From contig CABXYF010000007.1 in NCBI GenBank assembly GCA_902516435.1, forward strand, positions 1 to 40,104: DNA of 40,104 nucleotides, read 5' to 3'. Both the position numbers and the translations under genes were made by a program. Under the pieces are notes generated by a model. The model searched no databases and was not told the DNA's origin. It saw only the letters and a list, made by a program, of their open reading frames with translations. Below, in pieces: positions 1-40,104 of the stretch. Numbering within the stretch: the stretch's first letter is position 1; each line of letters begins with the position of its first letter. Source of the stretch: an uncultured Pelagibacteraceae bacterium. Its GTDB lineage: Bacteria > Pseudomonadota > Alphaproteobacteria > Pelagibacterales > Pelagibacteraceae.

Positions 1-119
1 AAATTCTAACTCAAGAAAAAACTGTTGGAGTTATTGATCATAATAATAAGCTTGTAGGATCAATTAATCCCACAAAGATAATTAATACAGTTTTTGGTGG
101 AAGGAAAAATGGAAAATAA
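1..119 (+). CDS. proV: ABC transporter ATPase, C-terminal end (OpuA/ProV type, partial)
   Basis: A reading frame open from the left edge (first full codon at base 3) codes for 38 residues and stops with TAA at 117-119. The visible tail, with 'VGVIDHNNKLVGSI', resembles the last strand and helix of a CBS domain, which caps ProV/OpuAA-type ATPases. The permease gene starts three bases later, which fits the usual ATPase-permease order of glycine betaine/proline transporters. The Walker motifs lie outside the window, so the assignment rests on this short tail and the neighbour. Confidence 0.6.
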   Translation, partial: ILTQEKTVGVIDHNNKLVGSINPTKIINTVFGGRKNGK

Positions 120-122
120 ATT

Positions 123-2276
123 ATGGAATTTTTAAAAAAAAATCCAAAAATATTTCAATGGTTATTTTTATTAATTGTTTTTTTTGCATTATGTTTTGCA
201 ATCGAAGTTCCTGAAACATACAAATTTATTAGAGGTCAAGCTGAGTTTATTAAAGATCCTAATCAAAGCACCTTTGTTTTTGCAGGCAAAGAAGTAAGGT
301 ATTATGCCTTCGATGTCTTCTGGAGACTACCTCCATTGCTTGGATGGTTGCCTATCTGGATAAATGACTCACTATTTTTCCTAATGAATGACTGGATGCC
401 AATGGAATTTTGGAACGAAGATACACAAGAATTTAAAACTAGACCTCTTCTCTTACAAATAAGCAGAAATTTAACTGGTTTTATGACTTTTATAATTGAG
501 TTAATTAGAGAGATTTTATTAGGTGGATTAGAAACTATAGTTGCATTTACAAGTTGGGACTTTATTGATGCCAATCCATGGGCTGAATTACCGGGCTTAC
601 CATGGACTATAGTCGCTGCGGGTGCCACAATATTATCTTATAAATTAAGCGGTAAAGGTTTAGCCATTTTTGCTGGTTTGACTATGGTTTACATTTCTAT
701 TTTTGGTCAATGGAAACCATCGATGCAAACTTTATCATTTATATTAGTTGCTGCGCCACTATCCTTTATTTTTGGTTTGGGACTAGGTATATCTGCATTT
801 AAAAGCAAAAGAGTTGAAAAAGCTTTATACCCAATACTTTTAGTAATGCAGACCATGCCACAATATGCAGTTCTTGTTCCCGCACTAGTTTTATTTGGAG
901 TTGGTGATCATGCAGCTGTAATTATCACTATGATAGTCGCCATTCCACCAATGATATTGTTAACTTTACTAGGATTAAGAGCAATACCTCCTGAAGTGAT
1001 TGAAGCTGGTAAGATGAGTGGATGTAATAACTGGCAACTAATGTTTAAAGTATTAATTCCCACAGCCAGAAGAGACATACTGATTGGAGTTAACCAGGTG
1101 ATAATGGTTTGTTTTTCAATGGCAGTTATCTCAGCTTTTATTGGAGCGAAGGGATTAGGTTTTAATTTATTATTGGCACTTAATCAGCTCAATATCGGAT
1201 TAGCTTTAGAAGCAGGTTTATGTATTAGTTTGATCGCAATATTATTAGATAAAATGTCTTTGGCTTGGGCTAATAAACAGACAGACTATTTTGGTAATCT
1301 TACATTCTTTGAAAGAAATAAAAATACTATATTTTTTATTGGAGCATTTGTTATAGGAATTATACTTGCTTATATAGGAACTTTTTTATTCAAAGGAACA
1401 TTTAATTATTTATTTGAAATTCCTCATAATAAAGGAATATCAACAGCAGACTTTTGGAATAAAGGAGTTGATTGGATTTTTGATACATTTTTCGTTTATA
1501 TAAAAGCATTTAACACATGGTTAATTCAAGATGTACTCCAACCTATGCGAGCGCTTTATTTAAGAATGCCTGCTGTTGCTACAATAGTTTTAGTAGTTGG
1601 AGCTGGTTATTTAATTGGAGGAGTTAGGTCAGCATTAGTAGTATGTGGCTTAACTTTGTTTATAGCCTTAAGTCCGTGGTGGGATAGAGCGCTAGTAACA
1701 ACATACATGGCAACCTTTGGTGTTATTGTTTCTTGTTTGATTGGATTTACTGTCGGAACTTTATGCTTTCAAAGCAAGAGCGCAGCAAAGTTTATGTTAG
1801 GTGTTTGTGATATTTTTCAAACCTTCCCATCCTTTGTATACTTGATCCCAGTCATGATGCTATTTGGAATAACAGATACGTCAGTACTAATTGCGGTAAT
1901 CGTTTATGCAACAATTCCTGCAACCAGATATACAATTGAGGGTCTTAGAAGTGTTCCGGTAGGGCTACATGAAGCGGCAACGATGTCGGGTGTGAACAAA
2001 TTCCAAAGATTAACAAAAATAGAATTTCCACTGGCATTTCCTCATATGATGCTCGGTTTAAATCAAACAATAGTTTTTGCATTATTTATGGTCATTATTG
2101 GTGCATTTATTGGAACAGAGGATTTAGGACAATATATCCTTAAAGCATTATCTGATAAAAATGGAGCTGGTATTGGATTAACACTAGGTATTTGTGTTGC
2201 CTTTATAGGTCTGATTTTTGATAATTTAATCAGAACTTGGGTAGGTAAAAGAAAAAAGCATCTTGGCATAGCATAA
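123..2276 (+). CDS. proW: Betaine/choline-type ABC transporter permease, two fused ProW domains
   Basis: Inner-membrane permease of an osmolyte ABC importer. At 717 aa it is about twice the length of a usual ProW. It carries two BPD-transporter domains, at roughly residues 195-390 and 490-700, each with its own EAA-type ATPase-docking loop: 'EAGKMSGCNNW' near residue 294 and 'EAATMSGVNKF' near residue 616. A hydrophobic anchor opens the protein, and a soluble segment around residues 50-140 is likely periplasmic. Fused double permeases of this kind are known in SAR11 and other marine alphaproteobacteria, where one polypeptide supplies both halves of the channel. It follows the ATPase end by 3 bases and is followed after 4 bases by glycerol kinase, so all are probably co-transcribed. 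The substrate (betaine, choline or similar) cannot be fixed from sequence, and no binding protein is visible on this side. Confidence 0.88.
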   Translation: MEFLKKNPKIFQWLFLLIVFFALCFAIEVPETYKFIRGQAEFIKDPNQSTFVFAGKEVRYYAFDVFWRLPPLLGWLPIWINDSLFFLMNDWMPMEFWNEDTQEFKTRPLLLQISRNLTGFMTFIIELIREILLGGLETIVAFTSWDFIDANPWAELPGLPWTIVAAGATILSYKLSGKGLAIFAGLTMVYISIFGQWKPSMQTLSFILVAAPLSFIFGLGLGISAFKSKRVEKALYPILLVMQTMPQYAVLVPALVLFGVGDHAAVIITMIVAIPPMILLTLLGLRAIPPEVIEAGKMSGCNNWQLMFKVLIPTARRDILIGVNQVIMVCFSMAVISAFIGAKGLGFNLLLALNQLNIGLALEAGLCISLIAILLDKMSLAWANKQTDYFGNLTFFERNKNTIFFIGAFVIGIILAYIGTFLFKGTFNYLFEIPHNKGISTADFWNKGVDWIFDTFFVYIKAFNTWLIQDVLQPMRALYLRMPAVATIVLVVGAGYLIGGVRSALVVCGLTLFIALSPWWDRALVTTYMATFGVIVSCLIGFTVGTLCFQSKSAAKFMLGVCDIFQTFPSFVYLIPVMMLFGITDTSVLIAVIVYATIPATRYTIEGLRSVPVGLHEAATMSGVNKFQRLTKIEFPLAFPHMMLGLNQTIVFALFMVIIGAFIGTEDLGQYILKALSDKNGAGIGLTLGICVAFIGLIFDNLIRTWVGKRKKHLGIA

Positions 2277-2280
2277 AATT

Positions 2281-3759
2281 TTGAAAAAATTTATAATTTC
2301 AATTGACCAAGGTACAACATCATCAAGAGTAATTCTTTTTGATATTAAGGCTAAAATAGTTTTTAAATCTCAATTTGAGTTTAAACAATATTTTCCTAAA
2401 AATGGGTGGGTTGAACATGATCCAAAAGAAATATGGTCGACAACAATTAAAGCTCTTAAAAAAGTTATAAAAAAGGCTTCTAGACTTAATGGTAAAATTA
2501 TAAGTATTGGTATAACAAATCAGAGAGAGACCACTATTATGTGGGATAAAAGAACTGGCAAACCAGTTTATAATGCAATTGTTTGGCAGGATAGAAGAAC
2601 TCAAAAGTATTGTAATTTACTTAAAAGTAAAAACTATGAAAATAATTTTAGAAAAAAAACTGGTTTATTTATAGATCCATATTTTTCAGCCACCAAAATA
2701 AAATGGATTATAAATAATATTCCACAAACTAAGAGTTTAATAAAATCAAATAATCTACTTTTTGGAACAGTAGATACTTTTTTGATATGGAAACTTACTA
2801 ATGGTAAACAGCATTTAACAGATGCAACAAATGCAAGTAGGACGATGCTTTACAACATTAATAACAACAAATGGGATAACGAAATTATTAAAAAATTGAA
2901 AATTCCTATGAATATTTTGCCCAAAGTTAAAAATTCGATAGACGATTTTGGATTTACAGATACAAAAATTACTGGAAAAAAAATTCCTATCTTTGCTGTT
3001 TTAGGAGATCAGCAAGCAGCAGCTGTCGGTCAAGCATGTTTTGAAAAAGGTTCGATAAAAAGTACTTATGGAACAGGTGCCTTTGTTATAATGAATACAG
3101 GATCAAGCAAAATTCATTCAAAAAATAAATTATTAACAACTATATGTTATAGGTTAAATGGTAAGAATACATATGCGCTAGAAGGATCAATATTTATTGC
3201 AGGAGCAGGTGTGCAATGGCTTCGAGATAAAATTAAATTAATTAATAATGCCTATGAAACAGAAACAATAGCTAAGTCCACAAAGACTAATAATGGAGTT
3301 TATGTTGTGCCTGCTTTTAGTGGTATTGGTGCTCCTTATTGGAGATCTGATGCGAGAGGTTTAATTACAGGATTAACTAGAGATAGTGATTGGAAAACTT
3401 TAGTAAGAGCGACTGTGGAGTCAGTTGCTTATCAAAGTTATGACTTATTTCGTTCAATGAGTAAAGATGGTTTGAAACCTAAAATTATCAAAATAGATGG
3501 TGGTATGGTAGCTAATAATTGGTTTTCTCAATTTTTGTCTGACATTATTGATCTTCAAGTAATTAGACCTAAGGTTTTAGAAACCACTGCTCTAGGTGTT
3601 GCTGTATTTGCAGGTTACAAATCAGGAGTGTTCAAATCTTTAAAAGAAATTACTAGTTTATGGAAAAAAGATAGAGATTTTAAGCCAAAAATCAGCAAGG
3701 CAAATAGAAATAATTTGATTAAAGGTTGGAATTTAGCAATAAAAAGAACCTTAGTTTAA
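2281..3759 (+). CDS. glpK: Glycerol kinase
   Basis: ATP-dependent phosphorylation of glycerol to sn-glycerol 3-phosphate in the cytoplasm. At 492 aa it is close to the usual ~500. FGGY-family hallmarks run in order: N-terminal phosphate loop 'DQGTTSSR', 'NQRET', 'VWQDRRT', 'TDATNASRTMLYNI', 'GDQQAAAVGQ', 'TYGTGAF', and the C-terminal 'DGGMVANNWF'. The start is TTG: the ATPase motif begins at residue 8, so no later start is possible, and the gap to the permease is 4 bases. gpsA follows after 8 bases. The pairing implies glycerol or a glycerol-containing compound feeding glycerol 3-phosphate, either for lipid synthesis or for oxidation to dihydroxyacetone phosphate. The link to an osmolyte transporter upstream is unusual. 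Confidence 0.93.
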   Translation: MKKFIISIDQGTTSSRVILFDIKAKIVFKSQFEFKQYFPKNGWVEHDPKEIWSTTIKALKKVIKKASRLNGKIISIGITNQRETTIMWDKRTGKPVYNAIVWQDRRTQKYCNLLKSKNYENNFRKKTGLFIDPYFSATKIKWIINNIPQTKSLIKSNNLLFGTVDTFLIWKLTNGKQHLTDATNASRTMLYNINNNKWDNEIIKKLKIPMNILPKVKNSIDDFGFTDTKITGKKIPIFAVLGDQQAAAVGQACFEKGSIKSTYGTGAFVIMNTGSSKIHSKNKLLTTICYRLNGKNTYALEGSIFIAGAGVQWLRDKIKLINNAYETETIAKSTKTNNGVYVVPAFSGIGAPYWRSDARGLITGLTRDSDWKTLVRATVESVAYQSYDLFRSMSKDGLKPKIIKIDGGMVANNWFSQFLSDIIDLQVIRPKVLETTALGVAVFAGYKSGVFKSLKEITSLWKKDRDFKPKISKANRNNLIKGWNLAIKRTLV

Positions 3760-3767
3760 CTAAAAAT

Positions 3768-4724
3768 ATGAAAAAAATATTAATTATAGGTTCAGGGGCA
3801 ATGGGAGCAGCATTTTCTATTCCTTTAATAGAAAATAATCATAAAGTAACACTTTCAGAACCTTATAATTTGAAGTTACTTAAAAAATTAAGTTTAAAAA
3901 AAAAATTTCATCCTGCTTTAAAAATAAATTTACCAAAAAAATTAGTTATACAAAAATTTTCTTCAGATATTCTATCTTTCAAATGGGATCTAATTGTTAT
4001 AGCAGTAAGTTCTATTGGAATAGATTCCATCAGCGAATATCTTAAAAATTTTAATAAAATTACTCCCATTTTAGTTCTAACAAAGGGTTTAAAATTAGAT
4101 AAAAATAAAATAATCACAATGACAGAGCAGATTAAAAAAAATAATAAAAGATTAAATATATCAGCTTTGAAAGGACCGTGTTTAGCTAAAGAGCTATCAA
4201 GAAAAGTTAAGAGCTACACTGTAGTAGCAAATAAAAGTATAAAAATTGCTAAAAAAATTGGTAGTATAATTTCTACAAATTTTTATAAGACAGAATATTC
4301 AACTGATGTTAGAGGCGTAGAGTTTTCATCAGCAATTAAAAATATTTACTCAATGATAATTGGATCAGGACAAGGAAACAATACTTCATCAGCCTTATTT
4401 AGAAAATCTATTGATGAAATGGAATATTTAATTAAATTTTTTAAAGGAAACAGAGATACAGTCTATGGACTTGCTGGACTGGGAGATTTGTACGTAAGTG
4501 CAGTGGGTGGTCGAAATAGTAAGATGGGAGAGTACTTAGGAGAAGGAATTACTTTTAAAGAAGCAAAAAAAAGATTTATGAGAGAAGACACAATTGAGGG
4601 TGCAGATCTTGCTTTTGAAATAGCACCGTATGTATTAAAAAAAATTAATAATAAAAAAATACCTCTAATGATTGCTTTGCTAAAAGCAATCACCAAAAAT
4701 AAAAAATTAAAAATAAATTATTAA
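3768..4724 (+). CDS. gpsA: NAD(P)-dependent glycerol-3-phosphate dehydrogenase
   Basis: Interconverts glycerol 3-phosphate and dihydroxyacetone phosphate. 318 aa from the ATG at 3768. The frame extends upstream to a TTG at 3726, but that lies inside glpK and adds 14 atypical residues before the nucleotide-binding loop. Evidence: N-terminal Rossmann motif 'GSGAMG', 'LKGPCLAKEL', the catalytic-lysine stretch 'EFSSAIKNIYSMIIG', and 'GLAGLGDLYV' with following 'GGRNSKMGEYLGEG'. It sits directly behind glpK, so in vivo it may run in the oxidative direction for glycerol use as well as its usual biosynthetic role; that is inference. It ends two bases before the convergent end of tmm. Confidence 0.92.
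   Translation: MKKILIIGSGAMGAAFSIPLIENNHKVTLSEPYNLKLLKKLSLKKKFHPALKINLPKKLVIQKFSSDILSFKWDLIVIAVSSIGIDSISEYLKNFNKITPILVLTKGLKLDKNKIITMTEQIKKNNKRLNISALKGPCLAKELSRKVKSYTVVANKSIKIAKKIGSIISTNFYKTEYSTDVRGVEFSSAIKNIYSMIIGSGQGNNTSSALFRKSIDEMEYLIKFFKGNRDTVYGLAGLGDLYVSAVGGRNSKMGEYLGEGITFKEAKKRFMREDTIEGADLAFEIAPYVLKKINNKKIPLMIALLKAITKNKKLKINY
4669..4692. other. Perfect 10-bp inverted repeat inside the end of gpsA
   Basis: Arms at 4669-4678 (TGATTGCTTT) and 4683-4692 (AAAGCAATCA) are perfectly complementary around a 4-base loop. The repeat lies within the last codons of gpsA, about 35 bases before the convergent gpsA/tmm junction. It could act as an RNA hairpin slowing or protecting either transcript. 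No uridine tract follows on either strand, so it is not a standard intrinsic terminator, and it may simply reflect the encoded residues. Confidence 0.35.
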
Positions 4725-4726
4725 TT

Positions 4727-6058
4727 TTATTTATTTAAAAAAGCTTTCATAGAATCATCCATTGCTTTATCCCATGGTGTATGATGGATTGGTGCAACGG
4801 AGCCAGTGACAGGTGAAGAAAAAGATTTATTCCTATAAGTAAGTATATCTTCTACCTTATGGTGCTCCCATTCTTTAAAATTTTCTCTGATTAATTCAAA
4901 ATCAATTTTTGGATAATCTGACATGCTATGGAGTTCTTTTGTATATTCTGTTTGAAAGTCAATCATTTGATCTGGATTTTCTAGTTTTTCTTCCATCGCA
5001 ACCCACTTACTTATATCTTTATCTATTTCATCATCACTAGGCATTTTAATTTTACCCATGATAACATCTCTTGCATACCAAGCTTGGCAGTCAAACATAT
5101 TGAAGGTATGAAATTGATCCTGCATTCCAAGATATAAAAGTTTATGGTTGTTTTGCCAAACAACACCTTTGTATAATTTAGGGGGATATAATCTATTATG
5201 TGTTTTTAACTGCAATTCTTCATTTAAGAATGGAAAATGATGAAGATAACCGGTACATAAAATAATAACATCAGCATCTTGTTCGGTACCATCTTTAAAA
5301 ATTGCCTTTTTACCTTCAAGTCTGTCTAAATAATGAACTTCCTTCATTCCTTTCGGCCATTTAAAACCCATTGCATTATTTCTATATCCAATAGTCACAC
5401 TTTTAGCTCCATATTTATTACATTGCAGAGCAACATCTTCAGCTGAATAACTGCTTCCAAGAACTATTACATTTTTATTTCTGAATTCTTCCGCGTCCCT
5501 AAAATCATGAGAGTGCATTATTCTTCCCGGAAAAGAATTCATCCCTCTATATTCTGGAATAAATGGCACAGAAAAGTGTCCAGTAGATACGACAACAAAA
5601 TCAAAACTATCTACCAAAATTTTATTATTAGCTTTATCTTGATAACTTAGTTCAAATTTATTATTTCTAAATGCAGTGTTTATAACTCTTGTATTAAATT
5701 TTATCTTATTTTTTAAATTTCCCTTGTTTACTCTGCCTATAATATAATCGTGAAGAACTTCTCTGGGGGGAAAAGAAGGGATTGGTTTCCCAAAATGTTC
5801 ATCAAATGAATAATCAGCAAATTCTAAACACTCTTTTGGTCCATTTGACCATAAGTATCTATACATACTATTTGGGATAGGATCTCCATATTGATCTGAA
5901 CCAGTTCTCCAGCTATAATTCCAAAGACCTCCCCAATTTTCTTGTTTTTCAAAACAAACTATTTCTGGAATTTTTTCACCCTTAGCCTCCAAATGCTCGA
6001 AAGCTCTTAACATTGATAAACCACATGGGCCTGCACCTATTATTGCAATTTTTGACAT
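4727..6058 (-). CDS. tmm: Trimethylamine monooxygenase (flavin-containing monooxygenase)
   Basis: Oxidises trimethylamine to trimethylamine N-oxide with NADPH, FAD and O2 in the cytoplasm. 443 aa, typical for bacterial Tmm. Visible: FAD-binding 'GAGPCG' (residues 8-13), the Tmm-like 'WGGLWNY' and 'MYRYLWSNGPKECLEF' stretches, the FMO signature 'FPGRIMHSHDF' near residue 176, the NADPH-binding 'VLGSSYSAED' near 200, and 'ILCTGYLHHFPF'. The similarity to Methylocella and SAR11-type Tmm is strong from family knowledge. It is divergent from the Fe-alcohol dehydrogenase with a 76-base shared upstream region and stands alone on this strand. A weak purine-rich ribosome site (AGGGAAA) precedes the ATG. 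Confidence 0.92.
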   Translation of the reverse strand: MSKIAIIGAGPCGLSMLRAFEHLEAKGEKIPEIVCFEKQENWGGLWNYSWRTGSDQYGDPIPNSMYRYLWSNGPKECLEFADYSFDEHFGKPIPSFPPREVLHDYIIGRVNKGNLKNKIKFNTRVINTAFRNNKFELSYQDKANNKILVDSFDFVVVSTGHFSVPFIPEYRGMNSFPGRIMHSHDFRDAEEFRNKNVIVLGSSYSAEDVALQCNKYGAKSVTIGYRNNAMGFKWPKGMKEVHYLDRLEGKKAIFKDGTEQDADVIILCTGYLHHFPFLNEELQLKTHNRLYPPKLYKGVVWQNNHKLLYLGMQDQFHTFNMFDCQAWYARDVIMGKIKMPSDDEIDKDISKWVAMEEKLENPDQMIDFQTEYTKELHSMSDYPKIDFELIRENFKEWEHHKVEDILTYRNKSFSSPVTGSVAPIHHTPWDKAMDDSMKAFLNK

Positions 6059-6134
6059 TTAATTTCCCTATCTTTAATAATTCTATAAATATATCTTACT
6101 AACAAAATAAGAAAATTAAAAATTATTTTTTGCT

Positions 6135-7292
6135 ATGAAAATTAATTGGAATTATCCAACTTCGATGTGGGTAGGTGAAAACAGGGTTGAAGATATATCT
6201 AAAGCTTGTAAACAACTTGAGATTTCAAATCCGGTGTTTGTTACAGACAAAGACTTAATAAATTTAGATATGACTAATAAAATATTAATCAATTTAAAGA
6301 AAGAATTTAACCATCTCGCAGTATTTTCAAATTTTTCAGGAAATCCATTTGGAGAAAATGTTGAAGATGGAGTTAAAAGCTACAATCAATCAAAATGTGA
6401 TGGAGTTATAGCATTTGGAGGCGGAAGTGCAATTGATGTTGGAAAAGCAATAGCTTTTATGTGTGGTCAAAAAAGACCCATTTGGGATTTTGAGGATATA
6501 GGAGATTACTGGACACGAGCAGACAGCTCAAAAATTTCAAACATTATTGCTATACCCACTACAGCAGGAACAGGCTCAGAAACTGGAAGAGCTTCAGCAA
6601 TAATTAATAAAGAGTCAGGAATAAAAAAAATAATTTTTCACCCCAAAATATTACCTTCAATAGTAATTTTAGATCCTGCTCTCACAATAGATCTTTCTCC
6701 AAGGTTAACAGCAGCTACAGGCATGGACGCTTTAGCACATAATTTAGAGGCATTTTGTGCACCTGGATTTCATCCTATGGCTGATGGTATAGCTTTAGAG
6801 GGAATTAGATTGATAAAGAAATCTTTAAACGAAGTATTTAAAAATGGTCAAAATTTAGATGCAAGATTAGACATGCTTGCTGCATCAACAATGGGTTCAA
6901 CCGCATTTCAAAAGGGACTAGGTGCGATACATTCTTTAAGTCACCCTGTTAATGCACAATTTAACGTTCATCATGGTTTATCTAATGCAATATTTATGCC
7001 TTATGTATTAACTTTTAATAAAAAAGAAATATCTAATAAAATAATTTCGATATGTGATTATATTGGTATAGAAAAATCATTTGAAAACTTTATTAAATGG
7101 ATAATGGATTTACGACAAGAATTAAACATACCTCATAAATTATCAGATATTATTGATGAAAATAAAATTGATTTAGATATGTTATCAAAAATGGCATTTG
7201 ATGATCCATCTACCAATGGAAACCCAAAAAAATTAGACATAAATCATATTAAAACTATGTATGAACACAGTATTTCCGGAAACCTTTTTTAA
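6135..7292 (+). CDS. Iron-containing alcohol dehydrogenase
   Basis: Group III (Fe-type) NAD(P)-dependent alcohol dehydrogenase, 385 aa. The dinucleotide loop 'GGGSAIDVGKA' lies near residue 96 and the conserved 'PTTAGTGSE' follows. Four metal ligands can be placed by spacing: D198, H202, H266 and H280, in 'GMDALAHNLEAF' and 'HSLSHPVNAQFNVHHG'; the D-x3-H and H-x13-H spacing matches FucO. The substrate is not determinable. Fe-ADHs of SAR11 have been proposed to handle methanol or other small alcohols, which would fit the C1 neighbourhood. Its stop overlaps the next start by one base (TAATG), so it is translationally coupled to the amidotransferase gene. Confidence 0.9.
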   Translation: MKINWNYPTSMWVGENRVEDISKACKQLEISNPVFVTDKDLINLDMTNKILINLKKEFNHLAVFSNFSGNPFGENVEDGVKSYNQSKCDGVIAFGGGSAIDVGKAIAFMCGQKRPIWDFEDIGDYWTRADSSKISNIIAIPTTAGTGSETGRASAIINKESGIKKIIFHPKILPSIVILDPALTIDLSPRLTAATGMDALAHNLEAFCAPGFHPMADGIALEGIRLIKKSLNEVFKNGQNLDARLDMLAASTMGSTAFQKGLGAIHSLSHPVNAQFNVHHGLSNAIFMPYVLTFNKKEISNKIISICDYIGIEKSFENFIKWIMDLRQELNIPHKLSDIIDENKIDLDMLSKMAFDDPSTNGNPKKLDINHIKTMYEHSISGNLF

Positions 7293-8071
7293 TGAAAAAT
7301 ATATTACTTGTTGAGGGAAATTTAAGAGAGGTAAATCAAGAATTTACCGACAATGGGATCAAAACACATACTGAAAGTTTGAGAGAGAGCATAGATTATT
7401 TTACAAATAATTTAGAGATCGATACTGTCAATCCTTCATCTGATAATGATATTTTAAATAAGGTAAAAGATCTTAATAAATATGATGGATTAATTTGGGG
7501 TGGAAGTAGCTTAAATATTTATAGTAACACCATCGAGATAAGAAGACAAATAGATTTTATGAAAGAATGCCAAAAGAAAGTCAAAAATATTTTAGCAATT
7601 TGCTGGGGGCTACAGGTAGCTGTGACAGCAGCAGGTGGGGAAGTTAAAAAAGGTAACAATGGAGCTCACAGAGGTATTGCTCATGAAATTATAATAAATT
7701 CAGATGGATTAAAACATCTCTTGTATAAAGACAAAATACAAAATTTTAATACACCAGCATTTAATTATGATGAGGTTGTAACCTTACCCAAAGACGCAAT
7801 TTTACTCTCATCAAATAAAGTTAATAGAGTAATGGGTTTAAATTTTAAAACTGAGGTAAGTGATATTTGGGGCATTCAATATCACCCTGAAATTACATAT
7901 GAAAAAATGGTAACTTTGATTAATTTTAGAAAAGAGAGACTTCTTCAAAATAAATCTTTCAATAATGAGGAAGATATGATCTCGCACGTAAAAATTATAG
8001 AGGATGAAATAAAAATTTCTAATAAAGATTTGAGGATGAGAGAGCTTAGAAACTGGTTAAATTTTATTTAG
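7292..8071 (+). CDS. Class I glutamine amidotransferase, stand-alone
   Basis: 259 aa, GATase-1 fold, resembling GMP-synthase-like amidotransferases. The catalytic triad is present: C104 in 'LAICWGLQ' (the nucleophile elbow has a Trp after the Cys instead of the usual Leu), and H198 and E200 in 'IQYHPE'. It carries no synthetase domain, so ammonia (or hydrolysis of a gamma-glutamyl bond) must serve a separate partner. Its start overlaps the stop of the Fe-alcohol dehydrogenase by one base. Being beside a trimethylamine gene, it might act on gamma-glutamyl-amine intermediates such as those of methylamine metabolism; that is speculative. It ends 13 bases from the convergent end of fhs. Confidence 0.82.
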   Translation: MKNILLVEGNLREVNQEFTDNGIKTHTESLRESIDYFTNNLEIDTVNPSSDNDILNKVKDLNKYDGLIWGGSSLNIYSNTIEIRRQIDFMKECQKKVKNILAICWGLQVAVTAAGGEVKKGNNGAHRGIAHEIIINSDGLKHLLYKDKIQNFNTPAFNYDEVVTLPKDAILLSSNKVNRVMGLNFKTEVSDIWGIQYHPEITYEKMVTLINFRKERLLQNKSFNNEEDMISHVKIIEDEIKISNKDLRMRELRNWLNFI

Positions 8072-8084
8072 TAATATTTTTGTA

Positions 8085-9767
8085 TTAAAATAAACCTTCA
8101 ATTTCACCATCATCGTTTAATTTAATTGAATCTGCAGCAGGAACTCTCGGAAGTCCAGGCATAGTCATGATTGCTCCACAAACAACAACAATAAATTCTG
8201 CTCCTGAAGAAAGTCTTATTTCTCTGACAGGCAAAACATGCCCAGTTGGTGCGCCTTTAAGATTTGGATCAGTAGAAAAACTGTATTGTGTTTTTGCTAC
8301 ACAAATAGGTAATTCTCCATAGCCTGCTTCTTCAAAACTCTTTAATTGATCTCTTATTTTTGTATCAGCAATCACTTTATCAGCTCTATAAATTTCTTTT
8401 GCAATTGTTTCTATTTTTTTAAATAGTGGCGTCTTACTTTCGTAAAGAAAATTAAACTTAGCATCTTTTTTTTCACACAAATCAACAATATGTGCCGCTA
8501 ATTCTTTTGTTCCTTCACCACCGTTTGCCCAGTGTGTGCATAAACTTGCTTTAACACCCAGGTTTTCACAAAAATCAATCAATGCCTTGACCTCACTATC
8601 TGTATCTTTAATAAAATGATTAACTGCAATTGCTACTGGTAACCCAAATTTTTTTACGTTTTCTATATGCCTTTCAAGATTGACTAAACCTTTTTTTAAA
8701 GCCTCAACATTTTCATTTTTTAAATCATCCTTAGCAACACCACCATGCATTTTTAAAGCTCTAATTGTTGCTACGATGACAACACAATTTGGTTTCAAAT
8801 TAGATTTTCTACATTTAATATCTAAAAACTTTTCTGCCCCTAGGTCGGCTCCAAAACCAGCTTCTGTTACAACATAGTCTGCAAGTTTTAACCCAGTTTT
8901 GGTTGCAATAACTGAATTGCATCCATGTGCAATATTTGCAAAAGGGCCACCGTGAATAATTGCTGGATTATTTTCTAATGTTTGAGTTAAATTTGGTCTG
9001 ATTGCATCTTTTAATAATACAGTCATTGGGCCGTGAGCTTTCAGGTCTTTTGCATAAACTGGTTTTTTATCTCTAGTATAAGCAATTGTTATGTTGCCAA
9101 TTCTTTTTTCTAAATCTTCCAGATCATTTGATAAACAGAAAATTGCCATTATTTCTGATGCAACCGTAATATCAAATCCATCTTCTCTAGGAAAACCATT
9201 TGCTACGCCACCTAGGTTTATATTTATTGATCTTAATGAACGGTCGTTCATATCCATAACTCTTTTCCAAACAATACGTCTTACATCGATATCTAATTTA
9301 TTGCCCCAATAGATATGATTATCAATTAATGCTGACAATAAATTATGTGCTGATGTAATTGCATGAAAATCTCCAGTGAAATGAAGATTTATTTGTTCCA
9401 TAGGAACTACTTGTGCATAACCACCACCTGCCGCACCACCTTTCATACCAAAAGAGGGACCTAAGCTTGGTTCTCTTAAACATACAATCGATTTTTTTCC
9501 AATTTTGTTTAGACCGTCATTCAAACCTACTGAAGTAGTGGTTTTACCTTCGCCTGCCGGTGTCGGTGTTATCGCAGTTACTAATATTAGCTTACCATCT
9601 TTATTTTTTAGGTTGTTTAAATATTCTAAATTTATTTTAGCTATATGTCTTCCCATAGGACTAAAGGCGTGATTTTCATCTGGAACATTTACTTTTGCCA
9701 ATATCTCTTGTATTGGCTTCATTTTTGCTTCTCTAGCTATTTGTATGTCTGATTTAATGTCGCTCAT
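8085..9767 (-). CDS. fhs: Formate-tetrahydrofolate ligase
   Basis: ATP-dependent joining of formate to tetrahydrofolate giving 10-formyl-THF; run backwards it yields ATP and formate from methyl groups being oxidised. 560 aa, the standard length. Signatures: P-loop '[11 protein letters not shown]' near residue 70, '[15 protein letters not shown]', '[20 protein letters not shown]', and C-terminal '[12 protein letters not shown]'. The start at 9767 is preceded by AAGGA at good spacing. It is divergent from the sarcosine oxidase operon with a 122-base gap, so the two may be co-controlled; sarcosine oxidase supplies the 5,10-methylene-THF that this enzyme ultimately draws on. Confidence 0.96.
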
Positions 9768-9889
9768 TAGAGTCCTTTTTTATATTTAGTTGCAAGATTA
9801 GTATCTCTTTTTAATGTCTTTGGAAACTTCTAAAAAATATATATAAAAAAAATAAGAACTATTTATATTCTTTGTTATAAAATTATCTC

Positions 9890-11146
9890 ATGCAAAAATA
9901 TTCTATATTTAATTTAGTAAAAAACGCATTTTCAAATCATGAAAACTGGGATTTAGCTTGGAAGGATCCTGCCCCAAAAGAAGAATATGATGTAGTTATT
10001 ATTGGTGGGGGTGGCCATGGGCTTGCTACTGCCTATTATCTCGCAAAAGAACACAATATTACAAAGGTAGCAATTATAGAAAAAGGTTGGATAGGTGGGG
10101 GGAATGTTGGAAGAAACACAACGATAATTAGATCAAACTATATGCATGATGAAAACGCTCTTTTCAGTGAGTTTGGAATGAATTTGTGGAGAAACATGAG
10201 CCAAGATTTAAATTACAATGTGATGTTCTCTCCAAGAGGAATTATAAATCTTGCACACTCAGATGCGCAAATGAATGCCTACGCAAGAAGAGGAAATTCA
10301 ATGAGATTAAATGGTATTGATGCAGTTTTATTGAATCGAGAACAAGTAAAAGAAATAATACCGATGGCAGATTTTTCAGAAAATGTTAGGTTTCCAATTT
10401 TTGGTGGATTAATGCAACCAAGTGCTGGTACAGCAAGACATGATGCTGTTGCTTGGGGTTATGCACGTCAGGCAGACTCTATGGGAGTTGATATAATTCA
10501 AAATTGTGAAGTAACAGGTTTTGATGTAACTGCAGGTAAGATCAATGGAATAAGGACTTCTCGTGGAAATATAAAAACTAAGAAAGTTGGTTTGTGTGTA
10601 GCAGGAAGCACAAATATTTTAGCTGAAAAACTAAATATGACTCTACCAATAGAAACTCATCTTCTCCAAGCATGTGTTTCTGAACCTGTTAAACCAGTTT
10701 TAGATAGAGTAGTGACTTTTGGTGCTGGTCATTTTTATATTAGCCAATCTGATAAAGGTGAAATGGTAATGGGTGGAGATCTTGATGGATATAATAGTTA
10801 TGCTCAAAGAGGAAATTTGCCAACTCTTCAACATGTGTTGAAGGAAGGGATTGCGATGATGCCTTTTCTAAGCAAATTGAAAATGCTTAGAACCTGGGGT
10901 GGCATAATGGATATGTCAATGGATGGTTCACCTATAATCGACAAAACACATATTGATGGTTTGTATTTAAACTGTGGCTGGTGTTATGGAGGTTTTAAAG
11001 CAACACCTGCATCCGGTTGGACATTTGCTCATACAATTGCTCAAGATAGAGTTCATGATCTAAATGCTGGATTTAGTTTAAATCGATTTAGCACAGGCCA
11101 TTTAATTGATGAAAAAGGACTTGGCACGAAGACTTGGATATCTTAA
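9890..11146 (+). CDS. soxB: Sarcosine oxidase subunit beta
   Basis: FAD/FMN-bearing catalytic subunit of heterotetrameric sarcosine oxidase, which turns sarcosine, THF and O2 into glycine, 5,10-methylene-THF and H2O2. 418 aa. The N-terminal dinucleotide loop 'VIIGGGGHGLATAYYLA' (near residue 35) is followed by 'GNVGRNTTIIRSNY'. H184 in 'AGTARHDAVAW' matches the histidine that covalently carries FMN in characterised SoxB. The C-terminus has 'CGWCYGGFKATPASGW'. First gene of soxBDAG; soxD starts at the next base. No clear ribosome-binding site precedes the ATG. Confidence 0.96.
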   Translation: MQKYSIFNLVKNAFSNHENWDLAWKDPAPKEEYDVVIIGGGGHGLATAYYLAKEHNITKVAIIEKGWIGGGNVGRNTTIIRSNYMHDENALFSEFGMNLWRNMSQDLNYNVMFSPRGIINLAHSDAQMNAYARRGNSMRLNGIDAVLLNREQVKEIIPMADFSENVRFPIFGGLMQPSAGTARHDAVAWGYARQADSMGVDIIQNCEVTGFDVTAGKINGIRTSRGNIKTKKVGLCVAGSTNILAEKLNMTLPIETHLLQACVSEPVKPVLDRVVTFGAGHFYISQSDKGEMVMGGDLDGYNSYAQRGNLPTLQHVLKEGIAMMPFLSKLKMLRTWGGIMDMSMDGSPIIDKTHIDGLYLNCGWCYGGFKATPASGWTFAHTIAQDRVHDLNAGFSLNRFSTGHLIDEKGLGTKTWIS

Positions 11147-11416
11147 ATGCTACATATTAAATGTCCTCATTGTGGGATGAGATCTCAAAATGAATTTTCT
11201 TACGGTGGTGATGCTAGCGTAAAAAGACCAGAGCTTAATAAAGAAATCACTGATGAAGAATGGGATAACTTTGTTTATAACCGAAAAAGTTTAAGAGGTA
11301 AGCATTTAGAATTATGGCAACACTTATCTGGATGTAGACAATGGATTAAGGTTGAGAGAGATACTGCTACCCACGAAATATTTAATACTTACAAAGCTGA
11401 AGAGGAAATATCTTAA
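11147..11416 (+). CDS. soxD: Sarcosine oxidase subunit delta
   Basis: Small zinc-binding structural subunit of heterotetrameric sarcosine oxidase, 89 aa. The four zinc ligands known from the Corynebacterium enzyme are present at the same numbering: C6 and C9 in 'IKCPHCG', then H59 and C63 in 'LWQHLSGCRQW'. It abuts soxB directly and its stop overlaps the soxA start by one base, so the subunits are probably translated in coupled fashion. Confidence 0.95.
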   Translation: MLHIKCPHCGMRSQNEFSYGGDASVKRPELNKEITDEEWDNFVYNRKSLRGKHLELWQHLSGCRQWIKVERDTATHEIFNTYKAEEEIS

Positions 11417-14412
11417 TGTCTCAAAATTTTAGATTAGAAAATGGTGGACTAATAAATAGAAATAAAAAGTTATCATTTAAATTTAATGGAAAAAAATACT
11501 TTGGTTACGAAGGAGATACTTTAGCATCAGCTTTAATTGCTAATGGAGTTCATTTAGTAGGCAGAAGCTTTAAATATCATAGACCAAGAGGGTTTTTTGG
11601 AGCAGGTGTAGATGAGCCTTATGCAATGGTTCAATTATATAGAAACAATGAAACAGAGCCCAACGTAAAAGCTACAGAGCAGGAGCTTTTTGAGGGACTA
11701 GAGGCTAAAAGTGTAAATTGTTGGCCTAGTGTAAACTTTGATATTGGTGCGATTAATAATTTTTTAAAAATTTTTCTACCTGCAGGTTTCTATTATAAGA
11801 CTTTCATGTGGCCTAAAAGTTTTTGGTATCGAGTTTATGAACCTTTTATTAGAAAAGCCGCTGGTTTAGGTGTCGTTTCTACAAAACATGATAAAGAAAG
11901 GTATGAGCACAAATATGAATATTGCGATTTATTAATTGCAGGTTCAGGTCCATCAGGTTTAGCAAGTGCATACGCGGCAGCAAAAAATGGTGCGAGAGTA
12001 ATTTTAGCTGAGGATAAACCAAGATTTGGTGGGTCGTTATTAACTAGTGATGTAAATATTGGAAATCAATCAGGTGATGATTGGGCAAATAGTATTATTT
12101 CAGAATTAAAACAAATGCCAAACGTAGTTGTTAAAAATAGATCTCAAGTTTTTGGTTACTATGATCACAATATGTTAGTGATGTCAGAAAAAGTTAGTGA
12201 TCATCTTCCAAAAACAAAAAAATATCATCCGAAACAAAGACTTTGGTATATTAGGGCAAAAGAAGTTTTAATTTCTTCTGGATCAATTGAAAGACCATTA
12301 GTTTTTGGTAATAACGATACTCCTGGTGTTATGTTGTCTTCAGCTGCAAAAGAATATTTAAAAGTATATGGTGTTTTAGTTGGTAAAAATCCATTAGTTT
12401 TTACAAATAACGATAGCGGATATGAGACAGCGATTGAATTTAAAAAAAATGGAATTAACCCTATTATTTTAGACTCTAGGGTAAACCCAAAATCAGAAAT
12501 AATTGATGAAGCTATTAATCTAGGTATTAAAATTCAATTTTCTTATGTTGTTATTGCTGCTCAGGGATATAAAAAAGTAAGATCAGCAGACATCGCAAAA
12601 ATTTCAGATGATAAAAAGAAACTTGGTGCAATTGAAAATATTAAGTGTGACTGTATTTGTGTTTCAGGTTTTTGGACACCAACTATTCATTTAGCCTCAC
12701 AATCAGGGAACAAAACAAAATTTAAAGAGGAAATTGATGCTTTTGTACCTGGAAAGTCTAAGCAGAACGAAACGACCTTAGGTGCTGCTAATGGAGTTTT
12801 TACATTAGAAGAAACTCTACAAAGCTCATTTATAGCAGGACAAGATTTGTCAAAAAAAATAACAAATAATGATAATAAAATTTCTTTACCAAATGTTGTT
12901 GAAAAGAAATCTTCCCAACACGATAAGTTTTGGTGTGTACCTATGCCTGAAGGAAAAAATTATAAAAGATTTTTAGATTTTCAAAATGATGTTGCAGTTT
13001 CAGATATTGAGATAGCTTTAAAAGAGGGTTATCGATCCATAGAGCATGTTAAAAGATATACAACTCTTGGAATGGCAACTGATCAAGGTAAAACAAGTAA
13101 TTTGAATGGACTTCAATTAGTTTCTGATATTGAAAATAAAGTTATACCTGCAGTGGGTCATACTACTTTTAGACCTCCATATACCCCGATATCTATTGGA
13201 GCAATTGTAGGTAGGGAAGTTGGAAAACATTCCAAACCTACTCGTAAATCTCCAATGCATTCATGGCATAAAAACAATAATGCCGTATTTGTTGATGCTG
13301 GAGTTTGGTTAAGACCAAGATATTACAAACAAGGTAAAGAAACTCTTTTTGAGGCATCAAAACGAGAAGCTAAAAATGTTAGAACAAATGTTGGAGTTTG
13401 TGATGTTACTACTTTAGGAAAAATTGATATTAAAGGTCCTGATGCAGCAGAATTTTTAAACAGAGTTTATACAAATGCTTGGTTGAAGTTACCTGTTGGT
13501 AAAGCAAGATATGGAGTGATGCTCAGAGAGGATGGTATAGTTATGGATGATGGAACAACAACCAGGATATCTGAAAATCATTATCATATGACAACTACTA
13601 CAGCTCAAGCAGCAAATGTACTCTCGCATCTAGAGTATTATCTACAACTTGTTTGGCCTGAATTGAACGTCAATGTAGTTTCTACGACTGAACAATGGGC
13701 AGGCGCAGCAATAGCAGGTCCAAAATCTAGAAAGTTATTAGAAAAATTATTTCCCTATAACGATGTTTCAAACGAGGCTCTGCCTTTCATGGGCTATATG
13801 GAGGCAGATCTTTTTGGAGTTAAAGCTAGAATTTTTAGAATTTCATTTTCAGGTGAATTAGCTTACGAGGTAAATGTAAAGTCTGATAATGGAAATTTTA
13901 TGTGGGAAAAAATAATTGAACTAGGTCAGGAATTTGAACTTCAACCTTATGGAACAGAGGCATTATCAACTTTACGAATTGAAATGGGGCATGTTGCTGG
14001 GTCAGAACTTGATGGAAGAACTATTTCTTATGATACATCATTAGAGGGATTAATAAGTAAAAAGAAAGACTTTATTGGTAAAAGATCATTAAATAGAGAG
14101 GCTTTTACCTCTAGCGATAGGCAAAAGATTGTTGGAGTTGTTCCTTTAGATAAAAAAACTAGTATACCTGAGGGTTCTCATTTAGTGAAAGATGCTAAGG
14201 CCCCTCTACCAAATAAAAAATTAGGACACATATCTGCTTCATGCTGGAGTGTAGAGTATGACAATCCTTTCTCTCTAGCGATTTTGAAGGATGGAAAAAA
14301 TATGATTGGAGAAAAATTATTTGTTATGTCTCCATTGAAAAACAAAGTAATTCCAGTTGAAATCGTTTCATCACATTATGTAGATCCAAAGGGAGAAAGA
14401 GTTAGGTCATGA
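11416..14412 (+). CDS. soxA: Sarcosine oxidase subunit alpha
   Basis: Large subunit of heterotetrameric sarcosine oxidase, 998 aa, standard length. Residues ~15-110 form the ferredoxin-like domain ('GVDEPYAMV'). A NAD-binding Rossmann domain starts near residue 171 ('[16 protein letters not shown]'). From about residue 610 to the end runs a GcvT-type folate domain that accepts the methylene group from sarcosine onto THF ('[10 protein letters not shown]', '[17 protein letters not shown]'). It overlaps soxD by one base and soxG by four (ATGA). Confidence 0.96.
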
Positions 14413-14996
14413 GTTTAATATCAGCTTTAGAAAATATTCATCAAAAAGGGCAATTCGGTGATTATGAGGGAAAAAGCGAAAAAAATTTAATTAAAATTTC
14501 AGAAATAAAAAATTTAATTATTTTTCAAATTGTTCAATATAAAAATTCAAATGTTTTATGTGAAGAAGTTAAAATAGATAACTTAAAATTAAGTTCAAAA
14601 GTTCTATCTGTAGTAAGTAATGAAAATACTCGAATTCTTTGGAACGGGCCACGAAATTGGCTTATCATGACTAATACAAAAGAAGTTCTTAGTGAAATTA
14701 GGAAGAATTTTAGTGAAAAGGATTTTGCAGTCACAGATATTTCGCATTCAAAATCAATTATTGAGCTAGAAGGTGATGAATCGAAGGAAGTTTTAAAAAA
14801 AGGATGTCCCTTTAATTTCAATGAATTTTATAAAAATAATTGCCTAAACTCTACATTTAATGGAATGTCAATAATTGTTGACATGATAAATGATAAACCT
14901 GATAAATTTAGAATTTTTTCTCTAAGAAGTTTTGGAGAGTCTCTTTATCATTCATTAACTGACGCATCTCTAGAATTTGGCTATATAGGCAAATAA
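14409..14996 (+). CDS. soxG: Sarcosine oxidase subunit gamma
   Basis: 195 aa, a GcvT-like gamma subunit without catalytic centre that completes the heterotetramer. It is poorly conserved, but '[11 protein letters not shown]' and the C-terminal '[19 protein letters not shown]' fit the family. The ATGA overlap with soxA places it as the last gene of the soxBDAG operon. It ends one base from the convergent EamA gene, and no terminator hairpin is visible between them. Confidence 0.9.
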
Positions 14997-14997
14997 T

Positions 14998-15846
14998 TTA
15001 ATCCCTTGTAGCTATATAAACTCCAATTGTTGCAATTAAGAAACCTAAAAAATCTAATTTACTTAGGCTCTCATTTAAAAAAAGCCAAGCCATAAACGCA
15101 GAGGTAGGTGGTATTAAGAAAAAAATAGATACAGTTTTACTTGCAGAATTTTTTTTTATTAAAAACATTAGAATTGTAAAAGCTCCAAATGACACTAAAA
15201 AAACTTGATGACTCATCGCAATTAAAAAAGTAGTTGATAAATCAATGTATGGCTCTGCAAAAAGAATAATAATTATAATATGAAAAACAAATCCTCCCAA
15301 AGCTTGGTTCATATTACTCACTGATAAAGGTAAATTATTACTTAATTTTTTTTGCCAAATGGTCGATGTTGTTATAGCTATTAATGCTATTATTGTTGAA
15401 ACTAATCCAATAGTTGGAATTTCTGAGCCTATATCAAGGCCCAAGACTATAGCTGCGCCAGAAAAACCTAAAAGAACTCCAATCCATTGTTTTATAGAAA
15501 CTTTTTCATTTAAAAGTGGCCCGCTCAATGCATTTGTAAGTATAGGTTGAAGAGTCACTATAAGTGCAGCAATTCCTGTTGGCATACCTTTTGATATTGA
15601 AAAAAAAACACCTCCAAGATAAATACCATGAAAAAGAACACCACTTAAAAAAGATTCTAAAAAATTTTTTCTATCTGTAAAAATTTTTTTTTTAGAATAA
15701 ATTGAAAATAAAAAAAAACCCAATGCAACCAGTGCAAATCTAAAAGCAAGTGCTGAAAATGGTTCACTATTATCTATAATTGGTTTAGTGGTAATAAATG
15801 CTGATGACCAAAGTAGAATAAAAATAAATGGAAAAACTTTGACCAT
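14998..15846 (-). CDS. EamA-family (DMT superfamily) transporter
   Basis: 282 aa with about ten hydrophobic segments arranged as two five-helix repeats, the EamA/RhaT architecture. The N-terminal 'ILLWSSAFITTKPIID' is the classic EamA opening; the second repeat begins around 'GLVSTIIALIAITTSTIWQKK'. Such proteins are drug/metabolite exporters or small-solute carriers, and the substrate is unknown. Divergent from a small lipoprotein gene across 107 bases. Confidence 0.88.
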   Translation of the reverse strand: MVKVFPFIFILLWSSAFITTKPIIDNSEPFSALAFRFALVALGFFLFSIYSKKKIFTDRKNFLESFLSGVLFHGIYLGGVFFSISKGMPTGIAALIVTLQPILTNALSGPLLNEKVSIKQWIGVLLGFSGAAIVLGLDIGSEIPTIGLVSTIIALIAITTSTIWQKKLSNNLPLSVSNMNQALGGFVFHIIIIILFAEPYIDLSTTFLIAMSHQVFLVSFGAFTILMFLIKKNSASKTVSIFFLIPPTSAFMAWLFLNESLSKLDFLGFLIATIGVYIATRD

Positions 15847-15896
15847 TTTCGTTTTATAGTTAATTATTTAGCTTAGTCTTAAAAATAATACTCATT

Positions 15897-15926
15897 TTGA
15901 ACTAGTTCTATCTTGAGTTGTATATT
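15897..15926 (+). promoter_or_regulatory. Candidate sigma70-type promoter with overlapping dyad
   Basis: TTGAAC (15897-15902) and TATATT (15921-15926) are 18 bases apart, about 28 bases before the lipoprotein start. The -35 overlaps the perfect palindrome GAACTAGTTC (15899-15908), which is flanked by TACTCA on the left and TGAGTTGTA on the right, giving a nested dyad. This could be an operator shared with the divergent EamA gene. In such AT-rich DNA, promoter matches arise by chance, so confidence is modest. Confidence 0.35.
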
Positions 15927-15953
15927 AAAATAAGTATTTATTAAACAATTACC

Positions 15954-16250
15954 ATGAAAAACGTAAAAATATTTTTTTTTATTTTTTGTTCAATATTTTT
16001 ATCAGGATGTATTCAAACAACATCTCTTTTAGGTCCAGGAATTACTGTTGCTGCTACAGGAAATATATTTCAAGCAGGTTTTCAATATGGCGCTAATTCT
16101 GCAATAAAAAAGGAAACTGGTAAAGATGTCTTATCTCATATTAAAGATACAGTTGATGAGCAAAACAAAAAAAAAAATTTTCATGCTAAGTTAAAAAAGA
16201 TATTAGAAAATAGAATAATTGCTACTAGGCAGAAACTACAACCTTATTAA
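15954..16250 (+). CDS. Small putative lipoprotein
   Basis: 98 aa, not recognised. Lipoprotein signal peptide: charged start, hydrophobic core, and lipobox 'LSGC' with the modified cysteine at about residue 19. A small Gly/Ala-rich stretch follows ('GPGITVAATGNIFQAGFQYG'), possibly a membrane-associated loop, then a highly charged Lys-rich helical tail. It probably sits in the inner or outer membrane facing the periplasm. Its last four bases overlap the end of the convergent 146-aa gene. Confidence 0.65.
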   Translation: MKNVKIFFFIFCSIFLSGCIQTTSLLGPGITVAATGNIFQAGFQYGANSAIKKETGKDVLSHIKDTVDEQNKKKNFHAKLKKILENRIIATRQKLQPY

Positions 16251-16687
16251 TTCAAGATATCTAATTTAATTAAATTTTTTTGCTTTGTTTCTTTGCACCA
16301 CATTTCATAACTTTCACAAACACGCCAGAGATGATCAAAAGCTCTTTGAGATATTTCTAATGGAAAATGACTTTTAGTATAATAAAGTTTAGGAATTTTC
16401 ATTAACAGCTTTACCATAGAATCTTTTTGTACTTCCAATAACCTTAAAGTTTCATCAGTAATTTTTTTTCCGGTAATACTATCAATAAAATTATTTTTCT
16501 CTAAATCTTGAAACCATTTGTCGTGAAATTCACCAGAGCTAATAAATTCATAATCTTTAGATGTCATGAATATTTCAAATGCATGAATATTATTTATTTC
16601 TGGATTTTTGTTTTTAATTTCAATTATTTTAAAATAAATTAACTCAGCAACTCTGAGCACATATGGCTTTTCAATCTTTGACTTCAT
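16247..16687 (-). CDS. Conserved-looking hypothetical protein
   Basis: 146 aa, family not recognised. Predicted soluble and mostly helical, with no signal peptide or membrane segment. The C-terminal part is aromatic-rich ('AFDHLWRVCESYEMWCKETK') and may bind a ligand or partner. It begins three bases after the Asp/Glu racemase stop, so the two are likely one transcript. No function is offered. Confidence 0.7.
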   Translation of the reverse strand: MKSKIEKPYVLRVAELIYFKIIEIKNKNPEINNIHAFEIFMTSKDYEFISSGEFHDKWFQDLEKNNFIDSITGKKITDETLRLLEVQKDSMVKLLMKIPKLYYTKSHFPLEISQRAFDHLWRVCESYEMWCKETKQKNLIKLDILN

Positions 16688-16690
16688 AAT

Positions 16691-17437
16691 TTAATTTTTA
16701 TGTTTAGCCATAGCAGATTCAGCTAAAATAAGATTTGGATCTAAGAATATTTTAGAAGATTTTATATTTTTAAATGATTTGAAAGCAAATATTGCTATTG
16801 GAAGCTCTGTACACCCTAAAATAATTTTTTTGCATTTCATGCCAATTAAATAGTTTATTGCAGGTTTGATTGCTTTTTCTGCAGCTTTAACGTTGCCCAT
16901 TTTTACAAATTTAATTGCTTTGTTGACTGAGTTTTTTTGAATATTTTCTTTGGGTTTCAGAAGATTATAATTTTTATCAAAAAAATTATTATAAATGCCA
17001 GTTTTTAAAGTGCCTTCAGTTGCAAGTAATCCTACTTTTGAATTTTTTCTGCAATTTTTTTTTGTAAATTTAAAAACCTCTTTTGGCATATTTACTATTG
17101 GTATATTTATTTTTTTCTGCAAATCATCATACCAGTAATGTGCTGTATTACAGGGTATTACAATGAACTTGCATTTATTCTTTTCTAGCAATTTACAGCC
17201 AGTAAGCAAACTTTTTAAAACTCTTTCATATTTTAGTTTACTATTTTTGTTAGTAGACTTATTTAAAAGACTCTTAGTTTGAGATCCAATTGATTCAGGT
17301 CTACCAGGAATATTAGATTTATTGTATAGTAAGAATAAAGGATATTCTTGATCTATTTTTCCTCTATTTAAAACTGCAAGCTTGTTACAAAAATCAAGTC
17401 CTGCTTGAGTTCCCATTCCTCCTAAAATTCCAATCAT
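16691..17437 (-). CDS. Aspartate/glutamate racemase family protein
   Basis: PLP-independent amino-acid racemase fold, 248 aa. The two catalytic cysteines are both present: C96 in 'VIPCNTAH' and C209 in 'ILGCTELP'. The N-terminal 'GILGGMGTQAGLDF' is typical of aspartate racemase/YgeA-type enzymes. It probably supplies a D-amino acid for the cell wall or interconverts amino acids. The insertion around residues 55-75 is Lys/Ser/Asn-rich and low in complexity, common in such AT-rich genomes. First gene of a pair with the 146-aa protein. Confidence 0.85.
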   Translation of the reverse strand: MIGILGGMGTQAGLDFCNKLAVLNRGKIDQEYPLFLLYNKSNIPGRPESIGSQTKSLLNKSTNKNSKLKYERVLKSLLTGCKLLEKNKCKFIVIPCNTAHYWYDDLQKKINIPIVNMPKEVFKFTKKNCRKNSKVGLLATEGTLKTGIYNNFFDKNYNLLKPKENIQKNSVNKAIKFVKMGNVKAAEKAIKPAINYLIGMKCKKIILGCTELPIAIFAFKSFKNIKSSKIFLDPNLILAESAMAKHKN

Positions 17438-17520
17438 AGTTTTTAAAATTAATTTATAAATTTTGTACTTAATTTTTATAAATATAAATTGTGTTTAAAC
17501 ATTGGTTTTTTAATTTTGGT

Positions 17521-17569
17521 ATTGGCTGAAAATAAAAAACTAAATAATTTAATTATTTTTTCAGCCAAT
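17521..17569 (-). terminator. Hairpin after the cold-shock gene, likely terminator
   Basis: A 12-bp perfect inverted repeat (ATTGGCTGAAAA at 17521-17532, TTTTCAGCCAAT at 17558-17569) encloses an AT-rich loop that itself holds an 8-base palindrome (AAATAATT at 17542-17549, AATTATTT at 17551-17558). It starts 13 bases after the cspA stop on the minus strand. It probably ends or stabilises the cspA transcript before the racemase gene. Confidence 0.6.
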
Positions 17570-17582
17570 AGGAAGTGTGAAA

Positions 17583-17789
17583 TTATGCAGTTTTTAAGTT
17601 AACTGCTGAAGGACCTTTAGGACCATCTTCAACATCGAAAGTCAAAGCTTGACCCTCATCTAAACCGTTCATACCAGCATCTCTTACAGCTGATACATGT
17701 ACGAACACATCTTTTTCTTTATCTTCTCTTTCAATAAAACCAAAACCTTTGGTTGGATTGAACCATTTTACTTTTCCTTGTAGACTCAT
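17583..17789 (-). CDS. cspA: Cold-shock domain protein
   Basis: 68 aa, a single CSD beta-barrel that binds single-stranded RNA/DNA and melts mRNA structure. RNP1 'KGFGFIE' (residues 14-20) and RNP2 'VFVHVSA' (28-34) are intact, and the protein opens with '[14 protein letters not shown]'. It stands as its own unit with a hairpin-bearing leader upstream and a terminator-like hairpin downstream, the arrangement expected for an abundant monocistronic message. The symbol denotes the family, not a strict orthologue. Confidence 0.95.
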
Positions 17790-17821
17790 ATTTATCTTCT
17801 TACTTTTTGTTATGTTTATTA

Positions 17822-17841
17822 ATTACTTATAATTAAGTAAT
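17822..17841 (-). promoter_or_regulatory. Hairpin in the cold-shock gene leader
   Basis: ATTACTTA (17822-17829) and TAAGTAAT (17834-17841) pair perfectly over a 4-base loop, about 33 bases upstream of the cspA start on the minus strand. Leaders of cold-shock genes commonly fold and respond to temperature, so this may be a regulatory RNA stem. It could equally be a binding site for a protein. Confidence 0.35.
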
Positions 17842-17857
17842 CATGGCTTTGTTTAGA

Positions 17858-17881
17858 TTTTGTTGGGTTTTGTCAACAAAA
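17858..17881 (-). terminator. 8-bp hairpin between the GNAT gene and cspA
   Basis: TTTTGTTG (17858-17865) and CAACAAAA (17874-17881) form an 8-bp stem with an 8-base loop, 25 bases after the GNAT stop on the minus strand. It may end the purE-purK-GNAT transcript. The same bases contain TTGACA on the minus strand, which could be the -35 box of the cspA promoter, so the element may do either job or both. Confidence 0.4.
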
Positions 17882-17905
17882 TATGTTGTAAATTAAATAT
17901 TTTAT

Positions 17906-18373
17906 TTAATATGTGCTAATAATTTTACTTAAATAGACTGAATTGATATCTTTTTTGTAGTGAGCAAATGGTTCGCATACTTTAAAATCACATTTTTCAA
18001 AAAGTTTTCTAGCAGGTAAAAAAAAATTTCCCGCACCAGTTTCAACACTTACTCTTCTAATTTTAAGCATTTTTGACTCATTAATTAAATGATTAATTAC
18101 TTTGATACCATAACCTTGGTTTCTAAAATTGTTATGAACTCTTATAGATTTAAACTCTCCATGTCCTTCTTCTAAGAATTTTAAAGCCCCGCACCCAATT
18201 AAATTTTCATTCTGCCACAAACTCCAAAATTTAATTGATGTTACTTTTAGTCCTGGAATATCTAAGACATGTGCACTCCCTTTGGGGGAAGCAGCTCTTA
18301 GCTCAATAAAGTGTTTCGTAAGAAGCTCATGAACTTCTTCGTTATCAAAATTACCCTCTAAAGATTTTAACAT
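17906..18373 (-). CDS. GNAT-family N-acetyltransferase
   Basis: 155 aa. The acetyl-CoA pyrophosphate-binding motif R/Q-x2-G-x-G appears as 'NQGYG' in the central strand-helix unit ('SIRVHNNFRNQGYGIKVINH'), and 'VSVETGAGNFFLPARKLFEK' fits the following motif. The acceptor (an amino acid, amine or protein) is unknown. Its ATG starts at the base after the purK stop, so it is translated from the purE-purK mRNA, although a role in purine synthesis is not implied. Confidence 0.85.
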   Translation of the reverse strand: MLKSLEGNFDNEEVHELLTKHFIELRAASPKGSAHVLDIPGLKVTSIKFWSLWQNENLIGCGALKFLEEGHGEFKSIRVHNNFRNQGYGIKVINHLINESKMLKIRRVSVETGAGNFFLPARKLFEKCDFKVCEPFAHYKKDINSVYLSKIISTY

Positions 18374-19420
18374 TTATATTAAAATAGTAATGTGTCCCAT
18401 TTTCCTTTTTTCTTTAATCTCCTTTTTTAAATAATCAAAAAAGAATTCATTATTTTCTAATTTAGGCAAATTTCTGTAATGAGATATTTGATCACCAATC
18501 AAATTAATCATCTTTGCATTTGAAATTTTTTTAAGTGGTATTTGTTCTAATCCACAAACAGCACGCACATGATTCTCAAACTGACTAACATTAAATGCAT
18601 TTATTGTTAAATGACCCGAATTATGAACTCGAGGTGCAACCTCATTTACATAAAGATTGTCATTTCTATCAATAAAAAATTCCACACAAAGTGTTCCTAT
18701 ATATTTTAGCTCTTCAGCAATTAACATAGCCCATTCTTTTGATTGATTAAAAATTTTTTCGTTTATATCAGCTGGAATTTTTGATTGTTTTAGTATTTGA
18801 TCTTCATGTGTGTTTTCTATTGGCTCATAAATTTCATATTTATTATTACTAAATCTAGTTATAATTATTGAAATTTCTTTTTTAAGTTTTACTAACTTTT
18901 CTAAAATATATTCTTTAGAAAAATCAATATTTAATGAATTTAATTCTTCGCTAGAATTTATTGGATACTGTCCTTTTCCATCATAACCCAAAGTTGTTGT
19001 TTTCAATATACCTGGTAAAAAGTCCTCCAATGCATCGATATCAGATTTTTTATCAATCGATACATATCTTGTAGTTCTAATATTTAACTTATTAATGAAA
19101 TCTTTTTCTGCTAAACGATGTTGAATTAGTCTGTTAACAGATGGTTTTGGTAGGACGGCCTTTAATTTATTAATCTCATTAAGTGTTTCAAAAGGTATAT
19201 TTTCAAATTCGTATGTAACTAAATCAACCTGATTTACAAATTCTATTATTCTATTTTTGTCATCATAATTACCTGAAATAAACTTATTACAAAAATTTTG
19301 AGCTGGGGCATCTACATCGTCACAAAAAACTATAGTTTTAATTTTTAATTTTTTAGCTGCAATAGCAAGCATACTTCCAAGTTGACCGCCCCCTATAATA
19401 CCTAGAGTAGTATCTGACAT
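18374..19420 (-). CDS. purK: N5-carboxyaminoimidazole ribonucleotide synthase
   Basis: ATP-grasp enzyme that makes N5-CAIR from AIR, bicarbonate and ATP in purine synthesis. 348 aa, normal length. N-terminal pre-ATP-grasp loop 'GIIGGGQLGSMLAIAA', central 'TTTLGYDGKGQY', and the Mg/ATP region 'VNEVAPRVHNSGHLTI'. It immediately follows purE with no gap and immediately precedes the GNAT gene. Confidence 0.95.
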   Translation of the reverse strand: MSDTTLGIIGGGQLGSMLAIAAKKLKIKTIVFCDDVDAPAQNFCNKFISGNYDDKNRIIEFVNQVDLVTYEFENIPFETLNEINKLKAVLPKPSVNRLIQHRLAEKDFINKLNIRTTRYVSIDKKSDIDALEDFLPGILKTTTLGYDGKGQYPINSSEELNSLNIDFSKEYILEKLVKLKKEISIIITRFSNNKYEIYEPIENTHEDQILKQSKIPADINEKIFNQSKEWAMLIAEELKYIGTLCVEFFIDRNDNLYVNEVAPRVHNSGHLTINAFNVSQFENHVRAVCGLEQIPLKKISNAKMINLIGDQISHYRNLPKLENNEFFFDYLKKEIKEKRKMGHITILI

Positions 19421-19927
19421 TTATTTAGGTTTTTTTTTAACTGATTTAGTTTGATTGGATCTCCAACTTTTCAATTTTTTCTTTACTGAAGTATTATTAT
19501 TGGCAATTATTGACGCTGCAAGTAAAGCGGCATTAATTGCTCCATCTTCACCAATAGCTAGTGTTCCCACAGGTATTCCTTTTGGCATCTGAGCTATTGA
19601 TAATAGACTATCCAAACCTTTTAATTTTTTACTTTCGATCGGTACTCCAAGCACAGGAACTGAGGCTAGCGCAGAGATCATTCCAGGCAAATGTGCTGAT
19701 CCACCTGCACCAGCTATGATAACCCCGACACCATTTTTCTCTGCATTTGATGCGAAATCATACATTCTATTTGGAGTTCTATGTGCTGATATAATTCTCG
19801 TCTCGTAAGAAACACCGATTTTTTTTAGTACTTTTTCTGCTTTTCTCATTGTTCTGTAATCAGTCTGACTGCCCATTACTATTGAAACTTTGAGTAGCTT
19901 ATTTTTTTTCATGAAAATTTTGATCAT
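19421..19927 (-). CDS. purE: N5-carboxyaminoimidazole ribonucleotide mutase
   Basis: Converts N5-CAIR to CAIR, the partner step to PurK. 168 aa. Class I PurE signatures: 'VSIVMGSQTDY', 'ISAHRTPNRMYDF' with the catalytic histidine, 'IAGAGGSAHLPGM', and 'LLSIAQMPKGIPVGTLAI'. Two possible ATG starts, at 19927 and 19912, have no distinguishing ribosome site; the shorter form leaves about ten residues before the core, which is closer to family length. The Lys-rich C-terminal tail is an ordinary low-complexity extension. First gene of purE-purK-GNAT. Confidence 0.95.
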   Translation of the reverse strand: MIKIFMKKNKLLKVSIVMGSQTDYRTMRKAEKVLKKIGVSYETRIISAHRTPNRMYDFASNAEKNGVGVIIAGAGGSAHLPGMISALASVPVLGVPIESKKLKGLDSLLSIAQMPKGIPVGTLAIGEDGAINAALLAASIIANNNTSVKKKLKSWRSNQTKSVKKKPK

Positions 19928-20008
19928 AATGTTTATTTCAAAATTAACTTAAAATTTCAATAAAATTAATAGTATTTAAAAAACATATTGATTAATGTTA
20001 AATTTAAT

Positions 20009-20974
20009 ATGAATTATAAAATTGATAACTTGCAATATTGTAATTGGTCTAGAGAAACCTTCGAATTCAATAGATCTGCAGGTCTTGATGCAGTTCACGT
20101 TACAATAGTTTATCATGAAGATTACAATGAGTTTTTAACTGAAATTAAAAAATGGCAAAAACTTTTTAAAGATAATTCAGATATCATATTTCAAGGCTGG
20201 GATTACAGAGATATAGAAAAAGCAAATAAAGAAAAAAAAACAGCAATTTTTTTTGGTTTTCAAAATTGTTCGCCTATTGAGGATGATATTAAATTAGTTG
20301 AAAAAATACATAAATTAGGTTGTCGATTTATGCAGCTTACTTATAACAACCAATCATTATTAGCTACTGGTTGTTATGAAAAAATAGATAGTGGAATTAC
20401 CAATTTTGGTCGTGAAGTTATAAAGGAAATGAATAGAGTGGGAGTGGTAATTGACATGTCGCATTCAGCTGAAAAAAGTACAATTGATGCAATCGAATTA
20501 AGTCAAAAACCGATAGCAATAACTCATGCAAATCCAAATTTTTGGCATGCTGCAAAAAGAAACAAGTCATCTGATTTGTTGAAAATTTTGAGTGATAGTG
20601 GAGGTATACTTGGATTGTCTCTATATCCCCATCATTTAAAGGATAACACAAATTGTACTTTGGAGAGCTTTTGTGAAATGGTTGCTAAGACAGCTGAAAT
20701 AATAAATATAAAACAGATAGGTATCGGGTCTGATCTTTGCCTTCAACAACCTGACAGTATTGTTGAATGGATGAGAAACGGAACATGGTCTAAAAGTACG
20801 AATTTTGGCGAGGGTACAAAAAAAAAACCTGGCTTTCCAAAACAGCCTCACTGGTTTCAGGACGCAAGAGGTTTTTCAAATATTGAAAAAGGACTAAAAA
20901 AAGTTGGATTTTCTGACGAAGAGACAAATGGAATACTTGGAAATAACTGGTACAATTTTTATAAACTAATATAG
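20009..20974 (+). CDS. M19 membrane-dipeptidase-like protein with incomplete metal site
   Basis: 321 aa from the ATG at 20009; a TTG seven codons upstream (19988) is the only other option, and an in-frame TAG lies just before it. The fold is clearly renal-dipeptidase (peptidase M19): 'LGCRFMQLTYNNQS', 'VIDMSHSAEKS', 'PIAITHANPNFWH', 'IGIGSDLC'. M19 enzymes normally bind two zincs using an N-terminal H-x-D, a bridging Glu, two His and an Asp. Here the N-terminus reads 'KIDNLQYCNWSRE' with no H-x-D, and the usual Glu position is Gln ('FGFQNCSPIEDD'); the two His and the Asp remain. It may bind one metal or none, so ordinary dipeptidase activity is doubtful. It leads a cassette with three uncharacterised genes, with a 2-base gap to the next. 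Confidence 0.85.
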   Translation: MNYKIDNLQYCNWSRETFEFNRSAGLDAVHVTIVYHEDYNEFLTEIKKWQKLFKDNSDIIFQGWDYRDIEKANKEKKTAIFFGFQNCSPIEDDIKLVEKIHKLGCRFMQLTYNNQSLLATGCYEKIDSGITNFGREVIKEMNRVGVVIDMSHSAEKSTIDAIELSQKPIAITHANPNFWHAAKRNKSSDLLKILSDSGGILGLSLYPHHLKDNTNCTLESFCEMVAKTAEIINIKQIGIGSDLCLQQPDSIVEWMRNGTWSKSTNFGEGTKKKPGFPKQPHWFQDARGFSNIEKGLKKVGFSDEETNGILGNNWYNFYKLI

Positions 20975-20976
20975 TT

Positions 20977-22638
20977 ATGAGAGTTCAATTAAGAGATCCT
21001 AACACCATAATGAAATTATCAAGATTAGGATCATTTCATCAGTCTAAATTATCTTTTCTAAGAAGCTTTCTTTATGAATTTAAAGACTGGAAATATAAAA
21101 GAGATTTATTCAATTTAAACAAATTTGGTTATGGAGAAGCAGTTTATTCTTTTACAAAAGATAAAAGAACTTATTCGTTAATTTGTTTTGCAAATGAGAT
21201 TAAAGACAATGAAAGATCAGATAGAGTAATTGCTACAAAGTGGGATGCGGCATTTACATTACATGATGGTGTTCCTTCTCAAAAAGATATTGATAGACTT
21301 AAAAATGAAGTACCAAAGCAGGAAGTTGGTAGACTTTCCTTTAAAGAATTAACGTTGTCTAGAGCAAATAAATCTATCCGAGTATTCAATCATGTCGTTG
21401 AAAAATTAAGTGAAGGTAAACAACCAGATTTAGAATTGTTATCAAAGGTTGGATATTTGTATAGAACAACTGCTGTATATGGATCTGGAAAATTTGGCTT
21501 AGCAGATCGTTTTAGGATTAAAAATAGAGAAGAAATTAACGGACCTTTTAGACTTGAAATGATGCTTGTTTATTTAGTCAGACAATTCACATTTGATCAA
21601 GTAAATCATGTTGCTCACAACAAAAACCCCAGTAAAGCTATTCTATTAGATAAAAAGATTTGTAAAAATTTAGGTATTGGTAATTCTACTGGATTAGGTA
21701 TGGCCCCATTTATTGTAAATCATCCAACTTTACTGAATAATTGGGTATTAAGCAGGGAGATAGCTTTAAAAAAAATTAGAGAAATAAAAAAAGTTAAGAA
21801 AAAAGAAAGTAATTTATTTATTGTTTGTATTAAAAAATCTCTAACAAATATTACCAGCTGGAATACTGATAGTGAGTATCAGCAAATTAAAATTAAAAAT
21901 CTATTAAGAGATATAAAAAAATTTATCGCTTTTATCGATAAATCTTTTGATTTTGAAGACGAATATCCTTTTAACAAAATATATCTTTGGCTAGAAAAAG
22001 AAGCTTGTGAGGAGTGTATTGAGTACGTAGTTTCTATAATGATGGAGCCTTATAATGAAATAACTAATTCGTTAGTAAGCCAGATGAGTTCAGAGGAGGA
22101 TAAATATTTCACCATTCCAAGCAATAGGACACTAAATGATTTACAAAATATTATTGAAAAAAAATATTCTAATATTTTGAAAATAAACTTTGAAAATAAA
22201 CAAAATACACAAAACTTTTGGTTTATTTCTAAAAATAAAGAAGAGCCTAGACTAGCTGATAGATTTGAAGAAAGTGGATCTGAATTAGAACAACCACTTG
22301 CAATAGCTAGAGATGTAAAAAAACTTTATGAAAAAATATTAGACACACAGCATAATTCTACTATTGCAGAATTTTTGTTTAAAAATTCTGAGCTTAGACA
22401 TATAGTTAGGAGAGTATTTATTGTTGAAAAATTTCCATACTCTGAGATACAGGATAATACTATAGGTAAAAATATAATGCCTATAGACATGCTAAGGTTA
22501 AAGTTATCATTTTTTGGAGCTTTAAAATTTGATCCACGATCGGATAAATGGTTAAGAATTTGTATGTTTCAAGGAGCGCCATTGCCTAATGAATTAAAAA
22601 ACTATGACGAACAGTGGGTCTATAAAACAAATATATAA
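20977..22638 (+). CDS. Uncharacterised 553-aa protein of the dipeptidase-like/DUF3726 cassette
   Basis: Family not recognised. It is a soluble protein without signal peptide or membrane span. The N-terminal third is mixed alpha/beta with many charged residues ('YGEAVYSFTKDKRTYSL'). The middle has 'YGSGKFGLADRFRIKNREEI' and 'NSTGLGMAPFIVNHP', which read like a conserved catalytic or binding core. A Lys-rich linker follows at about residues 265-285, and then a helical C-terminal half containing a paired cysteine 'EACEECIEYV' (near residue 349). It lies 2 bases after the M19-like gene and 3 bases before the DUF3726 gene, so it is part of one transcript. Its function is unknown. Confidence 0.85.
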   Translation: MRVQLRDPNTIMKLSRLGSFHQSKLSFLRSFLYEFKDWKYKRDLFNLNKFGYGEAVYSFTKDKRTYSLICFANEIKDNERSDRVIATKWDAAFTLHDGVPSQKDIDRLKNEVPKQEVGRLSFKELTLSRANKSIRVFNHVVEKLSEGKQPDLELLSKVGYLYRTTAVYGSGKFGLADRFRIKNREEINGPFRLEMMLVYLVRQFTFDQVNHVAHNKNPSKAILLDKKICKNLGIGNSTGLGMAPFIVNHPTLLNNWVLSREIALKKIREIKKVKKKESNLFIVCIKKSLTNITSWNTDSEYQQIKIKNLLRDIKKFIAFIDKSFDFEDEYPFNKIYLWLEKEACEECIEYVVSIMMEPYNEITNSLVSQMSSEEDKYFTIPSNRTLNDLQNIIEKKYSNILKINFENKQNTQNFWFISKNKEEPRLADRFEESGSELEQPLAIARDVKKLYEKILDTQHNSTIAEFLFKNSELRHIVRRVFIVEKFPYSEIQDNTIGKNIMPIDMLRLKLSFFGALKFDPRSDKWLRICMFQGAPLPNELKNYDEQWVYKTNI

Positions 22639-22641
22639 AAA

Positions 22642-23253
22642 ATGAAATCCTTAAGCGAAATCGAAACTATAGCTAAAAGAGCTTCAAAAGCTGCTGGTTT
22701 TTCCTGGGGAGAGTCTGAGGAAATTGGTAAATGTATAAGACAACTAGAGATGTTTGGTTTACCAGGAATTAAACATCTAAATTCTTATTTTCATGAAAGA
22801 CAAAAAAACATTTATGAGAATTTAGGTCTTATAAAGTTATCAAACTCCTCTTCTTCAAATCCGTATTGTCCAATTATTTTAGGAATTGGATTTTTAGATC
22901 AACTAAAAATAGTTGAAAATTATGAAAAAATTTACTTTTCTAGTATTGCCTACCCAATTATTTTTTTATCATTTTTGAGTAGATCTTCAGAAATTATTGG
23001 AAAAAAAATTAATGTTAAATTTGATCAGAAAGAAATCTTACTAAATTTAAATGTAAATATTTATTCTAATTTTTTAAATCTAGATTTTCCTAAAAGCTCT
23101 AAAAATTTAGAAATAAATATTATTGAAAATAAAGATAACTTTAGTGATGATGAATGGAAAAGTTTATATAAATTATCTGAAAATACTTTTGTAGAAGAGA
23201 CTGATAGTTTAAAAAAAGGTGCCGCGGGAGCAGGTTTAACAGATAATGACTAA
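22642..23253 (+). CDS. DUF3726 family protein
   Basis: 203 aa. The opening 'LSEIETIAKRASKAAGFSWG' followed by 'GESEEIGKCIRQLEMFGLPG' matches what I recall of DUF3726, a family of unknown function found in Rhodobacteraceae and other alphaproteobacteria. The C-terminus ends in 'EETDSLKKGAAGAGLTDND', a small-residue loop near the end that looks conserved. There are no membrane segments. It is embedded in the cassette: 3 bases after the 553-aa gene, and its last 8 bases overlap the start of the zinc-ribbon microprotein. Confidence 0.8.
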   Translation: MKSLSEIETIAKRASKAAGFSWGESEEIGKCIRQLEMFGLPGIKHLNSYFHERQKNIYENLGLIKLSNSSSSNPYCPIILGIGFLDQLKIVENYEKIYFSSIAYPIIFLSFLSRSSEIIGKKINVKFDQKEILLNLNVNIYSNFLNLDFPKSSKNLEINIIENKDNFSDDEWKSLYKLSENTFVEETDSLKKGAAGAGLTDND

Positions 23254-23413
23254 AGATTTAGAAAAAAAAGCTATAGATAGGAAAGACAACGATTTAAATA
23301 ATATCTGTGAAGAGTGTAGAAAAGAGGATGAAACTGTATTTCAAAATCTAATAATGACTGGGTTTAAACTTTGTAAATCTTGCAGGGTCTCTAAAACTAT
23401 TTTCCCAATTTAA
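23246..23413 (+). CDS. 55-aa zinc-ribbon microprotein
   Basis: A short gene easy to miss: ATG at 23246, TAA at 23411-23413, 55 residues. It carries two C-x2-C knuckles, C21-x2-C24 ('NICEECRK') and C43-x2-C46 ('KLCKSCRV'), separated by 18 residues, the layout of a single zinc ribbon. The start overlaps the DUF3726 stop by 8 bases, a typical coupled junction, and the frame uses the same AT-rich codons as its neighbours. It ends with a 4-base overlap of the convergent Yip1 gene. Function unknown; it could be a metal-binding accessory of the cassette proteins, or a nucleic-acid binder. Confidence 0.65.
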   Translation: MTKDLEKKAIDRKDNDLNNICEECRKEDETVFQNLIMTGFKLCKSCRVSKTIFPI

Positions 23414-23955
23414 CTTATTTGATTCATTGGTAGCATATTCATTCTACTCATCACAAAAGAAATAGATAAAAAAGCTATTATAAGAAATGATAAGAGAATA
23501 ATACCGAAAGATTTGAAATTAGATTTAAGGTTTAAAATTTGCTTTGTTGAAATTATTAAACCAGCAAATATCCAAAACTGTGTAAGAAATATTATTGGTA
23601 TCATTAAATCTGGTGTCACTGCAAAAAATCTAAGTAATCCAGGAGCATGAGCATAACCAACTGCTGTTAAAACTTTTTTAAAAGAAACTTTTGTTTGTTT
23701 ATCTGGAAAAAGTTTTACACCAATTACATAAATAAAGATTGCCCACACCAACCAAGTAATAATCGCTGTAAGCCCTGACATAGCAATTGCAGTTTTAATT
23801 ATGGTATTCGCTGCAACTGCACCAGCTATTCCATCCAAAATCATTATTATACCAGCAAAATAAATTGAGGGTTCACCAAAATTTTTATTATCTGAATAAA
23901 GTGTCTTATCTAATTTTATTGATTTAAAAATTATATTTAAAAATTCACCAAACAT
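23410..23955 (-). CDS. Yip1-domain membrane protein
   Basis: 181 aa, about five transmembrane segments, resembling the YIP1 family: a hydrophilic N-terminus of about 30 residues, then a pattern with 'GLTAIITWLVWAIFIYVIG' and a loop holding 'VLTAVGYAHAPGLLRFFAV', where the 'GYA.AP' turn is the usual Yip1 feature. The role in bacteria is unknown. Its start codon shares one base with the stop of the 36-aa membrane peptide gene (TAATG), so the two are translationally coupled. Confidence 0.75.
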   Translation of the reverse strand: MFGEFLNIIFKSIKLDKTLYSDNKNFGEPSIYFAGIIMILDGIAGAVAANTIIKTAIAMSGLTAIITWLVWAIFIYVIGVKLFPDKQTKVSFKKVLTAVGYAHAPGLLRFFAVTPDLMIPIIFLTQFWIFAGLIISTKQILNLKSNFKSFGIILLSFLIIAFLSISFVMSRMNMLPMNQIS

Positions 23956-24065
23956 TAATTCAACTTTTTTTTATTCTTTTGAGCTTTATATGAAACTATT
24001 AACGGAAATACTATTAAAGCAATCCCAATAGTAATACAAATTGCTATTAAAAATACCTTTGTCAT
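23955..24065 (-). CDS. 36-aa single-span membrane peptide
   Basis: A minus-strand frame from ATG at 24065 to TAA at 23957-23955. The 36 residues have a hydrophobic helix at about 4-25 ('FLIAICITIGIALIVFPLIV') and a Lys-rich C-terminal tail ('KAQKNKKKLN'), which by the positive-inside rule suggests a cytoplasmic C-terminus. The stop overlaps the Yip1 start by one base. This overlap and the clean membrane-plus-charge design argue that it is real, but such short AT-rich frames also arise by chance. Confidence 0.5.
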   Translation of the reverse strand: MTKVFLIAICITIGIALIVFPLIVSYKAQKNKKKLN

Positions 24066-24074
24066 TAAATTTGT

Positions 24075-24098
24075 GGGGGAGGTAAACTTTACTCCCCC
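24075..24098 (-). terminator. G/C-rich hairpin after the GcvT-like gene
   Basis: GGGGGAG (24075-24081) and CTCCCCC (24092-24098) form a 7-bp all-strong stem with a 10-base loop, unusual in DNA this AT-rich. It lies about 10 bases after the GcvT-like stop on the minus strand and about 10 bases before the 36-aa peptide. No long T-run follows, so termination may be partial or the stem may protect the 3' end of the mRNA. Confidence 0.6.
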
Positions 24099-24107
24099 GT
24101 AATATTT

Positions 24108-25466
24108 TTAGCCTTTTACAACTTCTCTTGTGTTAGCGTTAAAAGACTCTTTAAATGGAATATCAACTACAACAGCATCCACAGGGGCACCTGGAGTACT
24201 AGAGTATTTCTCTGGTAAATGAACTTTAAATTTAGTTCCAATCTTACCTTTTGGAAATCCATTTGAGTTTAAAGTTCCGTCATATGGCACATATCCCATA
24301 GCAATGTTTTGTTTTTTCTCAGGATGATACCAAGGAGATGTAATAAATCCAACTGGATCACCTCCACCTTCTGGTGAAATTAACCAAAAGTCAGGAGCAT
24401 AATCATCTACTGGCTTTCCTCCAAACTCAAGTCCAACCAATTGAAGTTTATATGGCTTGTTTCCTGCTTGCAGTTCAGCTTTCATTTTCTCTAAAGCTGG
24501 TTTACCAACATAATCTGCTTTTTTATTCCATTCACCTTTACCAGATAATGAAACTTGATAGCCAAGATTGCATTGAAATGGATTATGTTGAGCATCCATG
24601 TCTTGACCCCAGGAAAGTATACCTGCTTGAATTCTTCTATGATGAGCTGGAGCAATAACCATTAAGTTATGAGCTTTTCCTTTTTCAAGAACAGCATTCC
24701 ACATATCATCAGCATATAAAGTAGAATTTCTAAGATATATTTCATAACCAGCTTCTCCTGAGAAACCAGATTGAGAAATAACAACATCTCTTCCACCAAC
24801 TTTCGCTTCAGCTAAACCATAAAAAGGCATATTATCAAAGTCAACATGATCTCCACATAGATCTTTCATCAATGCTTTTGCTTTAGGTCCTTGTATTTGA
24901 ACTGGACTGACATCAATTTCTTCGATAGTACAATTATATCTTCCATCAGCATTGACGCCTTGAAGATACATTCCAATATCAGAATCTGATAAAGAAAACC
25001 AAAATTCATCCTCTGAAATTCTCAAAAGAATTGGATCATTTAATACTCCACCATAAGCATTACATAAAATTACATACCTTGCTCTCATTGGAGAAATTTT
25101 AGTTGCATCTCTTGTAATTACATAATCTGTAAATTTTTCTGCATCAGGACCTTTAACTCTTATTTGTCTTTCAACAGCAACGTTCCACATTGTTACATGA
25201 TTTACAATAGCGTCGTACTCTACCATTGCACCACCATCTTCAGGTTTTACATAACCTCTTGGATGATAAATTCTATTATATACAGTTGCTCTCCAACAAC
25301 CTTCTTTCATTGATAAATGCCAATAAGGGGACTTTCTTACCCTCGTTGAAATTAACATTTCAACTTTAGTTGGCCCACTTTGTCTTAAATTATATGGTAC
25401 TTCTCGATCAGATTGATCAACAGAAGTAAAATGTTTTAATTTAGTATAGTCAAATTCATTAGACAT
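24108..25466 (-). CDS. DmdA-related GcvT-family methyl/aminomethyl transferase
   Basis: 452 aa, folate-binding GcvT fold. Several stretches track the DMSP demethylase DmdA more closely than glycine-cleavage GcvT: 'WNVAVERQIRVKGPDAEKF', 'GGVLNDPILLRISEDEFWFS', 'DSDIGMYLQG', 'VSPVQIQGPKAKAL'. It is longer than DmdA (about 370 aa) because of an N-terminal extension of around 50 residues and extra loops, so it is probably a sister family, not DmdA itself. Expected reaction: moving a methyl group from a methylated substrate to THF. Its ATG overlaps the end of the MetF-like gene by 8 bases, so the two work as a pair. The substrate may be the compound brought in by the upstream binding protein: TMAO, betaine or DMSP-like. 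Confidence 0.8.
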   Translation of the reverse strand: MSNEFDYTKLKHFTSVDQSDREVPYNLRQSGPTKVEMLISTRVRKSPYWHLSMKEGCWRATVYNRIYHPRGYVKPEDGGAMVEYDAIVNHVTMWNVAVERQIRVKGPDAEKFTDYVITRDATKISPMRARYVILCNAYGGVLNDPILLRISEDEFWFSLSDSDIGMYLQGVNADGRYNCTIEEIDVSPVQIQGPKAKALMKDLCGDHVDFDNMPFYGLAEAKVGGRDVVISQSGFSGEAGYEIYLRNSTLYADDMWNAVLEKGKAHNLMVIAPAHHRRIQAGILSWGQDMDAQHNPFQCNLGYQVSLSGKGEWNKKADYVGKPALEKMKAELQAGNKPYKLQLVGLEFGGKPVDDYAPDFWLISPEGGGDPVGFITSPWYHPEKKQNIAMGYVPYDGTLNSNGFPKGKIGTKFKVHLPEKYSSTPGAPVDAVVVDIPFKESFNANTREVVKG

Positions 25467-26187
25467 AACTATTCTCCTTCAACCACTTGTTAGTTTCCTT
25501 CAAGCCGCCGAATGTATAAATGTGGAAGTTATCAGTATGCGATTTAACTTTCCCAATTAAATCATTAGGGTCTTTAGGTTTCAATAAATCTAATGCCTTA
25601 GTAAAATTAGATTTAAGAAAGTTTATGGAATTTTTTGCCCCAACAATATTAGCAAATTTAATCAAGCTAGTTATTTTTAATGGCCCAGTAATTCCTACAT
25701 GTACTGGTACGCTTTGTTTAGAAATAAAATCTATAATAGGCTGAGGATCAAGTAACCATTGAGTTACAATATAATCAGCGTAAGGCTTTTTATCTGTCAT
25801 AGCTTTTTCTAAATCTGGATCGGATATATCAGGACTCCCCTCTGGATGTCCAGCAATTCCTATTTTCATCTTTTCAAAATAACCAGTCTCTAAAAGTTGA
25901 AACGAGCTATCAAATTTTCCAGCTGGCTCTCTTCCGCCCCCAATTATCAAAGCTTGCTTAACTCCACCATCTTTGCATCTATCAACGTAATCTTTAAGTT
26001 CCTTTTCGTCTAGCATAGATCTAGCTGGAAAATGCGGCACAGGATTAAATCCTTTTTTAACAAGCTCAATAGCTTTTGTTGCTGTCTCTTTATAGTCACC
26101 TCCAGGTAACATAGTAATATAAACATCACTTAAAGCTGGGACAGTATCGATGTCAGTTTTTGGTCCTATTTCTAATGAAAATTTCAT
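25459..26187 (-). CDS. Short methylenetetrahydrofolate reductase-like protein
   Basis: 242 aa against about 290 for MetF, in the same TIM-barrel family. Visible: N-terminal 'FSLEIGPKTD' with the glutamate where MetF has its catalytic Glu, 'ALIIGGGREPAG', 'IGIAGHPEGSP' (the MetF signature region), and 'YIVTQWLLDP' with a Gln-Trp near the folate site. Short MetF-like proteins often accompany THF-dependent demethylases; here it would oxidise methyl-THF to methylene-THF. It overlaps the GcvT-like gene by 8 bases and lies 60 bases after the permease. It is less likely to be the cell's biosynthetic MetF. Confidence 0.78.
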   Translation of the reverse strand: MKFSLEIGPKTDIDTVPALSDVYITMLPGGDYKETATKAIELVKKGFNPVPHFPARSMLDEKELKDYVDRCKDGGVKQALIIGGGREPAGKFDSSFQLLETGYFEKMKIGIAGHPEGSPDISDPDLEKAMTDKKPYADYIVTQWLLDPQPIIDFISKQSVPVHVGITGPLKITSLIKFANIVGAKNSINFLKSNFTKALDLLKPKDPNDLIGKVKSHTDNFHIYTFGGLKETNKWLKENSYV

Positions 26188-26247
26188 TTTTAGGATCTTT
26201 ATTGATTTATAAATATGAGTCTAGAAAATTCGATTACTGTGGCAACT

Positions 26248-27135
26248 CTATTTTTTAAGCTGACCTCGGTGCTTTTGAATTCTCTGGCCGTACTGTTGAG
26301 TAACTCTATCAAAGATTATCGCAAGTGCTACTATAGCAAGACCGTTCATCATACCAAGAGCGAGATATTGGTTTGAAATTGCTTGTAAAATAGGCACTCC
26401 TAGGCCTCTGACACCAATCATCGATGCTATAACGACCATAGCCAAAGCCATCATAATTGTTTGGTTAATACCCGCAAAGATTGTCGGTAAAGAAAGAGGA
26501 ATTTGAACAGATCTTAGTTTCTGCATTGGTGTTGCTCCAAAAGCTTCACTTGCCTCTAACGTTTCTTTGTCAACTTCTCTTATTCCAAGATTTGTGAGTC
26601 TTACTATAGGTGGAAGGGCATAAATACACACCGCTAGCAGACCTGGCACTTTTCCAATACCAAGAAGCATAATTATTGGAATTAAATAAACGAAACTTGG
26701 AATAGTTTGCATCATGTCCAAAACGGGTAAAATTGTCTTCTCTGCTCTTGATGATTTAGACATTAAAACTCCGATTGGTATTCCTACTACTATGCAAACT
26801 AACGTTGAAACAGATATTATGGCAACTGTAGCCATACAATTTTTCCACATTCCAAAATATCCTATAACCAAGAAACATGCTATGGTTCCAACAACAAGTT
26901 TAATACTTCTAGATCCAATCCATGCAAGCAATGCAAAAATTCCTATAACTATGGGCCACGGACTACTAACTAATAATTTTTCTAACCAAATTAAAAAATA
27001 TAAAAGGGGGTCAAAAAAACCCTCTATTGCATCTCCATATGCTCTTGAAAATTCTTTAAAACTAAAATCAATACTCTTCTTTAGCTCTCTTAACGCCGTT
27101 CTATCCATTACAGGGATTTTGCTAAAGAATTCCAT
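26248..27135 (-). CDS. Betaine/TMAO-type ABC transporter permease
   Basis: 295 aa ProW/OpuAB-like inner-membrane permease with a single BPD-transporter domain at about residues 95-280. It contains 'PVLDMMQTIPSFVYLIP' and the ATPase-docking loop 'EASEAFGATPMQKLRSVQIP'. The N-terminus has a hydrophilic stretch before the first span, as in ProW. It follows the binding-protein gene with a hairpin between them and precedes the MetF-like gene. No ATPase gene is in this cluster, so it must use one encoded elsewhere, possibly the ProV-type ATPase at the left edge of the window. Confidence 0.92.
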   Translation of the reverse strand: MEFFSKIPVMDRTALRELKKSIDFSFKEFSRAYGDAIEGFFDPLLYFLIWLEKLLVSSPWPIVIGIFALLAWIGSRSIKLVVGTIACFLVIGYFGMWKNCMATVAIISVSTLVCIVVGIPIGVLMSKSSRAEKTILPVLDMMQTIPSFVYLIPIIMLLGIGKVPGLLAVCIYALPPIVRLTNLGIREVDKETLEASEAFGATPMQKLRSVQIPLSLPTIFAGINQTIMMALAMVVIASMIGVRGLGVPILQAISNQYLALGMMNGLAIVALAIIFDRVTQQYGQRIQKHRGQLKK

Positions 27136-27153
27136 AAATCTTTTTTATTTCAA

Positions 27154-27179
27154 TCGAACCCGTTTTACAACGGGTTCGA
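27154..27179 (-). other. Strong 11-bp hairpin between binding-protein and permease genes
   Basis: TCGAACCCGTT (27154-27164) and AACGGGTTCGA (27169-27179) pair perfectly over a 4-base loop, in a 57-base gap that starts just after the binding-protein stop. No T-run follows on the minus strand. Such stems after binding-protein genes usually protect the upstream mRNA or partly stop transcription, so that the binding protein is made in excess over the permease. Confidence 0.75.
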
Positions 27180-27192
27180 CAATTTTATTTAA

Positions 27193-28203
27193 TTAAAGTG
27201 CTTTTTTGATTTTTTTAGCAGCTGAACTTGAAACCCACTTAGTCCACACATCTTCTTGTGTTTTTAAGAATTCAATAGCAGCATCTGCACCTTCAGCTTG
27301 GTTTTCACCCATCCAAACTAACATACCATTCATGACTGGTCCTGGATAAGTTCTTTTTTCAAGATACTTCATACCTTCTTTACCAGCTGTATTTTTGTAA
27401 TTGTCAGTTGCAACAGTGTATACTTCAGATTTTACCCACGAAGATTTTAAAGGATTAGCACATTCTTGCTCTGGTTTTGACAAACAGTTATCCCAGTTAT
27501 CTTTACCAGCATACTCACCCATATCTACGGCTTGCATGTTATATTTACCAATAATAGCAGTTGGCGACCAGTAATAACCAAACCAGTTTTCACCTCTTTC
27601 AGCAGCTTTTGCTATAGAACCATCTAATCCTGCAGCAGAACCTGTCTCAACTATCATCCATCCTTTAGCTTCCATTTCCCAAGCTCTAAAATGGTTTCTG
27701 TTACTTAATTCACAGTTCCATCCTGGAGGGCAAATATGAAACCCACCTTTTGAAGGATCTTCTGGATGTGGAAATAGATCAGGTCTTTTTAAAATTGCAT
27801 CTGCAGTTGTTAATTCTGGATGCTTTTCTAAAGTTGCAGGTAGTACCCACCAACCTTCTCCAAGACCAGTGATTGGAGCTTTGTTAATTGAATGAAGTTT
27901 ACCTTCAGCAACTGCTGCTTCTAACTCAACTTTAGCAGCATTAGCCCAAAATTCAGGGGCAATATCTGGCTCACCTTTTTCTTGCATTGATGTAAATGTA
28001 GGCATTGTTGAACCAGGAACTAATTCAACGGAACATCCATAACCTTCTTCAAGTATAATCTTATCTACTTCAGCCATGAAGTTTGCTGATGCCCAGTTCA
28101 TATTAGCAATTGTTAATTTTCCACAAGCCGCGTTAGCTACACTTCCAAAAGAAGTTAAACCAAACACTAAAGCGAGTGAAAGCAGTATTCTTTTAATTTT
28201 CAT
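27193..28203 (-). CDS. Periplasmic binding protein, TmoX/OpuAC-like (TMAO or betaine)
   Basis: 336 aa secreted substrate-binding protein. Signal peptide at residues 1-25, with likely cleavage after 'SVANA'. The mature protein is OpuAC/ProX-type: 'IANMNWASANFMAEV', 'DIAPEFWANAA', 'EGWWVLPATLEKHPE', 'CPPGWNCELSNRNHF', 'WFGYYWSPTAIIGKY'. Several Trp/Tyr residues suit an aromatic box for a quaternary amine or TMAO; the paired cysteines in the 'CPPGWNC' loop resemble TmoX, the TMAO-specific form. GGGAG precedes the ATG at good spacing. First gene of the minus-strand operon, divergent from the Rieske operon, and expected to be highly expressed. Confidence 0.88.
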   Translation of the reverse strand: MKIKRILLSLALVFGLTSFGSVANAACGKLTIANMNWASANFMAEVDKIILEEGYGCSVELVPGSTMPTFTSMQEKGEPDIAPEFWANAAKVELEAAVAEGKLHSINKAPITGLGEGWWVLPATLEKHPELTTADAILKRPDLFPHPEDPSKGGFHICPPGWNCELSNRNHFRAWEMEAKGWMIVETGSAAGLDGSIAKAAERGENWFGYYWSPTAIIGKYNMQAVDMGEYAGKDNWDNCLSKPEQECANPLKSSWVKSEVYTVATDNYKNTAGKEGMKYLEKRTYPGPVMNGMLVWMGENQAEGADAAIEFLKTQEDVWTKWVSSSAAKKIKKAL

Positions 28204-28272
28204 TTATTTCTCCCAATGATTGTTAATTGAAACCATATGAACATAATAAAAAGTCAATTGCAAATTACATTC

Positions 28273-28289
28273 AACTTCAGATTGAAGTT
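28273..28289. promoter_or_regulatory. Palindrome in the divergent control region, candidate operator
   Basis: AACTTCA (28273-28279) and TGAAGTT (28283-28289) form a perfect 7-bp dyad with a 3-base centre, about 70 bases before the binding-protein start and 190 before the Rieske gene. It lies in the 273-base intergenic region that must hold promoters for both operons. It may be a transcription-factor site; no regulator gene is in the window. Confidence 0.4.
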
Positions 28290-28465
28290 AAATTGTCTTT
28301 TAAAGTGAATTTTTTAAATATAATGTTTTATTAATATGAAATTTTCATCAAATTTCTTTTTTAAAGAGTTTGTATATTTATTAAATTGTAAAACAGTTTT
28401 TCAACAAATCATTATCAGAGAGTCGTAATTCTCAAACTTTAATATTTAATTTTTAATTAAATAAC

Positions 28466-28473
28466 AAAGGAGG
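28466..28473 (+). promoter_or_regulatory. Strong ribosome-binding site of the Rieske operon
   Basis: AAAGGAGG is an almost ideal anti-Shine-Dalgarno match, only three bases from the ATG at 28477. It stands out because most genes in the window have weak or no such site. No complementary CCTCC-type sequence was seen in the upstream 250 bases, so no obvious riboswitch-like masking stem is proposed. The site supports 28477 as the true start and a well-translated first gene. Confidence 0.7.
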
Positions 28474-28476
28474 TAA

Positions 28477-29664
28477 ATGAAATTTAATAAAAAATTATCG
28501 GACATTGTAGATATTAGCAAAATTGAAGCTGTTAAAAAACCTATTGAAAAAGCACACGGTTTACCAAACGAATGCTATTTAAATGAAGATTATTTAAAAC
28601 TTGAAAGAGAAAAAATTTTTCAAAATAATTGGACAATGATAGGTGTTGCAAGTTCAGTACCTAATCCAGGAGATGTTAAACCATTTAATCTTTTAGGAAT
28701 TCCCATTTTGATTATTAGAAATAAAGATAATGAGGTAAAAGTTTTTCACAACGTTTGTAGCCATAGAGGATTTAAATTAATAGAGAAAGAGTGTAAATTA
28801 AAAAATGTTTTAAGATGCCCTTATCACTATTGGTCATATGATTTTAATGGAAATCTAGTTGCAACTCCACATATTGGTGGATTAGGAAAGCATGATGTAA
28901 AGGGTTTTGACAAAAATAAAAGTCATCTTAAAGAAATCAATTCATACATATGGATGGATTTAATTTTTATTAATATTAATTCAAATGCTCAATCATTCAA
29001 AGAGTTTATTAAACCTTTAGAAAATAGATGGTCAAAATTTATAAAAAAAGAAGATCAGGAGTTAATAAGACATTCTACTGATAACGGTTATTTTAATATG
29101 AAGGTCAATAGTAATTGGAAGTTTGCAATTGAAAATTATTGTGAAAGTTATCATCTCCCAAGTATTCATCCTGAGCTAAATAAAATTTCCAATATTTCGG
29201 ATCATTATCATATAGAAGATAAAAATTTAAGTTTTTCTGGGCAAGGAAGTAATAAATATTCTCAACAATTTGAAGGTAATGTTAAATTTAATTGTTTTCC
29301 TAACTGGCCAGCCAATTTATATCAAAAAGCAGAATACGTATCACTTTATCCAAACGCAATGATAGGTATACATGTTGATCATTTTTATGTCTTTTGGCTT
29401 GAGCCAATCTCAAATTATGAAACAAAAGAACATTTTGAATTATATTATGTAGGTGAAGAAAGTGCATCCAGCGAAGAATATAAAGAAATAAGAAGAAAAA
29501 ATTTTGAATTTTGGAAAGACGTTATGAATGAGGATATAATAGCAATAGAGGGAATGCAAAAAGGCAGAAGCTCTCCAGTATATAATGGGGGGAACTTCTC
29601 ACCAATTATGGATACACCCACATTGATGTTTCACAAATGGGTTGTAACAAATTTAATGAGATGA
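28477..29664 (+). CDS. Rieske-type oxygenase, quaternary-ammonium family (betaine/carnitine/choline-like)
   Basis: 395 aa, alpha subunit of a Rieske non-heme iron oxygenase. The [2Fe-2S] centre is C-x-H at about residue 95 ('VCSHRGFK') and C-x2-H near 114 ('CPYHYW'). The mononuclear iron site shows H226 and H231 in 'ENYCESYHLPSIHPEL', with a downstream Asp in 'NEDIIAIEGMQKG'. The bridging residue is Glu (E223) and not the common Asp, a feature of carnitine and choline/betaine oxygenases. A likely reaction is demethylation or cleavage of a trimethylammonium compound. No reductase partner is encoded nearby, so electrons must come from another locus. First gene of an eleven-gene operon, 8 bases before the betaine-homocysteine methyltransferase. 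Confidence 0.85.
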   Translation: MKFNKKLSDIVDISKIEAVKKPIEKAHGLPNECYLNEDYLKLEREKIFQNNWTMIGVASSVPNPGDVKPFNLLGIPILIIRNKDNEVKVFHNVCSHRGFKLIEKECKLKNVLRCPYHYWSYDFNGNLVATPHIGGLGKHDVKGFDKNKSHLKEINSYIWMDLIFININSNAQSFKEFIKPLENRWSKFIKKEDQELIRHSTDNGYFNMKVNSNWKFAIENYCESYHLPSIHPELNKISNISDHYHIEDKNLSFSGQGSNKYSQQFEGNVKFNCFPNWPANLYQKAEYVSLYPNAMIGIHVDHFYVFWLEPISNYETKEHFELYYVGEESASSEEYKEIRRKNFEFWKDVMNEDIIAIEGMQKGRSSPVYNGGNFSPIMDTPTLMFHKWVVTNLMR

Positions 29665-29672
29665 AAGGGTAA

Positions 29673-30716
29673 ATGATGAAAAAAAACTTAATTTCAAGAC
29701 TGAATGAGGGGCCAGTTATATTTGCTGAAGGATATTTATTTGCTATGGAAAGAAGGGGGTATCTTTCTGCCGGCGCATTTGTTCCTGAGGTCGTCTTAGA
29801 ACATCCTGATGTTGTAACACAATTGCATCGAGAATTTATTAGAGCAGGATCTGACGTTGTTCAGGCTTTCACATACTATGGTCATAGAGAGAAACTGAGA
29901 ATTATTGGTAAAGAACACTTACTTGAACCAATGCAAAAAAATGCACTCCAAATTGCTAAAGATGCAGCTAAAGAATTTAAAAATTTAGACTTAATGGTAT
30001 GTGGAGATGTCGCTAATACAAATGTATTTGATCCAAATGATAAATCTACATTTAAACAATGTCAAAAAATGTATGAGGAACAAGTACTTTGGGCAAAAGA
30101 GGCTGGAGTGGATTTTATAGTCGCTGAAACGATCAACTGGGTTGAAGAAATGAAAATAGCTCTAAAGGCAATTAAAGATGAGGGGTTAATTGCAGTTACA
30201 AATTATGCAATTCCTAGAGGAGATCTAACAAGAGATGGTTATACTGCAGGAGATGCGTGCAAAATTATAGAAGACCTCGGTGCAGATGTTGTTGGCCTTA
30301 ATTGCTATAGAGGACCAGATATGACTATGAAATTATTGAAAGAAGTTAGAAAAAAAGTTTCATGTCAAGTTGCTGGACTTCCAGTTCCTTACAGAACCAC
30401 TGAGGAAGAGCCAGGTTTTTTAAATCAAACAGATCATGGTTGTGATTGTATACCTGGTGGAAATGCCTTTCCTGTAGCATTAGATAATTTATTTTGCAAT
30501 CGATTTGAAATGGCTGAATTTGCAAAAGAATGTGTAAAAGAAAAAATTAATTTAATAGGAATTTGTTGTGGGGCAGAAGCTCATCATGTCAGAGAAATGG
30601 CTGTAGCAGTTGGAAAAAAACCAATTGCAATGAAATATATGCCTGACATGAGTAAACATTTTCATCATGGAACAGACAAAACTTTAAAGAAAGTTAATAA
30701 GGAGATAAAATATTAA
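29673..30716 (+). CDS. bhmT: Betaine-homocysteine S-methyltransferase family protein
   Basis: Moves a methyl group from glycine betaine (or a sulfonium/ammonium analogue) to homocysteine, giving methionine and dimethylglycine. 347 aa, one homocysteine-methyltransferase TIM barrel. Zinc-cysteines: 'GLNCYRG' near residue 208 and the paired 'IGICCGAEAHH' near 290. 'GAFVPEVVLEHPD' and 'AGSDVVQAFTYYGHREKL' match betaine-type enzymes. The ORF opens ATG-ATG (29673 and 29676); either could be used. The gene directly downstream is dimethylglycine dehydrogenase, which consumes its product, so the betaine role is well supported by context. Confidence 0.88.
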   Translation: MMKKNLISRLNEGPVIFAEGYLFAMERRGYLSAGAFVPEVVLEHPDVVTQLHREFIRAGSDVVQAFTYYGHREKLRIIGKEHLLEPMQKNALQIAKDAAKEFKNLDLMVCGDVANTNVFDPNDKSTFKQCQKMYEEQVLWAKEAGVDFIVAETINWVEEMKIALKAIKDEGLIAVTNYAIPRGDLTRDGYTAGDACKIIEDLGADVVGLNCYRGPDMTMKLLKEVRKKVSCQVAGLPVPYRTTEEEPGFLNQTDHGCDCIPGGNAFPVALDNLFCNRFEMAEFAKECVKEKINLIGICCGAEAHHVREMAVAVGKKPIAMKYMPDMSKHFHHGTDKTLKKVNKEIKY

Positions 30717-30720
30717 ATAA

Positions 30721-33126
30721 ATGCAAACTCATGCAAAAGTAGTAATTATAGGAGGTGGTGTTGTTGGATGTTCTATACTTTATCACCTCTCTAAATTCGG
30801 GTTAAAAGACTGTATTTTACTTGAAAGAAATGAATTAACTTCCGGTTCATCTTGGCATGCTGCTGGAAATGTTCATGTAATTTCTAATGATCCTAATATT
30901 TCAAGAATGATGGCCTATACTATTGGATTATATAAAGACATTGAAAAAGAGTCTGGTCACTCAGTTGGATTTAAACCTAGTGGAGGTTTTTATTTAGCGT
31001 CAAATGAAGTTTGGGCAGATTATCTAAAAAGAGAAAGATCCAAAGCTAGATATATGGGTCTTGATCAAGAATTTATTTCTTTAGAAGAAGTTAAAAAAAA
31101 ACACCCATTAATTGATCCATCTAGATACTTATTGGCTTTGTGGGATCCCATTGATGGAGAAGTTGATCCTTCAGGAGTGACTTATGCATTTGCAAAAGCA
31201 GCTAAAGTCTTTGGTGGAAAATATTATACACATACTGTTGTTAAGGACACTAAACAAAAACGCGATGGTTCTTGGGATGTTATTACTGAAAAAGGAAATA
31301 TTAATGCTGAAATAGTTATAAATGCTGGAGGACTATGGGCTAGAGAAGTTGGCCAATTGGCTGGATTAAATCTTCCAGTTCAGCCAATGGAACATCATTA
31401 TTTAATAACTGAAACTATTCCAGAAATTGAGGCAATGGGAGAACAAAGGTTGCCTATAGGTACTGATTTTGAAGGGAATATTTATTTTAGACAGGAAGGA
31501 AAAGGACTGTTGCTTGGAACTTATGAACCAAAATCAACTCCTTGGAAAGTTGAAGGAACACCTATGAATTTTGGTCATGAATTATTGGAACCAAAATTAG
31601 ATAATATTCAGGATAGGTTAGCAATTGGTTTTGAACGAATGCCTTCATTAGAGCGAGCAGGAATTAAAAATATTGTTAATGGACCTTTTACTTTTGGACC
31701 AGATGGCAGTCCTTTAATAGGGCCAGTTCCAGGTATGAAAAATTATTGGGTAGCAGTTGGAGTTATGGCGGGATTTTGCCAGGGGGGTGGAGTTGGAAAG
31801 TGTATAGCTGAATGGATAATCGATGGAGAGCCTTCAATTGATGTTTGGGCAATGGACGTTGCTAGATTTGGAGATTATGCATCACCTCATTATGGAACAA
31901 TCAAATCTTCAGAAAATTATGAAAGAAGATTTATAATGACTTTCCCAAACGAAACTCTTCCTAAAGGAAGAAGACAAAAAACTACTGCATTATATGATCG
32001 ATTTTTAAACCAGGGTGCAGTTATGGGAGATAGTTTTGGATTAGAAAATGTTCTTTGGTTTGCGAACAATAAAGAAGATGCATATGAAGAACCAACTATC
32101 AAAAGATCACGTTCACATAATTATGTATCAAAAGAGGTAATTAATGTTCGGGAGAATGTTGGTTTAATAGAAGTTGCTAACTTTGCTAAACATGAATTTA
32201 AAGGACCCGAGGCAAGAAAATTTTTAGATAACATATTAGCTGGTAAATTACCAAAACCTGGAAGAATTTCTTTATCCCCGATGTTAACCTACAGAGGTAA
32301 GTTATATGGTGATCTTACAGTTGCATGTTTAGAGGAGAATGAATTTATTGTTTTTGGATCAGGAGCAGCTCAAGAAATGCATAGACGATGGTTTGAAAAC
32401 CACCTTAGCAAATTTAAGGTCCAATATAAAAATAGATCTGATGAATTTCATGGAATTTCAATTGCTGGCCCTAATTCTAGAAAAATCTTAGAAAAAATTG
32501 TTAGGGAAAATGTTTCAAATGAAAAATTTAAATTTAGAGATTCACGTAGAATGTTTGTTGGAGGAGTTCCTGCTATTATAAATAGAATTTCTTTTACTGG
32601 AGAACTTGGCTACGAAATCTACGTAGCACCTCATTATCAATTAAAACTTTTTGAAGAAATAATGGAAGCGGGGAAAGAATTTGATATTAAACCATTTGGT
32701 GGACGTGCATTAATGTCTATGAGATTAGAAAAAAACTGGGGGGCTTGGACTTTCGATTATAGACCTGATTTTACTGCAAAAGAAACTGGTTTGGATACTT
32801 TTATTAATTGGGACAAAGAATTTATTGGCAAAGAGAATGCTCAAAAAGATGATAGTTTACATAAAATTACACCTTTAATAGTTGAAACAAACGATATTGA
32901 TGTAACAAATAATGAAGCGGTAATGAACGGTAAAGATAGTATAGGTTATGTAACTTCAGGTGGTTTTGCTCATTTTGTAAATAAAAGTGTAGCTTTTACA
33001 TATTTAAATAAAGATAAAATAAATAAAGAAAATAAGATCCAAATAGAAATTAATGGTGATTTGTTTAATTGTTCATTAATAAATGAACCATTATATGATC
33101 CTACAGGTCAGAAGATGAGGAGCTAA
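30721..33126 (+). CDS. Dimethylglycine/sarcosine dehydrogenase (FAD plus GcvT domains)
   Basis: 801 aa. Residues ~5-370 form an FAD-dependent DAO domain with 'VIIGGGVVGCSILYHLS'. H46 in 'SGSSWHAAGN' matches the histidine that holds FAD covalently in DMGDH. From about residue 420 a GcvT-type folate domain follows ('FTGELGYEIYVAP', 'ALMSMRLEKNWGAW') with a C-terminal barrel. It demethylates dimethylglycine to sarcosine, with THF capturing the methylene group, feeding SoxBDAG encoded at 9890-14996. Sarcosine as substrate cannot be excluded from sequence, but the adjacent bhmT favours dimethylglycine. Its stop overlaps the next start by one base. Confidence 0.9.
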   Translation: MQTHAKVVIIGGGVVGCSILYHLSKFGLKDCILLERNELTSGSSWHAAGNVHVISNDPNISRMMAYTIGLYKDIEKESGHSVGFKPSGGFYLASNEVWADYLKRERSKARYMGLDQEFISLEEVKKKHPLIDPSRYLLALWDPIDGEVDPSGVTYAFAKAAKVFGGKYYTHTVVKDTKQKRDGSWDVITEKGNINAEIVINAGGLWAREVGQLAGLNLPVQPMEHHYLITETIPEIEAMGEQRLPIGTDFEGNIYFRQEGKGLLLGTYEPKSTPWKVEGTPMNFGHELLEPKLDNIQDRLAIGFERMPSLERAGIKNIVNGPFTFGPDGSPLIGPVPGMKNYWVAVGVMAGFCQGGGVGKCIAEWIIDGEPSIDVWAMDVARFGDYASPHYGTIKSSENYERRFIMTFPNETLPKGRRQKTTALYDRFLNQGAVMGDSFGLENVLWFANNKEDAYEEPTIKRSRSHNYVSKEVINVRENVGLIEVANFAKHEFKGPEARKFLDNILAGKLPKPGRISLSPMLTYRGKLYGDLTVACLEENEFIVFGSGAAQEMHRRWFENHLSKFKVQYKNRSDEFHGISIAGPNSRKILEKIVRENVSNEKFKFRDSRRMFVGGVPAIINRISFTGELGYEIYVAPHYQLKLFEEIMEAGKEFDIKPFGGRALMSMRLEKNWGAWTFDYRPDFTAKETGLDTFINWDKEFIGKENAQKDDSLHKITPLIVETNDIDVTNNEAVMNGKDSIGYVTSGGFAHFVNKSVAFTYLNKDKINKENKIQIEINGDLFNCSLINEPLYDPTGQKMRS

Positions 33127-33752
33127 TGTCCCAGAAGGATGTAGGAAACAAAGTGCCAATTTACAAATTAAAAAAAACTGATGAGGTTATGAAGTATTAT
33201 GACGAATGGGGCGTAGAAAATAAATACGATCAAGATATGCTTGATTGGAATTATACAGGTCCAAAAGAAACCACAGAAGTATTTATTAAATATCAAAAAA
33301 ATACAGAAGCAAAAATTTATGATGCTGGTTGTGGAACAGGTTTAGTTGGTGTCGAATTGCAAAAATATGGTTATAAAAATTTTTTTGGAGCTGATCTTTC
33401 AAAAAAATTATTAGATTTAGTGCCTAAAAACTTATACCAAAAACTAGACCAGGTAGATTTAAATAAGAATATTAATGAAAAAGATGATTGTTACGATGCA
33501 GTTTTGTGTGTTGGAACTTTTACATTTGGACATGTAAAACCTCCTGCTTTAGATGAGTTTGTTAGAATTACTAAACCGGGTGGTCACATTTGTTTTACAA
33601 TTAATGAAGGAATTCATGAAGAATATGGATTTGATAAGAAGATAATAGAATTGAATCAAAAAAATAAATGGGAAGAGGTAGAATTTTTTAAATCTAATTA
33701 TATTGCCAGTAAAGATGTAAATGCTTGGTTAGGACTATATAAAGTAAAATGA
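33126..33752 (+). CDS. Class I SAM-dependent methyltransferase
   Basis: 208 aa. The SAM-binding motif I is 'IYDAGCGTGLVGVEL' (near residue 62), followed by 'GADLSKKLLDLV', the motif II-like 'DAVLCVGTFTFGHV' and 'ITKPGGHICFTINEG'. The layout resembles METTL27/WBSCR27-type small-molecule methyltransferases; the substrate is unknown. Its presence in a demethylation operon is notable: it may make, not degrade, a methylated compound, or recycle SAM-derived methyl groups. TAATG overlap upstream and ATGA overlap downstream place it firmly in the operon. Confidence 0.88.
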   Translation: MSQKDVGNKVPIYKLKKTDEVMKYYDEWGVENKYDQDMLDWNYTGPKETTEVFIKYQKNTEAKIYDAGCGTGLVGVELQKYGYKNFFGADLSKKLLDLVPKNLYQKLDQVDLNKNINEKDDCYDAVLCVGTFTFGHVKPPALDEFVRITKPGGHICFTINEGIHEEYGFDKKIIELNQKNKWEEVEFFKSNYIASKDVNAWLGLYKVK

Positions 33753-34987
33753 AATTTAGTAGAAAAATAGCACCAGAAATTAATTTAAAACAAAATTTTA
33801 TTACGAAGAAAAGATTAAGAGAAGATGAAATTAATTTTGAAAATTTAAGATCATATCGTTTAGATCGTGTTAAAAAAGAATTAGAAAAAAATAATCTAGA
33901 AGCTTGTATTTTATTTGATCCTGTTAATGTTCGATATGCATTAGACTCTGTAAATATGAGTGTTTACAATATGCATAATTTAACAAGATATTGTTTTGTT
34001 TCAGTTAGTGGCCCAGTAATACTTTATGAGTATTTCAATTGTGAAAATTTATCTAGTCATTTAAATTTAATTGATGAAATAAGACCTGCAATTACTTGGG
34101 ATTATTTCAGCAACGGTGATCAAGCCTCTTTAGAGTTAAAAAAATGGATTAACGAAGTTTTAGATCTTTCTAAAAAATATTTTAAATCGAAAAAAATTGC
34201 AATTGATGTTTTAAATGGTCCCGCGGTTACAGATTTAAATAAAAATGGAATAGAAGTTGTTGATGCAAAATCAATTTTAGAACAAGCTAGAGTTATTAAA
34301 TCACCTGATGAAATAATTTGCATGAAAGCAGCAATTGATGTTGCAGAAATTGGTATATCGAAAATGAGATCAGAGCTGAGGCCAGGAATGACAGAAGACG
34401 AGCTTTGGTCAATTTTACATAAAACAAATATTGAGTATGGAGGAGAGTGGATTGAATGTAGAATATTATCGTCAGGTCAAAGAACAAATCCTTGGATGCA
34501 AGAAAGTAGTAATAAAGTTATCCAATATGGAGAAATGGTTGGTTTTGATACTGATATGGTTGGTCCTTATGGATATTGTGCTGATATTTCTAGATCATTT
34601 GTTGTTGATAACAAATTTAACGAAGAACAAAAAAAATTATACTCAATGGCTATGGAACAAATAGATTATAATTCAAAATTAATTAAAAATGGTATGGCTT
34701 TTGAGGAGTTTGTTGAAAAATCTTGGGTTTTACCTCAAGAATATTATCCAAACAGATACTCTGTAATGGTTCATGGTATTGGTTTATGTGATGAGTGGCC
34801 AGCAATTAGATATCCAGACGATGGGGGTGAAAGAACAGGTGTTTTTAAAAAAAATATGACCATAACAGTTGAAAGTTATATAGGTAAAGTACATGGTAAA
34901 GAGGGAGTAAAACTTGAACAGCAGTATAGAGTTAGTGAAAACGGACTTGAATTAATGTCCAATCATCCGTTAGAAGATATTAAATGA
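33749..34987 (+). CDS. M24-family enzyme resembling DMSP lyase DddP
   Basis: 412 aa, creatinase-type N-domain plus pita-bread M24 domain. It keeps all DddP-specific residues at nearly the known spacing: D267, D269, D279, H342, E375, E390 as metal ligands and D348 as the catalytic base, against D295, D297, D307, H371, E406, E421 and D377 in characterised DddP. Matching stretches include 'GGEWIECRILSSGQRTNPW', 'GFDTDMVGPYGYCADISRS' and 'VHGIGLCDEWPAIRYPD'. DddP cleaves DMSP to DMS and acrylate. The operon context is betaine catabolism, so DMSP cleavage or a related C-N/C-S lyase activity on a betaine-like compound are both possible. An Xaa-Pro aminopeptidase role is less likely. It has ATGA overlaps on both sides. 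Confidence 0.8.
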   Translation: MKFSRKIAPEINLKQNFITKKRLREDEINFENLRSYRLDRVKKELEKNNLEACILFDPVNVRYALDSVNMSVYNMHNLTRYCFVSVSGPVILYEYFNCENLSSHLNLIDEIRPAITWDYFSNGDQASLELKKWINEVLDLSKKYFKSKKIAIDVLNGPAVTDLNKNGIEVVDAKSILEQARVIKSPDEIICMKAAIDVAEIGISKMRSELRPGMTEDELWSILHKTNIEYGGEWIECRILSSGQRTNPWMQESSNKVIQYGEMVGFDTDMVGPYGYCADISRSFVVDNKFNEEQKKLYSMAMEQIDYNSKLIKNGMAFEEFVEKSWVLPQEYYPNRYSVMVHGIGLCDEWPAIRYPDDGGERTGVFKKNMTITVESYIGKVHGKEGVKLEQQYRVSENGLELMSNHPLEDIK

Positions 34988-35394
34988 AGATAATTTTAGT
35001 AATGGGATTACCAGGTGCAGGTAAAACTACATTAGCAAATGAAATGGCACCAATGTTAAATGCAAAAAGATTAAATGCAGATGAAGTTAGAAAAGCTGCA
35101 AATGATTGGGATTTTTCAGAAGAAGGAAGAGTAAGACAAGCTAAACGAATGGCAGACGCAGCGTTAAAATTAAAAAATGAAGGATATTATGTTATAGCAG
35201 ATTTTATTGCGCCAACACCAAAAGCCCGAAGTCTTTTTCCTGCAGATTATACTATTTGGGTTGATACTATTAAAGAGGGAAGGTTTGATGATACAAATAA
35301 AATGTTCGTAAAACCTGATAAATATGATTTCCATGTTACATCACAAGATGCAGCCTCATGGGCACCCAAAATAATAGAGGAGATAAAAAAATGA
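34984..35394 (+). CDS. Small P-loop kinase, adenylylsulfate-kinase-like
   Basis: 136 aa, clearly shorter than CysC (about 200). The Walker A loop 'GLPGAGKTT' is at residues 8-16. 'LNADEVRKAANDWDFSEEGR' parallels the CysC 'DGDNVR...LGFSEEDR' region, and 'GYYVIADFIAPTPKARSLF' matches the CysC 'VIVSFISPYRKDR' strand. The lid and C-terminal part are truncated or replaced. No ATP-sulfurylase gene is nearby, so a kinase for some other small hydroxylated substrate is more likely than APS. It overlaps both neighbours by 4 bases (ATGA) and is coupled to the nucleotidyltransferase, suggesting a two-step phosphorylation-activation route. Confidence 0.8.
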   Translation: MKIILVMGLPGAGKTTLANEMAPMLNAKRLNADEVRKAANDWDFSEEGRVRQAKRMADAALKLKNEGYYVIADFIAPTPKARSLFPADYTIWVDTIKEGRFDDTNKMFVKPDKYDFHVTSQDAASWAPKIIEEIKK

Positions 35395-35765
35395 CTTATC
35401 AATGGGATAATAAGAAACCAACAGCACAAATGCTTGGAAGATGGCAACCTTTTCATGATGGTCATTACAAATTATTTAAGGAAATAATTAAAAAAACAGG
35501 TCAAGTATGTATTCAAATAAGAGATGTTCAAGGTGTGGATGATAATCCATTTGATTTTGAAACTGTGAAAAAAAATATTGAGGATAAATTAAATCCTGAA
35601 TTTGAGGGAAGATTTAAAATTATGGTAGTCCCAAATATTACAAATATCTGTTACGGTAGAGGTGTTGGATATAAAATTGAAGAAATAGTTTTAGATGAAG
35701 AAACTCAAAAAATTTCAGCTACAAAAATCAGAGCTAAAATGAGAGAAGAAGGAAAATTAAAATAA
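35391..35765 (+). CDS. Nucleotidyltransferase of the cytidylyltransferase/NadM-like family
   Basis: 124 aa from the ATG at 35391. An upstream ATG at 35358 exists, but the later start has a good AGAGGAG site at 35375-35381 and an ATGA overlap with the kinase stop. The nucleotide-binding H-x-G-H family motif is 'GRWQPFHDGH' (H22 and H25), and the C-terminal 'ISATKIR' is the matching second motif. It should transfer AMP or CMP to a phosphorylated small molecule or nucleotide. It resembles the NadR/NadM 'GRFQPFHxGH' type. The acceptor is unknown; pairing with the kinase suggests it activates that kinase's product. Confidence 0.85.
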   Translation: MTYQWDNKKPTAQMLGRWQPFHDGHYKLFKEIIKKTGQVCIQIRDVQGVDDNPFDFETVKKNIEDKLNPEFEGRFKIMVVPNITNICYGRGVGYKIEEIVLDEETQKISATKIRAKMREEGKLK

Positions 35766-35769
35766 AGCA

Positions 35770-36621
35770 ATGAATGATAGACTTAAAACTATTGTAGATA
35801 TTGATAAGTACCCCATTCATGACTTGAGCTCTCCAAGTATCAAAAAATTAATAGATAGATGTAGAAAAGAATTAAAAGAAAATAGTTGTTCAACAATTTC
35901 TAATTTTATTTTACCTCAGTCTCTAGAGATTATGAATTCAGAGTTAGAAAAACAACTTGATGAAGTTTACATGTCAAAAGAAAGTATCAATGCATATTTA
36001 TATGCTAAAGACGACCCATCCTTGCCAGAGGATCATCCTAAAAGAAATTTTATGAATAGGTATAACGGATATCTAAATTCTGATTGTTTTCCAAAAAGCT
36101 CAGAAATGAAATATCTTTATGAAACAGAAGAACTTTTGAAATTTGTATCTGCTTGCCTAGGAGTTTCTCCAATTTATAGGTGGGCAGACCCGTTAGCTTG
36201 TCATGCATATAATGTTATGAAACCAGATGGAATTCTTCCATGGCATTTTGATAGCTGTGAATTTACTTTAAGCTTAATGATAAAAAAACCTGAAAAAGGC
36301 GGTATTTTTGAATATTGTCCAAACATAAGAGAACCAGGAAATGAAAACTTTGATGAAGTAAAAAAGGTTTTAGAAGGGGACAGAACAAAAGTAAGACAAC
36401 TAAAATTAGAACCTGGTGATTTACAAATATTTAAAGGAAGATTTACATTACACCGTGTAACTAAAGTAGAGGGTCAAAAATCAAGATATATGTGTATTCC
36501 AGCTTACGTATTGGACCCATGGAGAGTTAACACTCCTGAACACTCCAAGGCCATCTATGGTAAAGTTTTGCCAATTCATATAGAAAGAAATCAAGTTAGA
36601 TCTGATGGATTAACTGACTAA
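35770..36621 (+). CDS. 2-oxoglutarate/Fe(II)-dependent oxygenase
   Basis: 283 aa, jelly-roll oxygenase. The facial triad is H159-x-D161 in 'LPWHFDSCEF' and H228 in 'RFTLHRVTKV', with R239 ('KSRYMC') to hold 2-oxoglutarate. The Asp is present, so it should be a hydroxylase, unlike HxG/HxA halogenases of related fold. 'KPEKGGIFEYCPNIREPG' is a conserved-looking loop by the active site. The substrate is unknown, perhaps the betaine- or amino-acid-like compound processed by the operon. It lies 4 bases after the nucleotidyltransferase and 1 base before the crotonase gene. Confidence 0.85.
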   Translation: MNDRLKTIVDIDKYPIHDLSSPSIKKLIDRCRKELKENSCSTISNFILPQSLEIMNSELEKQLDEVYMSKESINAYLYAKDDPSLPEDHPKRNFMNRYNGYLNSDCFPKSSEMKYLYETEELLKFVSACLGVSPIYRWADPLACHAYNVMKPDGILPWHFDSCEFTLSLMIKKPEKGGIFEYCPNIREPGNENFDEVKKVLEGDRTKVRQLKLEPGDLQIFKGRFTLHRVTKVEGQKSRYMCIPAYVLDPWRVNTPEHSKAIYGKVLPIHIERNQVRSDGLTD

Positions 36622-36622
36622 A

Positions 36623-37402
36623 ATGACAAGTAACATCAAAATTAAAAAAATAAACAATGACATATCATCAATAATTATTGATGAACAAAAAACATATAAC
36701 TCTCTATCGTTTAAAAATCTCTCAGATTTGTTGAAAGCTTTAAAAAAATTAGATACTAACAAAAAAGTAAAAGTAATAATTTTAGAAGGTGCAGGAAAAG
36801 GTTTTAGTGCAGGACATAATTTAAAAGAAGTAAGGGGATTAAAAAAAAAAGACAAATATCTCAAATTATTTAATCTTTGTTCAAGAGTAATGACTCAAAT
36901 TGTTGAGGGAAGAAAACCGGTTATTGCAAAAGTTCATGGTGCAGCATTTGCAGCCGGCTGTCAATTAGTTGCAAGTTGTGATTTAGCTTATAGTACAAAG
37001 GACGCTTTATTCGCAACGCCAGGGGTAAACATTGGATTATTTTGTAGTACGCCAATGGTTGCAGTTAGCAGAAAAGTAAATAGAAAACCAATGATGAAGA
37101 TGTTATTGACTGGAGAGCCAATTCACGCAAATTATGCAAAAGAAATTGGATTAATTAATGATTTTTTCACAAAAGCAAAATTAAATAATGAGGTTTTTAA
37201 AGTTGCAAAAATAATTGCCTCAAAATCAAATCTAACAATTAAAATTGGAAAACAATCTTTTTACAAACAATTAGAAATGCCATTAAGAAAAGCATATGCA
37301 TATACTAGCAAAATGATGACAATCAATATGATGGCGATGGATGCAAAAGAGGGAATATCAGCTTTTCTAGAAAAAAGAAAACCAGTTTGGAAAAATAAGT
37401 AG
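36623..37402 (+). CDS. Crotonase-fold protein (ECHDC3-like) lacking catalytic glutamates
   Basis: 259 aa, enoyl-CoA hydratase/isomerase fold. The CoA oxyanion loops are present ('GKGFSAGHNLKEV' and 'VHGAAFAAGCQL'), but the two glutamates of true hydratases are replaced: Q114 in 'GCQLVASCDLA' and G134 in 'TPGVNIGLFCSTPM', at the same 20-residue spacing as E144/E164 of rat hydratase. This pattern matches the eukaryotic ECHDC3 subfamily, also uncharacterised in mechanism. It probably binds an acyl-CoA but does not hydrate it in the classical way. One-base gap before, one-base overlap after (TAGTG). Confidence 0.85.
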   Translation: MTSNIKIKKINNDISSIIIDEQKTYNSLSFKNLSDLLKALKKLDTNKKVKVIILEGAGKGFSAGHNLKEVRGLKKKDKYLKLFNLCSRVMTQIVEGRKPVIAKVHGAAFAAGCQLVASCDLAYSTKDALFATPGVNIGLFCSTPMVAVSRKVNRKPMMKMLLTGEPIHANYAKEIGLINDFFTKAKLNNEVFKVAKIIASKSNLTIKIGKQSFYKQLEMPLRKAYAYTSKMMTINMMAMDAKEGISAFLEKRKPVWKNK

Positions 37403-37599
37403 TGTTTAATAAAAAAAATATTTTGATTATTTTTTTTATATTCTTAGGAATGTATATTATTTTTTATTTTAAAGATCATAATTTTAAAAGAGCTGTTGAT
37501 GCATGCTTAGCTGCTAGCCAAAAATTATCAAACACTAAAATTACTGATTTAGAAGAAGCTAGAAAGTTTTGTGAAGAAAAAATTAGAGATAGTAGATAA
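37402..37599 (+). CDS. Small membrane-anchored protein of unknown function
   Basis: 65 aa with a GTG start that overlaps the crotonase stop by one base (TAGTG). The N-terminal span is at about residues 6-23 ('NILIIFFIFLGMYIIFYF'). A soluble helical part of about 40 residues holds two cysteines in 'DACLAASQKL' and 'EARKFCEEKI', which could pair in the periplasm. The family is not recognised. It is placed in the operon by overlap and by the 2-base gap to the CoA-binding gene. Confidence 0.6.
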   Translation: MFNKKNILIIFFIFLGMYIIFYFKDHNFKRAVDACLAASQKLSNTKITDLEEARKFCEEKIRDSR

Positions 37600-37601
37600 A
37601 T

Positions 37602-38069
37602 ATGAGAGACGAAGAAATAAAAGAGATTCTTAAAAATTCTAAAACTATTGCAATGATAGGTGTTAGTTCAGAAAAAAAAGGTGAAGATAAAAAAAATTTA
37701 AAAAGAAAACCAGCTAATGTAGTTATGAAATATATGCAAGATTTCGGTTATAAAGTTTATCCAATAAATCCATTTGCCGTGGGTGAAATTATAAATGGCG
37801 AAGAAGTTTGTGAAAGTTTGGAAAGTATTAACGATCAAATTGATATAGTAGATGTATTTCGACCATCAAATGAAACTCCAGGTATTGCAAAAGAAGCAGT
37901 CGAAAAAAAAGGTAATGTTCTTTGGTTACAATATGGAATTGAAAATGATGAGGCTGAAAAAATAGCTAAAGAAGCAAATATTAAATACTTATCTAACAAG
38001 TGTATAAAACAAGAGTATCAAAGATTATTTTTAAAATCCAATCCAGTGTTCCCAGTTTTAAAAGATTAA
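37602..38069 (+). CDS. CoA-binding domain protein (YccU/COG1832 family)
   Basis: 155 aa, Rossmann-like CoA_binding_2 domain as in succinyl-CoA synthetase alpha. N-terminal 'KTIAMIGVSSEKKGEDKKNL' with a nucleotide loop, 'YKVYPINPFAVG', and a signature C-terminal region 'NVLWLQYGIENDEAEKIA' followed by 'NKCIKQEYQRL'. Widespread, with no settled function. Last gene of the tight operon before a 95-base gap. Next to a CoA-type crotonase, it may bind the same thioester, but that is inference. Confidence 0.9.
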   Translation: MRDEEIKEILKNSKTIAMIGVSSEKKGEDKKNLKRKPANVVMKYMQDFGYKVYPINPFAVGEIINGEEVCESLESINDQIDIVDVFRPSNETPGIAKEAVEKKGNVLWLQYGIENDEAEKIAKEANIKYLSNKCIKQEYQRLFLKSNPVFPVLKD

Positions 38070-38093
38070 CCTAGATGAAAATATTTCTTAGTA

Positions 38094-38111
38094 TAGTCAT
38101 CTGGATGACTA
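38094..38111. other. 18-base perfect palindrome in the gap after the operon
   Basis: TAGTCATC (38094-38101) and GATGACTA (38104-38111) flank two bases. It sits 25 bases after the CoA-binding gene and 54 bases before the MFS gene. It may be a terminator stem for the operon or an operator of the MFS gene. No T-run follows directly. The rest of the 95-base gap is plain AT-rich sequence. Confidence 0.4.
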
Positions 38112-38164
38112 ATCCCTCTTGATCTTAAAATTTAAAGCATCTAAATTTTAATATTAATATTTTT

Positions 38165-39775
38165 ATGAATAAAGTTTTTAAATTTTTAGATGATACATTT
38201 TTAGACTTAGGTCGTCAGTTTAAATGGACCTATCTACCACCATTGATGGTTTATGTTGCGGCAGGTATCTCAGGTTTAACAGGAATAGTAGGAACATTTT
38301 TTGTAAAAGATTATCTAAATTTATCAGCAGCATTTCTTGCGGGATTAGGTTTTTGGGCAGGAATACCTTGGGCACTAAAAATGCCATTAGGACATTTGGT
38401 TGATTTAATTTGGGAAAGAAAAAATTACATGGTCTATTTTGGAGCAACGCTAATCGCTCTAAGTTTATTAATTATGTATGGCCTTATTATTCACACAGAA
38501 GACATGTCTCAAATTTATTCAGTAGAAACATGGTTTGTAATAAGTGTAATTTTAGCTCCTGTTGGTTACGTTGTTCAGGATGTAGTTGCAGACGCAATGA
38601 CAGTTGAAGCGGTTCCTTTAACTAATGAAAAAGGAAATCATTACAATAGGGATGAAATTAAAATCATGCATACAACTATGCAGACGTTAGGTCGTTTTGC
38701 AATAATTGGTGGCACAGTTTTAGTCGCTTTAGTAAATGTAATTTTGTTTAGAGATGTAGAAAATTTAGAACAAGCAGATAAAATTCAATTATATGGATCA
38801 ATTTATATTTATGCATTGATTATCCCGCTAGTCTCAATTCTTGGAGTTATTTTAGCAAATTATTTAAGGAATAAAAAAATTAAATATTTTAAATCAAAAG
38901 GATTAGAATTTGTAACTGAAAGAGGTAACCAGAAAACTAAAATTAATTGGTGGATACTAGGGGGGAGTTTAATTTTTGTAATTTTTACATTATCAGTTGG
39001 ATCTTTTAATGTGCCTTTTGCACAAGAAATAGTTTTTATTGGTTCCGTCGCAATTATTTTATTCTTAATGTTTAAATTAATTAAGGAATTACCCGAAAAT
39101 TTGAGATTAACAATTGTAGGAACTGCTGTAATTATTTTTATTTTTAGAGCTATGCCTGGCCCAGGACCTGGATTAACTTGGTTTGAAATTGATCTTTTAG
39201 AATTTAACGAACAATTTTTTTCAATATTATCTCTGTTGGCCTCAATATTAACATTAGCTGGTATAGTTTTGTTGAGACCATTTATGGCTAACAATTCTAT
39301 CGCTAAAATTATAGTGGTGTTAAGTATAGCTGGTGCAATTTTATTTTTACCAAGTGTTGGAATGTACTACGGTTTTCATAATTGGACATCTTCATTGACA
39401 GGTGGAATTGTTGATGCAAAATTTATCGCATTAATTAATACTGCTTTAGAATCTCCTTTAGGCCAAGTATCAATGATACCCTTGTTAGCTTGGATAGCTA
39501 AAAATGCACCTTCCCATTTAAAAGCAACTTTCTTTGCAGTTTTTGCCTCTTTTACTAACCTTGCATTATCAGCTAGTGCATTAGGAACAAAATATTTAAA
39601 TGAAATATTTACAGTGACTAGGGAGGTAAAAGATAAAGTTACTGGTGAAATCCAAACATCAGCTGATTACTCTGAACTTGGGATTTTATTAATTGTTGTG
39701 ACACTTTTGACATTAATTCTACCCATATTTTTTGTAATTATTATAAATAAGAGTAAATATAAAACATCAGAATAA
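38165..39775 (+). CDS. MFS-type transporter, BT1/folate-biopterin-like
   Basis: 536 aa, about 12 or more membrane segments. The first helices include 'GIPWALKMPLGHLVDLIWER', similar to the conserved loop after helix 2 of BT1/MFS carriers. 'GYVVQDVVADAMTVEAVP' closely fits the 'DVVxDAxVVE' signature of BT1-family folate/biopterin transporters. A longer soluble loop around residues 235-260 splits the two halves. A folate-like cargo would suit a genome region rich in THF enzymes, but BT1-like proteins also carry amino acids, so the substrate stays open. It has its own upstream region, with no clear Shine-Dalgarno site. Confidence 0.78.
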   Translation: MNKVFKFLDDTFLDLGRQFKWTYLPPLMVYVAAGISGLTGIVGTFFVKDYLNLSAAFLAGLGFWAGIPWALKMPLGHLVDLIWERKNYMVYFGATLIALSLLIMYGLIIHTEDMSQIYSVETWFVISVILAPVGYVVQDVVADAMTVEAVPLTNEKGNHYNRDEIKIMHTTMQTLGRFAIIGGTVLVALVNVILFRDVENLEQADKIQLYGSIYIYALIIPLVSILGVILANYLRNKKIKYFKSKGLEFVTERGNQKTKINWWILGGSLIFVIFTLSVGSFNVPFAQEIVFIGSVAIILFLMFKLIKELPENLRLTIVGTAVIIFIFRAMPGPGPGLTWFEIDLLEFNEQFFSILSLLASILTLAGIVLLRPFMANNSIAKIIVVLSIAGAILFLPSVGMYYGFHNWTSSLTGGIVDAKFIALINTALESPLGQVSMIPLLAWIAKNAPSHLKATFFAVFASFTNLALSASALGTKYLNEIFTVTREVKDKVTGEIQTSADYSELGILLIVVTLLTLILPIFFVIIINKSKYKTSE

Positions 39776-39787
39776 ATATTTCTTAAA

Positions 39788-40104
39788 ATGAAAAATATTT
39801 TTAAAGTACTAATCTTTCTTTTAATCTCTATTTCTTTTTCAAATGCTGAATTACTTAATCCTAATAGCAATATAAAACCAAAAGAAGTGGTGAAAATTCA
39901 GCTAAGTGGACTGCAGCAAAATGATCTTAAATTTAAAGATAGCGGTATTGAACAGACATGGAATTTTGCACACCCCAACAATAAGAAAGTTACCGGACCT
40001 CTAAATAATTTTAAAATGATGATAAAAGGTGCATCTTATCAAATGATGATTGATCATCTAAGTCACACAATAACCGAGGTTGGAAGCAGTAATAAATGGG
40101 CTCA
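39788..40104 (+). CDS. Secreted DUF4864-like protein, truncated by window end
   Basis: Frame from ATG at 39788, open to the last base (105 codons visible). The N-terminal signal peptide has a hydrophobic core 'VLIFLLISISFSNA' with likely cleavage after residue 20. The mature part, 'VVKIQLSGLQQNDLKFKDSG' then 'QTWNFAHPNNK' and 'NNFKMMIKG', matches the DUF4864 pattern of a small NTF2-like domain. Function unknown; likely periplasmic. It begins 12 bases after the MFS stop, so it is probably co-transcribed. Confidence 0.65.
   Translation, partial: MKNIFKVLIFLLISISFSNAELLNPNSNIKPKEVVKIQLSGLQQNDLKFKDSGIEQTWNFAHPNNKKVTGPLNNFKMMIKGASYQMMIDHLSHTITEVGSSNKWA

Follow-up and report, generated by a model that had tools for sequence, protein, structure and literature searches.

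Homarine (N-methylpicolinate) is an abundant plankton metabolite. Its operon is reportedly homABCDER, which is said to comprise five genes and a regulator, to occur in Rhodobacterales, SAR11 and SAR116, and to give N-methylglutamate as its product; a literature search on homABCDER returned nothing informative. The tgnABCDE genes of Acinetobacter baylyi (Perchat et al. 2018) are said to serve the opening of an N-methylated pyridine carboxylate ring, followed by an aldehyde dehydrogenase (ALDH) and an N-methylformamide hydrolase. The trigonelline oxygenase TgnAB was argued to be unsuited to homarine (PMC8269262), and another ring-opening enzyme is therefore needed. N-Methylglutamate dehydrogenase is reported to have a part in homarine catabolism (PMC13390433, citing Nat Microbiol 2026 11:1531). 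SAR11 bacteria have two sarcosine-oxidase-type operons, one of which was proposed to encode N-methylglutamate dehydrogenase (PMC3160333). DpkA, a member of the Ldh_2 family, forms N-methyl amino acids from methylamine and 2-oxoacids (PMC8070496), and the dgcAB genes of Vibrio and P. aeruginosa are preceded by a predicted dipeptidase gene (PMC12093977).

The locus analysed here lies at positions 20009-23413 of a stretch of 40,104 nucleotides (hereafter the window; positions 1-40,104 of contig CABXYF010000007.1, forward strand) from an uncultured Pelagibacteraceae (SAR11) bacterium, assembly GCA_902516435.1. On re-examination, its four open reading frames and their junctions agreed exactly with the initial annotation: 2 bases separate the M19-like gene from the gene of a 553-residue protein (P553), 3 bases separate the latter from the DUF3726 gene, and DUF3726 overlaps a 55-codon gene by 8 bases (Table 1). 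The dN/dS values were 0.05-0.21 for the first three genes and 0.15-0.36 for the 55-codon gene. All four are real coding genes under constraint. NCBIfam gave no useful match for any of them. In the program-made list, the M19-like reading frame begins at a TTG (19988) instead of the ATG.

Table 1. Positions of the cassette and related genes in the window.
Feature	Position	Strand	Remarks
Sarcosine-oxidase-type operon (soxB, soxA, soxG seen)	9890..14996	+	TIGR01373/TIGR01372
M19-like amidohydrolase, 321 aa from ATG, PA5396/2i5g subfamily	20009..20974	+	PF01244; core member
P553, 553-aa protein	20977..22638	+	Core member and candidate key enzyme; unmatched in Pfam, NCBIfam and PDB sequences
DUF3726 protein, 203 aa, shortened Ldh_2-type paralogue	22642..23253	+	PF12525, fold; core member
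55-aa CxxC...CxxC protein	23246..23413	+	Conserved SAR11 gene; outside cassette
ProW/ProX-type betaine ABC permease and binding protein	26248..28203	-	Possible importer

P553 was found in 39 of 289 alphaproteobacterial genomes and in 29 of 398 genomes across the phylum. DUF3726 might have turned up mostly in unrelated contexts; instead, it lay directly downstream of P553 in every one of the 32 DUF3726-bearing genomes among the 289. The M19-like gene was located within 3 kb of P553 at 34 of the 41 P553 places. M19, P553 and DUF3726 are thus a real set, widely conserved in ocean and soil bacteria. This survey bears out the proposal that the system is conserved in Alphaproteobacteria, Rhodobacteraceae among them, and the set reaches further, into other proteobacteria and a haloarchaeon. 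A search of the R. pomeroyi megaplasmid yielded no P553.

Outside SAR11, the core recurs with an ALDH, an Ldh_2 enzyme of the imine-reductase type, a LysR regulator and glycine-betaine-type transporters. In annotated plasmids of Rhodobacteraceae and Rhizobiales, the genes are LysR, ALDH, M19, a BCCT or glycine-betaine ABC transporter, P553, DUF3726 and an oxidoreductase of the Ldh family; genes for sarcosine oxidase and further FAD oxidoreductases lie beside them. Phaeobacter inhibens strains DSM 17395 and 2.10 have the full set on plasmids, as genes PGA1_RS18845-18825 and PGA2_RS18650-18625, respectively. A streamlined genome (L170) carries proX-proW-proV-ALDH-M19-P553-DUF3726 on one strand and an adjacent, divergent Ldh_2 gene, that is, every recurrent gene but the regulator. 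Simple ORF clustering, which undercounts, placed ALDH in 23, LysR in 17 and Ldh_2 in 15 of the 47 non-SAR11 loci. The highest ALDH scores were to models of C5 2,5-dioxovalerate/ketoglutarate-semialdehyde dehydrogenases, under the cut-offs of these models. ALDH, Ldh_2 and LysR genes are absent from the SAR11 clusters, and in the rest of the source genome the closest ALDH and Ldh_2 matches reach only 28-35% identity. Relatives of proX-proW lie directly upstream of the cassette, on the same strand, in other SAR11 genomes (L221 and L119). The sarcosine-oxidase-type operon of the window is a candidate for N-methylglutamate dehydrogenase or sarcosine oxidase and could serve a downstream step; with a second operon of the soxBDAG type (at C12), the source genome has two in total.

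We consider the three-gene core to be the central part of a catabolic module for betaine-type compounds, with a probability of roughly 0.85, and we lean slightly towards homarine as its specific substrate. We infer the substrate, the order of the steps and the roles of P553 and DUF3726 from the observed co-occurrence, gene order and neighbours, the DUF3726 fold and the residues of the M19-like protein. Homarine would be imported by ProXWV or a BCCT transporter. P553, with DUF3726 as its obligate partner, would cleave the C5-C6 bond of the N-methylpyridinium ring, yielding an N-formyl-N-methyl-amino C5 semialdehyde, and the aldehyde would be oxidised by the ALDH, a relative of alpha-ketoglutarate-semialdehyde dehydrogenases. 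The M19-like hydrolase would then take formate off the N-methylformamide. An Ldh_2 enzyme of the DpkA type may convert the resulting N-methylimine to N-methylglutamate, from which a tetrameric enzyme of the sarcosine-oxidase type (N-methylglutamate dehydrogenase) would give glutamate and a C1 unit. The three central genes are all that SAR11 keeps together, and the remaining steps would be carried out by genes elsewhere. The logic of ring opening, aldehyde dehydrogenase and hydrolase is that expected of the trigonelline (tgn) pathway. There, however, the ring is opened by the TgnA/TgnB oxygenase, whereas neither P553 nor DUF3726 matched an oxygenase family in Pfam.

It is worth noting that the same module might serve a different betaine or N-methyl compound, whether a known one (stachydrine, trigonelline, carnitine, dimethylglycine) or not; P553 would then attack a C-N bond, and the M19-like enzyme would hydrolyse the product. 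Genes of a Rieske oxygenase, an FAD oxidoreductase and sarcosine oxidase adjoin the Phaeobacter copies, and divergent P553 paralogues occur in Sinorhizobium and a haloarchaeon. Different neighbours surround the Sinorhizobium paralogues and a second copy in Roseobacter; the family therefore probably acts on several substrates. The predicted dipeptidase before dgcAB, together with 2i5g as the nearest solved M19 structure, also speaks for this reading: in Pseudomonas and Vibrio, the dimethylglycine cluster includes a dipeptidase-like gene, pepD, which likewise places an M19-type gene in the catabolism of N-methyl amino acids. P553 and DUF3726, however, are not described in such dgc-type sets, and DgcAB are flavin/Fe-S demethylases. 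Moreover, a C5-type ALDH and an Ldh_2 imine reductase fit a product of the N-methylglutamate type better than the demethylation of a saturated betaine. We therefore regard another substrate as rather unlikely.

Structure prediction of the single proteins, one of the checks proposed in the initial annotation, was informative for DUF3726 and gave no clear match for P553. The DUF3726 protein matches PF12525 (3.5e-21; 75.3 bits against a gathering cut-off of 22.1) and has the conserved tail GAGAGLTDND. In a fold search with its AF2 model (pLDDT 86.8), 15 Ldh_2 entries had Z-scores of 8.6-10.2, over alignments of about 155-179 residues, and the next unrelated entry had 3.8. Foldseek gave probabilities of up to 1.00 for Ldh_2, with E-values of only 0.01 and above. 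One DUF3726 relative exceeds the gathering cut-offs of both DUF3726 and Ldh_2 (PF02615). The DUF3726 profile gave no useful match among PDB sequences. HMMER with an Ldh_2 profile built from the neighbours did not find DUF3726, and the homology therefore rests on the fold, hhalign and the double Pfam match. DUF3726 shares its overall fold with the Ldh_2 family (DpkA, AllD and YiaK; the malate/lactate/piperideine-2-carboxylate reductase family), but is about 130 residues shorter. The SHG, GTNP and GxKGxG motifs, present in 14 of 15 Ldh neighbours, were found in only 1, 1 and 0 of 38 DUF3726 proteins. DUF3726 is thus a shortened Ldh_2 paralogue without the catalytic and cofactor motifs, a kinship that is new here; our literature search on DUF3726 returned nothing informative. 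Being a reduced relative of the Ldh_2 enzymes, it could serve P553 as a pseudo-enzyme partner at most.

The P553 profile, like the sequence itself, found no match among PDB sequences. Its AF2 model, built from a shallow SAR11-only alignment, had a pLDDT of 73.9, and the best fold match a Z-score of 3.9. Since no recognised cofactor motif or fold was found in P553, ring cleavage by this protein is a guess. We suggest only tentatively that P553 is the first of a new class of enzymes, with a fold not yet known, that would open the N-methylpyridinium ring while bearing no recognisable signature of a flavin or metal oxygenase. It would do so in an obligate complex with DUF3726, a pseudo-dehydrogenase of common ancestry with the later-acting Ldh_2 enzyme.

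The initial annotation read the four genes as an enzyme and its assembly factors, with DUF3726 and the zinc-ribbon (55-residue) protein maturing M19 or P553. The constant pairing of DUF3726 with P553 and the loss of the Ldh_2 catalytic motifs, as expected of a non-catalytic partner, agree with this. The neighbours, however, are catabolic enzymes and betaine transport genes rather than genes of cofactor maturation, and the zinc-ribbon gene is independent. Confined to SAR11, it was present in 59 of 99 Pelagibacteraceae, about twice as often as P553 (30). It also occurs without the cassette, lies apart from the other three genes in many SAR11 genomes, and adjoins the neighbouring membrane gene whether or not the cassette is present. 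It overlaps DUF3726 only because the cassette happens to be directly upstream. In Pfam its product had only a sub-threshold ZZ finger. We therefore rejected it as a cassette member, reducing the proposed four-gene unit to three, and dropped the assembly-factor set, which we consider improbable, as the main reading.

The M19-like protein matches Peptidase_M19 (PF01244; 1.7e-69, profile positions 36-316 of 319), and its closest PDB entry is 2i5g (1e-55), which we take to be PA5396 of P. aeruginosa. The canonical binuclear site of M19 consists of HxD, the bridging Glu125, His198 and His219 (human renal dipeptidase numbering). In all 84 compared sequences of the subfamily, NLQYCNW is the sequence of the HxD region and Gln85 takes the place of Glu125, while His 152, His 173, Arg184 and Asp242 are kept, except for one sequence with Asp at position 152. 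The partial loss of the metal site noticed earlier therefore holds across the compared subfamily, and 2i5g shares it. The automatic label "membrane dipeptidase" and the strong Pfam match would point to a genuine dipeptidase or to an operon for peptide processing. This reading is very improbable and was dropped, since these metal ligands are replaced in all compared sequences and neither peptide transporters nor further peptidases recur in the neighbourhoods examined.

The cluster may represent the genes of the homarine (hom) operon. The two would be alike in their occurrence in Rhodobacterales and SAR11, in the putative involvement of N-methylglutamate dehydrogenase, and in a plausible count of five genes and a regulator; they differ in that only three genes lie side by side in the SAR11 locus, which lacks ALDH, Ldh_2 and LysR. 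The kinship of DUF3726 with Ldh_2 offers a structural way into the P553 complex. If the assignment holds, P553, DUF3726 and the M19 subfamily, none of which had an assigned function before, would have a testable one, the automatic label of the M19-like subfamily would be corrected, and the three-gene core would mark consumers of a large, poorly tracked pool of carbon and nitrogen.

The initial annotation had described a cassette of four genes, and a check of the open reading frames in the window found all four, with their coordinates and three junctions (+2 and +3 bases and an 8-base overlap), as it had placed them (table below). The dN/dS values against close relatives, 0.05-0.21 for the M19-like, P553 and DUF3726 genes and 0.15-0.36 for the 55-aa gene, indicate that all four genes are real and selected. 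The window belongs to a SAR11 genome, as a search of genome contigs showed: the best 80 relatives of P553 all came from Pelagibacteraceae (67-92% identity), and in nearly all of them purE and a membrane-protein gene flanked this block. Among 289 alphaproteobacterial genomes, 32 carried DUF3726 and 39 carried P553; P553 lay directly upstream of DUF3726 on the same strand in 32 of 32, and the M19-like gene was found within 3 kb at 34 of the 41 P553 places. The proposed grouping holds for these three genes and fails for the 55-aa gene; the cassette, drawn one gene too large, consists of three genes.

Coordinates of the features discussed (window positions unless a contig or locus is named)
Feature	Position	Strand	Size
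M19-like gene	20009-20974	+	321 aa
P553 gene	20977-22638	+	553 aa
DUF3726 gene	22642-23253	+	203 aa
55-aa zinc-ribbon gene	23246-23413	+	55 aa
55-aa gene and membrane-protein gene	23246-23955		55 and 181 aa
GcvT/DmdA-like gene, then methylenetetrahydrofolate-reductase relative	24108-26187		452 and 242 aa
Sarcosine-oxidase-type operon, complete	9890-14996		
Second sarcosine-oxidase-type operon, complete	same genome (G000), contig C12, 4150-9235		
Three inserted genes, one SAR11 genome	locus L113, 12541-16474		230, 847 and 222 aa

The 55-aa gene was not found outside SAR11 in the genomes surveyed. In 99 Pelagibacteraceae it occurred in 59 genomes, P553 in 30 and both in 25, a co-occurrence that exceeds chance (Fisher p 0.002) but is loose. 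Membership of this zinc-ribbon microprotein in the cassette is ruled out by the 34 genomes that carry it without P553, and by two genomes (G669, G656) in which the cassette is far away and the 55-aa gene still lies against its membrane-protein partner. A third genome (G703) has no cassette between purE and the 55-aa gene: the two are adjacent, and the membrane and GcvT-like genes follow in turn. The 8-base overlap with DUF3726 recurs in 74 of 74 loci carrying both genes (one scored -14 through the choice of start); given the independence of the 55-aa gene, it reflects a single insertion point that one clade has inherited. The 55-aa and membrane-protein genes are convergent, tail to tail, with a 4-base overlap. 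Since the pair is retained in SAR11 genomes without the cassette, it may be a unit of its own. The three genes inserted between its members at L113 mark a variable site. The neighbouring GcvT/DmdA-like protein, which scores below the DMSP demethylase cut-off, and the weak methylenetetrahydrofolate-reductase relative form a pair conserved beside the cassette locus in SAR11; their substrate assignment is uncertain.

The AlphaFold model of DUF3726 (pLDDT 86.8) matched Ldh_2 enzymes, namely ureidoglycolate dehydrogenase, YiaK and delta1-piperideine-2-carboxylate reductase, with Z of 8.6-10.2 across 155-179 residues; the next unrelated row scored 3.8. Foldseek gave probabilities up to 1.00, with E-values of only 0.01 and above, and a single pairwise hhalign test of the N-terminal parts gave probability 81 and E 1.2e-5. 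A relative from the same phylum outside Alphaproteobacteria (L178) exceeds the gathering cut-offs of both families, and a haloarchaeal relative reaches 4.8e-9 with Ldh_2, just below the cut-off. The family lacks the SHG, GTNP and GxKGxG motifs of Ldh_2 and falls short of it by about 130 residues, so DUF3726 is unlikely to be a dehydrogenase. The protein ends in GAGAGLTDND, a near-invariant stretch that the model shows as disordered. This suggests a docking tail for a partner protein; P553 would be the obvious candidate.

P553 had no sequence match in Pfam, NCBIfam or the PDB. Its model is moderate (pLDDT 73.9, pTM 0.79), some of the most conserved motifs sitting in the least confident loops, and fold searches with it gave nothing convincing among the matches listed, which is no proof of a new fold. 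Relatives also occur in other classes of the phylum, in Caballeronia and on a haloarchaeal plasmid.

The M19-like protein falls in the subfamily of 2i5g, which we take to be PA5396 of Pseudomonas aeruginosa. The partial loss of its metal site, noted initially, was borne out against human renal dipeptidase, with E125 and H152 counted off the alignment: HxD is lost, Glu125 is replaced by Gln85 and His152 by Tyr112. The other two His residues, together with the Arg and Asp, persist in 84 of 84 sequences, bar one with Asp at position 152 (M19-like numbering). The altered site characterises the subfamily and is not a sign of decay. Our preferred reading is that the protein hydrolyses a non-peptide amide as a mononuclear enzyme.

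Annotated plasmids of Phaeobacter, Sulfitobacter, Shinella and Aminobacter carry LysR, aldehyde dehydrogenase (ALDH), M19, P553, DUF3726 and Ldh-family oxidoreductase genes with BCCT or glycine-betaine ABC genes, and in Phaeobacter sarcosine oxidase genes lie just upstream. In a streamlined 1.4-Mb alphaproteobacterium (L170), the genes proX-proW-proV-ALDH-M19-P553-DUF3726 share one strand and are adjoined by a divergent Ldh_2 gene. In other SAR11 genomes proX-proW directly precedes the cassette (L221, L119). These recurrent neighbours point to the import and breakdown of a betaine. The ALDH, Ldh_2 and LysR genes are not adjacent to the cassette in SAR11; this assembly is 79% complete.

The ALDH scored best, under the cut-offs, with 2,5-dioxovalerate/alpha-ketoglutarate-semialdehyde dehydrogenase models, which makes a C5 semialdehyde likely. 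DpkA-type Ldh_2 enzymes can convert 2-oxoacids and methylamine to N-methyl amino acids (PMC8070496), and the two enzymes together suggest an N-methylglutamate-like product. The ring of homarine (N-methylpicolinate) would be opened between C5 and C6, the resulting aldehyde oxidised, formate removed, and the imine reduced to N-methylglutamate, a sequence that the enzymes at hand could carry out; we infer both the substrate and every catalytic step. The trigonelline pathway is an analogous route, but its ring-opening oxygenase differs from that of this scheme and has been argued to be unsuited to homarine (PMC8269262). Two sarcosine-oxidase-type operons are present in SAR11 genomes. One has been proposed to encode N-methylglutamate dehydrogenase, and which of them does so and which encodes sarcosine oxidase is a long-standing SAR11 question (PMC3160333). 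Both are complete in this genome, their soxB about 58% identical.

Second P553-DUF3726-M19 sets with other neighbours occur at L159 (G154), L184 (G451) and L036 (Sinorhizobium meliloti pSymB); the second Roseobacter copies have no ALDH or BCCT alongside, and polyamine-type ABC genes adjoin the pSymB set. The P553 family therefore probably serves several substrates, these paralogues acting on other betaines. The Natrinema plasmid pNVE500 (L037) carries ALDH, P553, BCCT and a DUF3726-like protein still scoring with Ldh_2, which suggests transfer between domains.

A study of homarine catabolism reportedly names an operon homABCDER, present in SAR11. The cassette most likely belongs to a recently published pathway; what is new here is the origin of DUF3726, the P553 family, which matched no established family, and the exclusion of the microprotein. 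The three-gene set is a genuine conserved core of some interest, very probably catabolic.

Follow-up and report, generated by a model that had tools for sequence, protein, structure and literature searches.

The locus examined here raises the question of whether a very short open reading frame, lying between a DUF3726 gene and a convergent membrane protein gene, is a genuine gene and, if so, with which of its neighbours its product belongs. The frame occupies positions 23246-23413 of the forward strand in a 40,104 nt stretch of a Pelagibacteraceae genome, hereafter the window. A preliminary description had presented it as a zinc-ribbon gene with a start coupled to DUF3726, whose product might act as an assembly or electron-transfer helper.

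A short gene with four invariant cysteines

The frame itself was found just as it had been described: positions 23246-23413 (+) open with an ATG and encode a 55-aa product, MTKDLEKKAIDRKDNDLNNICEECRKEDETVFQNLIMTGFKLCKSCRVSKTIFPI, which overlaps the DUF3726 gene by 8 nt and carries the motif C-x2-C-x18-C-x2-C, followed by the tail SKTIFP(I/L). The first knuckle comprises the codons for C21-E-E-C24 (23306-23317, +) and the second those for C43-K-S-C46 (23372-23383, +), with 18 residues between the two pairs. The earlier view that such a pair of knuckles is unlikely to arise by chance was sustained by simulation as well as by the homologues and the selection described below. An ORF bearing the motif (ATG start, 40-80 aa, C-x2-C-x15-20-C-x2-C) appeared in one of 200 first-order Markov simulations of the window, which keep its dinucleotide make-up and for which the spacing range of x15-20 was picked after the motif had been seen. 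The real window holds one motif-bearing ORF among its 41 ORFs of 40-80 aa.

When 101 whole genomes were searched with the small protein, strong homologues, at E 1.3e-14 or better, came from 43 of the 61 genomes of the same genus, including the window's own, and from none of the 40 genomes of the neighbouring family in the order. With a 24-row profile, the gene was detected in 122 of 197 order-level genomes, all of them members of family f1 (Pelagibacteraceae). Across 289 genomes of the class, the A1 profile gave good matches only in two same-genus genomes, one of them the window's own, and a second profile, A3, matched 43 genomes at a limit of E 1, strongly only in the same two. The best weak match outside these, in genome G252 (E 0.0018 over 17 residues with A1; E 0.0035 with A3, the best of 41), looks like a chance match given the number of genomes searched, its DNA having been inspected. 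In a phylum sample of 110 genomes the protein was present only in the window's own genome. The family was therefore found here only in f1, with its absence elsewhere resting on samples.

The two alignments behind these profiles differ in composition. A1 consists of 24 picked sequences, namely 23 of the 46 distinct proteins and that of locus L027; the protein list behind it omitted L003, which lies at a contig edge, and L027, which has a GTG start. A3 holds 20 rows selected for diversity. The preliminary description had made its case depend on conservation of the cysteines and of the frame in close relatives, and all four cysteines proved invariant in A1 (24 rows) and in A3 (20 rows). V31, N34, T51, F53 and P54 are also invariant across the 20 diverse rows of A3, the C-terminal tail S-K-T-I-F-P-(I/L) is nearly constant, and the N-terminus is variable. 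The comparison of synonymous and nonsynonymous change that had been proposed as a check indicates purifying selection, with a pooled pN/pS of 0.161 in the sense frame (47 distinct DNA cores, 38 codons) and a median dN/dS of 0.116, the highest being 0.351, over 408 usable pairs of moderate pS. The remaining five frames gave pN/pS values of 1.47, 1.90, 1.35, 0.30 and 2.36, the 0.30 belonging to one antisense frame, and thus the sense frame is the most constrained.

We regard 23246-23413 as a real gene with near certainty, and consider it probable that the protein binds a metal. The idea of a chance open frame without a product, which could appeal to the shortness of the ORF and to the lack of any Pfam or NCBIfam family above cut-off, is already refuted by the strong conservation and the low pN/pS and has a negligible probability. 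Few free-living cells have genomes as small as those of SAR11, and a lineage-specific gene that is retained in this many genomes of the genus and strongly constrained by purifying selection probably benefits these very abundant ocean cells.

Some homologues depart from the usual form. Genera g228 and g5 have shorter ones (43-51 aa; L176, L177 and L178) in the vicinity of enolase-like and pdxA-like genes, and some of the small proteins in genus g229 have an N-terminal extension (L180:3580-3900, L181:5021-5341). The extension of L180, which alone was scanned, is weakly DUF4170-like (E 0.00033, 21 bits, cut-off 25), and the one paper found to name DUF4170 appears unrelated.

The convergent Yip1-type gene

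The steadier partner of the small gene is not DUF3726 but the convergent gene on its other side, which encodes a 181-aa multi-span membrane protein of Yip1 type (23410-23955, -). The stop codons of the two genes overlap in the letters TTAA (23410-23413), and the same 4-nt overlap was seen at 90 of 94 distinct junctions examined, after 60 duplicate junctions had been set aside. The window's convergent protein has several hydrophobic stretches, visible as hydropathy peaks. It is placed in the Yip1 type by homology to its relatives, as PF04893 (Yip1) scored above cut-off in four of the five family members scanned and the window's own protein gave no PF04893 match.

Among the 197 order-level genomes, 119 of the 122 with the small gene also hold a Yip1-type gene, three hold the small gene without it, four hold the Yip1-type gene alone and 71 hold neither, these being raw counts that ignore shared descent. 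The two genes are convergent and within 60 nt of each other in 117 of the 119. Where the Yip1-type gene occurs alone, two of the four genomes (G516 and G037) run out of contig at that very place, and the other two (G468 and G434) have kept it with no small gene at the expected place. The three genomes in which the small gene lacks a Yip1-type match (G390, G401 and G499) carry distant homologues that sit beside enolase-like and pdxA-like genes and have cysteines and FP tail preserved. The small gene and the Yip1-type gene are separated by others in G483 and G486, where neither has been lost.

The surroundings of the pair are less steady. One flank may be purE, the M19-p553-DUF3726 block, or a VTT, EamA-like or msrA-like gene, and the other a GcvT-like, glutamine-synthetase-like, hydrolase-like, IMPase-like or FAD-oxidase-like gene (mostly by eye). 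The neighbours of the pair are altogether different in genus g229, where the Yip1-type protein is only 31-34% identical. As a separate observation, a diverged Yip1-type version occupies the locus in L196, L197, L142 and L047 (34-42% identity to the window's); the GcvT-like neighbour of L196 and L197 is ~90% identical despite the diverged gene beside it, which points to a possible allele-exchange hot spot.

Our reading of the whole, offered tentatively, is that the gene encodes a soluble ~6.5-kDa C4 zinc protein that acts as a partner of the Yip1-type protein. The four cysteines would hold one structural zinc ion and so fold the ~35-residue C-terminal half, and the charged N-terminal ~15 residues would form a variable linker. 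The tail S-K-T-I-F-P-(I/L) could be a docking motif through which the protein, at the cytosolic side of the membrane, binds and regulates a partner, the Yip1-type protein being the likeliest. Upstream, the DUF3726 block would be a separable, probably catabolic unit which gives the small gene a ready-made start codon and presumably also a shared transcript. The choice of the Yip1-type protein as possibly the likeliest partner is drawn from co-occurrence, and the two genes having unrelated functions is about as likely.

On that alternative, which we consider an even contender, the product is a free-standing small zinc protein with a housekeeping or regulatory task, binding RNA, DNA or protein, and its adjacency to the Yip1-type gene reflects shared stops and synteny. 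Given the stop overlap at 90 of 94 junctions, a break at the junction would be apt to harm one gene or the other, and the overlap could keep the two side by side for mechanical reasons, even if they had no function in common; moreover, convergent genes are not co-transcribed. Since ten same-genus genomes lack the small, Yip1-type, GcvT-like and DUF3726 genes together (compared by hand), part of the co-occurrence reflects loss of the whole locus, and shared stops together with such loss may explain part of the association. The three distant homologues without a Yip1-type match, which keep cysteines and FP tail all the same, also favour a free-standing protein, as do the two genomes in which inserted genes separate the pair and both survive; the Yip1-type gene standing alone in G468 and G434 likewise speaks against a partnership. 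However, the pairing outlasts the exchange of both flanks and the divergence of the partner itself, and the Yip1-type gene tracks the presence of the small gene far better than DUF3726 does.

A stronger form of the partnership reading, which we think unlikely, would make the C4 zinc mini-protein and the Yip1-type protein a two-gene module specific to Pelagibacteraceae, arranged tail to tail with interlocked stops, cross-regulated and serving as a joint membrane switch. If this were true, read-through transcripts would be mutually antisense, so that the levels of the two could be cross-regulated, and at the membrane the two proteins would act jointly as a switch that responds to zinc or stress.

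DUF3726 and its separable block

The upstream neighbour, a DUF3726 gene (22642-23253, +; PF12525, 75.3 bits against a cut-off of 22.1), is frequent but separable. The small gene starts inside its Asn-Asp-stop, the two sharing the 8 nt ATGACTAA (23246-23253, +). The DUF3726 stop could be placed in 49 of the 52 loci examined, and every one of these 49 has an ATG that makes the 8-nt overlap (the second ATG in L026). The coupled start of the preliminary description is thus a regular feature of these loci; as evidence of coupling it is weak, because the overlap largely follows from the conserved C-terminus of DUF3726 and because other genes share the same start or overlap. In most loci that C-terminus reads G-A-G-A-G-L-x-D-N-D, with DND in 35 and D in all of the 40 loci read (40 of 59 were readable, 19 were unrecognised by the pattern, and 28 of the 40 belong to the window's genus). 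Any Asn-Asp-stop written AAT-GAY-TRA automatically includes ATGAYTRA.

Elsewhere in the class, outside the window's genus, DND ends 7 of 12 DUF3726 tails and D ends all 12, and five of those seven DND tails use AAC rather than AAT and have no ATG as a result. AAC is used in L084 and L095, where no small gene follows; L085, which likewise lacks the small gene, keeps AAT, and the tracking of codon choice with the absence of the small gene is suggestive only. A 733-aa ORF begins at the ATG of the DUF3726 tail in L118, and in L186 the small gene begins inside an unrelated VTT-domain gene, which it overlaps by the same 8 nt. An overlapping start is often taken as proof of coupling, and these loci indicate that it can be a by-product of an upstream C-terminus in an AT-rich genome. 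The conservation of the GAGAGLxDND-like tail in its own right (22642-23253 in the window, and L054-L112) suggests a functional C-terminus. No paper naming DUF3726 was found in a full-text literature search, and the AlphaFold2 model of the protein (pLDDT 55.8) was too poor for a fold search.

On the helper reading, the small protein would assist DUF3726 in assembly or electron transfer, co-translated with it and acting on the same enzyme. In favour of this, DUF3726 lies on the same strand within 700 nt of the small gene in 93 of the 122 genomes, in addition to the overlap at all 49 measurable loci. However, over the 197 genomes the two genes occur together in 95, the small gene without DUF3726 in 27, DUF3726 without the small gene in 39 and neither in 36, so that neither gene is obligately accompanied by the other. 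For 27 of the 122 order-level genomes that hold the small gene no DUF3726 match was obtained, and two more have DUF3726 elsewhere in the genome. Of the 134 order-level genomes with DUF3726, the 39 that lack the small gene comprise 38 of family f2 and G516, whose contig ends where the small gene would be expected. In G389 the M19-p553-DUF3726 block is 510 kb from the small gene and its Yip1-type neighbour, and in G030 and G450 DUF3726 and the small gene are on separate contigs, the small gene not following DUF3726. DUF3726 also stands without the small gene on a Phaeobacter plasmid. With the overlap itself derived from the DUF3726 C-terminus, the proposal of a DUF3726 helper is left unsupported and is largely refuted already by the gene distribution; we consider it highly improbable.

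DUF3726 travels instead with two other genes, a membrane-dipeptidase-like gene (M19, PF01244; 19988-20974, +), which is the first of the block, and the gene for a 553-aa protein, p553 (20977-22638, +). The latter matched nothing in Pfam or NCBIfam and is 43% identical to its Phaeobacter counterpart, making it a well-conserved family that is nameless in both libraries. The usual order of the locus is purE (-), then M19, p553, DUF3726 and the small gene (+), then the Yip1-type, GcvT-like and MTHFR-like genes (-). In five loci (L113-L117) the M19-p553-DUF3726 block is absent and the small gene lies directly between purE and the Yip1-type gene, and in two genomes (L118 and L119) the block follows purE and the stretch read contains neither the small gene nor the Yip1-type gene. 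The labels purE, purK, Rieske, EamA (the window's gene), msrA, glutamine synthetase, hydrolase, IMPase, enolase and pdxA were assigned by eye.

The block is also present on a plasmid of Phaeobacter inhibens (L231), in a cluster that includes a BCCT transporter, aldehyde dehydrogenases, a ring-hydroxylating dioxygenase and an FAD oxidoreductase, and no small C4 frame was listed in that cluster. Its contents suggest that the block may serve the catabolism of a betaine-like compound. A link to homarine catabolism was considered as well, and no support for it was found in the literature.

Beyond the Yip1-type gene, the GcvT-like aminomethyltransferase gene (24108-25466, -) is a usual but inconstant neighbour, 13 of the 122 small-gene genomes giving no match to it at E 1e-80 (compared by hand). 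Judging by gene order, the GcvT-like and MTHFR-like genes would correspond to SAR11_1265 and SAR11_1264 of HTCC1062, which are described respectively as an aminomethyltransferase of unknown substrate and as metF (PMC3160333).

Relation to known zinc-binding families

Both alignments (24 and 20 rows) show two conserved CxxC motifs within a single short domain, and in this the small protein fits the general description of a small C4 zinc knuckle. The narrower label of zinc ribbon, which the preliminary description had used, names a fold that is putative here (ribbon or treble clef), the AlphaFold2 model (mean pLDDT 51.3, pTM 0.19) being too poor for a fold search. Among PDB sequences there was no relative of the small protein (best E 0.41), and NCBIfam, scanned with the window's small protein alone, gave no match above cut-off. 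The commonest sub-threshold Pfam matches were the ZZ-type zinc finger PF00569 and zf-C4pol PF14260, in 10 and 9 of 24 members respectively. Membership of either was rejected, the best E-values being 0.0024 and 0.028 and the window's protein scoring 14.5 bits against a ZZ cut-off of 21.4. The family is thus lineage-specific and unclassified in the libraries searched, and of a known general kind, the small C4 zinc proteins.

Searches of viral sequences gave no relatives. The best PHROGs match was phrog_5602 (E 0.0031), to one distant homologue (the 43-aa protein of L176), and when 50,697 phage records were searched by tblastn with this protein no match came up, nor did one in a search of phage records with the window's protein. 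In viral contigs, 270 stretches fit a pattern and none was confirmed.

More specifically, the protein could be related to the N-terminal zinc-binding domain of ClpX and, standing alone, act as a protease adaptor or decoy. The C-x2-C-x18-C-x2-C spacing is identical to that in the ClpX-type domains of 15 loci, and in profile comparison (10 of the 15 ClpX-type rows used) hhalign gave a probability of 43.6 with A3, exceeding all 30 decoys that retain only the cysteine columns, against 2.2 for a DksA/TraR control. However, two of those decoys reach 31.1 and 39.5, ClpX against DksA itself scores 32.9, and the value falls to 6.0 with A1, the narrower alignment. The template consisted of 10 very similar rows and the DksA control of five, only 5 of 20 DksA-type loci having given a usable row. 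The zf-C4_ClpX family was hit once, by the copy in L179, at 12.2 bits against a cut-off of 27, and PF06689 is missing from the 17 Pfam families that the 24 A1 members matched at E up to 1. The resemblance stays a lead, and we judge it highly improbable that it accounts for the protein.

Compared with the ClpX N-terminal C4 domain (PF06689), then, the small protein shares the cysteine spacing and a weak profile likeness in one of two alignments, and differs in being free-standing, in its conserved SKTIFP tail and in lying far below the Pfam cut-off. Its convergent neighbour belongs, by the homology of its relatives, with the bacterial Yip1-domain proteins (PF04893); a search of the literature turned up no Yip1 protein reported to have so small a partner, and the one paper found to name Yip1 and zinc ribbon in bacteria (PMC11237479) brings them up in separate contexts. 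A likeness by description only can be drawn to haloarchaeal proteins, which belong to another domain of life and have C(P)XCG motifs in place of the plain CxxC seen here: the one-domain C(P)XCG zinc-finger micro-proteins of haloarchaea have been studied experimentally (PMC11241148, PMC6562870) and, like the protein described here, are small with cysteine zinc-finger motifs. The same holds for Brz of Halobacterium, described as a small zinc-finger protein encoded beside the gene that it regulates (PMC2253796).
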